A stretch of 64,000 nucleotides of DNA from contig NZ_VORZ01000002.1 of NCBI RefSeq assembly GCF_007997305.1, positions 62,001 to 126,000 of the forward strand. Reading direction: 5' to 3'. The stretch is from Psychrobacter frigidicola (GTDB lineage: Bacteria > Pseudomonadota > Gammaproteobacteria > Pseudomonadales > Moraxellaceae). Positions within the stretch are counted from its first letter, which is position 1, and every line of letters begins with the position of its first letter. The notes beneath the pieces were generated by a model. It did not search any database and was not told the DNA's origin. It saw only the letters and a program-made list of their open reading frames with translations. Positions 1 through 64,000 of this stretch are shown here, piece by piece. The position numbers were made by a program, and so were the translations under genes.

Positions 1-1061
1 CCGTCATTAAGCTGGTTACCATGACAGATTTGCTCTGCTGTCACTGGCTTGCTACCAGCGAATTGCAAAGTAGTTATCGCTAACGTACTGGCTTGCTGGT
101 CATTATTATCAGGTTTGTCATTTTTATTATAGTCAACGCCGCAAGCAACTAAAATAGCTTTACGCCCAACACTAATAACCGTACCAGCAGGCTTGTCAGT
201 ATGCTGGGTGTGATTAACAGGCAAGCTGGCTAAAATTTTAACCCGTTGACCGTCTAAAAAAGTATAAGCACCAGGCCATGGGGTTAAGCCGCGAATTTGT
301 CTTTCAATAACGACAGCAGATTGCGCCCAATCGATAGCGCCTTCAGTTTTGACAAGTTTTTCAGCATAATTAGCAGCGCTGTCATCTTGTATGCTAGCTT
401 GGGCTTGGTAGCTGGCCAAGTCTTGCAGCACGGTACTAATAGCAGACGCGCCTAGGTCTGCCAGCTTATCATGGAGGCTAGCAGCGCTATCATCAGCTTT
501 AATCGCACAGCTAACTTTATAGAGCATATCACCCGTGTCTAACCCTTTATCCATCTGCATAATCGTAATGCCAGTGTTACTATCTCCAGCTAATAGCGCC
601 CGATGAATAGGGGCTGCACCGCGCCAGCGTGGCAATAGCGAGCCATGAATATTCAGGCAGCCATAAGTTGGAATCGTTAAGACACCAATCGGCAAAATTA
701 GCCCATAAGCAGCAACAACCATCACATCAGGATGATAAGTGCGTAAGGTTTCTCTAGCAGCAATACCTTCAGTCACTAACTTTTTAAAGGTCTCCGGTTG
801 CTCAACGGGAATATCATGCGCCAAGGCCACTGCTTTGACGGCAGAGGTAGACAATTTTTGCCCGCGCCCTGCCTTGCGATCCGGCTGGCTATATACTGCA
901 ACTATTTCTATATTGAGCGCATCTTGCTGAGCGATAAGTGCCTGAAGGCTTATCGCTGCAAACTCAGGTGTGCCCGCAAATACGACGCGTAAAGGACGCA
1001 ATCCATTAGTAGTCAAATGATTGTATAAAGGAGCGGTTGGCATAGTTAAATCAGAAGTCAT
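1..1061 (-). CDS. fmt: Methionyl-tRNA formyltransferase (partial, C-terminus beyond window)
   Basis: Formylates the amino group of Met-tRNA(fMet) with 10-formyl-tetrahydrofolate for translation initiation in the cytosol. The reading frame on the minus strand is open from the ATG at 1061 to the window edge (353 codons). It shows an N-terminal VVFAGTPEFAA segment, the formyltransferase signature NIHGSLLPRWRGAAPI with its catalytic Asn and His, and DKGLDTGDM with the catalytic Asp. A second in-frame ATG lies at 1043; neither start has a convincing ribosome site. The visible part already exceeds the usual total of about 315 residues, so this version carries insertions, probably in the C-terminal tRNA-binding region. 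Identity is firm; the start and 3' end are not. Confidence 0.93.
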   Translation of the reverse strand, partial: MTSDLTMPTAPLYNHLTTNGLRPLRVVFAGTPEFAAISLQALIAQQDALNIEIVAVYSQPDRKAGRGQKLSTSAVKAVALAHDIPVEQPETFKKLVTEGIAARETLRTYHPDVMVVAAYGLILPIGVLTIPTYGCLNIHGSLLPRWRGAAPIHRALLAGDSNTGITIMQMDKGLDTGDMLYKVSCAIKADDSAASLHDKLADLGASAISTVLQDLASYQAQASIQDDSAANYAEKLVKTEGAIDWAQSAVVIERQIRGLTPWPGAYTFLDGQRVKILASLPVNHTQHTDKPAGTVISVGRKAILVACGVDYNKNDKPDNNDQQASTLAITTLQFAGSKPVTAEQICHGNQLND

Positions 1062-1375
1062 TGTAGTTATAGCACCATACTAGATATTGTTGATATGTTT
1101 TCAGTATATTAGGGGTTAGCAATCGATACATTATAGGTAAATTTGTGCAGCTGTGCCATGCCAGCAATATAGCATAATAAGCTGGGCTAATAACGTTTGG
1201 CTTTATTTGAGCTTACTATCGGCGGGTGTCATTAAAAACAACCTATAAAGTTTAGTTTAAACCACATTCTAGCAGACGTCGGTGTAAAGCTGTGCTACTT
1301 TTAGACCGCGACTGTAGAAAGCAGATGCTAATGTGATGAGTAGATAACTGGTAGGCAGATACAGGATTGTGTTCT
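1062..1375. other. Intergenic region, divergent fmt / sensor kinase
   Basis: This 314-base stretch separates two divergently transcribed genes and should hold both promoters. I see no open frame, no clear hairpin with T-run and no parS or DnaA-box match. An AGGA at 1363-1366 serves the kinase start. Confidence 0.5.
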
Positions 1376-4279
1376 ATGCAACAATTTCAGTCATTAAAAC
1401 GTTTGCTTGCCTTTTATACCCTGACCTTGTTAATTATGTTGGTTTTGTATTATGCCATGATATTTTTAACGCTCAACACGAATAGACAAGAACACAGTCA
1501 AGCGGTCTTTGCTGATATAAAGCACGAACTATCTGAACATGTAGACACAACAGAGAATACTATTGAGGATATACTGACCAAGCCTTTTTTTCAAAACATC
1601 AGTTATCAGCTGATTTTGATGCAGCCCTCTGGCCAAACTTACGTATATCGTTATACGCAGCCGGGTGAACATAAATTTACCACGGTCGCGTTTCCTAACA
1701 TCGAGCCACAGAATACTGATAGAACTAGACCCTATAAGCTGACCGCTCACAACTTGACGGGTATGCTCAAACTCGAAAATGGTCAACAACTCTATATTGT
1801 TCTACGTCATCAGCCGATTGATATTAACTGGGTCTCATACCAATATTGGCTCCCTTTAATAATAGCGATTATGCTATTTATTATTGCCCTGCTATATATG
1901 CTAAAGCGCCGTGCTAATTGGGAACAATTGCTGCAGTATACCGATAACTTAATGGCAACGGCTAAAGACGCTTATACCCCGCCACCGTTCGATGAAGCAA
2001 CAAGCACGCCAGAGTTTTTACGCCTAGGCCATTCGTTGGGACGAATCAGCTACCAGCTCCATAATAAGCATCGGCGCATTAAGAGGCTTAGTCATCGCCT
2101 CGAGCGCTTGGTTGAACATGCCCCACTACCCATGCTGATGATTATGCGCCAAGGACACATCAGTTTTTTTAATCCTCGTTTTGAGCAAGTTTTTACCACT
2201 TCTTTCCAGCGCGATACCATTTATATGCTCACTGATTTTGTCAGCGGGAGCGACAAAGCAACCCAGCAGCAATTGCAAAAGCTAGACGCGCAGCGAGTCA
2301 CCCGCACTTTGTTGGTGTATGGTTTGGAAGACAAACAAGCCTATCAGCTGCATATTACCCCATGGTTCGGTGAACATGATCAAATTCACGGTTTTACAGC
2401 GCTGTTTAATAACATTGACAAGCTGGTTTCCCAAAACACGGAACTACAGCAACAAAACCAGCAGCTGGATAAGCAAGTTCTAGAGCTAACCCAACTCAAA
2501 GCTATCATCGGACACGAGCTGCGTACCCCCTTAAATGCTATTATTGGTACGCTTGACTTAATAGAACCTCGAACTTTATCTGCTAAACAACAAGAAGTGC
2601 TTACCACTTTGACGCAATCGAGCCAGTCTATGCTGGCAATGCTCAATGATATGCTAGATATGGCAAAAATCGGGGCCGGCAAGCTAGATATTGTTCATGT
2701 ACCCGTCGATATTTTTAAGGTAAGTCAACACGTCAGTGATTTGATGGTCGGTAGTGCTCGCCGCCAAGGTCTTGAGCTCTTATACTTTTTTATGCCTGAT
2801 TGTCCGCGCTATATCAGCACTGACGGCAACCGCTTACGGCAAATCCTTCTAAACCTACTCGACAATGCAGTAAAATTTACCACTTCAGGCTATGTCGCCC
2901 TCATCGTCGAGCCCATTAGTTATGAGCAAATGCAGCAGGTTATTAAGAACAGCAAAGCTACCACATTAAATGCTAAGGCTAATTTACAGTTAGCACCTCA
3001 GCCCAATACTCAAGGTCTGGATAATACCAATAATAAACAGCCTTGGTTACACTTTAGTATACAAGATACCGGCATCGGAATTAACTCAGCAGAACATCGC
3101 CAACTGTTTGCCTATTTTAATCAAGCCAATCCTCAAATTAGTCAGCAGTTTGGCGGTACTGGTCTCGGTCTGGCTATCTCCAGTAGTTTTGCGCAGCTAT
3201 TGGGCGGCTTTATTCAGCTGACCAGTGAAAAAGGGCTAGGCAGCACCTTTCATCTTTATTTACCTAGCTTATCGCCCACTTATCAGCCGGTTTATCATTT
3301 TCATGCCAACCTAAAGCATATCCACCTCATTGCTATCGTCAATCAATCCATTAGCGCCATTTATTTACAGCGCTTATGTCAGCATTTATCCATTCGTGCC
3401 AGTATTTATAGCAGTTTTGATGAGAATATATTGCAGCAACTCACCGATCAGCTTGCGCAACAACCGCAAACCCATGCGCCAGTATTACTGCTCGACTATG
3501 AGTACTACATTGCTAATATTCTTGAAGCCACAAACAATCGTTATCCTGACCAACTAAACTCGGTATATCCTATAGAGCTTAACGGTATGGATACCGCCCT
3601 TTATGACTTAGTACAATCAGCGACGCTACCAAAGATATTGCTGAGCATGAAGCCTGAGCGCGGCATCTCCTCTACTTTACTCGATAAATTCGATGGTTTT
3701 TTGAGCAAGCCGCTAGATATTGCTAGGTTATTGTCAGAGCTGATACGCTTAACCCAACCGACACTCAAAGCCTTAAAAATTGAGCTCGCTACTGACGATA
3801 TTAAAAATAGTGGCGTAGACAATAAAATTAATAGTGGTGATAATAAAAAACAACCTGTAACTGATAAGAGCGCAGATGCCACTCCTTTGCCGCCAATAGA
3901 CGCCGCGCCCAAACCACTTATTTTAGTAGTAGAAGACAATTTGACCAACCAAAAAATTACCTGCAAGCTATTGAGCAAGTTGGGGTATGACAGTGTAGTC
4001 GCAGCAGATGGCCTGCAAGCTTTGGATAAACTATCTGAGCAGCGGCAGGCGTTTGCGCTGATTTTAATGGATTGCCGCATGCCGGTTATGGATGGTTTGC
4101 AAGCGACGCAGGCTATCCGTAGCCAAGGCGACGATATCGCTATCATCGCCCTAACCGCTAATAACAGTAACGAAGACCGCGAGGCTTGCCTTGCTGCTGG
4201 GATGGATGAGTTTTTAACCAAGCCCATTAACAAAAACAAGCTCCAAGCGCTATTACAACAATTTATAAGCACAGAATAG
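1376..4279 (+). CDS. Hybrid sensor histidine kinase, GacS/BarA-like
   Basis: Membrane histidine kinase with C-terminal receiver domains. Counting from the ATG at 1376 (967 aa), there are two membrane helices (about 10-32 and 159-177) flanking a periplasmic domain, and a PAS-like region (about 245-350). A glutamine-rich coiled coil leads into HisKA with phospho-accepting His380 in GHELRTPLN. HATPase_c carries an N box (NLLDNAVKF) and GGTGLGLAIS (about 593). A weak first receiver-like domain is followed by a canonical receiver with Asp899 in LMDCRMPVMDG and Lys949 in TKP. There is no C-terminal Hpt domain, which GacS and BarA normally have. The upstream in-frame TTG at 1367 is rejected because AGGA at 1363-1366 is correctly spaced only for 1376. 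The signal sensed is unknown. Confidence 0.85.
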   Translation: MQQFQSLKRLLAFYTLTLLIMLVLYYAMIFLTLNTNRQEHSQAVFADIKHELSEHVDTTENTIEDILTKPFFQNISYQLILMQPSGQTYVYRYTQPGEHKFTTVAFPNIEPQNTDRTRPYKLTAHNLTGMLKLENGQQLYIVLRHQPIDINWVSYQYWLPLIIAIMLFIIALLYMLKRRANWEQLLQYTDNLMATAKDAYTPPPFDEATSTPEFLRLGHSLGRISYQLHNKHRRIKRLSHRLERLVEHAPLPMLMIMRQGHISFFNPRFEQVFTTSFQRDTIYMLTDFVSGSDKATQQQLQKLDAQRVTRTLLVYGLEDKQAYQLHITPWFGEHDQIHGFTALFNNIDKLVSQNTELQQQNQQLDKQVLELTQLKAIIGHELRTPLNAIIGTLDLIEPRTLSAKQQEVLTTLTQSSQSMLAMLNDMLDMAKIGAGKLDIVHVPVDIFKVSQHVSDLMVGSARRQGLELLYFFMPDCPRYISTDGNRLRQILLNLLDNAVKFTTSGYVALIVEPISYEQMQQVIKNSKATTLNAKANLQLAPQPNTQGLDNTNNKQPWLHFSIQDTGIGINSAEHRQLFAYFNQANPQISQQFGGTGLGLAISSSFAQLLGGFIQLTSEKGLGSTFHLYLPSLSPTYQPVYHFHANLKHIHLIAIVNQSISAIYLQRLCQHLSIRASIYSSFDENILQQLTDQLAQQPQTHAPVLLLDYEYYIANILEATNNRYPDQLNSVYPIELNGMDTALYDLVQSATLPKILLSMKPERGISSTLLDKFDGFLSKPLDIARLLSELIRLTQPTLKALKIELATDDIKNSGVDNKINSGDNKKQPVTDKSADATPLPPIDAAPKPLILVVEDNLTNQKITCKLLSKLGYDSVVAADGLQALDKLSEQRQAFALILMDCRMPVMDGLQATQAIRSQGDDIAIIALTANNSNEDREACLAAGMDEFLTKPINKNKLQALLQQFISTE

Positions 4280-4358
4280 CTTATGGTTGTTTGGCATAGA
4301 ACATCAATAATTTAGCACTAAAAAAAAGTCTAAACTTTAAGATTAAGTAAACTGGCTT

Positions 4359-5042
4359 TTACTTCATAAAGCCATTATCTGCTAAGAAAGCTTCGGTAAG
4401 TTGACTGTGCGGATTAGTCATAGTATCTGCATTCATGGTGCCATTTTGAGTCTTATTAAGTAGACGCTCCAAATAGCGTGCCACAATATCGACCTCGACA
4501 TTAACCTTGTCACCTACTAGCCAATGCTTAGCAATATTAGTAATTTTCGCGGTATGTGGAATAATATTAAGACAAACAATATTATCACGCACTAAATTGG
4601 TAGTCAGACTAATGCCGTCAAGCGTAATCGAGCCTTTAGTTGCAGTATAGTGCGCCAGCTCATGCGGAATCTCAATTTCAATATAAATAGAGCGCGCGTC
4701 TTGCTGTAATTTACGCACAATACCGACCCCATCAACGTGTCCAGCGACAATATGCCCACCGAAACGAGTGGTTGGTAGCATAGCTTTTTCTAAATTGACC
4801 ATATGCCCCGCTTTTAAATCTTCTAGAGCCGTACGAGCGATAGTTTCACGTGAAACATCAACCGCGTAATAATTACTGCCCATATCGACTACCGTTAAGC
4901 AAATACCATTAGAGGCAATCGAGTCGCCTAGTGATACATCGCTAAAATCCAGACTATCTGATTCGATAGTTAGACGGATATCACCACCAACTGGCTGCAT
5001 GGCCTTAACTTTGCCTACGCTTTCAATAATTCCTGTGAACAT
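4359..5042 (-). CDS. ribE: Riboflavin synthase, alpha subunit
   Basis: Dismutates two 6,7-dimethyl-8-ribityllumazine molecules to riboflavin, the last step of riboflavin synthesis. The 227-aa protein begins MFTGIIESVGKV, the hallmark N-terminus, and shows the two internally repeated lumazine-binding barrels (about 1-97 and 98-195), with GICLTV in the first and GISLT in the second. AGAGG lies 7 bases before the ATG. ribD lies upstream on the same strand but is separated by about 520 bases with a DnaA-box cluster, so the two may not share a transcript. A perfect parS-like 14-mer (4843-4856) lies inside the gene and encodes VSRET. The protein continues about 25 residues past the second barrel. 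No FMN riboswitch is evident upstream. Confidence 0.96.
   Translation of the reverse strand: MFTGIIESVGKVKAMQPVGGDIRLTIESDSLDFSDVSLGDSIASNGICLTVVDMGSNYYAVDVSRETIARTALEDLKAGHMVNLEKAMLPTTRFGGHIVAGHVDGVGIVRKLQQDARSIYIEIEIPHELAHYTATKGSITLDGISLTTNLVRDNIVCLNIIPHTAKITNIAKHWLVGDKVNVEVDIVARYLERLLNKTQNGTMNADTMTNPHSQLTEAFLADNGFMK
4843..4856. promoter_or_regulatory. parS-like ParB site in ribE
   Basis: Exact palindrome GTTTCACGTGAAAC, identical to the widely conserved bacterial parS core. It lies within ribE coding sequence. Confidence 0.85.
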
Positions 5043-5369
5043 ACAAACCTCTTATGATTATTCGATAGTGGTAAAGGGCGCCTTTAAATTTAATATTCCT
5101 AGCATAGCATTACCTAGATATATCAATAACAAAATCTATCAATCATTAGTATTGGTTATTCTAGCAATATAGACAGTGAATAGCGGGGATAAGTTGTGGA
5201 TAACTAAGCTCTATCTATTCTATTTCAACCTAAAACTCTTATTATTAGGGAGTTATCCACAAGCTTTTTAGTTTTTAATTTATATAAGAATTAGCGTACT
5301 CAAATATAGCTAAACTACTGATATAATTATAGTTATCTTATAATTAATTTAAAGAATGCTTATCTATAT

Positions 5370-5383
5370 GTTCCATGTGAAAC
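5370..5383. promoter_or_regulatory. parS-like site (variant) between ribE and ribD
   Basis: GTTCCATGTGAAAC differs from the perfect palindrome at two positions and is 24 bases from the next site. Both variants (TTCC and CATG) recur at other sites in this window. Confidence 0.65.
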
Positions 5384-5406
5384 ATAATTATAAAAAGTTA
5401 TACACA

Positions 5407-5420
5407 GTTTCATGTGAAAC
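5407..5420. promoter_or_regulatory. parS-like site between ribE and ribD
   Basis: GTTTCATGTGAAAC, one base from the perfect palindrome. It starts immediately after a TTATACACA DnaA box (5398-5406). Confidence 0.75.
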
Positions 5421-5563
5421 CTATTATTGAATAGCTTACTTATCCACATTCTAGTGGCTATATCTACTGTTGTGGATATCCCATCACTTATGCACAGTAA
5501 TTTATACACAAGCAATTGTGAATGGCTATTTATGAAAAGAAGGTTTACGGAAATCAGGAAAAA

Positions 5564-6619
5564 TTAGATAGGTAGTAAGGTTAGCTTGATATCAGTACCA
5601 ACTTTTTCCAAGCTATGATAGTCAAAGCGCAGCTGCTGCGCTAACGATAACGGATTAAAATCAACCATAGCGCGCGCTTGTGACCCCAGCACACAAGGTG
5701 CTTGATAGACAATCAGCTCATCTACTAACTGCTGACTTAAAAAACTACCGGCGACGCTGGCACCTGCTTCTACCAATACTTCATGACACTGATGCTTACT
5801 GACTAACATTTTTAGTAGCTCATGCAGATTATCTTCACGCCAATAAATCGTATCAGCATGGCGGCATAAGTGATAATCAGACTGCAAATCGTGGCTTAAG
5901 CGCTCACGCCTATCGAGCACTATTATCATAGGGGTGGGAATTTGCTCCAGTACTACTCCCAACTGTGTTGAGCGTACATTTAACTGGGGATTATCGGAAA
6001 TAACGGTGGCGCTGCCGGTAATGATAGCGCCGCTTTTCGCGCGTAGCTGTTGTACATCCTCGCGTGCCGCTGGCGATGTAATCCATTTTGATTCCCCTGT
6101 CGCCATGGCAGTGCGCCCATCTAAGCTAGTCGCTATTTTAAGGCGTACATACGGCATTTGGGTGCGCATCGCCTTTAAAAACCCACGATTGAGCGCTTCT
6201 GCTTGCGCCGTTAATATACCAACGCTAACCTCAATACCTGCCTCTTGTAACAGGCTAACCCCGCTTCCTGCCACTTGCGGATTGGGGTCAAGTCCGGCAA
6301 TAACCACTCGTTTGACTCCGGCATTGATTAAAGCAAGGGCACAAGGCGGCGTACGTCCGGTGTGGCTACAAGGCTCCAAAGTCACATAAGCAGTGGCGCC
6401 TACTGCTTGCGCGCCAGCATCTTTTAGTGCAAATACTTCAGCGTGCGGCTGTCCTGCTTGTGGGTGAAACCCTTCTCCAACCACCTCGCTACCTTGTACC
6501 AACACACAACCTACTGCTGGATTGGGCCTAGCCGTGTACTGACCACGTTTGGCCTGCTCGATAGCAAGCATCATAAAATAGCTGTCTTGGGCAGCTTGGG
6601 CATGATTTGGAGTTGGCAT
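5564..6619 (-). CDS. ribD: Bifunctional riboflavin biosynthesis deaminase/reductase RibD
   Basis: Catalyses deamination of the GTP-derived pyrimidine and then reduction of its ribosyl side chain with NADPH, early in riboflavin synthesis. The N-terminal cytidine-deaminase-like domain (about 1-145) has zinc and catalytic residues in QPHAEVFAL and EPCSHTGRTPPC. The C-terminal reductase domain begins near RLKIATSLDGRTAMATGESK. From the ATG at 6619 it is 351 aa, normal for the family. A GTG three codons upstream (6628) is an alternative; neither has a strong ribosome site. It lies downstream of nrdR on the same strand with a gap of about 90 bases, matching the common nrdR-ribD order. Confidence 0.95.
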   Translation of the reverse strand: MPTPNHAQAAQDSYFMMLAIEQAKRGQYTARPNPAVGCVLVQGSEVVGEGFHPQAGQPHAEVFALKDAGAQAVGATAYVTLEPCSHTGRTPPCALALINAGVKRVVIAGLDPNPQVAGSGVSLLQEAGIEVSVGILTAQAEALNRGFLKAMRTQMPYVRLKIATSLDGRTAMATGESKWITSPAAREDVQQLRAKSGAIITGSATVISDNPQLNVRSTQLGVVLEQIPTPMIIVLDRRERLSHDLQSDYHLCRHADTIYWREDNLHELLKMLVSKHQCHEVLVEAGASVAGSFLSQQLVDELIVYQAPCVLGSQARAMVDFNPLSLAQQLRFDYHSLEKVGTDIKLTLLPI

Positions 6620-6710
6620 AAGAGTCACACTTAATAGAGGAGTAACAGAGAATAGATAGGAAAGTAATAAGCAAAAACTTTACTTTGGACACTTATCGTC
6701 CAGTTTAAAG

Positions 6711-7178
6711 TTAAGGCAAGTTTTTATCAGTTGGGCGAATATTAGCGATTTCTTGATGAAAAGCGTCTATGTCTTGAAAGTCGCGATAGACACTGGCAAA
6801 GCGCACATAAGCAACATCGTCAAGGGTCTTAAGCTCACTCATGATAATCTCACCTAACACTTTGCTACTGATTTCGCGCTCACCCATTTGCCGAACCCGC
6901 TTCTCAACGCGGCTAATCATCGCTTCTTGCTCATCGATAGTAATCGGGCGTTTTTGTAGCGGTAGCTGAATAGAGCGCCGTAGTTTTTCATTATCATACG
7001 GCTCAATTTTTCCGCTAGACTTAATAATACGCGGCATCACCACTTCGACCATCTCAAAGGTAGTAAAGCGCTCTTGGCAACCACTGCACACGCGGCGGCG
7101 GCGTACTTGCGCCCCTTCTGCTGCAAGCCGTGAGTCAATTACTTTAGTCTCTGAGGCATTACAATATGGACAGTGCAT
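6711..7178 (-). CDS. nrdR: Transcriptional repressor NrdR
   Basis: Represses ribonucleotide reductase operons in response to (d)ATP. The 155-aa protein has an N-terminal zinc ribbon (C3-P-Y-C6 and C31-S-G-C34) with the basic segment RRRRVC, then an ATP-cone domain (about 46-136) starting at VVMPRIIKSSGKIEPYD. AGAGGGA directly precedes the ATG. It probably starts the nrdR-ribD transcription unit. No nrd genes or recognisable NrdR boxes are in this window, so its targets lie elsewhere. Confidence 0.96.
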   Translation of the reverse strand: MHCPYCNASETKVIDSRLAAEGAQVRRRRVCSGCQERFTTFEMVEVVMPRIIKSSGKIEPYDNEKLRRSIQLPLQKRPITIDEQEAMISRVEKRVRQMGEREISSKVLGEIIMSELKTLDDVAYVRFASVYRDFQDIDAFHQEIANIRPTDKNLP

Positions 7179-7384
7179 TCCCTCTTCCTTTTTTTGATGG
7201 TAAATGTTTTATATAGTCAATTCACTTTAGAACAGATACAGTGCTACTGAGATAATTTTTTTGCAGCCTCTGTCACGCCTGCGAACAGCAAGCTAGAAAA
7301 ATTTATCTCAGTAGCACGTTGTTATATCAGTTTAAACGTTAAATTGACGCTATTAATAAGTAAAGCGATTTTGTATAGCTCTGA

Positions 7385-8866
7385 TTATTTACCAATACAA
7401 AAGCTACCAAATATTTTCCCTAGCAAGTCATCAGCACTGAATTCACCCGTGATTTCACCTAAGCTACGCTGTGCTTGCCGTAAACTCTCAGCGACCAGCT
7501 CCCCTGCTTGAAACACCACTAATTGTTCATGGGCCTCCACCAGATAATCGGCGGTACGTCTTAGTGCATCTAGATGGCGAGTACGCGCGATTAAGCTATT
7601 TTCAGGCGGATGAAAGCCCACTTTAGCACATAAAGCTTCTATTAAATTTTCTATACCAGCCCCTGTTTCACATGAAACATTCACTTGCTCATAGCCTAAT
7701 TGTTGCATAGTACTTAGATTACTTATGATAGTTGCAGCATTAGAATCTATAGCATTACTCAATGAATCGCTTTCGTTCAACAAGTCACTTTTATTGGCAA
7801 TAATCAATAAACGCTTAGCCGCAGGTAGCTCATCAAACAGCTGCTCAGCCAGCTTTAACGGCGTGCCATTGTCTTCAATATCACGCGTGACATCATAGAC
7901 CATTAATAAGATATCAGCCTGCTTAATCGCTGTGCGCGCACGGGCAATACCGATACGCTCTACTGTATCTTCGGTGTCACGTAAGCCTGCAGTATCAGTT
8001 AAATGTAGCGTTAAGCCATTGAGAACTACCGTTTCTTGGAGGGTGTCACGAGTCGTTCCAGCCACTTCAGTGACAATGGCGCGCTCTTGACCAGCAAGAC
8101 GGTTCAACAAACTAGATTTGCCCGCATTGGGTCTACCTGCCAATACCACATGAATGCCGTCACGTAGGAGCTGGCCTTGTTTAGCAGTTGCCAATACTTG
8201 CTGTATTTGTTCTTGAGTTTGCTCAAGCTTATTTTGAATAACACCATCAGATAAGAAATCAACATCCTCTTCATCTGGAAAATCAATTGCCGCCTCAACA
8301 TGCAGACGCAAATGAATCAGTTGTTCTAGTAGCTGGTTAATCTTGTTTGAGAATTCACCGCTCAGCGAGCGGATGGCACTACTGGCCGCCGCGGCACTAG
8401 TGGCATCAATCGCATCAGCAATGGCTTCGGCTTGCACTAAATCTAACTTATCATTATCAAAAGCGCGATAAGAGAACTCCCCAGCACTTGCTTGCTTAGC
8501 ACCAAGCTCGAACACGCGCGCTAACAGCTGATTCTGTAATATTATGCCGCCATGACCTTGCAGCTCAATCACATCTTCACCTGTAAATGAATGCGGCCCT
8601 TTAAAATATAACACTAAACCTTCATCGATAACGCCGCCAGCCGTTTGATAAAAACGGCAAAAGCTGGCCAATCTTGGCGTAAAGGCAGATTTGCCAGTTA
8701 ATTGACAGGCAATTGCATAGGCTTTGGCACCTGAGAGGCGTATTATCCCCACCCCACCACGACCAAGTGGTGTGGCAATAGCAGCAATCGTGGTCTGTCC
8801 TGAGCTAACAGGCAGCTTAGATGAATCAGTTGGCGTTGCAGCCGCTTCGATAGAATCCACAGACAT
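7385..8866 (-). CDS. mnmE: tRNA uridine-5-carboxymethylaminomethyl synthesis GTPase MnmE
   Basis: With MnmG it modifies the wobble uridine of certain tRNAs. The N-terminal tetrahydrofolate-binding domain opens with TIAAIATPLGRGGVGIIRLSG. The inserted G domain has G1 GRPNAGKSS, G2/G3 around TTRDT and DTAG, and G4 NKSD. The protein ends in FGSFCIGK, the invariant C-terminal C-x-G-K with its functional Cys. From the ATG at 8866 it is 493 aa; an upstream TTG (8878) and GTG (8872) are possible, but GAGAG is best spaced for 8866. It continues the conserved rpmH-rnpA-yidD-yidC-mnmE order. A parS-like 14-mer (7665-7678) is embedded and encodes VSCET. Confidence 0.97.
   Translation of the reverse strand: MSVDSIEAAATPTDSSKLPVSSGQTTIAAIATPLGRGGVGIIRLSGAKAYAIACQLTGKSAFTPRLASFCRFYQTAGGVIDEGLVLYFKGPHSFTGEDVIELQGHGGIILQNQLLARVFELGAKQASAGEFSYRAFDNDKLDLVQAEAIADAIDATSAAAASSAIRSLSGEFSNKINQLLEQLIHLRLHVEAAIDFPDEEDVDFLSDGVIQNKLEQTQEQIQQVLATAKQGQLLRDGIHVVLAGRPNAGKSSLLNRLAGQERAIVTEVAGTTRDTLQETVVLNGLTLHLTDTAGLRDTEDTVERIGIARARTAIKQADILLMVYDVTRDIEDNGTPLKLAEQLFDELPAAKRLLIIANKSDLLNESDSLSNAIDSNAATIISNLSTMQQLGYEQVNVSCETGAGIENLIEALCAKVGFHPPENSLIARTRHLDALRRTADYLVEAHEQLVVFQAGELVAESLRQAQRSLGEITGEFSADDLLGKIFGSFCIGK
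7665..7678. promoter_or_regulatory. parS-like site in mnmE
   Basis: GTTTCACATGAAAC, one base from the perfect palindrome, inside mnmE. Confidence 0.75.
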
Positions 8867-9020
8867 TGGCACTCTCAATCTTAATTTCGATAGCTAAAAA
8901 TATCATTATAGACGGCTTAGTGACGACTAACAAAACAAACTTGATAGCGTCTTTTACAGTTTCATAAGCAACACTTATTTATTTAGCTTTAACAGATTAT
9001 CTCTAGAGTCAACTTACCAT

Positions 9021-9052
9021 AAAAAAACCACCGCAAGCGCGATGGTTTTTTT
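9021..9052 (-). terminator. Rho-independent terminator after yidC
   Basis: On the minus strand a stem built on ACCATCGCG and its pairing arm is followed by a run of T. It lies just past the yidC stop and before mnmE. The A-run on the other side could make it bidirectional, but there is no plus-strand gene here. Confidence 0.8.
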
Positions 9053-9087
9053 ACTTAAAGACTTAATTTAGTATTAAGAAATAAGCA

Positions 9088-10779
9088 CTAATCAAGAACT
9101 TTTACGGTACGCAATTTCTGTTCTTCTTGCACTTTTTTATTAACAATATACTGATGCGACATACTGAATAGGTTATTCACTGTCCAGTACAACACTAAAC
9201 CTGCTGGGAAGAACAGCATGAAAGCAGTAAAGATAATGGGTAAAAACTTCATTACTTTCGCTTGCATAGGGTCAGTTGGCTGCGGATTTAATTGCTGCTG
9301 TACGAACATCGACCCACCCATCAATAGCGGTAGAATAAACCAAGGATCCATCGCTGATAAATCATGAATCCATAATATCCACGGTGCATGACGCAGCTCA
9401 ACACTCTCAACCAATACCCAGTATAGCGCTAGGAAGATAGGCATTTGCATTAAGATGGGCAAACAACCGGCCATCGGATTTACTTTCTCTTCTTTATAGA
9501 TGCCCATCATTTCTTGCGACATCTTCATACGATCGTCGCCATGCTCTTCTTTTAACGCGGCCAGACGTGGGGCAATAGCACGCATCTTCGCCATTGAGTA
9601 GTAGCTCTTGTTAGAGAACCACATCAACGCAATCTTAACCAAAACCGTCAATAGAATAATTGACCAACCCCAGTTACCAATAATTTTATGAATACCATCA
9701 AGGATCGCAAATAGAACTTTAGATATTGGCCATAATAGACCGTAATCAACGGTTTTATTAAGACCAACTGCCACGTCTTTCAGCTCAGACTGAACCTTTG
9801 GACCGGCATATAGAGTTGCCGTTAAAGTCACTTGCTTATTGGTTGCCACATTAATAGGCTGGCTGTTAAAACCAATAAAGTACTCATCGTCAGTTTCACG
9901 GCTAAAGAACTTACCCGTGAAGTTCTCAGGCGTCCATGCGGATACAAAGTAATGCTGAACGATGCCAACCCAACCTTTATCACTGGTAGTAGTCAGAGCA
10001 CCATCATTAAACTTACCAAATTTCAGCTTATTATAAGGGTCATCAGGTGTTCCCCAAGCGCCGCCTAGATAAGTCGCCATACTTAGCGCCCCTTTATCTG
10101 ACATGCCTGGATCTTTACTGCTATCACGCTTTAGCTGTGCAAACAGTTGACCTTGCCATGGTTGTGCTGAGGCGTTCTGAATTTGATAGCTAACATCAAT
10201 AGGATACTTATCATGAGTAAAAGTAAAGGTTTTAGTAACCGTAACGCCGTCCTTTTTATAAGTCAGCGGTACTGATAATGTTTGCTGCCCATCTTGCATC
10301 TCATAACTATTAGCGCTATGACTATAATTAGCACGACCTTCTGCAGTATCAATACCATTTTGACCAATTAAACCAGACTGCGCAATATAGACACGATTGC
10401 TGTTGTTCTCAAGTAATACGAAAGGCGTCTCACTATCAAGGGTCGCATCATATTGTTTGAGCGCGGCATAAACGATATCCCCGCCTTCTGGATTGATTTT
10501 AATATCGTAGCGATCAGTGGTAACCGTGATGAGTCCTGCATCTTTAGCCGGCGCAGTGCCTACTGTTGCTGGCACATTGCTATCAGTCGGTAGCGTCTGT
10601 ACCGGAATATCACTGGCAGTACCTGTAGTAGAGGGAATATCACCTCCTACTGAAATTGCTGATTCTGACACCGTGTCAACAACTGGCGCATCAGCATAAT
10701 CATCTCGCCATGCCAAAATCAGCAGATAAGCGGTGATTAGCATCGCAATGATGATCATCACCCGAAATATCTTTTGCAT
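9088..10779 (-). CDS. yidC: Membrane protein insertase YidC
   Basis: Inserts and folds inner-membrane proteins, alone or with SecYEG. The 563-aa protein has an N-terminal membrane helix (about 5-23) and a Thr/Val-rich linker. The large periplasmic beta-supersandwich domain follows (about 80-340). The conserved C-terminal five-helix core begins at about 350, with GWGWSIILLTVLVK, the cytoplasmic hairpin (KMRAIAPRLAALKEEHGDD) and NPMAGCLPILMQMPIFLALY. A basic tail ends the protein. Length and layout are those of gammaproteobacterial YidC. It follows yidD after about 190 bases that contain one perfect DnaA box. Confidence 0.97.
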   Translation of the reverse strand: MQKIFRVMIIIAMLITAYLLILAWRDDYADAPVVDTVSESAISVGGDIPSTTGTASDIPVQTLPTDSNVPATVGTAPAKDAGLITVTTDRYDIKINPEGGDIVYAALKQYDATLDSETPFVLLENNSNRVYIAQSGLIGQNGIDTAEGRANYSHSANSYEMQDGQQTLSVPLTYKKDGVTVTKTFTFTHDKYPIDVSYQIQNASAQPWQGQLFAQLKRDSSKDPGMSDKGALSMATYLGGAWGTPDDPYNKLKFGKFNDGALTTTSDKGWVGIVQHYFVSAWTPENFTGKFFSRETDDEYFIGFNSQPINVATNKQVTLTATLYAGPKVQSELKDVAVGLNKTVDYGLLWPISKVLFAILDGIHKIIGNWGWSIILLTVLVKIALMWFSNKSYYSMAKMRAIAPRLAALKEEHGDDRMKMSQEMMGIYKEEKVNPMAGCLPILMQMPIFLALYWVLVESVELRHAPWILWIHDLSAMDPWFILPLLMGGSMFVQQQLNPQPTDPMQAKVMKFLPIIFTAFMLFFPAGLVLYWTVNNLFSMSHQYIVNKKVQEEQKLRTVKVLD

Positions 10780-10921
10780 AAACCTATCCTAGAGTGAAAA
10801 ATTAGAGCGTGAGTCATGACAACAAGATTGCAGCGGTCCAAAGACTTACCACAATGTCAGTAATCATTTACATAAATTGTGCATCATTTTACTAAAAAAA
10901 CACTTCAAATGATACCAACAG

Positions 10922-10930
10922 TGTGGATAA
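10922..10930 (-). other. Isolated DnaA box between yidD and yidC
   Basis: TGTGGATAA is a perfect minus-strand DnaA box, followed by a degenerate second one (TGTGGGTAA). It lies in the 190-base gap before yidC, between the two larger clusters. Confidence 0.5.
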
Positions 10931-10970
10931 CCTGTGGGTAACTTATAGCAGTGATAATTAAAGGCTTGTA

Positions 10971-11393
10971 CTACGATCTCATTAAATAATTTAAGAGAGC
11001 AACATAACTTATATCATCACGATAGACGCCTAATCCTAAACCATTACATTTAGTAATAGATGGCATATTTATAGCAAGAGACGTAGAAGCAAGCACAGGA
11101 ATTGGCAAGTAATAATAAATATAAGAAGCTAAAGGTAACGGCACAAAGTCAATACCGTGTCCCCCTAAAGGATGGCAGCTACCGATACGTTTTAATAATA
11201 ACCAGCCACCTGCCCAGACGCCATGCCACTCTAAAGCTTGTTTGCCATAGTTTGAGCACGTAGGGTAATATCTGCAACGAGCAGGTATTATTGGACTGAT
11301 TATTCTTTGATAGAATAGAATGATATATATAAAAAATTCATAAAAAATATAATTTAATTTATTTTTAACTAATCCATCTTTAAAAAATTTCAT
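10971..11393 (-). CDS. yidD: Membrane protein insertion efficiency factor YidD
   Basis: Small amphipathic protein assisting YidC-dependent insertion. The core shows the family pattern FYQRIISP, then [10 protein letters not shown] with its conserved Cys pair, [16 protein letters not shown] and [13 protein letters not shown]. At 140 aa it is longer than the usual 70-110: there is an AT-rich N-terminal extension and about 45 C-terminal residues of no known domain. The ATG at 11393 is one base past the end of rnpA, so the two genes are almost certainly translationally coupled. Confidence 0.92.
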
Positions 11394-11394
11394 T

Positions 11395-11766
11395 TTATTT
11401 TTTTTCTATTTTCTTAAAAATTTTATTTATCTCATTTTTCAATTCTTTATTACTTAAACCTTTTACAGAATTTTTAACAATGAAAACGATATCTTTATTT
11501 TCTAATTTAGAAGCTTGTACACGAAAGTTTTCGCGTATTAAGCGCTTAATCAAATTACGGGTGACTGCAGTAGGTACTTTGCGTTTAGTAATAGCCATGC
11601 CCACCCGTGGTTGGTCGCACGCATTGCTATGTACAAAGGCCATCAGATGGCTTTGATGCAACTTACGGTCAGGGGCATCAAAAACCTCACGAAAAGCCAC
11701 TGGCGTTAGCAGACGCTGTGCTTTAGTGAAACGTGCAGTAGGTATAGGTGCGGTAGAGTTAGACAT
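11395..11766 (-). CDS. rnpA: Ribonuclease P protein component
   Basis: Protein subunit of RNase P, which matures tRNA 5' ends with the rnpB RNA. The signature motif is [16 protein letters not shown], preceded by [11 protein letters not shown] and followed by DIVFIVKN. From the ATG at 11766 ([10 protein letters not shown]) it is 123 aa. A longer frame starting from a TTG at 11835 is rejected because it would begin inside the rpmH terminator. The C-terminal 35 residues are Lys/Asn-rich and encoded by very AT-rich DNA that continues into yidD. Confidence 0.95.
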
Positions 11767-11832
11767 AATACAACCTGGATTAGAATAGAAACTGGTTAGA
11801 AAAGATATGTTAGGCTCAACAAAATTTAGCAA

Positions 11833-11860
11833 CAAAAAAAGCGCCGATGTGGGCGCTTTT
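11833..11860 (-). terminator. Rho-independent terminator/attenuator between rpmH and rnpA
   Basis: On the minus strand AAAAGCGCC pairs with GGCGCTTTT across a six-base loop and is followed by seven T. It lies between rpmH and rnpA on the same strand, so it probably makes L34 messages more abundant than rnpA messages. Confidence 0.8.
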
Positions 11861-11983
11861 GATATATAGCTAGGTGACGGTTGTGGTCAATGCTTCATAA
11901 ATATAGATAACTGGGTTCCATAGATAATAGACGCACAACATGCACTACAGGCCATAGATATCGTATGTTACCGATAAATAAAA

Positions 11984-12118
11984 CTATACGGTAAGACGAT
12001 GACGACCTTTAGCGCGGCGACGTGCTAAAACTTGGCGGCCTTTTTTTGTTGCCATACGAGCACGGAAACCGTGAGTACGCTTGCGTTTGATGACGCTTGG
12101 TTGGAATGTACGTTTCAT
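11984..12118 (-). CDS. rpmH: 50S ribosomal protein L34
   Basis: Translation of the minus strand gives a 44-residue protein starting [19 protein letters not shown] and ending in GRHRLTV, the near-invariant L34 sequence. It is a component of the large ribosomal subunit. It is the first gene of the leftward cluster from the origin. A terminator follows before rnpA. Its start defines the left border of the gene-free origin region. Confidence 0.98.
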
Positions 12119-12800
12119 AACTCACCTATCAAATAATGGACTAAATTCGTAATAACGCAGGATTATATCATCGCAACTGGTTTTGGTCAATAAACTAATT
12201 TAGCGTTGTCTGTGCTGCTGATAATTATTTCTTTTGCTTGGCTAAGTTTCTTGCCGTTTGGTTATCTAATTTTAATATTGAAAATGGCATAGTCTTGTTC
12301 AGCAATATTATTTTTGAGAAACTCACTATGAAATATAGATTATTTACTCTATTTTTTAGCTGCTGTGGATTAATTTTATTGAAAATAGATTAAGTATCGG
12401 TAGTGTTTGCCAAAGTTATCCACAGAAATTGGCGAATTCAATAATAATAATTATTAATGTATATATATATATTGTTGTTGTTGGGGGCTCTGATATCTGT
12501 GGTTAAGTCAAATTTATTTAATTAAATCAAAGTTTTGGACTATGGGTAAGCCTGTGGATAACCTGTGCACAGAATATGGATAACTTTTTATTTGAACTTA
12601 TCCCCATAACTATCCACAGGGTTATCCCCAAAAAATAGGATGTTATCCACAGGGTATTGTGATAAATTAGCGCCCAGTTCAAAGTAAAGTTTATATTATC
12701 TTTATTTGTAGGCAAAGTAGGTCTTAAAGCTTTTGCTTGCTGCCTAAATATAAACGTTACGATAGATTAATCACTTTAGATTATGAGGTCATAATTCTCC
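12119..12800. other. Probable chromosomal origin region (rpmH-dnaA intergenic)
   Basis: 682 bases without a gene, between divergent rpmH and dnaA, where flanking gene orientation flips. Perfect DnaA boxes TTATCCACA are at 12416-12424 (plus), 12553-12561 (minus) and 12643-12651 (plus). One-mismatch boxes are at 12364-12372 (minus), 12598-12606, 12610-12618 and 12622-12630. An AT-rich run with TA repeats at about 12435-12480 could be the unwinding element. The position matches oriC in Pseudomonas and relatives. The dnaA promoter must also lie here; I cannot place it with confidence. Confidence 0.8.
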
Positions 12801-14291
12801 ATGATAGATACAGCTACGCTTTGGGACAAATGCTTAGAAGATTTGCGTTACAGCGTTAAAGACAACGTCTTTACCATGTGGTTGAGACCGTTATCAGCGC
12901 ATCAAGAAGCGCAAACTTTGATTGTGCGCGCCCCCAATGATTATTTTGTCTCATATATAAAAAAGAATCACTTAAATGACATTGAGCAGCTGGTAGCCAA
13001 ACACAGCCAAGGTAGTATCGAAGAAGTTGTAGTGCATGTTGATAATGCCAGCCATAGTGCTCATCTTGATCTTGAAATAGACGCTAAAAACGTTATTGAT
13101 CAAGCGTCTAACTCTTTATTTTGTGAAAGCCTATTCCCCGAAGATAGTATCAATCCCTCCCCTACCCCAGGGTCACAAAGGTCTCAAATCAGCAGTACCA
13201 TTGCCAATAGTATCAGCGTTGATAGTGAAGCTCAGAAAGCTGCTTTTGCCGATGCGGCTGATGCTAGATCATTAAGCTATTTGAACCCAGACTTTACTTT
13301 TGAGACTTTTGTTACTGGAAAATCGAATAACTTGGCCTACAAAGCCTGTTATGAGCTTAGTAAACCGCAATCAAAAAATCGTCACAATCCTTTATTTATA
13401 TATGGTCCTTCAGGTTTGGGGAAAACTCATTTAATGCATTCGGTAGCAAGTCGCTATTTAAAAAACAATAGAAGTTTTTATTATTTCACTTCTGAAAAAT
13501 TTATTAACCAATTAGTTTACTCATTAAGAAATAATAAAATAGAAGATTTCAAAAAGAAAATAAAAAAAGTTGATTTATTAATTGTAGATGATATTCATGT
13601 ATTAGCGGGCAAAACCAAAAGTAGTAATGAGTTCCTAACTTTATTTGCTGATTTTACTAGCGGGGATAAGCAACTTATTTTGGCATCGGATCGTCATCCA
13701 TCGCAAATGACTGAATTCGATGAACGCTTTCGCTCACGCTTCTCTTGGGGTCTGACCGTCGCTGTTGAACCGCCTGAGATTGATACCCGTGTGCAAATCT
13801 TACAAAAGAAAGCAGCTTGGTTTGGCATGACGCTACCCAAAGACTGTGCGCTATTTATCGCTCAGAATGTAGTTTCTAACGTCAGGCGATTGGAGGGTGC
13901 GTTAAATCAAGTATTTGCTAATGCCAACTTAACGGGTGCGCCTATTACACTTGAGATGGTGCAATACGCGTTAAAAGATATCGTAGCTATGCGCGTGCAA
14001 GCCGTTAATATGGATAATATCCGTAAAATAGTCGCAGAATATTATGATGTGTCGGTTAAAGATATTATGGGACGTAAGCGGACGCGCAGTATTGCTAGAC
14101 CACGCCAGATAGCGATGGCATTATCAAGAGAGTTAACCGGTGATAGCTTTCCCAATATTGGTCAGTCATTTGGCGGCCGCGATCATACGACAGTGATGCA
14201 TGCTTGTGATAAAGTGGCACAGCTGCGGGCAGCAGATCCGGCCTTTGATAAGGATTACAAATCCCTGTCGATGATGTTGCAAGCAGCTTAG
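12801..14291 (+). CDS. dnaA: Chromosomal replication initiator protein DnaA
   Basis: Binds DnaA boxes and opens the origin in an ATP-dependent way. The 496-aa protein has domain I (LWDKCLEDLRYSV...FTMWLRPL) and a long variable linker (about 85-155). AAA+ domain III has Walker A GPSGLGKT at 202-209 and Walker B LLIVDDIH. Domain IV has the helix-turn-helix signature GQSFGGRDHTTVMHACDKV. It heads the dnaA-dnaN-recF-gyrB series. The stretch encoding about residues 190-280 is distinctly more AT-rich than the flanking parts of the gene. Confidence 0.98.
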   Translation: MIDTATLWDKCLEDLRYSVKDNVFTMWLRPLSAHQEAQTLIVRAPNDYFVSYIKKNHLNDIEQLVAKHSQGSIEEVVVHVDNASHSAHLDLEIDAKNVIDQASNSLFCESLFPEDSINPSPTPGSQRSQISSTIANSISVDSEAQKAAFADAADARSLSYLNPDFTFETFVTGKSNNLAYKACYELSKPQSKNRHNPLFIYGPSGLGKTHLMHSVASRYLKNNRSFYYFTSEKFINQLVYSLRNNKIEDFKKKIKKVDLLIVDDIHVLAGKTKSSNEFLTLFADFTSGDKQLILASDRHPSQMTEFDERFRSRFSWGLTVAVEPPEIDTRVQILQKKAAWFGMTLPKDCALFIAQNVVSNVRRLEGALNQVFANANLTGAPITLEMVQYALKDIVAMRVQAVNMDNIRKIVAEYYDVSVKDIMGRKRTRSIARPRQIAMALSRELTGDSFPNIGQSFGGRDHTTVMHACDKVAQLRAADPAFDKDYKSLSMMLQAA

Positions 14292-14491
14292 TGGATAGCC
14301 GCCATAAAGTGTCTTAGTAGGCAAATATGGTTTATAATGCTTTATAATGAAATAGGGCTAAATAGTGACTATTGGTTTCCTAACTACCGATATAAGTTAA
14401 TTTTTTTTATAAAAATACTATGTTAGCACCAAGATACTGCGTTAATACCAAGATACTGAAATAATAGTCATTTAAATAAGAGTAACCCAGC

Positions 14492-15667
14492 ATGCAATTA
14501 TCGCTTAGTCGAGAGTCGTTATTAAAAGCCATTAACTTAATCGCCAAGGCCGCTGACAAGCGCCATAATATGGTGATTTTAGGTAATATTAAGCTGCAGC
14601 TGACTGAGTCTGAGCTGATTTTGACTGCATCTGACTTAGAAGTAGAGCTAACTTCGACCTTAAAATTGCCAGCTGGTGCTTGCATAGAAGCCGGTTCGCT
14701 GACTTTACCGGCGATAAAATTAAAAGATATTTGCAAATCATTACCAGTGCAAGCACAAGTGAACCTTGCCAGCCAAGAAAATGAGCGTTGTCTGCTCACC
14801 AGTGGTAAGAGCCGTTTTACCTTAGGAACCCTGCCAAGCGAGGACTATCCAAGCTTAGGTAATCCTGAGAATGTCACTGCCTTGACTATTCAACGTAGCC
14901 GTCTAATAGATTTAATTCACAAAACCCAGTTCGCTATGGCGATTCAAGATGTGCGCTATTATTTAACGGGTATGTTGTTTGATGTGTCACAACAGCAGTT
15001 AACTACCGTCGCTACCGATGGTCATAGATTGGCCTTAGCCCGTAGTGTGATTGACGTTAGCGCTGATTTAAACATGCAGGCTATTCTGCCGCGCAAAGCG
15101 GTGATTGAGCTTGAGCGTTTAGCCACTGAGCTGGGAAAAATGCTTGGCGACCAAGACAATATGGTGACTCTAAGCTTTGGCCGCGAATTTTTACAGGTCA
15201 GCCTACCGTTTGGTGAGGTTGATAGTACAGGGCAAGTGAGCCAAGATTTAATGGTGACGTTTACTGCACGTCTTATCGATGGTAAGTTCCCTGATTACCG
15301 CCGCGTTATGCCCAGTAATACTGATAAATTAGCGCTGTTTAACCAAGAAAAAATGACTGATGTGCTGCGCCGTGTGGCTATTTTAAGTAATGAGAAGTCG
15401 CGCGGCGTGGTGTTTAATTTTGCCAGTGATGGCATGGTTGAAGTACGCGCCAATAACGCGGAGCAAGATGAAGCCGTTGAGATGATTCAAGCCAAATATC
15501 AAGGCGAACCGATGGAGCTGTCTTTTAATGCGGCCTATCTGCAAGACGTGCTAGGTGTTATCCAAGGCGACTTACAAATGCACATGAGTCAGTCCAATGC
15601 TTCAGTACTGGTGAATCAGCTTAATGATGAATTTCATCAATATGTCATTATGCCCATGCGTATATAG
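14492..15667 (+). CDS. dnaN: DNA polymerase III sliding clamp, beta subunit
   Basis: Ring-shaped clamp that tethers DNA polymerase III and other factors to DNA. The 391-aa protein begins MQLSLSRESLLKAINLIAKA and shows three repeated clamp folds, with TDGHRLALAR in the middle and a C-terminus VIMPMRI, the typical end that forms part of the partner-binding pocket. It is slightly longer than the 366-residue E. coli protein. It follows dnaA by 200 bases, so it may have its own promoter. Confidence 0.97.
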   Translation: MQLSLSRESLLKAINLIAKAADKRHNMVILGNIKLQLTESELILTASDLEVELTSTLKLPAGACIEAGSLTLPAIKLKDICKSLPVQAQVNLASQENERCLLTSGKSRFTLGTLPSEDYPSLGNPENVTALTIQRSRLIDLIHKTQFAMAIQDVRYYLTGMLFDVSQQQLTTVATDGHRLALARSVIDVSADLNMQAILPRKAVIELERLATELGKMLGDQDNMVTLSFGREFLQVSLPFGEVDSTGQVSQDLMVTFTARLIDGKFPDYRRVMPSNTDKLALFNQEKMTDVLRRVAILSNEKSRGVVFNFASDGMVEVRANNAEQDEAVEMIQAKYQGEPMELSFNAAYLQDVLGVIQGDLQMHMSQSNASVLVNQLNDEFHQYVIMPMRI

Positions 15668-15821
15668 TGGTTAGTATTTATCACCAAAGTTAAGTCACTG
15701 AGTTGTTTGATTAGCATCATTTGACTCATTGATTTAATGGGTTTTATTTAAGCGCAGTAATCTAATCACAGCAAATTATCCATGCGATGACAGGCACTAT
15801 AAACGGGTGGTTATAAGTATT

Positions 15822-16985
15822 ATGATTGAACGTCTACAAGTCTCGTATCTGCGCAATCTTAGCCAAGTTAATATGCAAGCTGCTGCCTGTAACGTCATTA
15901 TTGGGGCGAATGGTAGTGGCAAAACTTCATTGCTAGAGGCGATATTCTTATTATCGCGGGGTAAAAGCTTTCGCCATAGCCAGCCTAAACGCTATGTACA
16001 GCACCATCAGCCAGCAGCAACGGCACACGCTAAACTTAGCGATGGCAGTACTTTAGCCATCCAAAAACAAGCAGATGCCACGACTGTTCTACGTCTCAAT
16101 CAAAGCACCGTTTATAATCAAAGTATCCTCACCGAACAGCTACCTACCTTACTTATCGACCCCTCTACCATGGATATGCTCGAGCAGGGTAGTGCCAGTC
16201 GTCGTCAATTGTTAGATTGGTTAGTGTTTCACATGAAACAAGGCTTTCATCCACAATGGGTGGCGTATCAACGTCTGTTGAAACAACGTAACAGTCTACT
16301 GAAGCAAACCAAGCATCTATCGCAAAGCCAGCAAGCTGAGCTAAAGTCATGGGATAAGGGCTTGGCCAATCATGCCGCCTTAATTCATCATTATCGCGCT
16401 AGTATCTTTGAAGCTTGGCAACCTTATTTTGCCCAAAGTATCGCTCAGTTATTACCTACTTATGCGCAGCAATTGAGTCTAAGTTATAGTCCGGGCTACG
16501 ATGTCAGCTTGCCTTTTGATGAACAACTACAAGAGCGATTACCTCAAGATTTGCAGTTGGGTTATACCCGTATCGGCAGCCACCGCGCTGATGTGCATGT
16601 ACATTGGCGCTCTGATAGCGCTGATATTGATACTAAGCTACCAGCACTAAAAGAGCAGGCAGCCAATATACTGTCGCGTGGTGAAAAGAAGCTGTTAATT
16701 ACCGCCTTACGGTTATCACAATTGCCTTTATTGCTTAATAGCTTAGAGACAGCCGATACATTACAGCCTACTAATCAGACGCATGCTACGCCGGTAGTGT
16801 TACTGGACGATATCACCGCCGAGCTGGATGAGAGGGCGTTAGAGATTCTATTGGCCACCTTATCAAGGCTGCCTTGTCAGGTATTTATAACTAGTTTAAC
16901 TGATGATATCGTGCCTTTAATCAATAAGTATTGGTCAGCACCGAATATGTTTCACATGAAACAGGGGGTACTTTCTGCTTATTAG
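15822..16985 (+). CDS. recF: DNA replication and repair protein RecF
   Basis: SMC-like ATPase that helps load RecA at gaps with RecO and RecR. From the ATG at 15822 it is 387 aa: an N-terminal IERLQVSYLRNL strand, Walker A GANGSGKTSLLEAI, the ABC signature LSRGEKK and Walker B VVLLDDITAELDE. A GTG at 15807 is an alternative start; the ATG gives the standard RecF N-terminus. Two parS-like 14-mers lie in the gene (16226-16239 and 16949-16962), and both are read as FHMK followed by Q. Confidence 0.96.
   Translation: MIERLQVSYLRNLSQVNMQAAACNVIIGANGSGKTSLLEAIFLLSRGKSFRHSQPKRYVQHHQPAATAHAKLSDGSTLAIQKQADATTVLRLNQSTVYNQSILTEQLPTLLIDPSTMDMLEQGSASRRQLLDWLVFHMKQGFHPQWVAYQRLLKQRNSLLKQTKHLSQSQQAELKSWDKGLANHAALIHHYRASIFEAWQPYFAQSIAQLLPTYAQQLSLSYSPGYDVSLPFDEQLQERLPQDLQLGYTRIGSHRADVHVHWRSDSADIDTKLPALKEQAANILSRGEKKLLITALRLSQLPLLLNSLETADTLQPTNQTHATPVVLLDDITAELDERALEILLATLSRLPCQVFITSLTDDIVPLINKYWSAPNMFHMKQGVLSAY
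16226..16239. promoter_or_regulatory. parS-like site in recF (5' half)
   Basis: GTTTCACATGAAAC inside recF, encoding part of LVFHMKQG. Confidence 0.75.
16949..16962. promoter_or_regulatory. parS-like site at 3' end of recF
   Basis: GTTTCACATGAAAC encoding part of MFHMKQG, eight codons before the recF stop. Confidence 0.75.
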
Positions 16986-20176
<3,191 letters not shown>

Positions 20177-20210
20177 CTTAGACGACTAACAATCAAATTT
20201 TTCCAATTAA

Positions 20211-20243
20211 AAAAACCGCTTTGATTATCAAAGCGGTTTTTTT
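20211..20243 (+). terminator. Rho-independent terminator after gyrB
   Basis: AAAACCGCTTTGA pairs with TCAAAGCGGTTTT around a three-base loop, flanked by A and T runs. It can act on both strands, since rlmF converges from the right. The T-run is followed immediately by a parS palindrome. Confidence 0.9.
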
Positions 20244-20257
20244 GTTTCACGTGAAAC
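20244..20257. promoter_or_regulatory. parS-like site abutting gyrB terminator
   Basis: Exact GTTTCACGTGAAAC palindrome, directly next to the T-run of the gyrB terminator and between convergent genes. Confidence 0.88.
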
Positions 20258-20300
20258 TTAAAGAAGTATTGTATTCTTTGAATACTACTGATTGTAAATA

Positions 20301-21338
20301 TTACTCGTCATCACTATTAAAACGCCATGCCAAAATACGAGTGTTCTTTTGACCTTGACTCATCTCAATGATACGCATTTGTGCCACATCCAGCTGTTGT
20401 AATAACAGTTGTAATGGTTTCACGTTTTCAGACTTTGACACTAAAGTAGTAAACCAACCAACATGCTCAGCAAAGTCTTGACTCTCTTTTGCCATCTTGG
20501 TCAAAAAGGCAATTTCGCCGCCTTCACTCCACAACTCTTTATGTTGACCACCAAAGTTTAGATTCTGTGCGGCATTGCCAGACTTGGTTGAGCTACGGCT
20601 GATTTGTTCGTTTTCATTCTTACCGCGATGTCGTTGCAAATTATGCTGCTTACGGCTATTGGCTTCCATCGCTTCCTCTAGTGAGGCATGGAATGGCGGG
20701 TTACAGACCACCACATCAAAGTAATCTTGGCGACCGATGATATTTTTAAAAATAAACTTGGGTTCAGGTTGCAGCTTCACTTTAACCGCGTTCTTTAGCT
20801 TGGGATTGGTTTCACAAATAAGCGCTGCGGTATTGACCGATATCGGATCAATGTCTGAAGCCGTAAAGCGCCAGCCATAGCTTTGACTACCGACAATGGG
20901 ATAAATCGCACTGGCACCGGTACCAATGTCGAGGGCATGGATTTCTTTGCCAGTCGGCGGCGTATTGTCTTTATTAACATGCGTGGTTTGCGCGAGCAGG
21001 TCGGCAATATAATGAATATAATCGGCACGACCCGGAATCGGTGGACATAGATAGCCCTCCGAAATATCCCAAAATTTAACCCCATAATAATGCGCCAGTA
21101 ACGCCTGATTAAGTACGCGCACGGCGGCACTGTCTGAGAAATTAATCGTCGGCTCGCCATTAGGATTGGTAATCGTATGCTTGGCAAGCTCAGGCAAAGC
21201 GCGGGTCAATATGGGAAAGTCATAGCGACCTTGGTGCGGATTGCGCGGATGTAGCTGTCCTAACTTCTTGGCAGTTTCAGGCGAGCGATTGCGGTGACTA
21301 GTGGTGGTTGGACGACGGTTCATAGGCTTACTTGTCAT
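20301..21338 (-). CDS. rlmF: 23S rRNA (adenine(1618)-N(6))-methyltransferase RlmF
   Basis: Methylates A1618 of 23S rRNA using S-adenosylmethionine. Class I methyltransferase fold: [16 protein letters not shown] as the SAM-binding loop and [14 protein letters not shown] with the N6-adenine NPPF motif. The segment [27 protein letters not shown] is characteristic of the YbiN/RlmF family. The N-terminus is basic and low-complexity. Starts are uncertain: ATG 21338 (345 aa) is used here; GTG 21389 and ATG 21323 are also possible and none has a clear ribosome site. It converges on gyrB. Confidence 0.93.
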
Positions 21339-21584
21339 GGTTTTGGGCTGCGATATGTGGATATAACCGGTAAGTGTAGCAGATTTCACGCGCGACTATT
21401 TAGATATCATTTTAGAAGTTATGGGGTAAAAATAGTAAGGATAAAAGGCTGAACGAGAGGGACAGTAAAGCACCTTGCGTTAGGCTACTTGGCTGGCTAT
21501 ATTAAAAAGCGGCTACGCTGTTTAACAGACTATGTTTAAAAGAAAATAGCGACTTATAAAATAACAACCAACAAGGACAACGTT

Positions 21585-22373
21585 ATGAATACTGCCATGG
21601 ATCGCATCACCTATGACACTCAAGATACTATCTGTCTGATTGGGCTCAATCGCGCTGGTAAACGCAACGCCTTTGACAGTCATATGATAGCGCAGTTATC
21701 TGAGGCGCTTACCCGTTATGAAAATGACGCCTATTTACGCTGTGCGTTAATTTTCGCCCATGGTGAGCATTTCACAGCCGGTTTAGACCTCATGGAATTA
21801 AAGGATAAATGGGATAAAGGCGCGTTTGAATTTGACGCTAATCAAATCGACCCGTGGGGCATTGGTGGTAAGTTACGCACTAAACCCGTCGTCGTTGCGG
21901 TACAAGGAACGTGCTTTACCGCTGGCATTGAGCTCATGTTAAATGCCGATGTGGTCATCGCAAGTGACAACTGCAACTTTGCGCAAATGGAAGTACAGCG
22001 CGGTATCATGCCGTTTGGTGGCGCGACGGTACGCTTTGTGCAAGCAGCAGGTTGGCAAAAAGCCATGCCCTATCTATTAACGGGTAAAAACTTCGATGCG
22101 CAAACGGCTGATAGATTAAATTTAATCAGTGAAGTCGTGCCAAATGGGGAAGAATACGAGCGCGCATTGACTATTGCGCAAGAGATTTGCACAGCAGCTC
22201 CGCTTGGGGTGCAAGCACTGCTATCTTCAGCACAAGATGCCAGTCGTAATGGTGCAAAAGTAGCCTTAGCTAACATTCATAGCTATTTGCCGCCTTTATT
22301 TCATTCAGAAGATGCGAAAGAGGGCGCGATGGCGATGGTTGAGAGAAGAGAAGCTGAATTTGTGGGAAGATAG
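21585..22373 (+). CDS. Enoyl-CoA hydratase/isomerase (crotonase) family protein
   Basis: Crotonase-fold enzyme acting on acyl-CoA thioesters; the exact substrate cannot be read from sequence. In the 262-aa protein, GLNRAGKRNAFDSHM and HFTAGLDLMELKD form the first half of the CoA/oxyanion site. KPVVVAVQGTCFTAGIELML holds the second oxyanion strand, and EVQRGIMPFGGATVRFVQAAGW is the active-site loop. Family members of this type are usually annotated as crotonase/enoyl-CoA hydratases in fatty-acid breakdown. AAGGA precedes the ATG at 21585. It stands alone, divergent from rlmF, and is followed by mcrB. Confidence 0.9.
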   Translation: MNTAMDRITYDTQDTICLIGLNRAGKRNAFDSHMIAQLSEALTRYENDAYLRCALIFAHGEHFTAGLDLMELKDKWDKGAFEFDANQIDPWGIGGKLRTKPVVVAVQGTCFTAGIELMLNADVVIASDNCNFAQMEVQRGIMPFGGATVRFVQAAGWQKAMPYLLTGKNFDAQTADRLNLISEVVPNGEEYERALTIAQEICTAAPLGVQALLSSAQDASRNGAKVALANIHSYLPPLFHSEDAKEGAMAMVERREAEFVGR

Positions 22374-22417
22374 TTTTAGAGAAAATAATAAAAATTATTA
22401 ATTTATAGGAATAAAGC

Positions 22418-24565
22418 ATGCAGCAGATTGTTGTTAAAAGTGATGATTATAATTCTGAGTCGCAAGTAACTAAGGATGAGTGGTTAAAGATATTATCTGA
22501 CGATAATTTTATGACAAATAACTATAGATATGCGCTGAGTATTTTCTTCTTAGAGCCAGAACATAAAGCTACCTGTAAATTTCTAGCTGAGAAATACAAT
22601 ACTTCTCCTTTTTCAATCAGTGGGTTTATCACTGGGTTTAGTAGGGCTGTTCAGGAGCGTTTAAATAGGTTTGAAATAACTACCGAAGAAGGTGGTAAAA
22701 CTTATTGGCTAGTTACAATGCTTGGAACTAAGGTATCGGGAAAACTATTTGAATGGACAATGCGTGAAGAGCTTGCTGAAGCAATGACTGAACTTAACTA
22801 TATGAATTCAACTTCGCTTTATATTGATAATTTAGGTACCTTGATCAAACACATCAACAAAGATATGGGTAAGTTTAAAAAAGATTTTGCTGAAGCCAGA
22901 AAGAAATTGGCTAATATGAAAATTATGCCTAACTCGCAAAATCTGTTTAAATATGACGACCCAAGTAGAGATTGGGCAATTAACGTAGGCGGTGGAACAG
23001 AGATTCAATATCATATCAATTTAGGAAATAATAATATTGGCTATGGATTAGGTTTTAATGCTCAGTACGTCCCCTTCAACAATGAAAAGACCTCACTTGA
23101 ACTTGTAAAACCTTTTGTAGATACGTTTTTATCTCTGCAAAATAGTGAGGAAGTTGAAACACTTATAAATAGAGATTTTTCGATTGATTTAGTGTCTTTG
23201 AGAACTATGGGAGAAGGTGGATATAATTTATTTGGTCGTAATGTTCAACTAGTCGGTAACGAACTACCATTAATAGACTACTACAGTATTATCAACGATT
23301 TAAAAGGTGATGTTTTTAAGTTGTACAAAAAAATATTTGAAAATGCTAATAAATTGACTATTAACAGCCAACCAGATGATCAAGATACTCAGCAATCTAT
23401 TACCAATCCTTTACTACAAGAAATTAGCGAGCTACTGCTTGCCAATAAAAACCTTATACTAACCGGCGCACCGGGCACCGGTAAAACCTATTTAGCTAAA
23501 ACGCTGGCTGAAGCATGGGGAGCAGAGCACAAGCTCATACAGTTTCATCCTTCATACGATTACACCGATTTTGTCGAAGGCTTACGACCCATTCAAAATG
23601 AAGATGGTGAAGTTGGTTTTGAGCTGCGAGATGGGAGCTTTAAGAAGTTCTGTAAACAAGCGTTAAAATACCAGAACAATCAACAGTTGAGTAACTTTGA
23701 TGAGGTCTATAAAAAGTTTACCGATGAGGTTGCTGAAGAAAAAATAAAATTAAAAACCCGGATACGGAAAAATCCCTTTAAAATCAGTATCAGTCCAAAC
23801 GGTCATATAATTATTAAAGCTGATACTGAAGATCCAACTCCTATAACCTTAAGTAAAGAAAAGATTCAAACCTATTTTGAGACTGGTAAAATATTGGATT
23901 GGAAGTCTTATCTAATCCCAATATGCGAGTATATCGAAGAAAACTATGATCTAAGAATGGCCAATACGGAAGACAAAGGTAAAAAATTCATTCTTATACT
24001 TGATGAAATCAACCGTGCTGAAATCTCCAAAGTCTTAGGCGAGCTTTTCTTCTCCATTGACCCTGGCTATCGGGGCGAGAGTGGCAGAGTCACTACCCAA
24101 TATTCCAATCTGCAAACCGAAGAAGACGTCTTTAAAGAAGGCTTTTATATCCCAGATAACGTCTATATTATCGGTACGATGAATGATATTGACCGTAGTG
24201 TTGAATCGTTTGATTTTGCTATGCGTCGTCGTTTTGCATGGAAAGAGATTAAATCAGAAGACCGTCTATCTATGTGGGACGGTCAAATTGACAAATGGTC
24301 AGACGAAGCAAAACAGCGCTTAATCGCTTTAAACAAAGCTATCGAGTCTGTGCAAGGGTTGAGTGCAGCTTATCATGTTGGCCCAGCGTATTTCTTAAAG
24401 CTTGCCAACTATGATGGTAATTTCGATAAGCTGTGGACATACCATTTAGAGTCGCTACTTTTTGAATATCTACGTGGTTATCCTGATGCTGAGCAACAGC
24501 TCCAAGGTTTGAAAGATGCCTATAATCTAATAGTAGGGTTTGACGATGCTCGTAACGACGGATAA
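22418..24565 (+). CDS. mcrB: McrB-type GTPase of a type IV (McrBC) restriction system
   Basis: AAA+ motor that binds modified DNA through its N-terminus and drives cleavage with McrC. In the 715-aa protein, residues 1-330 hold a variable N-terminal part: a helical winged-helix-like segment (about 15-75) and a probable MrcB-type recognition domain with QYHINLGNNNIGYGLGF. The motor follows, with Walker A GAPGTGKT at 350-357, HPSYDYTDFVEGLRP, Walker B LILDEINRAE (Asp529-Glu530) and the McrB signature TMNDIDRS (Asn589). It overlaps mcrC by 20 bases, so the two form one operon. The N-terminal half is more AT-rich than the flanking housekeeping genes, consistent with acquisition. Which modification it recognises is not predictable. 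Confidence 0.92.
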   Translation: MQQIVVKSDDYNSESQVTKDEWLKILSDDNFMTNNYRYALSIFFLEPEHKATCKFLAEKYNTSPFSISGFITGFSRAVQERLNRFEITTEEGGKTYWLVTMLGTKVSGKLFEWTMREELAEAMTELNYMNSTSLYIDNLGTLIKHINKDMGKFKKDFAEARKKLANMKIMPNSQNLFKYDDPSRDWAINVGGGTEIQYHINLGNNNIGYGLGFNAQYVPFNNEKTSLELVKPFVDTFLSLQNSEEVETLINRDFSIDLVSLRTMGEGGYNLFGRNVQLVGNELPLIDYYSIINDLKGDVFKLYKKIFENANKLTINSQPDDQDTQQSITNPLLQEISELLLANKNLILTGAPGTGKTYLAKTLAEAWGAEHKLIQFHPSYDYTDFVEGLRPIQNEDGEVGFELRDGSFKKFCKQALKYQNNQQLSNFDEVYKKFTDEVAEEKIKLKTRIRKNPFKISISPNGHIIIKADTEDPTPITLSKEKIQTYFETGKILDWKSYLIPICEYIEENYDLRMANTEDKGKKFILILDEINRAEISKVLGELFFSIDPGYRGESGRVTTQYSNLQTEEDVFKEGFYIPDNVYIIGTMNDIDRSVESFDFAMRRRFAWKEIKSEDRLSMWDGQIDKWSDEAKQRLIALNKAIESVQGLSAAYHVGPAYFLKLANYDGNFDKLWTYHLESLLFEYLRGYPDAEQQLQGLKDAYNLIVGFDDARNDG

Positions 24566-25949
24566 CACTTCGTTGGCTTTAGACTCTAATACGCCAAACG
24601 TTAGTAAAGCCATAGCCGACTTATCGTTACTCGCCAATCAAAGTATTGGTGAGTTGATACACGCAAATCCTGACCTGTTGATATTCCCTGAGTGCTTTAA
24701 GAACAATGAAGATAGTATTGCCAGCAACCCTATTTTTGAGTTAAGTATTCAAAACTCTAAGACGTTTTTGAATACAGGGAATGTCATGGGTTTTATTGGC
24801 GTGCAAGATACGCAATTAAAAATCCAATCCCGTTTTGCTCAGGCCTCTGTTATTGATAATGATGACCAAGGCAATCAAGAAGAAGGAAGCCAAGAAGATT
24901 ACTTTTTACACTATATGCTGCAAAAGGTATTGTGCGTTAATCTGTTTGATTTAAAACACAGTCGTAATCAGACTAACGTATTTGATTTTTTGGTCTACTT
25001 GTTTCCTTACTTTCATAAAAAAGCCCTATCTCAAGGCTTATATAAAGAGTATCAAAAGAAAACCTATAACGACAGCAATCTCAAAGGTGCTATCGACATC
25101 AAAACGCATCTGCAACGAAACTTACCGTTTCGAGGTAACGTCGCCTACCGTGTGCGAGAGCACAGTTTTGATAATCCGATAACCCAACTCATCCGCCACA
25201 CTATCGAGCTTATCAAACAAAAACCTAATCTAAGAGACGTCTTGCATAGTGACAGCGAAACATTTGATTTGGTCAATCTAATTGTCCAGCACACTCCGTC
25301 ATATCATGCACGAGACAGACATACCGTTATCAATGCTAACCGTAAGCCTTTTGTACATCCTTACTTTACGGAATATAGTGGCCTACAAAAAATCTGCCTA
25401 CAAATTCTGCGTCATGAAGGTCTTAAATACGCTAACAACGATGACAAAGCTCACGGTATTTTGTTCGATGGGGCTTGGTTGTGGGAAGAGTATCTGAACA
25501 CGCTACTGCGTCCTCTCGGATATGATCATCCCACTAATAATACCCAACAAGGTGGTATCAAAGTGTATGCGCAGAAATTTTCGGGCAATAACGTGCGTCG
25601 TTATCCTGATTTTGTCAAAAATAACGATATTATTTTAGACGCCAAATATAAGCGTATGAAAGACAATGAAATCAGTCGAGATGACCTAAACCAAGTTCTC
25701 TCGTATTTGTTTTTATACAAAGCGAATATTGGTGGTTATATTGCCCCTACAGTAGATGGTAATTTGGCTTTAAATATGGGATTACTTAATGGTTTCGGCG
25801 GTAGTATTCACAAGTTTAAATTAGCAATACCGCAACAGGTCGCAAGTTACCAAAAATTTAAAAAGGCTGTTGCTGAAAATGAGGTGAAGTTGATTGAGAT
25901 TATTAAAGGGCTATCAATAGAGCAAAATGATAGCGGATGGCAGGATTAG
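24546..25949 (+). CDS. mcrC: McrC-type nuclease subunit of the type IV restriction system
   Basis: Partner endonuclease of McrB. From the ATG at 24546 it is 467 aa; an in-frame TTG at 24540 is less likely. The N-terminal half is the McrB-contacting beta-rich domain. The C-terminal half holds a PD-(D/E)xK nuclease core: RRYPDFVKNND with Asp355, then ILDAKYKRM with Asp365-x-Lys367. FLHYMLQKVLCVNLFDLKHS is typical of the McrC family. Overlap with mcrB implies translational coupling. No methylase gene accompanies the pair, as expected for a type IV system attacking modified foreign DNA. Confidence 0.92.
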   Translation: MLVTTDNTSLALDSNTPNVSKAIADLSLLANQSIGELIHANPDLLIFPECFKNNEDSIASNPIFELSIQNSKTFLNTGNVMGFIGVQDTQLKIQSRFAQASVIDNDDQGNQEEGSQEDYFLHYMLQKVLCVNLFDLKHSRNQTNVFDFLVYLFPYFHKKALSQGLYKEYQKKTYNDSNLKGAIDIKTHLQRNLPFRGNVAYRVREHSFDNPITQLIRHTIELIKQKPNLRDVLHSDSETFDLVNLIVQHTPSYHARDRHTVINANRKPFVHPYFTEYSGLQKICLQILRHEGLKYANNDDKAHGILFDGAWLWEEYLNTLLRPLGYDHPTNNTQQGGIKVYAQKFSGNNVRRYPDFVKNNDIILDAKYKRMKDNEISRDDLNQVLSYLFLYKANIGGYIAPTVDGNLALNMGLLNGFGGSIHKFKLAIPQQVASYQKFKKAVAENEVKLIEIIKGLSIEQNDSGWQD

Positions 25950-26051
25950 CTACCATACCCTAAACCATTATTTTGCCCGATTGATCTAACCTATAAACCT
26001 TCTTAAATTCCCATTTATAATAAGCCAAAGCCACCCTTTAAGAGATCACCT

Positions 26052-27209
26052 ATGTTGTACAATTTTGATGAAATAATCGACAGACGTCATACCGGTTCGC
26101 TTAAATGGCATTATACCGACGATACCATTGCGCTTTGGGTGGCAGATATGGATTTTAGAGCGGCACAGCCTATCCTAAATACGATTGAACGCGTGCTGCA
26201 TCATGGCGTATTGGGATACACCAAACCCACCGAGGCTCTGCACGAGGCGGTTATTAATTGGCATGGTAGTCGTTATGGGTTAGCACTGGATAAACAACAC
26301 ATCCTGTTTTCCCACGGCGTGATACCAAGTTTGGCGCTGATGCTGAGGATATTCACTGAGGTAGGGGACGCAGTGCTAGTCAATGATCCCATCTATACGC
26401 CTTTTATGACTAAAGTTCGGGATAACGGGCGACGACTTATCCTCTCGCCATTAACAGAAGCTAAAGGACGCTATCATCTAGATTTGGTCGATATCGAAGC
26501 TAAGATAGTCGAGCATGATGTGAAGCTTTATTTGCTATGTAATCCGCACAACCCGGGCGGACGGGTGTGGACGGCAGATGAGCTTGAGGCTTTGCTTATG
26601 ATTTGTAAAAAGCACGATGTAGCGATTATGAGTGATGAGATTCATCAAGATTTAACCTTGAGCGGTCATAATTTTATTCCTTTTTTAAGCCTCGCAACAG
26701 GCTATGAGCACAAAGTAGTGAGCATCACCTCAATGACCAAAGCCTTCAATGTGGCGGGCATTAAAGGCTCGATGATTTTTGCTAAAGATGAAGTATTGAT
26801 CCAAAAAATTAGCCAACAGCAGCGCTTAAGTGACGAGCATGATCTCAACTTATTTGCTTATGAAGTGATGGCTAGTGCTTATGAGCAAGGCGGTGAGTGG
26901 TTGGCGCAGGCGTTAACTTATATTGAAGCCAATATCGACTTAGTCTGTGATTTTTTAGAGCAGCACTTGCCTAATATCAAAGTTATGCGCCCAGAGGCGT
27001 CGTATTTGATATGGCTTGATTGCTCAGCGTATGGACAAGATAACCAAATGTTTTATGACCAGCTTAGAGAGGCTAAAGTTGAGCTAAGCGCGGGTATTCA
27101 ATATGGTGATGAGGGGCATCTTAAAATGCGCCTTAACGTCGCCTGTCCGAAAGCAGTACTGATGGAAGGGTTAAACCGTATTTACTTAGCGTTCAGTGAG
27201 GTTATCTAG
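26052..27209 (+). CDS. PatB/MalY-type PLP-dependent C-S lyase (aminotransferase fold)
   Basis: Fold-type I PLP enzyme of the MalY/PatB family, which typically cleaves cystathionine or cysteine conjugates (C-S beta-lyase). The N-terminus FDEIIDRRHTGSLKWHYTDD...LWVADMDF is diagnostic of the family. LLCNPHNPGGRVWTADEL and MSDEIHQDL hold PLP-pocket residues, and SMTKAFNVAGIKGS contains the Schiff-base Lys230. At 385 aa it has the family's length. It lies 100 bases after mcrC on the same strand but is ended by its own bidirectional terminator, so a functional link to McrBC is not implied. Confidence 0.92.
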   Translation: MLYNFDEIIDRRHTGSLKWHYTDDTIALWVADMDFRAAQPILNTIERVLHHGVLGYTKPTEALHEAVINWHGSRYGLALDKQHILFSHGVIPSLALMLRIFTEVGDAVLVNDPIYTPFMTKVRDNGRRLILSPLTEAKGRYHLDLVDIEAKIVEHDVKLYLLCNPHNPGGRVWTADELEALLMICKKHDVAIMSDEIHQDLTLSGHNFIPFLSLATGYEHKVVSITSMTKAFNVAGIKGSMIFAKDEVLIQKISQQQRLSDEHDLNLFAYEVMASAYEQGGEWLAQALTYIEANIDLVCDFLEQHLPNIKVMRPEASYLIWLDCSAYGQDNQMFYDQLREAKVELSAGIQYGDEGHLKMRLNVACPKAVLMEGLNRIYLAFSEVI

Positions 27210-27288
27210 TCATCATAAAGCTAGAAAAATCCATTTCATTGGTATTATTTGCTTTTTAAAATAGAATAACTAGCAAGCTTAAAACAGC

Positions 27289-27322
27289 AAAAAGGCTGGA
27301 TTTATATCGAATCCAGCCTTTT
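27289..27322. terminator. Bidirectional terminator between C-S lyase and BCCT genes
   Basis: AAAAGGCTGGAT and its reverse complement form a perfect stem over a short loop, with A/T runs on both sides, between two convergent genes. Confidence 0.88.
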
Positions 27323-27354
27323 AATTTATTACTTTAGAACGAGCTTAATGACAG

Positions 27355-29253
27355 CTACTTCTCATTCTTAGCGTTTTCATCATTATCATTTTCAATATTG
27401 TCATTTTCGGCATTTTCAGTATCTTCGCGCATCTGCTCCCATTCCTCATGTTGTTGTAAGACTGACCCTTCAGGCGCTTCTGAAGTTTTACCTTCCTCCC
27501 ACGGTGCATTATTAGCCAACTCTTCAATATGAATGGTTTTTAGATCATAATCAGACTGATAGTACAGATCATAGCGAGCCGCTTTAATCACTGAGATCAT
27601 CATCATGGTTAAGATAATAATAAGTGGAGCACCTGCGATGATAGAGGCGGTCTGTAAGGTCTGTAAATCCCCTAAGAACATCAAAATAGCCGGTAATAAG
27701 CACAAAGTGAAGGCCCAAAATAGGCGATTCCAACGATGCGGCTCGTCATCGACTTCTACTTGTACCACGGATGCTAAGATATAAGAGATAGAGTCAAAGG
27801 TGGTTGCGGTAAAAATAACGGCTAAAAAGGTAAAGACAGCGACTACTAAATAAGACATCGGTAAGCTATTCAATATCGCAAAGATTGCCGCAGTCGGCGA
27901 CTCATTATTTAATACTGCAACCACATCTACCGTGCCAGTCAATTGCAGATATAGGCCATAATTACCCAAGATGATCATAAACATCGCACAGCCGAGTGAG
28001 CCATAGAACATCGAGCCGATGACCATATTACGGATAGTACGTCCTCTAGATATTTTGGCAATAAACAGTCCAATAGTCGGGGCGAATACTAGCCACCACG
28101 CCCAATAAAACACTGTCCAATCTTGTGGAAAAGTAGTATGGGCAAAGCCGAAATCTTGGAAGTCTTTAAAGGGTTCGACGTAGGTCATCATGCGCGGCAT
28201 TGCGGTAATAGAACGCCCGAGTGCCTCTAAACCGGTATTCAAGATAAATACAGTAGGTCCGACAATCAAAATAAATAGTAAGAAGGCCATGGCCAAATAA
28301 AAATTAATATTTGACAGTTTTTGGATACCGCCTTTTAGTCCTTGATAGGCGCTATAAGCAAAGATTATGGTGGTAACTAATAACACCACGATCTGCATAG
28401 TGATATTACGAGGTAAGCCAAACAGGTTATACAAGCCTTCATTGATAAGTGGCGAGGCAAGACCTAAGGTAGTGGCGCCGCCGCCGACCATACCAAAGAT
28501 AAACAGCACATCGAGCATTTTTGCCCAATTGCTGCTGGCCAGCTTTTCGCCTAGTAAAGGCATCAAGGTTTGGCTGACTTTGAGTACTGGGGTCTCACGC
28601 ACATAGTAGAAATAAGCAATAGGCACAGCCGGTACTAAGTAAATCGCCCAAGCAACAGGTCCCCAATGAAAAATACCGTAAGTGGTTGCCCAGCGAATGG
28701 CGTCGGGTGATCCGCCTGCTATATTAAAAGGGGGGCTTTGATAATAATACGCCCACTCGATCAGCCCCCAATACAGAATACTGGCTCCAATACCGCCGCA
28801 AAATAACATCGATGCCCAAGAAGCATCGGGGAATTCGGCCGTTTCTTCTGGACGACCTAGTTTTATTTTACCGATATCTGAGAACACGATGTAGATGACG
28901 AACATCATGGCGAGGACGCCAAACGCTAAGTAGGCAAAACCAAAGTTATCTCCTACAAAAGTGCGAGCAGTTCCCACCCAAGCTTTGCCCTCATCGGGAA
29001 ACAGTATCAAAGGGATAGCGATGCTAAAGAGTATTAGTAAAACCATACCAAAGGTAAATTTATCTATACGGGTATCAGGGACGTAGTCAGGCTTGCGTTG
29101 AGAGACTTGCATACCAACATCAAAGGTACCTAGACGCGGCGGCCTATGGTGCTCTGAATTAGTTTTTGTATAATCTGGCAATGGTTTTTTTGAGAATGAC
29201 CTCACACTTTTAGTGGTCTTTTGGTCATCTCGGTTGTTACCAGAATTATTCAT
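27355..29253 (-). CDS. BCCT family betaine/carnitine/choline-type transporter
   Basis: Secondary transporter for quaternary-amine compatible solutes, normally Na+- or H+-coupled; the substrate is not determinable here. The 632-aa protein has a hydrophilic N-terminus (about 1-45) followed by about 12 membrane helices. The family signature is in TVFYWAWWLVFAPTIGLFIAKISRGRTIRNM, and GGIGASILYWGLIEWAYYYQ gives the conserved aromatic region. The C-terminal tail (about 590-632) is polar and ends in a Glu/Asn/Asp-rich low-complexity segment. Cytosolic tails in this family often sense osmolarity. No choline-oxidation genes adjoin it. Confidence 0.92.
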   Translation of the reverse strand: MNNSGNNRDDQKTTKSVRSFSKKPLPDYTKTNSEHHRPPRLGTFDVGMQVSQRKPDYVPDTRIDKFTFGMVLLILFSIAIPLILFPDEGKAWVGTARTFVGDNFGFAYLAFGVLAMMFVIYIVFSDIGKIKLGRPEETAEFPDASWASMLFCGGIGASILYWGLIEWAYYYQSPPFNIAGGSPDAIRWATTYGIFHWGPVAWAIYLVPAVPIAYFYYVRETPVLKVSQTLMPLLGEKLASSNWAKMLDVLFIFGMVGGGATTLGLASPLINEGLYNLFGLPRNITMQIVVLLVTTIIFAYSAYQGLKGGIQKLSNINFYLAMAFLLFILIVGPTVFILNTGLEALGRSITAMPRMMTYVEPFKDFQDFGFAHTTFPQDWTVFYWAWWLVFAPTIGLFIAKISRGRTIRNMVIGSMFYGSLGCAMFMIILGNYGLYLQLTGTVDVVAVLNNESPTAAIFAILNSLPMSYLVVAVFTFLAVIFTATTFDSISYILASVVQVEVDDEPHRWNRLFWAFTLCLLPAILMFLGDLQTLQTASIIAGAPLIIILTMMMISVIKAARYDLYYQSDYDLKTIHIEELANNAPWEEGKTSEAPEGSVLQQHEEWEQMREDTENAENDNIENDNDENAKNEK

Positions 29254-29872
29254 TTTACTATCCTGTTTTAGAGTTTAAATCTGAATTTACAGCAATAAAT
29301 AGGCGAGAATAAGCGGTCCTATAGTGTCTCCATAGATTCTTAATTAATAATAGCCGTTTGCTAAGTAGCCGATTGAGCCGGCACTATGACATTTGGCTAG
29401 CGGCCTAAAAAGGTTGTTAGAGTGGTAGACGTTGCTATTTTTAACAAGGTTATTTGCAGGTATTTGCTAACCCTACCTTCATAGAAGTTAGAGAGTAAGT
29501 CAATAACACAAGCTATGGTGTCAGCTATAGAGTCCGTTTGTTTTAAACAGAAATATAGGATAATAAGGGCATCATTTCATGGAAGGTATCAGTACAAAAG
29601 CACTGAAAGCTAGCCTAGGAGCAAGTATTGCAAGGTTATATAGAGTTATGATTTCTTATAAGTTTGTTGTTATGGTTAGAGTAAATGGTCGATTGTCTAT
29701 TATTTAATCAGGGAGGGTAGTTTACTATTTTTTAGTACAAATTATTGAGTTTTAGCCCGCTATCTTTATTTAAACTAAAATAAGCACCAATAATCATCAA
29801 GCGAACCGCCATTACTATCCCAAAACTTGTTAAAATAGGCCACCAATTTTATCTATTGATGGACATCGATTT
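29254..29872. other. BCCT-guaA intergenic region
   Basis: 619 bases between divergent genes. It must hold both promoters. A 42-codon frame at 29579-29707 is the only coding candidate. I see no clear hairpin, riboswitch core or parS site. Confidence 0.4.
29579..29707 (+). CDS. Possible small protein (42 aa), unsupported
   Basis: ATG at 29579 opens a 42-codon frame beginning MEGISTKALKASLGASIARL and ending at TAA. AGGA and AAGGG stand 10-20 bases upstream, so the ribosome site is only fair. The peptide is basic with an amphipathic-looking first half. I recognise no family. It may be chance; conservation across relatives would decide. Confidence 0.2.
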   Translation: MEGISTKALKASLGASIARLYRVMISYKFVVMVRVNGRLSII

Positions 29873-31477
29873 ATGACCACTGCCACTAACGTTCCTACTA
29901 TGCCTGTTATAAAAGCAGACCGCATCTTAATACTCGATTTTGGCTCGCAGTACAGCCAGCTTATCGCCCGCCGTGTACGTGATTCAGGTGTATTCTGTGA
30001 GATGTTCCCTTACGATATCGACACCCAGCGCATCATCGATTTTGGTGCAAAAGGCATCATTTTATCCGGTGGTCCTGAGAGCGTCCACGCGGAAAACAGC
30101 CCGCGCATTAACGATGCCGTATTTGACTTAGGCGTACCCGTACTAGGTATTTGCTACGGTATGCAAGCGATGGCAGAGCGTTTCGGTGGACAAGTCCATG
30201 CCAGTGATATCCATGAATTCGGTGCAGTGACCATTAATGTTGATGGTAACTCTACGCTTACCGATGGCATCGAAGACGCTGCTGGCAAGCTGAATGTTTG
30301 GATGAGTCATGGCGATAAAGTCATTGATGCGCCACAAGGCTTCGATATCGTCGCCAGTACGCCGAGCTGTCCAATTGCTATCATGGCGGATGAGTCGCGC
30401 CATTATTATGGTCTACAATTCCATCCTGAAGTGACTCATACTGCGCAAGGTTCTGCGTTACTGGGTCGTTTTGTCCATGATATCTGTGGCTGTGCCGGTA
30501 GTTGGACGTCCGATAACATCATCGATATGCGTATTGCACAACTCAAAAAACAAATCGGTGATAAACAAGTATTGCTAGGTCTTTCAGGTGGTGTAGACAG
30601 CTCAGTCGTTGCGGCACTCTTGCATAAAGCCATTGGAGACCAATTAACTTGTGTGTTCGTCGATACTGGTCTTCTGCGTCTGCATGAAGGCGACCAAGTG
30701 ATGCAGGTATTCGCTGAAAACATGGGTGTCAAAGTCATTCGTGTTGATGCCGAAGAGTTATTCTTAACGGCATTGGCTGGCGAGTCTGACCCTGAAGCCA
30801 AACGCAAAATCATCGGCAAAACCTTCATTGATGTCTTCGCTGAAAGTGCCCGTCAAGTCAGTGAGCAAGGCGATGGTAAAGTCGTTGAGTTCTTAGCGCA
30901 AGGAACAATTTATCCGGACGTAATTGAATCAGCCAAGTCGCAACAAGGCAAAGCCCACGTCATTAAGAGCCATCATAATGTGGGCGGTTTGCCAGATGAT
31001 TTGGCATTTAAATTGGTTGAGCCGTTACGTGATTTGTTTAAAGATGAAGTGCGTAAATTGGGTATTACCCTTGGTCTACCGGCAAAAATGATTAACCGTC
31101 ATCCGTTCCCAGGACCGGGTTTGGGCGTGCGTATCTTAGGCGAAGTGACCAAAGAATTTGCTGATATCTTGCGCTCTGCTGATGCGATATTTATGGAAGA
31201 GCTAGAAAAATCAGGCTGGTATGAAAAGACTGCGCAAGCGTTTGCGGTATTCCAACCGATTAAGTCGGTCGGCGTGGTTGGTGATGGTCGTCGTTATGCG
31301 TGGGTGATTGCGCTACGTGCGGTTGAGACTGTGGACTTTATGACGGCGCGCTTTGCTCATCTGCCGTACGATTTGATTGAGATTGTGTCTAATCGCATTA
31401 TGAATGAGATTGCTGAGGTTTCACGCGTGACTTATGATGTGTCGAGTAAGCCACCGGCTACGATTGAGTGGGAATAA
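29873..31477 (+). CDS. guaA: GMP synthase (glutamine-hydrolysing)
   Basis: Converts XMP to GMP with ATP and glutamine in purine synthesis. The class I glutamine amidotransferase domain (about 15-210) has the catalytic Cys94 in [16 protein letters not shown] and the His/Glu pair in [10 protein letters not shown]. The ATP pyrophosphatase domain has the P-loop [17 protein letters not shown]. The dimerisation domain ends [13 protein letters not shown], the usual C-terminus. At 534 aa it is slightly longer than average owing to an N-terminal extension. A strong terminator follows, and then the PtuAB-like pair. Confidence 0.98.
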
Positions 31478-31503
31478 TTTTTTACTTAGTATTTAGCTAA
31501 AAT

Positions 31504-31537
31504 AAAAAAGCACTCAACTTGGTTGGGTGCTTTTTTT
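31504..31537 (+). terminator. Rho-independent terminator after guaA
   Basis: AAAGCACTCAAC pairs with GTTGGGTGCTTT (one G-U), four-base loop, T7 tail, 27 bases after the guaA stop. Confidence 0.88.
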
Positions 31538-31794
31538 GTAGAAATTTTTGGAGCAAATCTCGCTTTTCGCTATTATTTTGTCTGCCCACTAGAGCGGCGA
31601 CTTAGCCCGCCGTGGTCAAACAAGGATAACCGCTGCAATCAAGGCTAAAACGCTATAAACATCGAAGATTAGCTTTCAAGTAGCAAGCAAATATAAAGCC
31701 ATCACCCCATTTTTTATCAATTCTTTGCGAATTCAATTCCACTACTATAAATCAAATGATATACAATTCATCTAATATTAATTGAGACGAAACT
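31538..31794. other. guaA-ptuA junction
   Basis: About 255 bases after the guaA terminator without a coding frame. It should carry the promoter for the two following genes. No reverse transcriptase gene, retron-like RNA pairing or att-like duplication of the guaA 3' end is visible. Confidence 0.4.
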
Positions 31795-33039
31795 ATGTCA
31801 GGCTATCTAACCAAAATTAAAACGAAGATTCCTTATACTGATAAAGAAGTGGATATCGACGTCAACGGTAGAACATTGATCTTAACTGGCGGGAATGGCT
31901 GCGGTAAAACTCAACTACTGAATTTTGTTTATAACAATTTAATTGATCGTATAGTTGACAGAAAAAACTCTACTATCCAACAACTTAAGCAAACGATTGA
32001 CGCCTTTGAACAAACTATGAACAGGGAAGGACAGACAGGTAGGAATTACGAATATTATGTGAGTGAAATAGAAGACGCGAAGAAGCAAATAGAGGAGTTG
32101 GAAAATTCTTTGATTGAGATATCTGACCTTGAAAGCTTTATTATAAAGCACAAAGATTTTCAGGCCGTTCTTCTCCAATTCGAGGCAGGTAGGAAGTCAG
32201 ATATTCTAAAACCAAATTCTGTCGCCCCAATCGACAGTCTCAGAGATAGAGACCAAAAAACAGTTTCTAATCGACATCAAAAAACTACCACTTCTTCGAT
32301 TTTTGAAGAGTTCCTGCTAACAAGTATCGCTAATCAAGCATTTTCCGAGTCGGAGAAAATTAACAATAACCCTCAAGAAGCCGCTCGAATTGATAAATGG
32401 TTCACGAAGTTAGAGGCTGACTTACAGAATCTTTTTGAAGATGATGAACTTAAGCTAGTTTTTAAGTCTGATTCATTCTCTTTTGAGCTCCATCAGCCAA
32501 ATAAAAAACCTTATACATTCCAAACATTATCATCTGGCTTTTCATCCATCATGGCAGTTTATGCTGATTTAATTACTAAGGTGTCATTACGTTCTATTGA
32601 TCCACAAGAGTTAACTGGCGTCGTTATGATTGATGAGATAGACGCCCACCTTCATGTTTCACTACAAAAGAAGATATTGTCGTTTTTAACAAGTGCTTTT
32701 CCTAAAGTTCAGTTTATTGTTACTACTCATTCACCATTTGTTGTTTCATCGATTAAAGACGCTGTCATTTATGACTTGTCAAAGCTAGAGCAGGTTGAAG
32801 ATCTATCTATGTACTCGTATGAAGCAGTACTTGAAGGTTTGTTTGGCGTACTTCCAATTTCTAACTTGCTTCAACAAAACATCGAAGCACTTGCTAAGCT
32901 TTTGGAAAGGCAGCCGATTGATCCTCAGGAAGTTCAAGCACTTTTAGATACATTACCTCAAGATGAAGATTCTTTGGATTCTGAATCGCTCTACTTTGTT
33001 AATTCGGCAAAACTAGCAATTAATAAAGCAAAGGGGTAG
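31795..33039 (+). CDS. ptuA: Septu-like PtuA ATPase (AAA, ABC/SMC-type)
   Basis: ATPase of a two-gene anti-phage module. In the 414-aa protein, Walker A TGGNGCGKTQLLN (GKT at 37-39) is followed by a coiled-coil insertion (about 50-115) with many Glu, Gln and Lys. An ABC-like signature lies in LSSGFSSIMAVYADL. Walker B is VVMIDEIDAHLH (Asp280-Glu281), with the switch His in VTTHSPFVVSS. The gene is followed after four bases by an HNH gene, the arrangement of Septu (PtuA/PtuB). The family pairing is established knowledge; assignment here is by domain order and motifs only. The inserted location, after the guaA terminator with its own promoter gap, fits an accessory cassette. Confidence 0.8.
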   Translation: MSGYLTKIKTKIPYTDKEVDIDVNGRTLILTGGNGCGKTQLLNFVYNNLIDRIVDRKNSTIQQLKQTIDAFEQTMNREGQTGRNYEYYVSEIEDAKKQIEELENSLIEISDLESFIIKHKDFQAVLLQFEAGRKSDILKPNSVAPIDSLRDRDQKTVSNRHQKTTTSSIFEEFLLTSIANQAFSESEKINNNPQEAARIDKWFTKLEADLQNLFEDDELKLVFKSDSFSFELHQPNKKPYTFQTLSSGFSSIMAVYADLITKVSLRSIDPQELTGVVMIDEIDAHLHVSLQKKILSFLTSAFPKVQFIVTTHSPFVVSSIKDAVIYDLSKLEQVEDLSMYSYEAVLEGLFGVLPISNLLQQNIEALAKLLERQPIDPQEVQALLDTLPQDEDSLDSESLYFVNSAKLAINKAKG

Positions 33040-33043
33040 TAGT

Positions 33044-33712
33044 ATGTTTAATGTAGTAAGGAATGAATCGACCCCCGCATCGCTAGCCGGTAGACGAAGG
33101 TATGACTCTGAAGACGTGTTGGAAGCACTAAACAAAGTATTTCACAAGAAGTGCTATATCTGTGAAACTAGTGAACCTCTAGACATTAATGTTGAACACT
33201 TCGTTGCACATGAAGGTGATGAAGACTTAAAGTTCGATTGGAATAACCTGTACTTCTCGTGTGGACGTTGCAACAACATAAAACTTGCTAAGTATAATGG
33301 TCTTCTTGACTGCTGTGATCCAGATACTGATGTAGTTCGAACTGTTAAACATTTACCACCATCAACACCATATGCAAAACATCTTCAAATTGAAGCTCAA
33401 AGTGATGACGATAAAACTCAACTAACGGCGGAACTCTTAGACAAAGTCTTTAATAGTGAACATACCCCTAATAAAGCGATTTCAGCTTCGTTCCTAAGAA
33501 AGAGAGTGTTTGATCAATACAATCTGCTCTTCAAGGAATTAAACAATTACTATGCCCCAATGGCTTTACCAGAAGAAAAAGCAATTGCTATTGAGCGAAT
33601 CAAGCTACTTCTCAAAGCTACGTCTCCATACAGTGCATTTATAAGTTGGTGCATCATTGAAGACAAAGAGTTAGGACCTATGCTGCAAGATTTTATTGGC
33701 ATAGTTGAATAG
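33044..33712 (+). CDS. ptuB: Septu-like PtuB HNH endonuclease
   Basis: Putative nuclease effector paired with the upstream ATPase. The 222-aa protein shows a zinc-ribbon HNH: Cys37-x2-Cys40 (KCYICETS), the catalytic His region VEHFVAH (His52, His56), NNLYFSC with Cys73-x2-Cys76 (CGRC) and a following Asn-Asn. The C-terminal half is helical and charged. AAAGGGG, at the ptuA end, is the ribosome site for the ATG at 33044, so the two are translated together. The same HNH type also accompanies some retrons, but no reverse transcriptase is present here. Confidence 0.8.
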   Translation: MFNVVRNESTPASLAGRRRYDSEDVLEALNKVFHKKCYICETSEPLDINVEHFVAHEGDEDLKFDWNNLYFSCGRCNNIKLAKYNGLLDCCDPDTDVVRTVKHLPPSTPYAKHLQIEAQSDDDKTQLTAELLDKVFNSEHTPNKAISASFLRKRVFDQYNLLFKELNNYYAPMALPEEKAIAIERIKLLLKATSPYSAFISWCIIEDKELGPMLQDFIGIVE

Positions 33713-33827
33713 CGTTTTACTGTAAATTAGCGAAAGTAAGGTTGATAACTAGTTTATTTCTGCTTTAAATAAATTATTTATAGACAAAACTGTTTTAAAA
33801 ATTTACTTTGTAATTGCAAATGAACGC

Positions 33828-33861
33828 AAAAATGGCAACGCTTATAACGTTGCCATTTTTT
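33828..33861. terminator. Bidirectional terminator between ptuB and oxidoreductase
   Basis: AAAATGGCAACG pairs perfectly with CGTTGCCATTTT over a seven-base loop, with a T-run on each strand. It separates convergent genes. Confidence 0.9.
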
Positions 33862-33883
33862 GTTTTAATCAGCTTTTAATATA

Positions 33884-34861
33884 CTAAGGCTTCAATAATA
33901 TCTTGCCTTTCTTCTCAGACTGCATTTTCCCATCGACCGCTTTAAGAATATCTGCCAAATCAAAAGTTGCTTCAGTCGGCAGTTTTAATTGACCACTAAC
34001 CGCTCTATCAATCAGCTCTTCAACCAAGCGCCACTTATTTTCCACACTCATTTCTTGACTGAGTTTACTGCCCCAAAAGCCTTTTAGGACCGCTTGTTTA
34101 AAAATCATATCGGTAGGATTGAGCATCATCGGCTTACCTGACATTGCCCCAAATACTGCAAAGGTACCGCCATGACCGAGTAGCGATAATAAATCGCCAC
34201 TGGCTTCGCCGCCAACAGAATCAACGGCGGCGCTGATTTTCTCATCACCGATAATTGACTTTACTTGCTCTTTCCAATCATCGTCTGAAGTATTGATATT
34301 ATTGTTAATATCTAGTGCTTTTAACTCTTCTAGCGCATCGCTACTGCGTACTAAATTGATAGTTTTTACGCCGCGCGCCGCCGCTAGCATCGCCAGTGAT
34401 TTACCGACCGCTCCATTAGCTGCGTTATGGATAACCCATTGACCACTTTGGGTCTCTAGGAATTCAAGCAACATCAAGGCACTGAGTGGCATGGCAATTA
34501 ATTGTGCTGCCATCTCATCTTCTAAGCTGTCTGGTATGGCAAAAACCATATTTTCGGGAGCAGTGAAAAATTCCGCCCAAGTCGCTTGCACACTGGCTGC
34601 CACCACCCGTTGACCCACTTTTAAGTCTGTGACGTCGCTGCCCACTGCATCAATGATACCCACCGCCTCAGAACCACCGATGGCGGGCATTTCAGGCTTA
34701 AAGCCATACTTGCCGCGAATGGTGAGCAAGTCATGATTATGGATAGAGGCTAAGATGGTTTTGACTCGAACTTCATTAGCTTTGGGCTCTGGAGTAGGGC
34801 GGTCACCCAAGCTGAGGACTTCAGTAGGTTTGCCGAAATGGTCATAAGTGGCGCTACGCAT
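33884..34861 (-). CDS. Zinc-independent quinone oxidoreductase-like MDR family protein
   Basis: Medium-chain dehydrogenase/reductase of the quinone oxidoreductase type, NAD(P)H-dependent. The 325-aa protein begins MRSATYDHFGKPTEVLSLGD. The GroES-like domain (about 25-130) has IGGSEAVGIIDAVGSDV but lacks the structural-zinc Cys cluster and the catalytic Cys/His. The Rossmann part shows VIHNAANGAVGKSLAMLAAARG and AVDSVGG. The natural substrate is unknown. AAAGGA precedes the ATG. It appears monocistronic. Confidence 0.9.
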   Translation of the reverse strand: MRSATYDHFGKPTEVLSLGDRPTPEPKANEVRVKTILASIHNHDLLTIRGKYGFKPEMPAIGGSEAVGIIDAVGSDVTDLKVGQRVVAASVQATWAEFFTAPENMVFAIPDSLEDEMAAQLIAMPLSALMLLEFLETQSGQWVIHNAANGAVGKSLAMLAAARGVKTINLVRSSDALEELKALDINNNINTSDDDWKEQVKSIIGDEKISAAVDSVGGEASGDLLSLLGHGGTFAVFGAMSGKPMMLNPTDMIFKQAVLKGFWGSKLSQEMSVENKWRLVEELIDRAVSGQLKLPTEATFDLADILKAVDGKMQSEKKGKILLKP

Positions 34862-35073
34862 GATAAATTCCTTTATTTATTTTTGATTGCATACTTAAAA
34901 ACGGTAATCAACAGTAACAAGGCGCGCGCCGCTAGCGCAATATCAATTTAGTTAATGAACGTTGTGCGTTACGCGCATTGCCAGATTTAGGAATTAAAGT
35001 AGGAATTAAATGTCACCATTAAATTTAGTCATTTAATATAGCCATTAAGGTTAGCAATTAACCCCGCAGCCTT

Positions 35074-35772
35074 TTACTTTGATGCTTCCTCACCTTGATT
35101 GCTCGTACCTTCAATTACCTTAAACTTCTCATCTACCATCTCTGTTAATAGCGGCTCGCCTTGTTCATTAACACGGAATAGACCATATTTGGCAGTTTCA
35201 AAAGACTCTGCATGTCCTTCTTGAAAGAAAAACGCATTGGTCGCCAGTTGCACACTACTATTACGGATACGGTAATAAATAGGCAGCTCGTTTGCAGCCA
35301 ACTTATTACGGTTATCACGTTCAATCTTGTCCGCTAAGCGCACGAAATGTCCAACATTATTACTATCGACTCTGACAATTACATAACCGTCGCTGGGTTT
35401 ATAAGTACGAAATTCTGTCTCAAATGCTTCTGCTTTTATGACCTTATTTTCTGACGCTAGAGTATCTGCTCTTTGCACAAATTTGTCATATTCTGGTTGC
35501 AGCGCATCGAATATCTCACGCTCTAGCGCATAACTGAGCGCCATATAATCACCCTGCATAAAGCCGCGCGGGTCAACCGGTGCCAGCTCTAATAACACAG
35601 TATTGCCAGTAGCCAGATGCTGCTCGTACTTAACGATACTCATATTTATCAGTATTAATATCGCCACTAAACCCAATAGCACAATCACGATAGTAAGTTT
35701 GCGTTTCTGCCACCAAGGTATGGAGGTTGCCGAGGTGACTGAATTTTTTTTAATCCCCAGTTTATCATTCAT
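35074..35772 (-). CDS. GDYXXLXY domain-containing membrane-anchored protein
   Basis: Family of unknown biochemical function named for its motif, here GFMQGDYMALSYALE (about 85-99). The 232-aa protein has one N-terminal membrane helix (about 29-48) and a predicted periplasmic remainder. Its ATG overlaps the stop of the DUF4401 gene (ATGA, 35769-35772), so it is the last gene of a three-gene, translationally coupled operon with DUF4401 and DUF2157 proteins. This trio recurs in other bacteria. A Gln/Glu-rich tail follows the domain. Confidence 0.85.
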   Translation of the reverse strand: MNDKLGIKKNSVTSATSIPWWQKRKLTIVIVLLGLVAILILINMSIVKYEQHLATGNTVLLELAPVDPRGFMQGDYMALSYALEREIFDALQPEYDKFVQRADTLASENKVIKAEAFETEFRTYKPSDGYVIVRVDSNNVGHFVRLADKIERDNRNKLAANELPIYYRIRNSSVQLATNAFFFQEGHAESFETAKYGLFRVNEQGEPLLTEMVDEKFKVIEGTSNQGEEASK

Positions 35773-36923
35773 GATTGGAGCCCCTTATTATCGGTAGCAT
35801 TTATCCGCTGTTTATCATCAGTAAAATAGCGGCTGACCAGTAACCAACGCATGAGTAGCATGACGATGCCAATGATTAGCATAGAGCCAGACTTCACTAA
35901 TAATGAGGTATCAAGCTGATAGTAATACCAAAATATATAGCCAACCAATGCAAGCACGCCAAGCCCTAATAACAGACGTTGGCTATTGGTCATCGCGATA
36001 ACGATGATGAGGCAGGTTGCCAACAATCCTGCGGCATAGACCGATATAACGCCTAAGACGATGATTGCACCCATTATGATTAAGCTGGGTTTTGAGAATA
36101 GGGCGATGTTATAACGTTTGAGAATAAGATAGGCGGCGTATAGGCTGGCAAGCATTAGCAGCCCTTGCGCGAGGATATAGTTATAGACAAATACATTGCT
36201 GACAAAGTCACGAGTGTATTCAGCATTGACAATATAAACTGAGAAGATAATCAGTAATAAAGCACTGGCATAAGTGAGCGCACGACTGATATCTATTGCT
36301 GCTGCGCGCCATTTAGCAGGCAGGCGTTGTAATATCGCGGTGCGTTGCAGGTTTGCCACAACCATAACCAACGCCAATAATCCTAGGTTAATCTCAAATA
36401 TTTGGTAATGGCCTAATATATATATAATACAGCCTAACGCGACGGTGCTACTGAGCAGCCGATAAATAAAGTTAGGTATAATAACCGTCATCACCAGCTG
36501 CACAAGCAATAGTAGCCCAGTATCTAGCGGCGTCTTTATGTCGCTACCGAACAGCGCAAATGCCACATATAGCTGACCTGCAATACTGATGGCAAAGGCC
36601 AAGCTGTTCCAAAAAGTATTATCCCGAGATTTCTTGTTTTTAAATAAAGCAAAAGCTGCCGTACTTAGTATGATGCCAATCACTAACTGCAAAATTGAGC
36701 TGTCGAAAATATCTGCTTGATACAAGATCAGAGTCAAAGACCCAACCAAAAATATACTCGATAAGACCCCACTAAAACCGAAAAATAGATGGATAAACCA
36801 AGGTGTCCTGTTGTGATTATCCACTTCACTAACAATGTTTAAGCTATCTATAGCAGAGCTAGGTGAAATCAATCCAAGCTCCTGCAACTGCGCAATGGTC
36901 TGGTTTGGGTTACTGTTATTCAT
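35769..36923 (-). CDS. DUF4401 domain-containing integral membrane protein
   Basis: Polytopic membrane protein of unknown function. From the ATG at 36923 (MNNSNPNQTIAQL, with AGGTGA upstream) it is 384 aa with about 10-11 predicted membrane helices. The N-terminal segment (LQELGLISPSSA) resembles a short helical domain before the first helix, as in DUF4401 proteins. A longer frame to 36983 is rejected on ribosome-site grounds. It overlaps DUF2157 upstream by 8 bases and GDYXXLXY downstream by 4, indicating coupled translation of a likely complex. Confidence 0.82.
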   Translation of the reverse strand: MNNSNPNQTIAQLQELGLISPSSAIDSLNIVSEVDNHNRTPWFIHLFFGFSGVLSSIFLVGSLTLILYQADIFDSSILQLVIGIILSTAAFALFKNKKSRDNTFWNSLAFAISIAGQLYVAFALFGSDIKTPLDTGLLLLVQLVMTVIIPNFIYRLLSSTVALGCIIYILGHYQIFEINLGLLALVMVVANLQRTAILQRLPAKWRAAAIDISRALTYASALLLIIFSVYIVNAEYTRDFVSNVFVYNYILAQGLLMLASLYAAYLILKRYNIALFSKPSLIIMGAIIVLGVISVYAAGLLATCLIIVIAMTNSQRLLLGLGVLALVGYIFWYYYQLDTSLLVKSGSMLIIGIVMLLMRWLLVSRYFTDDKQRINATDNKGLQS

Positions 36924-38076
36924 AGTCACCTCGCGTTTGCGCCAGTAGCTCAGACTCGTGACCCCTCCTATCGAAGCGAGCAATGCGCCGTAGCCAGACT
37001 ACTGTCGCTGAACTCATGGCGATCAGTAATAGTGCCAATAATAAGAACCCGCCAGCCTCCCAATCATCCAGCAGCAACTTGCCTGCCCAAACCATAACCA
37101 CGGCAATCACAGAGCCGCATAGATAAGTCAGCATTAATAGATCAGTGTGCCGTCTATAAAAACGCCAAAGCATAAAGCCACACCAGCTTGCCCATAGCGA
37201 CAAAGTGATAAGGAGCGGTAGTATTTTCACCTCGTCAAAGACAGTGATAATGGCAAGGTAGGTGATGAAATAAGTACTGAGTAAGCCGACAACATAAGTG
37301 CTCCAGTGCAAGCTAGACTTGGTTGGTAGTGCTGTTTGATAAGCAGCTGATTTAGAGAGGGCTGTTTTAGAAGAAGTCGTTTTTACAAGGCTGGTTCTAG
37401 AAAGGAGTGTTTTGGAAAATATTGTTTTATAAAAGCTTGAGTGAGGGTTGTGTTTATTTTCAATATTAAACAGCCATAAAATTAGCGCCACTAAATTTAA
37501 GATAGCGAGGGTAGCCACTTGCAAGATATCTTGATAAATATAATCGGTAAATAGAATATCTACGACATCGATATAAAGTATTAGACTGGCATTTACCAGT
37601 CCAAGCCATACTAGCCAAAGTGCTGGCAGGCGAGCGATGAGCACCCACGGAATAATCAAGAGCGCCCAACCAAAAAACAGCTGCCACGTATCGGCACCTG
37701 TTTGATAAACTTGTCCAAACACAGCCAATAAGCTGCCAGTGATGATACTGGCAACAAGTAAAAGTAATTGCTGTGCTAGCTGAAAGCGCCGTCTAAAATA
37801 TAGGATTACGTGAAGGGCTATGGTCAGGACTAAAGCGCCCTCAACTAACGCAAACTTACCTATCTTACCCATATTGAGCCAGTTATAGGCAATAAAGAAT
37901 ACTAACGATAGTACTAGCGCGATCGTCCCGATAATGAGCGCAGCCTTATCAAAGAATGACAGCCATGTGCGTTTGGTGGGGTACATCTCTAGTTCTAAAG
38001 CTGCAGTATCAGCATGCTCTAGAGGGAGCACACCCTGCTGCACTAGATTCTCAATGGTACGCCGTGATTGCGTCAT
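36916..38076 (-). CDS. DUF2157 domain-containing integral membrane protein
   Basis: First gene of the DUF2157-DUF4401-GDYXXLXY operon. The 386-aa protein begins with a soluble helical segment (RRTIENLVQQGVLPLEHADTAALELEMYP), typical of DUF2157, then about 10 membrane helices. A hydrophilic Ser/Thr/Lys-rich loop in the middle (about 215-255) contains imperfect repeats of the type SKTLLS-RTSLVKT-SKTALS. AGAGGA precedes the ATG. The function is unknown; co-occurrence with the GDYXXLXY protein is the only clue. Confidence 0.82.
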   Translation of the reverse strand: MTQSRRTIENLVQQGVLPLEHADTAALELEMYPTKRTWLSFFDKAALIIGTIALVLSLVFFIAYNWLNMGKIGKFALVEGALVLTIALHVILYFRRRFQLAQQLLLLVASIITGSLLAVFGQVYQTGADTWQLFFGWALLIIPWVLIARLPALWLVWLGLVNASLILYIDVVDILFTDYIYQDILQVATLAILNLVALILWLFNIENKHNPHSSFYKTIFSKTLLSRTSLVKTTSSKTALSKSAAYQTALPTKSSLHWSTYVVGLLSTYFITYLAIITVFDEVKILPLLITLSLWASWCGFMLWRFYRRHTDLLMLTYLCGSVIAVVMVWAGKLLLDDWEAGGFLLLALLLIAMSSATVVWLRRIARFDRRGHESELLAQTRGDYE

Positions 38077-38157
38077 AGCGTCCTCTCATTAACAACAGTT
38101 TGTAGCTTATCTTAGCTGTTTTTATGAGGTAGAGGTAATGAAAGATTAGAAGCTACT

Positions 38158-38412
38158 TTAATAAAACTCAATTCGACTCAAGACATGTACCTGCACAAAG
38201 TAGGCGCACACATAGGCACTTGGCCATGCAAATACAAATGCCAATCCCCATGAATGCATCAGCGTCATAAAAAACCCATCCGTTATGCCAACTTTCACGA
38301 TAATAAGCGCGGCTGAAATGATGAGTGACATCATCATCGCCATAAGCCCCGTGAAGATAAGCCGATAGTATCTTTGGCGAGTACGTATTTTAAAGGTAGG
38401 AGTTTCAGTCAT
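38158..38412 (-). CDS. DUF2798 domain-containing small membrane protein
   Basis: Small inner-membrane protein with two helices (about 18-42 and 52-76) and the DUF2798-like pattern around YYRLIFTGLMAMMMSLIISA and HSWGLAFVFAWPSAYVCAYF. From the ATG at 38412 (MTETPTFKIR) it is 84 aa; the frame extends to a TTG at 38454, which is less likely. No function is established for the family. It is transcribed towards the DUF2157 operon but has its own 80-base gap. Confidence 0.75.
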   Translation of the reverse strand: MTETPTFKIRTRQRYYRLIFTGLMAMMMSLIISAALIIVKVGITDGFFMTLMHSWGLAFVFAWPSAYVCAYFVQVHVLSRIEFY

Positions 38413-38759
38413 TGGTAAGCTCAGTTTGGTATGAGAGTAATTGTATTTAGGCAAGTTTTAGATAGGTAATTCAGCGTGATATTAATATTATCCAAGCCCT
38501 AGGAACAGAACGCTATATTTTAGTATTTGACAGGTGAAAAGCCCCGTATTTAATGCAGTAATCATTGCCATTGTATCGCGCGTCACAGATAGGATAACTC
38601 ACATTAAGCTATAGTTAGTCTTAATGTTGAATACTTTACCCTTAAATGAACTTAGCTGATATCAGCAGGCTTTGCTACGATAAAGATCGTAACGTTAATA
38701 GCAAACGTAAGCTTCATCACTGGAAAAAATTAAATCATAACTTAATAATAGGAAGTATG

Positions 38760-39509
38760 ATGTCAACTTATCAGCAGAGTCTGAAGCAAGAACAAACACC
38801 TAAGCAAAAGACGTTAGGCATCATCGGTGGTATGAGTTGGGAAAGTACGCAAAGCTATTACCGCTTGATTAACCAAGGTGTCAAAGCAAAATTGGGTGGT
38901 CTGCATTCAGCCGATTTATTGATTCATAGTGTCGATTTGGCACCGGTTGCAATCTCATAAGCACAAGGCGAATGGGATGAATTGGGTAGCATGATGGCAT
39001 GCAGTGCCAAACGCTTACAAGCAGCAGACGCGCAAGGTTTGCTCATCGCGACCAATACCATGCATAAAGTCGTGGATTACGTCCAAGCAGCGACTGACTT
39101 ACCGATTATTCATATTGCTGATGCGACCGCAGACGCGATTAAGCAGCAAGGTTTAACCAAGATTGCGTTACTCGGTACACAGTTCACTATGACTGAGGAT
39201 TTTTATAAACAGCGCCTTAAATCGGCTGGCTTGCAAGTGCTCATACCGGATACTGAAGCACGGGCTGAGGTGCATCGTATTATCTATGCTGAGTTATGCC
39301 AAGGATAATTGCTTGATAGCTCTCGCCAGTATTATATGCAAGTGATTGAAGGTTTAGCTCAGCAAGGATGTGAGGGCGTGATATTAGGCTGTACCGAGAT
39401 TGGACTACTCATCAGCCAAGCAGACAGTCCTATTCCAGTATTTGATACCACCGCTATTCATGCGGCAGCAGCGGTGGAGTTTTTATTAGGTAATGAAAAG
39501 TCTAGTTAA
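38760..39509 (+). pseudogene. Aspartate/glutamate racemase family protein, interrupted by two TAA codons
   Basis: A single reading frame of 250 codons from the ATG at 38760 (AGGA upstream) encodes a complete Asp/Glu racemase of the YgeA type. It has an N-terminal TLGIIGGMSWESTQSYY, ATNTMHK with the catalytic Thr, and [11 protein letters not shown] with the catalytic Cys. It is broken in frame by TAA at 38958-38960 and again at 39306-39308. Homologues run through both positions, so each looks like a point change (for example CAA or AAA to TAA). All active-site residues remain, implying recent inactivation. A sequencing error is less likely to produce two stops of the same kind. An upstream in-frame ATG at 38646 has no ribosome site. 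Confidence 0.88.
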
Positions 39510-39627
39510 AGGTAAAACTAGTTGCGGTACTTGCCGTAGCAGGTAAGTATTAATAATATACTTACCATACCAATGAGTAAAAGCCGCACTGCTAAGCGTG
39601 TATATAGGAACAAGGTTGTTGAGGCTA

Positions 39628-41193
39628 TTATCGTTTATTCTTCTTTATCATATGGCGTCTATGCAGTCGTTTACGAAGTCGTCGATGCAATCTTGTAATA
39701 CGGCGTAAAGGTAATCGCTTCCATACCGTCGTCGGTAAAATATCACGAAACGACGCACTGGTGCCTGTCTGCGCGCGGAACTCTTCAGACCTTTGCGCCG
39801 CCTCTTCTGCAGGCATGTTTTTACCCTGACGCCAGCCGCCGTACCAATATAGTCCCGCACCCATCACGGCAGTTGCCACCATGCCGGCTGGAAATGACAA
39901 CCAAAGCGCATCTTCTCCAAGTAGCGGATAAAGCCCAAAAGCAAAGCCAAGACGCACCGGATACATCGAAATGACCATCGCAATCAGTGGCCAAATGACA
40001 TAGCCGTTTGCCCGCATGGTACCAAAAAAGATCTGCGCTATCCCAAAAAAGATAAAGCCCCATGTCGCTATTAACTGAATATGACGTCCGATCGGCACTG
40101 CTTCACTGTCACTGCCGAGGAAAAGTCCTAGAACGGTTTCATCAAAAATGGTCAGCAGCACGATAATAAGGCCCGTCAATACTAGGTTAAAAATAAGACC
40201 CCAGCGTGTGATTCCTGCAATTCTATGCCATTGGTTGGCACCGATGTTCTGTGCGACCATCGCACTAGCCGCGGCACTTAGTGCCATTGCAGGCATCTGC
40301 ACGTACGTCCAAAGCTGTTGGGTCGCGCTGTAAGCGGCTGTCGTCTGCACCCCTTCGCGGTTAATCAGCGACAGCATCGTCAACGCCGCTGATGAGATGA
40401 CGATCATCTGTAGACCCATCGGCAACCCTTTTGAGAACATCGACTTCAAGATTTTTCGATCTGCGCGCAAAAAGCGCAGCTCCGGCAATCTAAGAGCCAG
40501 CACTGAGCCACGCAAATACATGGTGACGAGCATACCAATAAGCGCTACCGTGTTGGCGACGGCTGTTGCAAATGCCGAGCCAAATATGCCCCATTCTGGG
40601 AAGGGTCCTAGACCCAAAATCAGCGTTGGCGTCAAAACGAGGTCAATAACAACCGATATAATAATAAACCAAAGCGGCGTCGTAGAATCGCCCGTCCCGC
40701 GCAGTGCCATCATTATCAACGTAAACGTCAGTGTAGTGGGCATCGCAATAAAAATCATGCGCAGATAGGTTAAGGCAAGCTCTGCTGCACTTGCTGGCGT
40801 ACCCAGCAGATCAAGTAGGGTCGGCGCAAATAGCCATCCTACTGCCGACACCACTATACTGATCGGAATAATGCTACCCAGCGCCGTTCCCATGGTTTGC
40901 TTGACCATGCTATCGTTGCGCTGTCCCATTGCCTGACCAATCAAAATGGTAGACGCCATACCGAAACCAAACACGAAGGAAATCAGTATAAACATGAGAA
41001 TGTTGCCGTTCGCCGTCGCTGCTAACGCTTCCTCACCCAAAAATCGACCTACCCAGACCGCATTGATCGAGCCATTTAGCGACTGTAGCGCGGATGATCC
41101 TAGGGTTGGTAATGCAAATAGGAGCATGGTTTTAGGGATTGACCCTGTGGTGAGGTCACGCCGTTTATCAGTGGAAGCAGCTGTTTTACTCAA
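39628..41193 (-). CDS. MATE family multidrug/sodium antiporter
   Basis: Efflux transporter of the MatE fold: about 12 membrane helices in two similar halves, with DLTTGSIPKTMLLFALPTL leading into helix 1 and VWVGRFLGEEALAATA in the first half. The start is probably TTG at 41193, because AAGGA stands six bases before it (521 aa). A TTG at 41217 is the upstream alternative; the ATG at 41213 is out of frame. The last 25 residues are Arg/His/Lys-rich (RRLRKRLHRRHMIKKNKR), unusual for the family. The substrate is unknown. It has no regulator next to it. Confidence 0.9.
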   Translation of the reverse strand: MSKTAASTDKRRDLTTGSIPKTMLLFALPTLGSSALQSLNGSINAVWVGRFLGEEALAATANGNILMFILISFVFGFGMASTILIGQAMGQRNDSMVKQTMGTALGSIIPISIVVSAVGWLFAPTLLDLLGTPASAAELALTYLRMIFIAMPTTLTFTLIMMALRGTGDSTTPLWFIIISVVIDLVLTPTLILGLGPFPEWGIFGSAFATAVANTVALIGMLVTMYLRGSVLALRLPELRFLRADRKILKSMFSKGLPMGLQMIVISSAALTMLSLINREGVQTTAAYSATQQLWTYVQMPAMALSAAASAMVAQNIGANQWHRIAGITRWGLIFNLVLTGLIIVLLTIFDETVLGLFLGSDSEAVPIGRHIQLIATWGFIFFGIAQIFFGTMRANGYVIWPLIAMVISMYPVRLGFAFGLYPLLGEDALWLSFPAGMVATAVMGAGLYWYGGWRQGKNMPAEEAAQRSEEFRAQTGTSASFRDILPTTVWKRLPLRRITRLHRRLRKRLHRRHMIKKNKR

Positions 41194-41355
41194 TGTTTTT
41201 CCTTTTGTGCCATCCAAGTTGGCTTTAGTTGGTTAGCTTTGTTTGATTGTAAAAAAGCGTCCTACGAAAGATACCAGATGGTTAACTTAAGATTGATTAA
41301 ATAAAAATACGTATTATAAATGAGAATGCTTGTACCATCTTTATTAGAACGGTAA

Positions 41356-41403
41356 TCAGATCAGCGGTAACGAACCCTTCGCACTCATTAGTAACTCAAC
41401 CAC
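41356..41403 (-). pseudogene. Remnant 3' end of a DsrE-like gene
   Basis: On the minus strand these 48 bases read VVELLMSAKGSLPLI followed by TGA. The intact DsrE-like gene at 47997-48371 ends VVELLMSAKGSLQLN and stop. Most differences are at third codon positions, so the fragment comes from a diverged homologue rather than a recent copy. Similarity stops upstream of the first Val. Confidence 0.75.
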
Positions 41404-41470
41404 ATAAAATGCAACGCCTTACCTTACCCATTGTGACAGCTGTTCTACATCGTTATTTTTCCCAGTCATG

Positions 41471-41593
41471 ATGCGAGAGATTGGTCATGTAACGATGATA
41501 GAGGCTGTGGAGCGAACCGCTGAGGATTATAAAGCGTTTTGTGAAGGGCTAAAGAAACAGTCATTTACACATAATGTGTTAAGGGGTTATTGA
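41471..41593 (+). pseudogene. Remnant 3' end of a lipase-like alpha/beta hydrolase gene
   Basis: The frame reads IGHVTMIEAVERTAEDYKAF and CEGLKKQ before a stop at 41593. It aligns with the C-terminus of the intact lipase (GHVPMIEAVKETADDYKMF) including the catalytic His. Everything upstream of this block is missing or unrecognisable, so it cannot encode a hydrolase. Confidence 0.75.
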
Positions 41594-41658
41594 TCCCACT
41601 CTTGATTGGGTATGAGCTATTGTAAGCTGGGTTAAAAACTCAGCCTACATCCATCAAA

Positions 41659-42723
41659 CTAACTCTCTTTTACCAAGCGCTCTAGTAATTCAATCGTCTG
41701 TTCTTGCCTGACCAACGCAACACATTGTCCTGCCCATAACGAGAGATGTTCCGCGTCTTCATTTCTCCCAGCATTAGCACGCATAGTATTGGTCATAGCA
41801 TTTAACTGCGGATATGGTGGTAGTCTCTCTTCTTTATCAAAAATATTGGCATTATCAAATTGTGAAAAATCACGTAGATAACCGTTCACCAAACCGCGTG
41901 CTTGCTTCCCAGAAAATAGCCGAGTCAAACGAGTTTCAGTGCTACGCGTACCAGTGCTCGCATCAAGTAACGCTTGCTTATAAGTGGCATTAATACCTGA
42001 TTGATCGGTCGTTAAAAATGCCGTACCTATTTGCGCCAATTGTGCACCTGCGGCTTGTACGGCTTTAATATCTTGTCCGCTCATAATACCACCAGCGGCA
42101 ATTAACGGAATATTGGTACAAGCTCGGGTTTGGCCAATTAAGGTCAGTAGTCCTAACGGATCAGATTCGCTTTGGGGTAACCAACCGCCACGATGTCCAC
42201 CCGCTTCCATACCTTGTACACATACCGCATCGGCACCACTATCTGCCCATGCTTTTGCCTCAAGCGGATGGTTTGCTGTACCAATAACCCGAGTGCCCAG
42301 CTGTTGCAAGCGTTGAACCTGCTCAGCGCTCAGGATACCAAAGGTAAAGCTAGCAACTGGTACTGGATTATCATAGAGCACTTGTAGCTGCTGAGCGAAG
42401 CTATGCGCTGGTCTATCAGGCAGTACCGCATCAATTTGCTGCTGTTGATAATACTGCGTCAGCCATGCTGGCATTGAAGTATCAAAAGTGCGGGCATCAT
42501 GCTCTGATAACACCATTAGATTAACCATAAAAGGTTTGTCAGTAAGCACTCTAATGGCATTAATCTGCTCATTTAACGCGGCTGGACTGGTTGCACCGCC
42601 ACCTAATGAGCCAAGGCCACCAAAATTACTGACCGTCGCAATCAGCTCAGGGGTGGTCGCACCGCCTGCCATTGGGGCTTGAATGATAGGATAGTTTATT
42701 CCGAGCTGCGCTAATAATGTCAT
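41659..42723 (-). CDS. Nitronate monooxygenase (2-nitropropane dioxygenase family)
   Basis: FMN-dependent TIM-barrel enzyme that oxidises nitronates such as propionate 3-nitronate. In the 354-aa protein, YPIIQAPMAGGATTPELIATVS and GGLGSLGGG form the FMN-binding start. AVCVQGMEAGGHRGG is the class signature with the catalytic His, and IPLIAAGGIMSGQDIKAVQAAGAQLAQIGTAF binds the phosphate. The ATG at 42723 is preferred over the GTG at 42732 because AGGA is correctly spaced only for it. The physiological substrate is unknown. Confidence 0.92.
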   Translation of the reverse strand: MTLLAQLGINYPIIQAPMAGGATTPELIATVSNFGGLGSLGGGATSPAALNEQINAIRVLTDKPFMVNLMVLSEHDARTFDTSMPAWLTQYYQQQQIDAVLPDRPAHSFAQQLQVLYDNPVPVASFTFGILSAEQVQRLQQLGTRVIGTANHPLEAKAWADSGADAVCVQGMEAGGHRGGWLPQSESDPLGLLTLIGQTRACTNIPLIAAGGIMSGQDIKAVQAAGAQLAQIGTAFLTTDQSGINATYKQALLDASTGTRSTETRLTRLFSGKQARGLVNGYLRDFSQFDNANIFDKEERLPPYPQLNAMTNTMRANAGRNEDAEHLSLWAGQCVALVRQEQTIELLERLVKES

Positions 42724-42884
42724 TGGATACACGTCCTATGATTGATATCTGGTTTTCTATAACTAACTGTAGTGTAGTTTTGAGAGCAGGGCAATTGCTA
42801 ATATTGCTTAAGCTCAAAATTAGTTAGCTTGTGCTAAAATTATGGCTTTTAATTAATTTTGCCAGTTATTGATAGGACAGTTTG

Positions 42885-43826
42885 ATGACATTAATGCGCA
42901 CAAGTATTGCAGCTCTACTGACTCTTTCTATAGTGGGCTGTACCACGCCCAACACCTTTACGGTTGCTACGACTCAAAAGCTGGTACAGCATGAGCGCTT
43001 TAAATCAAGCCTACAGACGAAGGCCTTTATGCTGGCGTCCGGCGATGAAATCACTTATCTAGAAGGTGGCAATTTAGCTGGCGAGCCGTTATTGCTGATT
43101 CACGGTTTTGGCGGTAATAAAGATAACTTTACCCGTATCGCGGATAAATTAAATGGCTATCACTTGATTATCCCAGACCTGCTGGGTTTTGGTAACTCTA
43201 GTAAACCAGACGACGCAGACTATCGCGCCGATGCGCAAGCGCAGCGTTTGCATGAGCTGCTACAAGCGAAAGGTATGGCATCCGCTATTCATATCGGCGG
43301 CAATTCGATGGGTGGCAGTATCAGTGTCGCCTATGCCGCCATGCATCCTGACAATGTTAAAAGCTTATGGCTACTGGATAGCGCCGGCTTTTGGTCAGCA
43401 GGGCTATATGACCGATACCAAAACGCTACTGCGGATAATAACCCACTCGTCATCGCCACTACTCAAGAGTATTTTAAACTGTATAAATTGGTGATGAATA
43501 AGCCGCCCTTTATTCCTAAAACGGTGCAAGCGGTTTTTGCACAAGAAAACATCGCCAATCGTGACCTACAAGCCAAAATCATCGAGCAAATCGTTGAAGA
43601 CAACGTAGAGGCGCGCGCTAAAGTCGTAGCCCAATATAATATTCCCACGCTGATTGTTTGGGGCGCTGAGGACAAAGTAATAAAGACTGAGACTGCCGAA
43701 TTGATGAGTGAGTTGATGCCGCAAGCGCAAGTTATCATCATGCCCAATGTTGGTCATGTGCCGATGATAGAGGCGGTAAAAGAGACGGCGGATGATTATA
43801 AAATGTTTCGGGCGGGTTTGGAGTAG
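42885..43826 (+). CDS. Lipoprotein alpha/beta hydrolase, similar to Psychrobacter lipase 1
   Basis: Secreted or membrane-anchored esterase/lipase. The 313-aa protein has a lipoprotein signal peptide ending in LLTLSIVGC, with the acylated Cys at 19. The alpha/beta hydrolase core has oxyanion segment LLIHGFGGNKDN, nucleophile Ser141 in GGNSMGGS, Asp263 in WGAEDKVI and His291 in NVGHVPM. Layout and spacing match the lipase 1 family known from Psychrobacter and Moraxella. AGGAC precedes the ATG at 42885. A decayed 3' end of a second gene of this type lies at 41471-41593. No chaperone (lipase foldase) gene adjoins it. Confidence 0.88.
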   Translation: MTLMRTSIAALLTLSIVGCTTPNTFTVATTQKLVQHERFKSSLQTKAFMLASGDEITYLEGGNLAGEPLLLIHGFGGNKDNFTRIADKLNGYHLIIPDLLGFGNSSKPDDADYRADAQAQRLHELLQAKGMASAIHIGGNSMGGSISVAYAAMHPDNVKSLWLLDSAGFWSAGLYDRYQNATADNNPLVIATTQEYFKLYKLVMNKPPFIPKTVQAVFAQENIANRDLQAKIIEQIVEDNVEARAKVVAQYNIPTLIVWGAEDKVIKTETAELMSELMPQAQVIIMPNVGHVPMIEAVKETADDYKMFRAGLE

Positions 43827-43830
43827 GGAT

Positions 43831-43880
43831 TTTGACTACGGATTGGTAGTTAAAATATTTGACTATAGATTTGTAGTTAA
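43831..43880. repeat. Imperfect 23-base direct repeat after the lipase gene
   Basis: Two copies (43831-43853 and 43858-43880) begin TTTGACTA and end GTAGTTAA, with about four mismatches between them. They directly follow the lipase stop at 43824-43826. This is probably a small tandem duplication. Confidence 0.6.
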
Positions 43881-44095
43881 GTATATCTGATTCAATCGGA
43901 GCTAAACCACTCCTTCATGGAAAGGTTTGCGGTAATAATTAAAATATAATCTTATCAGCTAGATTTTATGACTTCAATAAATTGAATACGGAAGTTCCAC
44001 TTCACTATACCTGCACCATAACGCTATAGAAAAATCAATCAAACTTCATGATAGAACTATACTAATATAGTTATCTACTTAAAATTAGGTGTGAA

Positions 44096-47000
44096 ATGGA
44101 TAGAAATTGGCAAGATTTCAAAGAGTTGAAAGGTGGTATAGAAGGTGCAAGAGCAGCTTTCGAGACTGCTTGTGAAACATTATTCCGAAAAATTCACTCT
44201 GATCAAGACGTAAGTCAAATTGAAGTAAAACAGGGTGACGGTGGAATTGACATCTTCATTGGTAGTCTTGGAGTTGAGCCAATAACAGTAATTCAATGTA
44301 AGTTTTTTCTATACGATTTTGGAGACTCACAGAAAGATCAAATAAGAAAATCCTTCAAAACCGCCATTGAATCAGAAAAATATGAGTTAGAGAGGTGGAT
44401 ATTATGTATCCCTAGCGTTATGGATATAGATTCTACTAGTTGGTGGTTTAAGTGGCGTAAAAAAACCACCGACAATCTAGGAAAAAATGAGAATTTTATA
44501 TCATTGAAAAATGGTAACGAATTAATAGACCTAATGAAAGAATACGGTTTATATAATCAAGTATTTCAAACAGTAGAACCAAACAATCTTTCAAAACAGC
44601 TGCTACTCGAAATCGGTGAGAAAAGTCTATCAAATCTTAATTTTGATGCTGAATTATTTATTGAACGAAATTTTAAACCTATTCATCAAAATACGTTAAT
44701 TGTAGGTGTTTCAGGGTCAGGTAAAACTACTTACTGCATTAATGTACTAAAAAGACATTTAGCACTTCAAAAACCTGTATTAGTGCTTGACGATAATACA
44801 GTCAACCAAGCTCTATCTATTGAGGAAGCTATCGATATTGAGTTACGTCGATATGCCAACGAATTAGTATCTCAATCAGGTCATCAAGCATTAGAGTTTT
44901 GTTCAATCGATGAACCTTTAATAATCTTAGTAGAAGATATTAATCGCTCATCAGATAGCGCAAGACTGCTGAGAAAGTTGATAGATTGGTCAAAGAATGG
45001 TGCTAATTTTATTTTACTTTGCCCAGTATGGCATAGGTTAATAGCTGGCTTAAGCTACGAGGAAAAGAAAAGTTTGGAAGCCTGTTTCAAACTCGAGTAT
45101 TTAGAAAGCTATAATGAAAATGAAGCGAAAAGAGCAATAATTGCGAGAGTAACAAAAGAAAAAATCAGAATTGATGAGCTGTCCGCAGCAAATATTGCAC
45201 AACAACTAGGTTATGACCCACTGTTAATTTCACTAGCAAACTTAGCGGAATTTCATGAAAACTCTAATGTTATTGAAGAGTATGTGCATAACACCGTTCA
45301 GTCTATTGCTACTAGGGACAATTTGTTGGTTTATGAAATAGAAGATGCAATCGATGAATATGGATTATATCTATTTCAGAACAAAAAGGTGCAAGGAGAA
45401 TCTCGAGACTTAAGAGGGTTATCTCAAGAGTCTCAAAAAGTATTGAAGCAAGTTCTAAATGATGGTCGTTTATTTAGACAAGCTTTTGAAAGTCCAAATT
45501 ACACTATTCTGTCACGGCATGACCGCCTTAATTATTACATTATCGCAAAATCCATAATTAGTTATCTAGAAGATGATAACTTTGATTTAACAGACCCTTA
45601 TTTTTCAGAGATTATTGGTATCTCATGTGCCTTAGCAAGTCTCGATAAAAATAAGCTGTATCAAATTAGTATCCAAAATAGTCTTGTGGCATTTCATTGC
45701 TACGCATTCTCTACAAAAACTAATTCATCATACCTAAACACTGCAGTCAATAACGTCAAAACATGGTTAGAAACCCCTGAGCATCAGTTTGATGTCTACG
45801 ATTCTCAACAATATCAATCGTTAATAATTTTAAATGACGTGTTTCATACTTCAGTACCTGAAATTTTAAATTTATATAGTGATAGATATCATAACCCCTT
45901 TTTTTACCAAATTAGCTTCAAGCAGGGAAACTTAAGCAATGGATTACAATGGATATCGACCCATCATTTTGATACAAATGTAACTGGTGAAAAACAAATT
46001 ATTGATCATGTTTTTAATAAATATGGAGAAGGTTTAGTAAAGCAGATTTGTGAGAATTTGATAGATGAAAGTATTAATTATGAAGCAAAGCATCAGTTAT
46101 TACGTTTAATTGGCTATACCGAAAATACTAGTTTTGCAAATGCTGTTAGGACAGCATGGCATTTAATACCCAATGACGAAAAAGACTATCGTATGTTTTT
46201 TTGGGCTGCTGCTAGAGTATGTGATGATGACCCGCATTCATTATTAGAACCCATATTTGACTATTGGGAAAGCTTGTCAGATGAAGAAAATGAGTATCAT
46301 TCTACGGATAGAGCAGGTTTCGCGGCACATGGTTTAAAGTGGAAATTTAGCGAGTATGTACCTCATAAGTCAATTGCTTTCATACTTCAAGAAGCAGAAA
46401 AGAGAGATAGCTTGAATTTCTATATTTTGTACATGCTTAGTGATGTTGATAATGCTGATGTCTTAGAAGCGCAAGCAACGCGCTTAGCTAATAGTAGACG
46501 GCAAGGTAATTCTATGCCAAGTGCGGTATTAGATAATTTGCGTAGAAATTCTGAAGGTGGAAAAATACTTTCAATTGAAAGTAAGGAAAGGTTGTTATCT
46601 ATTTCTGAAAGCTTAGAGAATGACGAATTTCTAAGAAAGAGTGCTTTTAATTTATGGGAAATGAGTCCATATCATGATGATTTAGTAGTTCTACAAAAAA
46701 TAACTAATAGCGATATTCGCTTTGAAACCGCATTGATGGGTCGAGCAAAACGTAAGGATATGACAGCTATTGATGAGCTAGTAGAGAAAATAAATGACGA
46801 CTCTAGTTATTGGTGGCAAGCTACACGTTATATTTGGCACGAAAAATTCGAGCAAATATTTGAAGAGAAAATTGCAAATGTTAGTGAGTCCTCAGACTCA
46901 TACTCAAATGAATTATGGATGGTAGCTGAGTTATACGAAAAGCTTGAAATTCAAAAAGCAGAGGAAATCCTAATCAAATATTGGAACAACCTTTCTTATC

Positions 47001-47617
47001 ATTATAGATTTATCCAAATAGCTTTAATGATTGCAACGCCCAAACTACAGGAATTGGTAGCGAGCACACTTGAAAATGAGAAGAACATTAAAGAGGTTTT
47101 TAAGTTATCTAAATTTACTTTAGGAATAAGAACTGAAGGTAGAAAAGGTGTTTATCGTTATGAGCAAATGAAGGCTCTACAGCCATATTTTAAATATCAT
47201 GATGAAAGATATCTATCTGGTTATAGTGAAATTTGTTTGAAGCAAGGATGGGAAGATATTTCTCAAGTACTAGAACCCCTGTTAATAGATAAAGGTCTCA
47301 GGAGGTTTGTTGAAGTTGATACCTCAAGATTAAATGACTCTTTAGAAAATAATAGCAATTTTGTGCATTGGTGGATATCTGATCGAAAGAAAGAAGGTTG
47401 GGCGCATCAAAGAGTAGTAGAAGCTTTATTCAATTGGTTCAATCAGCATCAATCTGAGTACGCACTTGATGTTATCTTTAAACCATTATCTGAAAGCGGA
47501 AAGCGCACAGACTATTTGCGTTTGGAAAATATCATAAGAAATATAGATAATCTTTCGAACAAAGAAGAAGTTTTAAGTAAGCTATTTTTTAATATTTATT
47601 CACGGAGCTTAGAGTAA
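44096..47617 (+). CDS. Mrr-like nuclease fused to STAND-like NTPase with helical C-terminus (Avs-like defence protein)
   Basis: Large 1173-aa predicted defence protein. The N-terminus (about 1-150) looks like a PD-(D/E)xK restriction-endonuclease-like domain: Glu43, Asp52 in GDGGIDIF and Gln67-Cys-Lys69 in VIQCKFF, the Mrr-type spacing. A P-loop NTPase follows, with Walker A GVSGSGKTT (204-212) and Walker B LIILVEDINRS (Glu280-Asp281). A winged-helix-like region and a long alpha-helical repeat-like C-terminus (about 480-1173), rich in Glu, Asn, Tyr and Trp, complete it. This nuclease-NTPase-repeat order is that of STAND-type phage sensors such as Avs proteins. It is shorter than typical Avs2-4, so family membership is inference. 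AGGTG precedes the ATG. It is AT-rich and inserted alone between the lipase and DsrE-like genes. Confidence 0.75.
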   Translation: MDRNWQDFKELKGGIEGARAAFETACETLFRKIHSDQDVSQIEVKQGDGGIDIFIGSLGVEPITVIQCKFFLYDFGDSQKDQIRKSFKTAIESEKYELERWILCIPSVMDIDSTSWWFKWRKKTTDNLGKNENFISLKNGNELIDLMKEYGLYNQVFQTVEPNNLSKQLLLEIGEKSLSNLNFDAELFIERNFKPIHQNTLIVGVSGSGKTTYCINVLKRHLALQKPVLVLDDNTVNQALSIEEAIDIELRRYANELVSQSGHQALEFCSIDEPLIILVEDINRSSDSARLLRKLIDWSKNGANFILLCPVWHRLIAGLSYEEKKSLEACFKLEYLESYNENEAKRAIIARVTKEKIRIDELSAANIAQQLGYDPLLISLANLAEFHENSNVIEEYVHNTVQSIATRDNLLVYEIEDAIDEYGLYLFQNKKVQGESRDLRGLSQESQKVLKQVLNDGRLFRQAFESPNYTILSRHDRLNYYIIAKSIISYLEDDNFDLTDPYFSEIIGISCALASLDKNKLYQISIQNSLVAFHCYAFSTKTNSSYLNTAVNNVKTWLETPEHQFDVYDSQQYQSLIILNDVFHTSVPEILNLYSDRYHNPFFYQISFKQGNLSNGLQWISTHHFDTNVTGEKQIIDHVFNKYGEGLVKQICENLIDESINYEAKHQLLRLIGYTENTSFANAVRTAWHLIPNDEKDYRMFFWAAARVCDDDPHSLLEPIFDYWESLSDEENEYHSTDRAGFAAHGLKWKFSEYVPHKSIAFILQEAEKRDSLNFYILYMLSDVDNADVLEAQATRLANSRRQGNSMPSAVLDNLRRNSEGGKILSIESKERLLSISESLENDEFLRKSAFNLWEMSPYHDDLVVLQKITNSDIRFETALMGRAKRKDMTAIDELVEKINDDSSYWWQATRYIWHEKFEQIFEEKIANVSESSDSYSNELWMVAELYEKLEIQKAEEILIKYWNNLSYHYRFIQIALMIATPKLQELVASTLENEKNIKEVFKLSKFTLGIRTEGRKGVYRYEQMKALQPYFKYHDERYLSGYSEICLKQGWEDISQVLEPLLIDKGLRRFVEVDTSRLNDSLENNSNFVHWWISDRKKEGWAHQRVVEALFNWFNQHQSEYALDVIFKPLSESGKRTDYLRLENIIRNIDNLSNKEEVLSKLFFNIYSRSLE

Positions 47618-47780
47618 ATGAAATTCTAGATATTTTACGGAGCTTATACATCACAAAATTAAATCATTTTTATATGTTTTGGGCGAGGCTGATTCCTAGT
47701 CAATCTAAAAATATTATAAATATTAGGTTTTTGTGGTTTAGGTAAAGAGTCGGATTAAAAAATATTTTAGTCACGGGTTT

Positions 47781-47849
47781 TCAACGATGAATTTTATCAG
47801 CCTCTATCCAATCTGGCACACAAGGCGCAGCGCTAACTGCTAGTTTGAC
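47781..47849 (-). pseudogene. Remnant 3' end of a thioesterase gene
   Basis: On the minus strand the frame reads VKLAVSAAPCVPDWIEADKI then HR and stop. The intact thioesterase at 48572-49114 ends WHLAPEPWVQEWIDGDKDHR and five further residues. The shared pattern is LA, P-x-V, W-I-(D/E), D-K-x-H-R. Upstream frames carry stops, so only the gene end survives. Confidence 0.65.
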
Positions 47850-47910
47850 TTACCTAAAGTAATAAGCTAATAGAGTGGACTTAGTTATCTAAACTCATAC
47901 GCTCTAAATA

Positions 47911-47946
47911 AAAAAAAGGGAAATCCTATCTAAAGAATTTCCCTTA
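47911..47946 (-). terminator. Terminator of the DsrE-like gene
   Basis: On the minus strand AAGGGAAAT pairs with ATTTCCCTT over a 12-base loop and is followed by a T-run. It is 51 bases past the DsrE-like stop. Confidence 0.75.
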
Positions 47947-47996
47947 TAAGCCTAATGTCTTCTATTGGCTCTCTATTACACTAGCCTAATTATTTA

Positions 47997-48371
47997 TCAG
48001 TTCAACTGCAACGAGCCTTTTGCACTCATAAGCAGCTCAACCACGTCATCGCCACTAATGATACTGAAGCGCGGATCGATCGCTGATTCTTCAACATTAT
48101 TATGCACCATGCAGGCTTTACAGACCAATACTTGCCCGCCTTTCTCCATAAAAGCCGCCAGCAATTTAGCAGCAGGCTCAAACGGTGCACCGATATTAAT
48201 GCTATCTAGTGCCTTAGGTGGCGCTAAATGTACCGCATCCATCATCAAAATAACCGTTGCAGAATGGCCTTTTTCTAGCGCTTTGACTGCCATGGTAAAG
48301 GCTAAAGTAATTTTGTTTGGGTTGCTGTCATTATCAAATAAAGTACCGACATAATCTGTAGTGGTAAGCAT
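47997..48371 (-). CDS. DsrE family protein
   Basis: Small soluble protein (124 aa) of the DsrE/DsrF-like fold. ITLAFTMAVKALEKGHSATVILMMDAVHLA forms the first beta-alpha unit, and GGQVLVCKACMVHNN carries two Cys where sulfur-carrying relatives have their active Cys. Whether it transfers sulfur is unknown; it is not in a dsr or tus gene set. GGAGAG precedes the ATG at 48371. A diverged copy of its 3' end is found at 41356-41403. Confidence 0.82.
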   Translation of the reverse strand: MLTTTDYVGTLFDNDSNPNKITLAFTMAVKALEKGHSATVILMMDAVHLAPPKALDSINIGAPFEPAAKLLAAFMEKGGQVLVCKACMVHNNVEESAIDPRFSIISGDDVVELLMSAKGSLQLN

Positions 48372-48571
48372 GTTGCTCTCCTTATAGGTTCGTATTTAAT
48401 CAAATAATCATAAGCTAGTAACTATATTATCATTTAATATACTTTTTAGTATAATGTATTGTTATAAAATAGTAGTGTTAAAGTTAATTGAATGTGACAA
48501 AATTTTGAGGGAACATTGGGGTACACGTCACCTGACTTACGGATTTAGATAACGTGACAAGCTTTTGCAAA

Positions 48572-49114
48572 CTACTCCATCGGCGGCCAGCGATGGTCTT
48601 TATCACCATCTATCCATTCTTGTACCCAAGGCTCAGGTGCTAAGTGCCAATCTGACTTATCCAAAGCTGCAAGTACCCGTGCAGTCTCTACCACTTTACC
48701 GCCTTCAGTGACGCCAGTTCGTAATAAAGCTGATGAGCACGGTTTACCTTTAACCCACATCGACTGTTCAACGTATATCCAGCGCGCATCGAAGCCCACT
48801 ATTTGGGTTTTCATCGTGACTTTTTGAAAGGCGCGAATACGCTTACGATATTGAATGGTACTACCTGCAACGACCAAGCCCCAACGCTGCTTCAGGAGTT
48901 GTTTCCCAAGTCCAGTACGTACTGCAAAATCTGTGCGACCTAAGTCATAAAGGGTTAAGACGCGGCCGTTATTCATCTCTAAGAAGTTATCAATATCTGT
49001 CAAACGACAACGTAAAGTAATTTCGCTGACGTCATCAAAGCCTAAGGTATTGCCTTTTTTAACTTGTAACGCAGCATGGGCAATAGTGGTGGCATAACGA
49101 ATAAACGGATACAT
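48572..49114 (-). CDS. Thioesterase family protein (4HBT/THEM6-like hotdog fold)
   Basis: 180-aa hotdog-fold protein. ITLRCRLTDIDNFLEMNNGRVLTLYDLGR corresponds to the 4HBT helix with the substrate-site Asp/Asn pair, and STIQYRKRIRAFQKVTMKTQIVGFDARWIYVEQSMW to the beta sheet. Proteins of this layout hydrolyse acyl-CoA or resemble eukaryotic THEM6; the actual substrate is unknown. It lies upstream of the DsrE-like gene on the same strand with a 200-base AT-rich gap, so the two are probably independent. A decayed 3' copy is at 47781-47849. Confidence 0.82.
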   Translation of the reverse strand: MYPFIRYATTIAHAALQVKKGNTLGFDDVSEITLRCRLTDIDNFLEMNNGRVLTLYDLGRTDFAVRTGLGKQLLKQRWGLVVAGSTIQYRKRIRAFQKVTMKTQIVGFDARWIYVEQSMWVKGKPCSSALLRTGVTEGGKVVETARVLAALDKSDWHLAPEPWVQEWIDGDKDHRWPPME

Positions 49115-49185
49115 AAAAGCACTCTTTTTATGAATAAGTTAAAAGTCTTAATTTATAGTTTGGGGACACTTAATGGTGGTTATTT

Positions 49186-50169
49186 TTAAAGGCGTGAACC
49201 CACATCTTTAAAGAAGCGAATGGCAGTTTCTGGTAACCAGTCTAAATTAAACTTACGATCTTGATAATCTAAAAAGCCGATATGCCCACCATGTTTGGTA
49301 TCGAGCAGCGTCACGTTTTTAGATACATCGCCACCCGTAGCCGTCGCGCCCAAGAAAGGGTCATCTTTGGCGCTAATGACTAAGGTTGGCTTAGCAATAT
49401 GAATCAGGTGCGGTAGTGCAGAGGCTTTATTGTAATAGTCGTTTTTGGAGCGATAGCCGTGACGCGGTGCGGTAAAAATATTATCAAACTCACTGATGAG
49501 ATTGGTTGCCTTGATGGCTTTAATTTCATCTTCTGATAAATTGTTATCAATGGCTTTTTGGATAATCGGGTGTAGTAGATAAGGGGTGTAAATGCGGCGA
49601 CTGACAAAGCGTTCCATCGCCAATGACGAGGACAGTAAATCTACGGGAGCAGAAGCCACTACCGCTGCGACGCAAATCGCTTTTTCGTTATAGTCGCTCA
49701 TATACTTAGCGAGCGCATTGCCGCCTAACGAGACCCCAACCCCATATATCGTACTGTATTTACGTGCCAAATATTGCAAAGCGTGTTCAATCTCTTTGGT
49801 GTCACCAGCATCATAAAATACCGACCCTTTTACCGGTACACCGCCACAACTGCGGAAGTGCGCCACTACAAAATGCCAGCCTTGACGGTGCGCCGCATAC
49901 GCGAGCGTGCGCGCATAATGGCTGTCGCTACTGCCTTCCATCCCATGAAACAATACGACTAACGGCTTATGATACTTAGCATCAGATAATATAATATCGT
50001 TAGTATCATAAAAGTCATAGGCTACTTCGCTCTCATCCAGCGAGTCTTTGACCAGCTCGCGCCGATAGATAGGCACGTTGGGGGCAACAAACTTTGGTAA
50101 AATAGTTTGCAAATGCGCATTTGCTAGCCAAAATGGTGGTTTAAATTCGGTGTAGGTAAAAGTACTCAT
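49186..50169 (-). CDS. YheT family alpha/beta hydrolase
   Basis: Cytosolic hydrolase of the YheT/ABHD1-3-like family, function unknown. In the 327-aa protein, the N-terminus FTYTEFKPPFWLANAHLQTILPKF is diagnostic, followed by LVVLFHGMEGSSDSHYAR, the nucleophile elbow GVGVSLGGNALAKY, the Asp region VISAKDDPFLG and the His in KHGGHIGFLD. It is 71 bases upstream of the thioesterase gene on the same strand and may be co-transcribed with it. Confidence 0.92.
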   Translation of the reverse strand: MSTFTYTEFKPPFWLANAHLQTILPKFVAPNVPIYRRELVKDSLDESEVAYDFYDTNDIILSDAKYHKPLVVLFHGMEGSSDSHYARTLAYAAHRQGWHFVVAHFRSCGGVPVKGSVFYDAGDTKEIEHALQYLARKYSTIYGVGVSLGGNALAKYMSDYNEKAICVAAVVASAPVDLLSSSLAMERFVSRRIYTPYLLHPIIQKAIDNNLSEDEIKAIKATNLISEFDNIFTAPRHGYRSKNDYYNKASALPHLIHIAKPTLVISAKDDPFLGATATGGDVSKNVTLLDTKHGGHIGFLDYQDRKFNLDWLPETAIRFFKDVGSRL

Positions 50170-50261
50170 AAAAGGGCATCAAATGTGGTTTAGTAATAAG
50201 AGATGGGAGCAATTTAGTTAGTTAACAAGTATATTGATTATTTAAAAGTTATAAATTATAA

Positions 50262-50275
50262 GTTTCACGTGAAAC
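50262..50275. promoter_or_regulatory. parS-like site between yheT-like gene and yigZ
   Basis: Exact GTTTCACGTGAAAC palindrome in a 200-base non-coding gap. Confidence 0.87.
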
Positions 50276-50372
50276 CTAAGGAATGGTTACTGAAATAAAT
50301 AGCCAGTAAATCTTTGACTATCTATCAAACTGAGCTATAAAGAATGAGCCGATAAAGCGGATAAGAAGACGG

Positions 50373-50972
50373 TTAATCCTTTGGAAGTAATACTTTGCCT
50401 GCCATTGCTAACTCTGTTTTCAATGTTTCAATATCAGCCTCAGCAATGGTCACCGTTAGCAAGACTTGCTTACTATAAGCAACGTCGTTAATAGTTCCAT
50501 ATAAGCTATCAACCACATAGCGACATTGAGCTTCAGTAGCAAACTCTGCTTGAATTTCTACTTGGCTCATGAGCACATAAGGGCATAAAACCATCTCATC
50601 AACGGCGGCTTGTGCTGAACCCGCATAAGCACGCGTTAGTCCACCAGCACCTAGCTTAATACCGCCAAAATAACGCACCACGACAATGATAATATTACCA
50701 ATCGACTTATACTGGAGCACATTTAATATTGGTCGTCCTGCCGTTCCATTGGGCTCACCGTCATCATCAAAGCCTGCGCTGGTTGTATTATTAGGGTCTC
50801 CAATAATATAGGCCCAGCAGTGATGACGGGCATCAGCATATTGCGTACGTAGTTGTTCCACGTGAAACATAGCATCCTCACGCGACGTCACCGGATACGC
50901 ATAAGCGATGAATTCAGATTTCTTAATCTCAAGACGGGCATTCACCGCTTTTTGTAGGGTTTGATAACTCAT
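50373..50972 (-). CDS. yigZ: YigZ family protein (IMPACT fold)
   Basis: Two-domain protein of the YigZ/IMPACT family, implicated in translation control but without a firmly established bacterial function. In the 199-aa protein, residues 1-125 form the UPF0029 domain with DARHHCWAYIIGD, SAGFDDDGEPNGTAGRPIL and VVRYFGGIKLGAGGLTRAYA. The C-terminal DUF1949-like ferredoxin fold follows. A parS-like 14-mer at 50855-50868 lies inside and is read as MFHVEQ. It is divergent from rsuA. Confidence 0.94.
   Translation of the reverse strand: MSYQTLQKAVNARLEIKKSEFIAYAYPVTSREDAMFHVEQLRTQYADARHHCWAYIIGDPNNTTSAGFDDDGEPNGTAGRPILNVLQYKSIGNIIIVVVRYFGGIKLGAGGLTRAYAGSAQAAVDEMVLCPYVLMSQVEIQAEFATEAQCRYVVDSLYGTINDVAYSKQVLLTVTIAEADIETLKTELAMAGKVLLPKD
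50855..50868. promoter_or_regulatory. parS-like site (variant) in yigZ
   Basis: GTTCCACGTGAAAC, one base from the perfect palindrome, within yigZ coding sequence. Confidence 0.7.
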
Positions 50973-51105
50973 AGTTCATTTAGGATCTAGTAATTCATTT
51001 AGGGTCTAGGGTGAATATGCTAAACTTGCACTATTATCACTGCTAGCCGTATTTGGCGCAGTGTTCATTTTATTCCCCACTATATAACTGATGGTAGCAA
51101 ATAGC

Positions 51106-51810
51106 ATGCGTTTAGATAAATTTATTAGTAAAGCCACCGAGCTGTCACGCAAAGAATCCAAAAAAATCCTACACGCCGGTGAAATCACGGTCAATGATAA
51201 GGTGACGAAAGACGTCGGCTTACACATTGATATCGCCGATGACGAAATCATGTGGGCAGGCGAGCCATTATCGGTCGCGACAGGCAATCGTTATATTTTA
51301 TTGCACAAGCCTGAAGGCTTTGAATGTACGCTGAAAGTGAAAGAACACCCTATTGTCACTGAACTAATTGCCGTACCTGAAATCGGTAGCTTGCGTATTG
51401 CGGGACGCTTAGACGTTGATACTACAGGCGCATTATTAATTAGTGATGATGGCAAATGGTTGCACCGTGTCACCAGTCCTAAGCACGAACATGCTAAAAT
51501 CTATGAGCTGACCTTGGCTGATCCTATGGATGCCGCGAAGCAAGCCAATGCCGTAGAAGAAGTTGCTCAAGGTATTTTATTAGAAGGCGACCATGAAGAA
51601 ACCAAGCCTGCTGTTCTTGAATTCATCGATGAGACCCATGCACGCTTGACCTTAGAGCAAGGTAAATACCATCAGGTGAAACGTATGATGGGCTACTTTG
51701 GTAATAAAGTGGTCGAGCTACATCGTGCCAGTGTTGGTCATATTACGTTAGAAGGCTTAGAGAAAGGCGACAGTCGCTTTTTAACGGCTGAGGAAGTGGC
51801 CAAGTTTTAA
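51106..51810 (+). CDS. rsuA: Ribosomal small subunit pseudouridine synthase, RsuA family
   Basis: Makes a pseudouridine in 16S rRNA (U516 in E. coli RsuA). From the ATG at 51106 the 234-aa protein begins MRLDKFISKATELSRKES, the S4-like RNA-binding domain (about 1-60). The catalytic domain has GRLDVDTTGALLI with Asp103, and the C-terminal motif QGKYHQVKRMMG. An in-frame ATG at 51091 would add five residues. The related RluB, RluE and RluF share these motifs, but the short length and missing extensions favour RsuA. Confidence 0.88.
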   Translation: MRLDKFISKATELSRKESKKILHAGEITVNDKVTKDVGLHIDIADDEIMWAGEPLSVATGNRYILLHKPEGFECTLKVKEHPIVTELIAVPEIGSLRIAGRLDVDTTGALLISDDGKWLHRVTSPKHEHAKIYELTLADPMDAAKQANAVEEVAQGILLEGDHEETKPAVLEFIDETHARLTLEQGKYHQVKRMMGYFGNKVVELHRASVGHITLEGLEKGDSRFLTAEEVAKF

Positions 51811-52181
51811 ATAATAATATTTTAGATATTTATTGATTTAGAACACAATAACGGCAGCCGTTCTCTAATAAGGGTAACGAGCTGCCATTATTTTTTTGCG
51901 CTTTACCATCTTATTTTATTCAGCCCTTATCTGCCGACTCTGTTACCTGTCTCTTAAACATAAGTAGCAGTTTTGCAAAATAAACGTCATAACCCTTATC
52001 AAAAGGAGTTGATGTGATACAGTCTGTGCAAATTAGTTTAATATACCTTTACGTATATTAAACTCAATTTAATAACATGATGAATGATAATAAGATAGCC
52101 AAAAATAAATTGCTATCGCCGTCGTGTTTTTGAGTTAGATATCACTAATATCTCTATATAAATTCTGATAGGACTTACCCT
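51811..52181. other. rsuA / DsbC-like intergenic region
   Basis: 371 bases containing the rsuA terminator (51848-51897) and then an AT-rich stretch that should hold the promoter of the following gene. There is no coding candidate. Confidence 0.5.
51848..51897 (+). terminator. Rho-independent terminator after rsuA
   Basis: AACGGCAGC pairs with GCTGCCATT (one mismatch), with an inner CGTT/AACG extension and a T8 run. Confidence 0.75.
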
Positions 52182-53288
52182 GTGAAACGACCTGTATTTA
52201 AATCTGCCAGTATTATCTCTGCCATATTATTCGCAACGACCGCTTGCGCTCAGCCAAGTAGCACTCAAACTATCACCAGAAGTGTGAGTCAAAATGCACC
52301 TGCAACTGGCCAAAGTACGCCTATAAAAAACCCTGCTGTAAAAAGTACGGCGACAACTGCTAATGTCACTATCGCTATCGACAGCCGTTTGCGCCAAACC
52401 TTGACCCAAGCGGGTATCAAAGCACAGATTATCTCTATTGCGCCATCGAATTTGCCAAATTTATATCAAGTGAGCCTGGTAGGTCAGCCGCCGTTACATA
52501 TCACCGCCGATGGTAAATACGTCATCCAAGGTGAGCTACAAAAGAACCCAAGCAAGCGCCAAGTGACTAAAACCCCAACACGCAGTAATAGTGCGCAAAT
52601 TGGTATGCCTGTCAGCGCTGCGGTCAAGTCAGCCATGCTTGCCAATATGAGTGAGCTCAAAAATATGAGCGCCAAGACCCCATTTTTTTATACGGCCGTA
52701 CCGGGTGTCATTTGGGGTGCAACGTTAGAGGGCGTGCCGTTTTTAATAGCGGATGATGCGCAATATGTGACCGATGGCGAAATATCGGTGATTGAAAATG
52801 GTCAGTTTACCGGACTTGATGAGAACTTTGAAAAACGTAAAAATCAATCCGTATTCAAAAGTTTAGATCAGTCACAACTGATTACGTATCCTGCGACGGG
52901 TACCGAAAAAGCAGTTGTTTACGTGGCAACCGATGTGAATTGTCCCTATTGCCGCATGCTGCATAAGCAAATGGGTAGTTTGAATAAAAAAGGCGTGACG
53001 GTTAAAACCATCGGCTATCCAATATATGAGCAATCACCTGAGCAAATGCGTGGTATCTGGTGTCAAGCTGATGCAACCAGCCGTCGTAAAGCTCTAGATA
53101 AAGCGATGCTAAAAGGGCAGATGACCCCTGCACCAGCAAACTGTAAAGTTAATTATGTGACGCCTAACCGTGAAAAAGCAGCTGGGCTTGCAGTGGTCGC
53201 TACGCCTGCCATTTACCGTGATGACGGTGTCTTATTCCAAGCGAGTTTTGAGAGTCCAGAGTTTTTAGAATTTTTGGGCGTAGAATAA
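52182..53288 (+). CDS. DsbC-like periplasmic thiol:disulfide isomerase
   Basis: Predicted periplasmic disulfide isomerase or reductase with a thioredoxin fold. The 368-aa protein starts at GTG 52182 (AGGA eight bases before) with a signal peptide, possibly a lipoprotein type (ATTAC, Cys22). A Thr/Ser/Gln-rich region is followed by two DsbC-type N-terminal modules (about 50-110 and 140-215; the second has PGVIWGATLEGVPFLIADD). The catalytic domain has Cys254-Pro-Tyr-Cys257 in VATDVNCPYCRMLH, a cis-Pro in VVATPAIY and a second Cys pair. The apparent duplication of the N-terminal module is unusual for DsbC. No dsbD is adjacent. Confidence 0.85.
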   Translation: MKRPVFKSASIISAILFATTACAQPSSTQTITRSVSQNAPATGQSTPIKNPAVKSTATTANVTIAIDSRLRQTLTQAGIKAQIISIAPSNLPNLYQVSLVGQPPLHITADGKYVIQGELQKNPSKRQVTKTPTRSNSAQIGMPVSAAVKSAMLANMSELKNMSAKTPFFYTAVPGVIWGATLEGVPFLIADDAQYVTDGEISVIENGQFTGLDENFEKRKNQSVFKSLDQSQLITYPATGTEKAVVYVATDVNCPYCRMLHKQMGSLNKKGVTVKTIGYPIYEQSPEQMRGIWCQADATSRRKALDKAMLKGQMTPAPANCKVNYVTPNREKAAGLAVVATPAIYRDDGVLFQASFESPEFLEFLGVE

Positions 53289-53325
53289 ACGATTGCATTA
53301 ATAAAGTGACAAACTAAAAAAAACC

Positions 53326-54360
53326 TTATGACCTAGCAGTCAGGTGCTGCGCAAGTTGTGCAATATGCTCGACGCCAATACCGCAGCAACCGCCAATGAT
53401 AGTTGCGCCAGAGGCCTGCCAGAGCTTGGCCCACGTCAAATAATTCTCAGGGGTAGTGTCTTCACGTATTTGGCGCAGTTGAGCATTTGCTTGTTTATGG
53501 GTTTGTTTTGATACAAAAGCATTGGCATAAACGCCCAGCTGCAGCGGATTTGACGTTTTATCAATAATCTCTTTCGCAACTTGCAATGCTGAATCCATGA
53601 CTTCAGGTTGACTACAGTTAAATAGTATGGCGTCGACATTCAATGCCATCATAGCCTGTACCGCTTCTGCTACTGAATCACCAGAACGCAGCATGGGCGT
53701 GCTAATGCCATCAGCGAGGATATCTAGTTGACCGTCGTCTAGCGTAAATGCGATCCAAATGGGTTTCTGTGCGGTCTCTTTTTGAGCAGCTGTGAATTCA
53801 GTAATCAACTTATGCCACGTTGACGCTTCAATGATACTGCTTTGAGTCTCCACTAGCCATATATCGGTATAGTCCACTTGTGCGGATAATAATGGACGCG
53901 CGATAGCAGACGCTGCCTTGGCATCGAACAAATCTGGGCGGTAGGAGCCAAACAGTGGCGGCAAACAGCCAGCGATTTGTACGGTTGCTGGACTATTATG
54001 CTCATTGCTGGCTGGCTTGTTACTTATTTGGACGGCTTCGAATGCGAGTTTCGCTGCCGTTTTTATGAGCTGTTCACCTTCAGTAAAAAACTTATCGCCT
54101 AAATGATAAGGGGTTACCGCATAGCTATTGACGGTGATGACCGCGGCACCAGCTTTTATGTAGTCTAAGTGGATATCACGAACACTAGTTGGCGCTAGAC
54201 TCAATGCCAGCGCTGACCATTCAGGTTGGCGAAAAGGGGCACCGCGTCGCTCAAGCTCACGTCCCATCCCACCATCTAATATAGTCATTGGCGCTGTGGT
54301 TATGGATTGAACATCAGACTGAGCATTCATCACCTTAGGAAATATTTGAATGTCCATCAT
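53326..54360 (-). CDS. Homocysteine S-methyltransferase family protein
   Basis: Zinc-dependent methyltransferase fold; family members make methionine from homocysteine and S-methylmethionine, S-adenosylmethionine or betaine. The 344-aa protein has ILDGGMGRELERRG near the N-terminus, NSYAVTPYHLG, the first zinc Cys in ILFNCSQPEV and the Cys pair in IIGGCCGIG. Starts at 54360 and 54357 are adjacent ATGs; GAGG favours 54357. The longer frame to 54405 is rejected. It lies 57 bases downstream of the DUF2939 gene on the same strand. Confidence 0.9.
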   Translation of the reverse strand: MMDIQIFPKVMNAQSDVQSITTAPMTILDGGMGRELERRGAPFRQPEWSALALSLAPTSVRDIHLDYIKAGAAVITVNSYAVTPYHLGDKFFTEGEQLIKTAAKLAFEAVQISNKPASNEHNSPATVQIAGCLPPLFGSYRPDLFDAKAASAIARPLLSAQVDYTDIWLVETQSSIIEASTWHKLITEFTAAQKETAQKPIWIAFTLDDGQLDILADGISTPMLRSGDSVAEAVQAMMALNVDAILFNCSQPEVMDSALQVAKEIIDKTSNPLQLGVYANAFVSKQTHKQANAQLRQIREDTTPENYLTWAKLWQASGATIIGGCCGIGVEHIAQLAQHLTARS

Positions 54361-54416
54361 AACCTCACTTATAAAATAATTTAATAGACCAAAAGCTGCC
54401 ACCATAACGTCTTATA

Positions 54417-55076
54417 TTAAGGCAACACCACATCAATGATTTTCCAATCAATCAAGCCTTGGCGCTGCATTTTAATCGTGATCGGATAGCTTTTTACTTG
54501 CCCACTTATCGTAAAACAATTGATGCCACAATAGCTGAGGGTTGGTTTCTCGCTATCTGTCCCTTGGGCAGCTTGTTGCTCTAGCTGAGTGGCTTGTTTT
54601 GCCATCATTTGCTGCATTTGATTTTTAACCACCGCATTGACATCCCCGCGCTGGATAATCATATCGCGAATCAGCGTTTTTAAGTCGACTTGATTGCTCG
54701 CAATTGCCCATGCTGCTGCCAGCTCCTTAGTAGCTGTATTGGCTTGGCCTTGGGTATCGATCAATTGTTCTATATTTTCTGGGGTGATAGCACCGTCTAC
54801 CGCTTGCATGATAAATTCATTGGCTGCTTGCGTCAGCGGCTCACCACCAAGCTGGGCAACTCCTAGATATTGCCCCATTGTATTGGCGAATTTGTCGGTC
54901 AATTGTGTTTTCATACTTGGGCGCAGCTGTTCGTAGTCAATTGCAGCCGCAACGGTCGCACCATCTTTGCCGTCATAAGCTTTTTTGAGCTGATAGGCGG
55001 TGTAATAAGGGGAGCCAGCATATATTGCCACTGCGATGACGACCAGCAACAAGAGTAATGTGGTCAGCTTTTTCAT
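54417..55076 (-). CDS. DUF2939 domain-containing protein
   Basis: 219-aa protein with one N-terminal membrane helix or uncleaved signal (LTTLLLLLVVIAVAIYAG). A DUF2939-like domain follows, starting SPYYTAYQLKKAYDGKDGATVAAAIDYEQLRPSMKTQL. A Gln-rich stretch (about 160-185) precedes a beta-rich C-terminal segment with two Cys (CGINCF). It is expected in the periplasm, anchored to the inner membrane. The function is unknown. It may be co-transcribed with the homocysteine methyltransferase gene. Confidence 0.85.
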   Translation of the reverse strand: MKKLTTLLLLLVVIAVAIYAGSPYYTAYQLKKAYDGKDGATVAAAIDYEQLRPSMKTQLTDKFANTMGQYLGVAQLGGEPLTQAANEFIMQAVDGAITPENIEQLIDTQGQANTATKELAAAWAIASNQVDLKTLIRDMIIQRGDVNAVVKNQMQQMMAKQATQLEQQAAQGTDSEKPTLSYCGINCFTISGQVKSYPITIKMQRQGLIDWKIIDVVLP

Positions 55077-55531
55077 AAATATTCATACCTTTACAGAGTT
55101 TTCTAGCGTATTGATCACCGTTATTAAGGCGACAAATATTACCACGACTTAAGCGTATGTAGATATGAGAATATGACGTTGGCTTGTCGTTCTTATAAAA
55201 ACTTATCAATATTATTATAAAGTTTTATAGATGTGTCTTACTATTTCCTTATAGATATAAGACAGGTAAAACTGATCGTATGAATTTTGCTGGTGAAGAG
55301 CTTGATAAATCACCATATCATCTCCATTAATAGCGCAAACTTTTATTAATTGATTTGGTTAAACAGTATCCCGCCGTTTTAGCTTGCAACATCCCGTTAT
55401 CCCTTACTCTTTTCTTATCATTGTTTGCCACGTTTCATGTGAAACACGTGCTTGCGAATAACCATAAAAGATAGGCGTGATTATCGATAAGATTGCGAGC
55501 AGGCTGCGCTGTGAAGACGATAGGAGAACCC
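55077..55531. other. DUF2939-dnaJ intergenic region
   Basis: 455 bases between divergent genes with one parS-like site (55432-55445). It must contain the dnaJ promoter; I see no clear heat-shock sigma factor or CIRCE element. There is no coding candidate. Confidence 0.5.
55432..55445. promoter_or_regulatory. parS-like site upstream of dnaJ
   Basis: GTTTCATGTGAAAC, one base from the perfect palindrome, about 85 bases before the dnaJ start. Confidence 0.75.
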
Positions 55532-56665
55532 ATGAGTAAGCGCGATTTTTATGAGATATTAGGCGTCAGCAAAACCGCAGATAGCAAAGAGATTAAACGA
55601 TCTTACCGTAAACTAGCGATGAAATATCATCCCGATCGCAATTCTGACGACCCAAAAGCTGACGATAAATTCAAAGAAGCCTCTATGGCTTATGAAGTGC
55701 TCAGCGACACCGACAAGCGTTCAGCCTATGACCGTATGGGCCATGCTGCTTTTGAAAACGGTATGGGTGGTGGTGGCGGCGCTGGCGGCGGTAACTTCCA
55801 AGATATCTTTGGTGATATCTTCGGTAACTTTGGCGACATCTTTGGTCAATCGCGTGGTGGCGGTGGTGGTACTCGCTCACGTCGTGGTTCAGACCTACGT
55901 TACATGCTAGAGTTAACATTAGAAGAGGCCGTTCGTGGTTGCAAAAAAGAGATTAGCTTTACTGCGCCCGCGCCTTGTAATACCTGTGATGGCAAAGGTG
56001 CCAAAAAAGCTTCGGATGTGGTTACCTGCCAGATGTGTCATGGTCAAGGCCAAGTGCGCATGCAGCAAGGTTTTTTTCAGGTACAACAAGCGTGTCCTCA
56101 GTGCGGTGGTAGCGGGCAACAAATCAAAAACCCATGTCCCGACTGTCACGGTAGTGGCGTTAAAGACAAGTCGCGTAACTTAGAAGTTTCGATCCCAGCA
56201 GGCGTTGATGATGGTGACCGCGTACGTTTGGCCGGTGAAGGCGAAGCGGGCGGTGCTGGCGTACAAAACGGCGACTTATACGTCGAAGTGCGCGTCAAGC
56301 CCCATGATGTCTTTACCCGCCAAGGCGCAGACCTTTATATGGATGTGCCGGTTAGCATCACGGATGCTGCGCTTGGTAAAGAGGTCGAAATCCCAACCCT
56401 TGATGGCAAAGTAAATATTAAAATCGCTGAGGGTACACAAAGTGGTAAAATGCTCCGCGTTCGTGGTAAAGGCGTAACACCAGTGCGAACTACCATGAAA
56501 GGGGATTTAATCTGCCGCGTAGTTATTGAAACACCAGTCAATCTAACCCGTGAGCAAAAAGATTTGCTACGCCAGTTCCAAGATACGCTTGATGGCGATA
56601 GCAAGCATCAGCAATCACCGCACAAAAAGTCTTTCTTTAAAAAGATTGGCGACTTGTTTGATTAA
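55532..56665 (+). CDS. dnaJ: Molecular chaperone DnaJ
   Basis: Hsp40 co-chaperone of DnaK. From the ATG at 55532 (AGGAG upstream) it is 377 aa. The J domain (1-70) has His33-Pro34-Asp35. A Gly/Phe-rich linker (about 75-125) is followed by four zinc-binding CxxCxGxG-type repeats (about 143-210: [32 protein letters not shown]). The C-terminal substrate-binding domains close the protein. The first zinc repeat has Asp instead of the usual first Gly-side residue but is complete. dnaK is not in the window. Its terminator contains a parS palindrome. Confidence 0.97.
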
Positions 56666-56727
56666 TTAAATAACCGATAACAGTTCCTTTTAAAAGCCCG
56701 TTTTATTAGTCTAAAGCAGTTAATCTA

Positions 56728-56765
56728 AGTCCATGAGTTTCACGTGAAACTTATGGACTTTTTTA
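56728..56765 (+). terminator. Terminator-like hairpin after dnaJ built on a parS palindrome
   Basis: A 32-base near-perfect inverted repeat (56728-56759, one mismatched pair out of 16) has AGTCCAT/ATGGACT as its outer arms and the parS palindrome as its centre, followed by T6. Because the palindrome has no spacer, the RNA loop would be formed by the parS core itself. Confidence 0.75.
56737..56750. promoter_or_regulatory. parS-like site inside the dnaJ terminator
   Basis: Exact GTTTCACGTGAAAC palindrome at the centre of the terminator stem. Confidence 0.88.
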
Positions 56766-56878
56766 TGGTGGTCAATAAGGTACCAAAATCAATTCATGCT
56801 ATGATATTAAAAGCGTTCAGCAACCGCTATCACCTTACAAAATCAGAAGTTGAATAATAAAAATTTTAGGATAAAAAA

Positions 56879-57721
56879 ATGACTCAACAAGTAGATAATA
56901 AAATGGAAAATAAGATTATAAATATTGGCGTTATCGGTGCCGGTGGTCGGATGGGTCGTATGCTCATCGAAGCGGTACAGGACAATCCACAAACCAAGTT
57001 GAGCGCTGCTATTGAGCGTCAAGGCTCAAGTTTGGTCGGCGCTGATGCTGGCGAAGTCGCAGCTGTAGGGCTTTTAAACGTAAAAATAGTTGACGATTTA
57101 ACCGCAGTAATTAATGATATTGATGTGCTGGTAGATTTTAGCTTGCCCGCTGCCACTGAACAAAATATGCAGATTTGTGCTGAGCATAAAGTCGCTATGG
57201 TCATTGGAACTACCGGCTTTAATGAGCAGCAAGAACAAGCCTTAGCCGCAGCCAGTAAGAAGATTGCTATTGTCTATGCGGGTAATTATTCTACAGGCGT
57301 TAATTTATCATTGAAGCTGTTAGAAATGGCGGCCAAAGCTTTTGGTACTGATGCTGACGTTGAAATTATTGAAGCCCACCATAAGCATAAAATTGATGCG
57401 CCATCTGGTACTGCTTATATGATGGCAGAAGCCGTAGCGCAGGCGCGTGGTCAGAATTTAAAAGATGTAGTGGTATATGGTCGCGAAGGACAAACGGGCG
57501 CACGCGAAACGGGCACCATTGGTATTCACGCGATTCGTGGCGGCGAGATTGTCGGTGACCATACAGTAATGTTCATCGCTGATGGTGAAGTGGTCGAGAT
57601 TACCCATCGCGCGCGCGAGCGCATGACTTTCGCTGCGGGTGCCATAAGAGCCACCACTTGGATAGTTCAACAAGAAGCTGGCCAATATGACATGCAAGAT
57701 GTGTTGGGCTTGAATAAGTAG
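56879..57721 (+). CDS. dapB: 4-hydroxy-tetrahydrodipicolinate reductase
   Basis: NAD(P)H-dependent step of lysine and meso-diaminopimelate synthesis. In the 280-aa protein, the nucleotide-binding loop is [12 protein letters not shown], followed by VIGTTGF, and the catalytic His-His-Lys motif lies in [37 protein letters not shown] is the conserved C-terminal domain segment. The N-terminus has about 14 extra residues; an in-frame ATG at 56903 is possible, but AGGA favours 56879. dnaJ-dapB order is common in Acinetobacter and relatives. A 15-base tandem duplication covers its stop codon. Confidence 0.97.
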
Positions 57722-57746
57722 GGTTTAAATGAGTAGGGTTTAAATG
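57717..57746. repeat. Perfect 15-base tandem duplication at the dapB stop
   Basis: Two copies of AGTAGGGTTTAAATG (57717-57731 and 57732-57746). The first contains the dapB stop TAG. A third degenerate copy follows. Confidence 0.85.
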
Positions 57747-57796
57747 GCTATGGTTTATATAAGTAGTTAAGTTCACTAACTGTAAGCGAGATTGTA

Positions 57797-59164
57797 ATGA
57801 TAGATAACGCCAGTATCACCATTAAAAACTTTAAAAGCTATAAGGATGCAACCTTACCGCTGTCCCCTCTGACTTTATTAATAGGCGCAAATGCGTCAGG
57901 TAAGAGTAACGCTATTGAAGCCTTTCGTTTTTTGAGTTGGGTGGCTGGTGGTGAGCGTCTGTCTACGCTAAAAAATAGGGTCAATGATAGTGATAAGGTT
58001 GTTCGAGGCAGTATCAAAGATTTGGCTTTTAATTATGAAAATAGCTTTTCTCTATCATTCAATTACGGGTCTGACACTAGTTACTGTGGTGTATTCTTAA
58101 ATGAAGACAATCAACTCTATCTAATAGCAGAGACTTATCAAGAGAAAGACAACAAAATTTTCTTTCATAGAAGTGGTAAGTATACGAAACTAGCTTTAAG
58201 GTATCTCGATGCCTCTGATGTTGTAAAAATGGCGTTTGTTAAAGATATTCTTGAGGTAAATAACAATAAAGACAGTTGGATGTTTCAAAGAGTTGATAAC
58301 TTTGAAGTAGCAGCTAATTTTCCGGAACGTGATTTATCTGTTTTATCTATGAGAAGTTTCTACGAAGTCATTTGGAAAGGTTTTTATGATAAAACTAAGG
58401 TTAGTCCCATTAATATAAACTCTCTTGATGATTTATCGCATTTTTTAACTCATACATTTTTTTATGATTTTGTGCCTAGCGCCATGCGTCAGGATAGCGT
58501 AATGGAGAAAATACTAAGTAATAGTGGTTCAAATTTGGCAGGTGTTTTATCTTACCTTTGCAAAGAAAACTTAGGGTATAAAGAAAAAATTCTACAACTG
58601 GTACAAAGCCTACCTGAGCAAGATATTACTGATATTAAGTTTTATACCGATAAAAGAGAGCGTGTGGAATTCTTATTATATGAAAATTTTGGCGATACAT
58701 CTACTGAACGCACGATGGATTTATTATCCGATGGTACTTTAAAAGTACTAGGTATTGCAGCGGCGCTACTGTCTGTGCCTGAAGGTTCAACGGTAGTCAT
58801 AGAAGAGATTGACAATAGCATTCATCCTACGCGAGCTCATGAAATACTAAGCTTGCTGCGCCAATACGCCGAAGAGCGTCAGCTTAATTTATTACTATCG
58901 ACGCATAATCCTGCCTTAATGGATGCGCTACCTGATGAAGCGCTCGCAGATGTTGTATTTTGCTATAGAGACCCTAATGAGGGCGACAGTAGATTGGTGC
59001 GTTTAGGTGATTTAGATGATTATCTTGGTTTAGTGGCTCAAGGAACGCTTGGTGACTTAGTGACGCAAGGTATTGTTGAGCGTTTTGTTAAGCATCCAAC
59101 CACCCCAGAGCAGCGTAAAAAACAAGCATTAGATTGGCTAAATCAGCTACAAGGAGCTGATTAA
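57797..59164 (+). CDS. AAA family ATPase (RecF/OLD-like), partner of a PIN-like gene
   Basis: ABC/SMC-type ATPase (455 aa) similar in layout to OLD-like defence ATPases but without a TOPRIM domain. The N-terminus INIKNF-type strand is ITIKNFKSYKDATLPL. Walker A is GANASGKSN (30-38). A long divergent middle is followed by the signature-like LLSDGTLKVLGIAAALL, Walker B VVIEEIDNSIHP (Glu336-Glu337) and the switch STHNPALMDALPD. The PIN-like gene starts at the very next base after its stop, with AAGGAG inside its own end, so the two are coupled. The middle third is AT-rich, unlike dapB. The role is unknown; the pairing suggests defence or a toxin-antitoxin-like function. Confidence 0.8.
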   Translation: MIDNASITIKNFKSYKDATLPLSPLTLLIGANASGKSNAIEAFRFLSWVAGGERLSTLKNRVNDSDKVVRGSIKDLAFNYENSFSLSFNYGSDTSYCGVFLNEDNQLYLIAETYQEKDNKIFFHRSGKYTKLALRYLDASDVVKMAFVKDILEVNNNKDSWMFQRVDNFEVAANFPERDLSVLSMRSFYEVIWKGFYDKTKVSPININSLDDLSHFLTHTFFYDFVPSAMRQDSVMEKILSNSGSNLAGVLSYLCKENLGYKEKILQLVQSLPEQDITDIKFYTDKRERVEFLLYENFGDTSTERTMDLLSDGTLKVLGIAAALLSVPEGSTVVIEEIDNSIHPTRAHEILSLLRQYAEERQLNLLLSTHNPALMDALPDEALADVVFCYRDPNEGDSRLVRLGDLDDYLGLVAQGTLGDLVTQGIVERFVKHPTTPEQRKKQALDWLNQLQGAD

Positions 59165-59662
59165 ATGGCGGATATCTGCTTATTGGACACTAGTATATTA
59201 TTAAATATTTTAGATGTTCCCAATAGAAACCAACAAAGAAAACCAGTTCTTGACGATTTTGAGGTCTATATTAGTACTGGATGTAAATTTATTATACCGT
59301 TAGTGGTGGCAGTAGAAGTCGGTAATCATATTAGTCAAAATGGTGATGGCACAATGTGACGCGAAACTGCCAAGCGTTTTGTAGATATGATGCAAAGTAC
59401 TTTTAGTGGTCAATTACCGTTTAAAATTAGCGACTTTGACTTAAAAGTAGAATGGCAAACTTGGATTACTGAATTTATTAATAAAGCAGGGCAAAATAAA
59501 ACAGCTACTAAGCCCAACGAAGGTATGAGTCTGACAGATTTATCTATCATAAAAGAATACGATGCCTTACAAGCCAAAAATAGAGCTAACAGAAGCAAGC
59601 ACGTTAACGTATTTATTTGGTCGCTTGATTCGGATTTAGAAGCTTATGGACACTCTTATTGA
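59165..59662 (+). pseudogene. PIN-like nuclease gene interrupted by in-frame TGA
   Basis: A 165-codon frame starting ATG at 59165 has the PIN-domain acidic pattern: Asp8 in ICLLDTSILLNIL, Asp in MSLTDLSIIKEYDAL and Asp in WSLDSDLEAY. Codon 65 (59357-59359) is TGA. The context GDGTM-stop-RETAKRFVDM suggests an Arg CGA changed to TGA by one transition. The frame is otherwise clean. Without readthrough, the protein would be a 64-residue fragment lacking two catalytic Asp. No selenocysteine-type hairpin is evident after the TGA. Its 3' end overlaps the next gene start by 17 bases. Confidence 0.8.
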
Positions 59663-60518
59663 AACCTTGCAAATCCTAGTGTTAACAGTAGTTGTAAGCC
59701 TTACCCTCTTTTCCCCAGCCCAAGCTGCTACTTATCAAACTTACGTCATCCACACTTACGGCGGGTCAGCGCTGCTCCCTGCCGTCCGCCAACAGTTAAA
59801 TGCGAGTCATGATGGCGGTACGGTTGCCACTTACCAAGATAAACTGGTGCTAAATACGACTCCTACCAATTATAAAGCCGTACAGCAGCTACTCACTCAG
59901 ATTGATGGTCAGCCGCAAGCTTTAATGGTTTCTATAAAAGTAAGCAATAATAGCAGCGCCCAAAGTAATATCAATCAAGGCCGCGTGATTATCAGTAATC
60001 GAGGCATTCAAGGCGCAGGCATTATTAACCAAAGTAATAACCAGCAGCAAAATAATAGCTTATACCAAGTACAGACTTTGTCCGGCAGTGCTGCCAGTAT
60101 CAGTACTGGCACTTTATGGTCACTGACTCAAAATTATAATGATAATTACTATTCATCCTATAATCGCCCGTCAGGACAGATTATTATTCAACAGCAAATT
60201 TTATTACCAACAACGCAAGGCATCCAAGTCAAACCAAGACTGCTACCTAATGGACAAGTCGAGGTTAATTTAGCACAAGTTGAAGAAAAGTTAGTAAGCG
60301 CTAATTCTTCTTATAATCAGAATAGCCCTAACCGTAATGGTTATTCTAATAATGCCATTAACCGTCAAAGCTTAAATAGTACTATTATTGTCTCGCGTGG
60401 ACAATGGGTTAATATTGGGCAGATATTACAAAATGCGCAAAATCAAAGCTCAAATTATGGTGGTAACAGTACTTCATCTGCGAATAACAGCACGCCCATT
60501 TGGTTATTAGTGCAGTAG
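59646..60518 (+). CDS. Secretin N-terminal-domain-like exported protein
   Basis: 290-aa protein with a signal peptide (ILVLTVVVSLTLFSPAQA, cleavage near residue 27). A domain like the N1 repeats of secretins follows: TYGGSALLPAVRQQLN...TNYKAVQQLLTQIDGQPQALMVSIKVS. A middle part is rich in Asn, Gln and Ser, and QVKPRLLPNGQVEVNLAQVEEKL resembles the start of a secretin barrel strand set. It is much too short for a full secretin, so it cannot form the outer-membrane channel alone. The chosen ATG at 59646 lies inside the PIN-like frame. No other secretion genes are near. The function is unknown. Confidence 0.65.
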   Translation: MDTLIETLQILVLTVVVSLTLFSPAQAATYQTYVIHTYGGSALLPAVRQQLNASHDGGTVATYQDKLVLNTTPTNYKAVQQLLTQIDGQPQALMVSIKVSNNSSAQSNINQGRVIISNRGIQGAGIINQSNNQQQNNSLYQVQTLSGSAASISTGTLWSLTQNYNDNYYSSYNRPSGQIIIQQQILLPTTQGIQVKPRLLPNGQVEVNLAQVEEKLVSANSSYNQNSPNRNGYSNNAINRQSLNSTIIVSRGQWVNIGQILQNAQNQSSNYGGNSTSSANNSTPIWLLVQ

Positions 60519-60548
60519 TTTTATATCAATAAATAATTAATATTTCAC

Positions 60549-60592
60549 AAAAAAGCGCCGTACTGTTATTCGCAGTACCGCGCTTTTATTTT
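60549..60592. terminator. Bidirectional terminator
   Basis: AAAAGCGCCGTACTG pairs with CAGTACCGCGCTTTT (small bulge) over a seven-base loop, with T/A runs on both sides. It separates the secretin-like gene from the convergent decarboxylase gene. Confidence 0.85.
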
Positions 60593-60623
60593 GCAAATGA
60601 TATTGAGATTGACCCCAATTTAC

Positions 60624-61799
60624 TTACTTAATATAAACGACTTCTAACGGTGGAAAGCCATTAAATTCTATGGCAGAGTAAGAGTTGGTATAAGCGCCAG
60701 TTGTTAGCCAGTAGATTTTATCACCAATCTCAAGCTCTTCGGGCAGTTGATAGCCCGTGTCTTCATACATGATGTCGGCTGAATCACAGGTGGGTCCTGC
60801 CAATACGACCGTCCCTGGACTGTTTGAGGTTTCCATCTTCGGAGTATAAACTGGGTATTTAATCGCCTCACCCAAAGTTTCAATTAACCCTTGAAATAGC
60901 CCAACATCGGTATAGACCCAACGCTTCAAATCAGTATGCGACTTACGTGAAATGAGCACCACCTCACTGACCAACACCCCTGAACCACCTACCAAGGAGC
61001 GCCCGGGCTCAAGGATAATCTCCGGCATCTCGTCAGCATTGTAATCATCGCTCAAATAGCGTTTGATTTCTTCTGCATAGACCTGCACAGGGTTGACTTC
61101 ACTAAGATAATTAGCAGGGAAGCCACCACCCAAATTAATCATTTTTAGCTTGATATTTTCTTCGTTGCGCATCCAATCAAACATATATTTAACTTTGGCC
61201 AACGCATCGTCCCATGCTGCCACATCTCTTTGCTGGCTGCCCACATGGAAAGAGATACCGTAGGGTACCAGACCCAAATCACGCGCTTGAATGAGCAAGT
61301 CAATGGCCATATTCGGATGGCAACCAAACTTACGGGACAGCGGCCATTCAGCAGTATCTGAGCCTTCTACTAAGATGCGGACAAATATCTTCGAGCCGGG
61401 TGCATATTTAGCAATATTCTTCAAATCCAGTTCCGAATCGGTGGCATATAGCTGCACGCCTTTGCTATAAGCGTATTCAACGTCACGGGCTTTTTTAATG
61501 GTATTGCCATACGAGATACGCGCGGCATCAACGCCGCAGGCGAGTACCCGATCAAGCTCGTAGACGGAAGCACAATCGAAGTTTGAACCCAAATCTGCCA
61601 GCACGTTAATCACTTCAATGGCAGGGCTAGCTTTCATCGCATAGTGAATTTTTGCCGTAGGAAACAGTCCTACCATCTCGTTATATTTAGTTTTGATACG
61701 CTCTAAGTCCACCACCAAAAAAGGAGTTTCACGACCTTCGGCAGCTTGAGTAAATTTCTGCCAGCTGGCAGGGTCAAAATATTGGTCAATTTTGATCAT
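60624..61799 (-). CDS. Type III PLP-dependent ornithine/lysine decarboxylase
   Basis: Group IV (eukaryotic ODC-like, alanine-racemase fold) decarboxylase making putrescine and/or cadaverine. In the 391-aa protein, PLP Lys56 is in IHYAMKASPA. The substrate and PLP sites include VHVG-like SFHVGSQQRD, LGGGFPANY and EPGRSLVGG, and the catalytic Cys338 is in GPTCDSAD. Length and motifs match the short bacterial ODC/LDC enzymes rather than the large inducible ones or diaminopimelate decarboxylase. Preference between ornithine and lysine cannot be read with confidence. It is the neighbour of def on the same strand, gap 61 bases. Confidence 0.9.
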   Translation of the reverse strand: MIKIDQYFDPASWQKFTQAAEGRETPFLVVDLERIKTKYNEMVGLFPTAKIHYAMKASPAIEVINVLADLGSNFDCASVYELDRVLACGVDAARISYGNTIKKARDVEYAYSKGVQLYATDSELDLKNIAKYAPGSKIFVRILVEGSDTAEWPLSRKFGCHPNMAIDLLIQARDLGLVPYGISFHVGSQQRDVAAWDDALAKVKYMFDWMRNEENIKLKMINLGGGFPANYLSEVNPVQVYAEEIKRYLSDDYNADEMPEIILEPGRSLVGGSGVLVSEVVLISRKSHTDLKRWVYTDVGLFQGLIETLGEAIKYPVYTPKMETSNSPGTVVLAGPTCDSADIMYEDTGYQLPEELEIGDKIYWLTTGAYTNSYSAIEFNGFPPLEVVYIK

Positions 61800-61860
61800 G
61801 ATAATGAACCTTTACTATAAACAATAAATGAGGTGGGCAGTGAATATCTAAAGCAATACC

Positions 61861-62421
61861 CTAAGCATTGACAGGTTGTGGCTGCTTATTGGCTAATCTT
61901 TCGTCCTGTTCCTGCTTTTCTCGTATTTTAATAACTTTGCGCACTTTATCGCGGGCGCGGGTTTGTTTTAGTTTCGATAAATAATCTACAAATATCACCC
62001 CATTCAAATGATCCATCTCGTGCTGGATACACACTGCTAGTAAACCCTCTACCTCTTTATCAATTTCTTTGCCATTCTCATCTAAAGCTTCAATACGTAC
62101 TTTATTAGGGCGATCGACTTTATCATAGACATCCGGTACCGACAGGCAGCCTTCTTCATAGGGCTGCTTCTCTTCTACCAAAGGCGTGACCTTTGGATTA
62201 ATAAATACCATTGGCGTGTCTTTGTCTTCTGACAAATCCATGACAATCAGTTGGATATGCTGATCGACCTGGCTGGCGGCAAGACCGATACCTTGCGCGT
62301 CATACATAGTGTCAATCATATCTGTAATTAAAGTTTTGATGTCGTCAGTAATCTTTTTGACCGGCGTGGCAATGGTGCGCAAGCGCGGGTCAGGATAGTT
62401 CAAAATAGGGAGTAATGCCAT
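61861..62421 (-). CDS. def: Peptide deformylase
   Basis: Removes the N-formyl group from nascent proteins, the counterpart of fmt at the other end of the window. From the ATG at 62421 it is 186 aa with the three motifs [17 protein letters not shown] (metal Cys92) and QHEMDHLNG (His134, Glu135, His138). AGGTGA is well spaced for this ATG; a GTG three codons upstream is less likely. The C-terminal tail is basic and Gln-rich. In most relatives def sits beside fmt; here they are about 61 kb apart. Confidence 0.97.
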
Positions 62422-62430
62422 ATGGCTCAC

Positions 62431-62747
62431 CTCAGGAATACGTATAGAATAGGAAGATTATTATAGGATAAATGGGGACAAAAGTAATATTTATCAATGA
62501 TTTTCAGAACGTATCACTATAAATGTTATTGATTTGACGCTTACGAATTATAAATGTTATTGAACAGGATTTGAAATCAGTCCTTATCTATTACAATCAC
62601 AACAACTGGGTTCAGTCATTAAAGTTAGTATGACGGAGTACAAAATTATAAAGTGCCTAGCAGTGTCAAATTGACAAGATATAAAAAAAGGCCTTATAAG
62701 AAATAAGGCCTTTTTTGTTTATGCTATGAGTACCAATGAGATATGTC
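62431..62747. other. def / GlsB-like intergenic region
   Basis: 317 bases. They contain the GlsB-like gene terminator (62683-62716) and presumably the def promoter. A 9-base direct repeat ATAAATGTT occurs twice near 62518-62560. There is no coding candidate. Confidence 0.5.
62683..62716 (-). terminator. Terminator after the GlsB-like gene
   Basis: AAAAGGCCTTAT and ATAAGGCCTTTT form a perfect stem with a short loop and T-runs on both strands, 32 bases past the gene. Confidence 0.88.
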
Positions 62748-63002
62748 TTATATACGACGTTTGCTCATGATCATCTCGTAGATGAAGAGGATGATAATTG
62801 CACCAATCACTGAGAATATGAGTCCAGTAAAGCCACCATCAGCATTGATACCTATGAGACCTGCTACAAACCCACCCAGCATCGCACCCACGATACCTAG
62901 AACAATGGTCATAATCCAACCCATTGGGTCGCTGCCTGGTTTAATCGCACGGGCTAATAGACCTGCAACCAAGCCTATGATAATCATCCAAATAAAGCCC
63001 AT
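62748..63002 (-). CDS. GlsB/YeaQ/YmgE family stress-response membrane protein
   Basis: 84-aa protein of three hydrophobic Gly-rich helices: MGFIWMIIIGLVAGLLARAI, then the family motif KPGSDPMGWIMTIVLGIVGA and GGFVAGLIGI. It ends in a basic tail (MSKRRI). The start at 63002 is set by AGGAG eight bases upstream; the frame runs open to 63083 without a ribosome site there. Relatives are often induced by stress, but the mechanism is unknown. Confidence 0.92.
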   Translation of the reverse strand: MGFIWMIIIGLVAGLLARAIKPGSDPMGWIMTIVLGIVGAMLGGFVAGLIGINADGGFTGLIFSVIGAIIILFIYEMIMSKRRI

Positions 63003-63330
63003 TAGTATTCTCCTAAAGTATTCATTGTAAGTTATATTTTTATTTATCATGTACTGCTTACTTGATGAGTTCATTGTAATCAATCAAGAAGCCAGAAAGT
63101 ACGCGCGAAGTGTTATCTGTGTAGGTGCTATGTCATGAAATTAAGTCATTTGCTATTATTCAGATAGTTTAGGTAAATGAAAGGTTACCAAGGTAGGCTT
63201 AAGGATAACGGAAAAAATATTATTTCCTTATTTCTCAATCATGGAATATGAAAATAGCGCCGTACTTTCAATCGAAAAAGGCGCTATTCATAGTTTTGGT
63301 ATCAGTCATTTTCTTAGAGCGTTATAACGC
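63003..63330. other. GlsB-like / mpl intergenic region
   Basis: 328 bases. They contain the promoter side of the GlsB-like gene and the mpl terminator (63252-63287). Nothing else is recognisable. Confidence 0.45.
63252..63287 (-). terminator. Probable terminator after mpl
   Basis: AATAGCGCC and GGCGCTATT form a stem over an 18-base loop; on the minus strand TTTTCATATT follows. The T-run is short, so efficiency is uncertain. Confidence 0.6.
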
Positions 63331-64000
63331 TTAAGTAAATTGTTTATGTAATGCTGTTAATAAGCGTTCATGAATCCCTTCAAAGCCACCATTAGACATG
63401 ATAATAATCGCATCGCCTAGTCGTACATGAGCGCTCATATGCGCAATGATGGCATCGACACTAGGCATGACTTGTTGATGGCTCATATCTTTACTTCCCG
63501 TATTAGCACGGTCAATTACCTCTTTTAGTCCCCACTCAAGACCGGTGGGCTCATACCAAAGTGTCTGATCTGCCAGTGCTGCTGACTGTGCTAGGCTATC
63601 TTGGTGGATGCCCATTTTCATAGTATTGCTGCGGGGCTCGATAATCGCCCAAATACGTCTGCCTGCCAGTTTCTTTTTAGCACCGTCTAAAGTGGTGGTA
63701 ATGGCGGTCGGATGATGAGCAAAATCATCAAATACCAAAATGTCATTAACGTTACCGATAAGCTCCATCCGGCGTTTAATACCTGCAAATGCTGATAGAG
63801 CAGCACACGCCGTCTCGATACTGACACCAATATTATAAGCCGCAGCCACGGCTACTAAAGCATTATTCACATTATGAACACCACTCATCGACCAATCAAC
63901 GGTGGTTGCCGTATTAATAAGAGTATCAGTGTCATCAATAACAAGGTCAGTAGTGAAAAGGTCACTATCCGTATTTTCATTAAAGTGAATCTTAAACTGA
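63331..64000 (-). CDS. mpl: UDP-N-acetylmuramate:L-Ala-gamma-D-Glu-meso-DAP ligase (partial, N-terminus beyond window)
   Basis: Mur-ligase family enzyme that recycles the cell-wall tripeptide onto UDP-MurNAc. The visible 222 residues include the central-domain end SGVHNVNNALVAVAAAYNIG and the C-terminal domain with RRMELIGNVNDILVFDDFAHHPTA and AIIEPRSNTMKMG. These match Mpl better than MurC (DDYGHHP in MurC, DDFAHHPTA in Mpl). The frame is open to the window end, so an internal ATG at 63888 is not the real start. Confidence 0.92.
   Translation of the reverse strand, partial: QFKIHFNENTDSDLFTTDLVIDDTDTLINTATTVDWSMSGVHNVNNALVAVAAAYNIGVSIETACAALSAFAGIKRRMELIGNVNDILVFDDFAHHPTAITTTLDGAKKKLAGRRIWAIIEPRSNTMKMGIHQDSLAQSAALADQTLWYEPTGLEWGLKEVIDRANTGSKDMSHQQVMPSVDAIIAHMSAHVRLGDAIIIMSNGGFEGIHERLLTALHKQFT

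Follow-up and report, generated by a model that had tools for sequence, protein, structure and literature searches.

The gene at 44096-47617 of a 64,000-nucleotide stretch of the Psychrobacter frigidicola genome (the window) probably encodes a single-gene NLR/Avs-like antiviral sensor-effector of 1173 residues, in which oligomerisation would activate DNA cutting. A STAND-type single-gene defence protein had been proposed in an earlier sequence-only reading, and it is supported by sequence analysis and, weakly, by low-confidence structure models. The features are listed below.

41659-42732: nitronate monooxygenase, beyond the left-flank hydrolase (Pfam; in sister genomes)
42882..43826, plus strand: left flank, alpha/beta hydrolase (Pfam Abhydrolase_1), present in sister genomes
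43827..47990, no strand: AT-rich inserted segment, 33.4% GC, between the alpha/beta-hydrolase and DsrE-family genes (comparison with sister loci)
44096..47617, plus strand: intact single gene, 1173 aa, nuclease, STAND-like NTPase and helical (solenoid-like) region (open frame)
44096..44572, plus strand: predicted Mrr/LmuA-type PD-(D/E)XK nuclease domain, residues 1-159 (PADLOC LmuA match, motif alignment)
44705..44731, plus strand: Walker A GVSGSGKTT, residues 204-212; S206, G207, G209 and K210 invariant
44924..44944, plus strand: Walker B-like ILVEDIN, residues 277-283; D281 and N283 invariant
45206..45226, plus strand: GxxP-type LGYDPLL, residues 371-377, located where STAND proteins have GxP; G372, D374 and P375 invariant
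45515..45523, plus strand: RHD motif, residues 474-476, closing the presumed winged-helix part; R474, H475 and D476 invariant
45536..47614, plus strand: predicted all-helical, weakly HEAT/ARM-like C-terminal region, presumed sensor, about residues 481-1173 (two AF2 models of low or moderate confidence, Foldseek/VIA rows)
47997..48371, minus strand: right flank, DsrE-family gene (Pfam; in 18 of 25 two-sided sister loci)

An AT-Rich Gene in a Variable Chromosomal Site

An ATG with AGGTGTGAA directly upstream opens the 1173-codon frame. The probability of 1173 open codons by chance at the gene's own base composition is about 1e-39, and the remaining five frames of the gene region have open runs of at most 83 codons. 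The GC content of the gene is 33.8% and its GC3 is 26%, against 42.3% GC in the window outside the 4.2 kb insert; GC3 of 17 other window genes averages 40%, with a minimum of 30%. The length and AT-richness first read from the sequence are confirmed, and the gene stands alone as described, no second gene being recognised in its insert.

In blastn comparison with six sister loci (E<=1e-5), only 55 nt at the left edge of the insert were matched. No integrase or transposase frame was recognised in the insert by eye, no tRNA genes are found in the window, and there are no convincing direct repeats flanking the insert. The locus had been described as littered with gene-end remnants; at the one place checked, 41470-41543, the description is correct, and what remains there is the 3' end of a former alpha/beta-hydrolase gene.

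Both flanks are present in 25 sister loci; the site is empty in 6 of them and contains other cargo in 19. Strong matches to defence families were observed in 9 of the 19 cargo loci at this site, one of the nine through 77% identity to a scanned protein. They include viperin, Dazbog, AbiU, AbiJ, GmrSD, AriA/OLD, RM and others. The insertion site is variable within the genus, and sister species put defence genes there. The other ten cargos show no strong defence match, and the activity of the 1173-residue protein is a prediction; both would suit a regulator or another non-defence protein that is in the variable site by chance. There is only a very slight chance of this, as the nuclease motif is intact, the insert is AT-rich and carries a single gene, and defence or toxin-antitoxin genes adjoin 4 of the 7 plasmid relatives examined.

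The Predicted N-Terminal Nuclease

Residues 1-159 are predicted to be a PD-(D/E)XK nuclease of the Mrr/LmuA type. The PADLOC LmuA model matches residues 16-189 (E=8.3e-25; model positions 24-212 of 343), and Pfam Mrr_cat_2 matches the protein below its cut-off. The GD-GID...QxK motif is intact, and the catalytic D...(D/E/Q)xK pattern is present with E23, D52, Q67 and K69. In a motif alignment of five sequences, the window's included, Glu23, Gln67 and Lys69 are invariant, and Asp52 is replaced by Glu in the Avs2 relative. Asp52 and Lys69 were correctly assigned in the sequence-only reading. Glu43, which had been named as a third catalytic residue, was not; this position reads E, E, A, A and R in the five sequences, and Glu23 takes its place. 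At the motif level, the nuclease proposed for residues 1-150 is present. The order of elements in the AF2 model (H3-35, E42-47, E50-55, E65-67, H77-92 and E96-98) suits PD-(D/E)XK, with block pLDDT of 24-41 in residues 1-160.

The same nuclease type is observed in different contexts. L009, a nuclease-propeller protein of an Acinetobacter-genus genome, matches PADLOC LmuA (E=1.5e-21) and has the same module at 38% identity, but it is joined to a PQQ-type beta-propeller and has no NTPase. One Streptomyces LmuA relative adjoins a protein called LmuB by PADLOC (E=6.7e-227). The Avs2 protein L010 has F22, E23, D48, G50, Q67 and K69 in common with the window nuclease and belongs to the same broad PD-(D/E)XK type. 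In Lamassu, LmuA shares the nuclease part corresponding to residues 16-189, but its C-terminal part is missing from the window protein, whose nuclease is instead joined to a STAND-like NTPase followed by a helical region. SMC-like LmuB and LmuC are absent among the seven flanking genes scanned by Pfam (MatE, NMO, abhydrolase, DsrE, 4HBT, abhydrolase and UPF0029).

The Central STAND-Like NTPase

Residues ~160-480 carry STAND-like motifs. The P-loop at 204-212, the Walker B at 277-283 and the invariant motif positions, judged over 10 aligned sequences (the window's and 9 relatives), bear out the central P-loop NTPase noticed earlier. The spacing in LGYDPLL is GxxP, not strict GxP. The RHD motif is presumably MHD-like by functional analogy. 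In an hhalign comparison with the Avs2-type NTPase, the P-loop, Walker B and DPL/NPL align in order (P=8e-5, probability 61%). Like Avs2, the window protein is a large single protein with the NTPase motifs in the same order.

Some points are against the STAND-type reading. NACHT proteins have an arginine directly behind the fourth strand; in the core alignment this position reads CPxW. Pfam matches at E<=0.1 among 10 core members are to nSTAND3 (6), nSTAND5 (5), NACHT (3), NB-ARC (3) and nSTAND1 (1). The best E values of these STAND-type matches range from 9.3e-5 to 2.2e-3, and many general AAA models match too. The STAND/AAA matches of the window protein itself are all below cut-off; nSTAND5, whose cut-off is 34 bits, scores 12.5 bits with an E of 0.13.

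An Mrr-like nuclease joined to an NTPase is also what a stand-alone, NTP-driven restriction enzyme of a type IV-like kind would have, cutting modified or foreign DNA directly with NTPase-driven translocation. This is highly improbable, as the GxxP and RHD motifs would suit a switch better than a helicase or McrB, and nSTAND3, nSTAND5, NACHT and NB-ARC are among the family's weak Pfam matches, besides the general AAA models.

In the search with PADLOC models, in which HMMER filters drop most matches above an E of about 0.1, only LmuA and mad8 matched the window protein, and no Avs model did at E<=1. The Avs2 profiles have 1375-1576 positions and are longer than the window protein. The mad8 (MADS) match (E=5.8e-5, residues 199-364) was rejected as evidence for membership because it covers the NTPase region alone and the same model matches an unrelated ATPase of a sister locus.

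The Predicted C-Terminal Helical Region

A helical C-terminus of about 700 residues had been suggested and is weakly borne out by low-confidence AF2 models. Two models, both of low or moderate confidence, are all-helical from about residue 390 onward. The model of the C-terminal 617 residues alone has a pLDDT of 58.9, and that of the whole protein, from a two-row alignment of the window protein and part of the relative L001, has a pLDDT of only 40.7; the nuclease and NTPase folds are predictions from sequence. The region may be HEAT/ARM-like. Foldseek with the C-terminal half returned 678 rows at E<=10 and none at E<=0.001. The Foldseek and VIA-align rows are mostly helical-repeat proteins, none significant; the top VIA-align Z of 8.5 is inside the chance range for helical repeats, and no STAND or Avs chains are among the rows listed for the C-terminal model. 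The search of PDB by sequence gave no match to the window protein at E<=1, and three profiles gave chance-level rows only.

The window protein may have the Avs architecture of effector, STAND NTPase and C-terminal repeat, with the nuclease and NTPase recognised by sequence and the helical C-terminus by the low-confidence models. It is rather unlikely that the same machine has another trigger and senses plasmid or foreign DNA structures like Lamassu/DdmABC, with the helical region binding either DNA or some repair factor of the host. In favour of this, the nuclease belongs to the Lamassu type, Lamassu systems also act on plasmids according to PMC10586767, and a few VIA rows are DNA-bound FANCI/FANCD2, with Z within the chance range for helical repeats. 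Against this, the flanking genes include no SMC-like Lamassu sensor, and the sensor regions of Avs bind phage proteins, as stated in PMC12931631.

A Rare Core Family with a Different N-Terminus

The core of residues 160-1173 was found in 13 loci, the window's included, from Acinetobacter, Aliarcobacter, Sphingomonas, Pseudanabaena, haloarchaea and two further genomes. Nine relatives align to the window's core, with identities of 21-36%. Weak genome matches (E 1e-3 to 5e-6, ~40-100 columns, P-loop region only) were left out of this count. G351 was rejected as a core member; its protein resembles primosomal protein N' by eye. No viral relatives were found in the phage records and IMG/VR contigs scanned.

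All 12 other core loci have a different N-terminus. WP_067731967.1, from a plasmid of Acinetobacter sp. NCu2D-2, shows the same NTPase motifs and 35% identity across the whole core, but in place of the window protein's LmuA-type nuclease it has another module over its N-terminal ~180 residues (FE...PxD...K), which no Pfam model matches confidently. Members of its family are annotated as "ATP-binding protein" or "hypothetical protein". The hhalign comparison of the two N-terminal modules (probability 1.6%, P=0.031) did not indicate homology, as just 34 columns close to their ends were aligned. Both modules have an FE pair and a G/P-x-D element; the one in the 12 other loci has a lysine and no QxK. 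In the core tree, the window sequence joins three loci with the other N-terminus with 100/100 support. The simplest reading of the differing N-termini would be that the effector was swapped once, in the lineage of the window.

The core defines a rare family that appears to be undescribed, and none of the models searched gives it convincing coverage. The full-length protein has no close match to a well-characterised family in the libraries searched, in agreement with the sequence-only reading. No description of the family was found among the titles and opening lines of abstracts in the mostly open-access literature covered on LmuA/Lamassu, STAND, nSTAND and Avs, nor in passages of PMC13092281, PMC8195603, PMC7159879, PMC12799240, PMC12931631, PMC10586767 and PMC12409362. 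No paper was found that names any of six protein accessions of the relatives or deals with Psychrobacter defence hotspots.

Proposed Action and Implications

For the single-gene sensor-effector, we infer the trigger, oligomerisation, DNA cutting and phage protection as follows. The resting protein would be kept off with nucleotide bound. The C-terminal helical region (~480-1173) would recognise a phage-made molecule, upon which the STAND-like NTPase (~160-480) would swap its nucleotide and oligomerise. The oligomer would gather several N-terminal LmuA-type PD-(D/E)XK nucleases, and these would cut phage DNA, and probably host DNA, halting the infection. The nuclease effectors of Avs1-4 cut phage and host genomes upon recognising phage proteins, as given in PMC12931631. 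The LmuA effector, once liberated, forms a homo-tetramer that activates the Cap4 nuclease domain, according to PMC12409362; this model concerns LmuA with a Cap4 nuclease domain, and the window nuclease is Mrr/LmuA-type by sequence.

On balance, we lean towards residues 160-1173 representing a new NLR-like family of prokaryotic immune sensors, distributed from Moraxellaceae to cyanobacteria and haloarchaea, which elsewhere has a diverged nuclease-like N-terminus and was re-armed in the window's lineage with a catalytic nuclease of the Lamassu type. If so, the known single-gene prokaryotic immune receptors would gain a rare family of STAND-like sensors that the Avs and Lamassu models searched do not cover, and other undescribed defence genes of the genus could be collected at this site. 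One core with two N-termini would be a natural pair for asking the role of the second, apparently altered N-terminus, and the natural effector transplant would offer a direct test of whether sensors and effectors can be freely exchanged in such receptors.

The window gene and its neighbourhood

The window gene is an intact frame of 1173 codons. The probability of such a frame at its base composition is p ~1e-39, and the longest open run in the other frames at 44096-47617 is at most 83 codons. Thus, the frame is not a chance product. The gene and its flanks are as follows.

ends at 43826, alpha/beta-hydrolase gene, left flank (Pfam)
44096-47617 (+), window gene
47997-48371 (-), DsrE-family gene, right flank (Pfam)

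The sequence-only reading had described the gene as AT-rich and standing alone. Both descriptions hold: its GC content is 33.8% (GC3 26%) against 42.3% in the window outside the AT-rich insert (43827-47990), and no other gene was recognised between the hydrolase and DsrE genes. The same reading had placed it among gene-end remnants, and such a remnant is present: an alpha/beta-hydrolase gene has left its 3' end at 41470-41543. In the sister locus L040, the nitronate monooxygenase gene lies between two hydrolase copies; thus, one copy was probably lost in the window. At 38646-39509 there is, by eye, an aspartate/glutamate racemase-like frame with two in-frame stops. This frame has single-piece tblastn matches in three sister loci, and it is probably a pseudogene.

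The insertion site in sister genomes

The left-flank hydrolase gene was matched in 34 of 60 genomes of the genus, the own genome included and one match being a short piece only. Among the 33 other genomes, 26 sister loci were examined; one ends at a contig edge, and the counts rest on the 25 with both sides placed. The DsrE gene was not found in seven of these (L040, L041, L046, L047, L049, L050, and L064), where the gap was measured to the next conserved gene. The site is empty (gap 18-352 nt) in six loci (L039, L040, L041, L042, L056, and L057), and 19/25 have a gap of 1.1-5.2 kb with other cargo. Nineteen proteins, a subset of the cargo frames, were scanned. The scan gave strong PADLOC matches (E<1e-10) for eight cargo loci, or 9/19 when L048 is counted.

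Table. Cargo at the site in sister loci
L045: Dazbog DzbA and DzbB; strong PADLOC match
L050: RelA/SpoT protein (PADLOC candidate family); strong match
L053: AbiU; strong match
L054: prokaryotic viperin; strong match
L060: AriA/OLD; strong match
L061: type II restriction-modification pair; strong match
L063: GmrSD-type; strong match
L064: AbiJ; strong match
L048: ninth defence locus, counted by 77% identity of its protein to that of L050
L044, L046, L047, L049, L058: frame pair of ~400 and ~690 codons; best PADLOC E 2e-6 (four proteins scanned)
L062: HNH protein; PADLOC E 2e-6
L052: HNH protein, 87% identical to that of L062
L043, L051, L055: no strong PADLOC match; the L055 protein is 95% identical to the matchless scanned protein of L054

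Because nine of the 19 sister cargos have strong defence matches, in raw counts for this site alone, the site often serves sister species for defence genes. The interval bounded by the DsrE gene on one side and the hydrolase/nitronate monooxygenase genes on the other is a variable site of the genus and resembles a defence hotspot. The commonest cargo (5/19) is a two-gene unit of P-loop ATPases (~396 and ~692 aa; L044 4014-7272). Its large proteins are 61-67% identical among L044, L046, L047, and L049, and L058 was assigned because its frames have this size and give the same weak matches. Neither PADLOC nor Pfam gave a strong match for this unit, which is a candidate undescribed system.

The N-terminal nuclease domain

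PADLOC identified residues 16-189 as LmuA, the Lamassu effector (E=8.3e-25). The Pfam match of the domain to Mrr_cat_2 is below its cut-off (E=0.0044). The domain was aligned with those of four proteins that share it: a nuclease-propeller protein, two Streptomyces LmuA, and one Avs2. F22, E23, D48, G50, Q67, and K69 are invariant in all five, and the conserved residues of the window domain constitute a PD-(D/E)XK motif of the Mrr-like form. Three catalytic residues had been proposed from the sequence. Lys69 is supported by its invariance; Asp52 stands in part, being D in four of the five sequences, the window's among them, but E in one; Glu43 is not conserved and must be given up, while E23 is.

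Of the two Streptomyces relatives, the one checked adjoins a match to LmuB, the SMC-like partner (PADLOC, E=6.7e-227), and is therefore a true Lamassu effector. The nuclease-propeller protein (L009 1504-3261, LmuA E=1.5e-21), from an Acinetobacter-genus genome, has the module fused to a PQQ-type beta-propeller (PQQ_2).

The core family

The first 159 residues of the window protein have no counterpart in the relatives of residues 160-1173, the core. Plasmid and genome searches revealed 12 other core loci.

Table. Core loci beyond the window
Acinetobacter-genus genomes: L005, L013, L001, L008 (contig-edge piece)
Aliarcobacter plasmids: L014, L015
Sphingomonas plasmid: L016
Pseudanabaena plasmid: L017
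haloarchaeal plasmids: L018, L019
two further genomes of the window's phylum: L023, L024 (partial)

Some of these loci depend on one another; L014 and L015 encode near-identical proteins, and L008 is, by eye, almost like L013 over the piece that it covers. The family is rare in the genomes searched. With the whole protein as query, 8/348 Moraxellaceae genomes matched: five core members, the own genome counted (G000, G461, G471, G539, and G524), and three matching in the nuclease domain only (G543, G657, and G488). Residues 159-1173 matched 2/369 genomes of the class, the own genome and one not counted as core. Profile searches matched 6/299 genomes of the phylum (core members G000, G879, and G899), 4/289 of G899's class (a single core member), and 8/369 of the window's class (the own genome the one core member). 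In Acinetobacter variabilis (L001 5458-9000), the gene is interrupted near residue 1062, and the match resumes further along with the last 110 residues. The interrupting segment carries a 319-aa frame on the opposite strand and looks like an insertion element.

Ten proteins, including the window's, were aligned, leaving out L008, L023, and L024; the relatives are 21-36% identical to the window protein. Invariant positions include S206, G207, G209, K210, D281, N283, C309, P310, G372, D374, P375, R474, H475, and D476, and form the P-loop, Walker B, GxxP, and RHD motifs. Lys210, singled out by the sequence-only reading, thus lies invariant within the P-loop. GxxP may correspond to the STAND GxP, and RHD to an MHD-like switch. 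Pfam at E<=0.1 gave the general model AAA_22 for 10/10 members and weak matches to nSTAND3 (6/10), nSTAND5 (5/10), NACHT (3/10), NB-ARC (3/10), and nSTAND1 (1/10). Against an NTPase profile of two proteins, L010 (Avs2 by PADLOC) and L011, the P-loop, Walker B, and DPL/NPL aligned in the same order (P=8e-5, probability 61%).

In both AF2 models, everything after about residue 390 is helical, at low confidence (mean pLDDT 40.7 for the whole protein, 58.9 for residues 557-1173). HEAT/ARM-type helical repeats predominate among the structural neighbours of the C-terminal model, and no neighbour is significant.

Two N-termini on one core

The 12 other core loci open with another N-terminal module of ~180 residues. 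In the ten aligned sequences (L005, L013-L019, L023, and L024), the invariant positions include F17 E18, P51, D53, and K82, and QxK is absent. Pfam gave no confident model, and none of five scanned proteins with this module matched PADLOC LmuA. Profile comparison with the window nuclease domain gave a short end-match only (probability 1.6%). The module may be a nuclease whose lysine has moved, or else a non-catalytic relative.

In a maximum-likelihood tree of 11 cores (partial L008 and L024 left out), the window core groups with the three Acinetobacter cores with support 100/100. The tree is rooted only at its midpoint, the branches of three rows are long, and support at the deeper forks is 81-88%. 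The simplest history would be one N-terminus replacement in the window's lineage; it rests on one genome because only one protein combining nuclease and core was found.

A defence or toxin-antitoxin gene lies in the annotated stretch of four of seven plasmid relatives: a Phd/YefM-RelE pair (L013), a Lit-family phage exclusion protein (L014), AbiEii toxin (L016), and YhaV toxin (L017). L015 and L018 neighbour a recombinase, and the stretch of L019 has none of these kinds of gene.

Relation to known systems and probable mechanism

The window protein is outside the PADLOC Avs models, and it differs from Lamassu by its neighbourhood and by having no full-length match. No name was found for the full-length combination or the core family in the libraries searched; the parts are known kinds. 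For effector exchange among defence systems, PMC12799240 provides an analogy. By analogy with Avs (PMC12931631) and the tetramerising LmuA effector (PMC12409362, on LmuA with a Cap4 nuclease domain; for Lamassu also PMC10586767), the helical region would most likely detect an infection product, the NTPase would then oligomerise, and the clustered nucleases would cut DNA. The window protein probably works like Avs and Lamassu.
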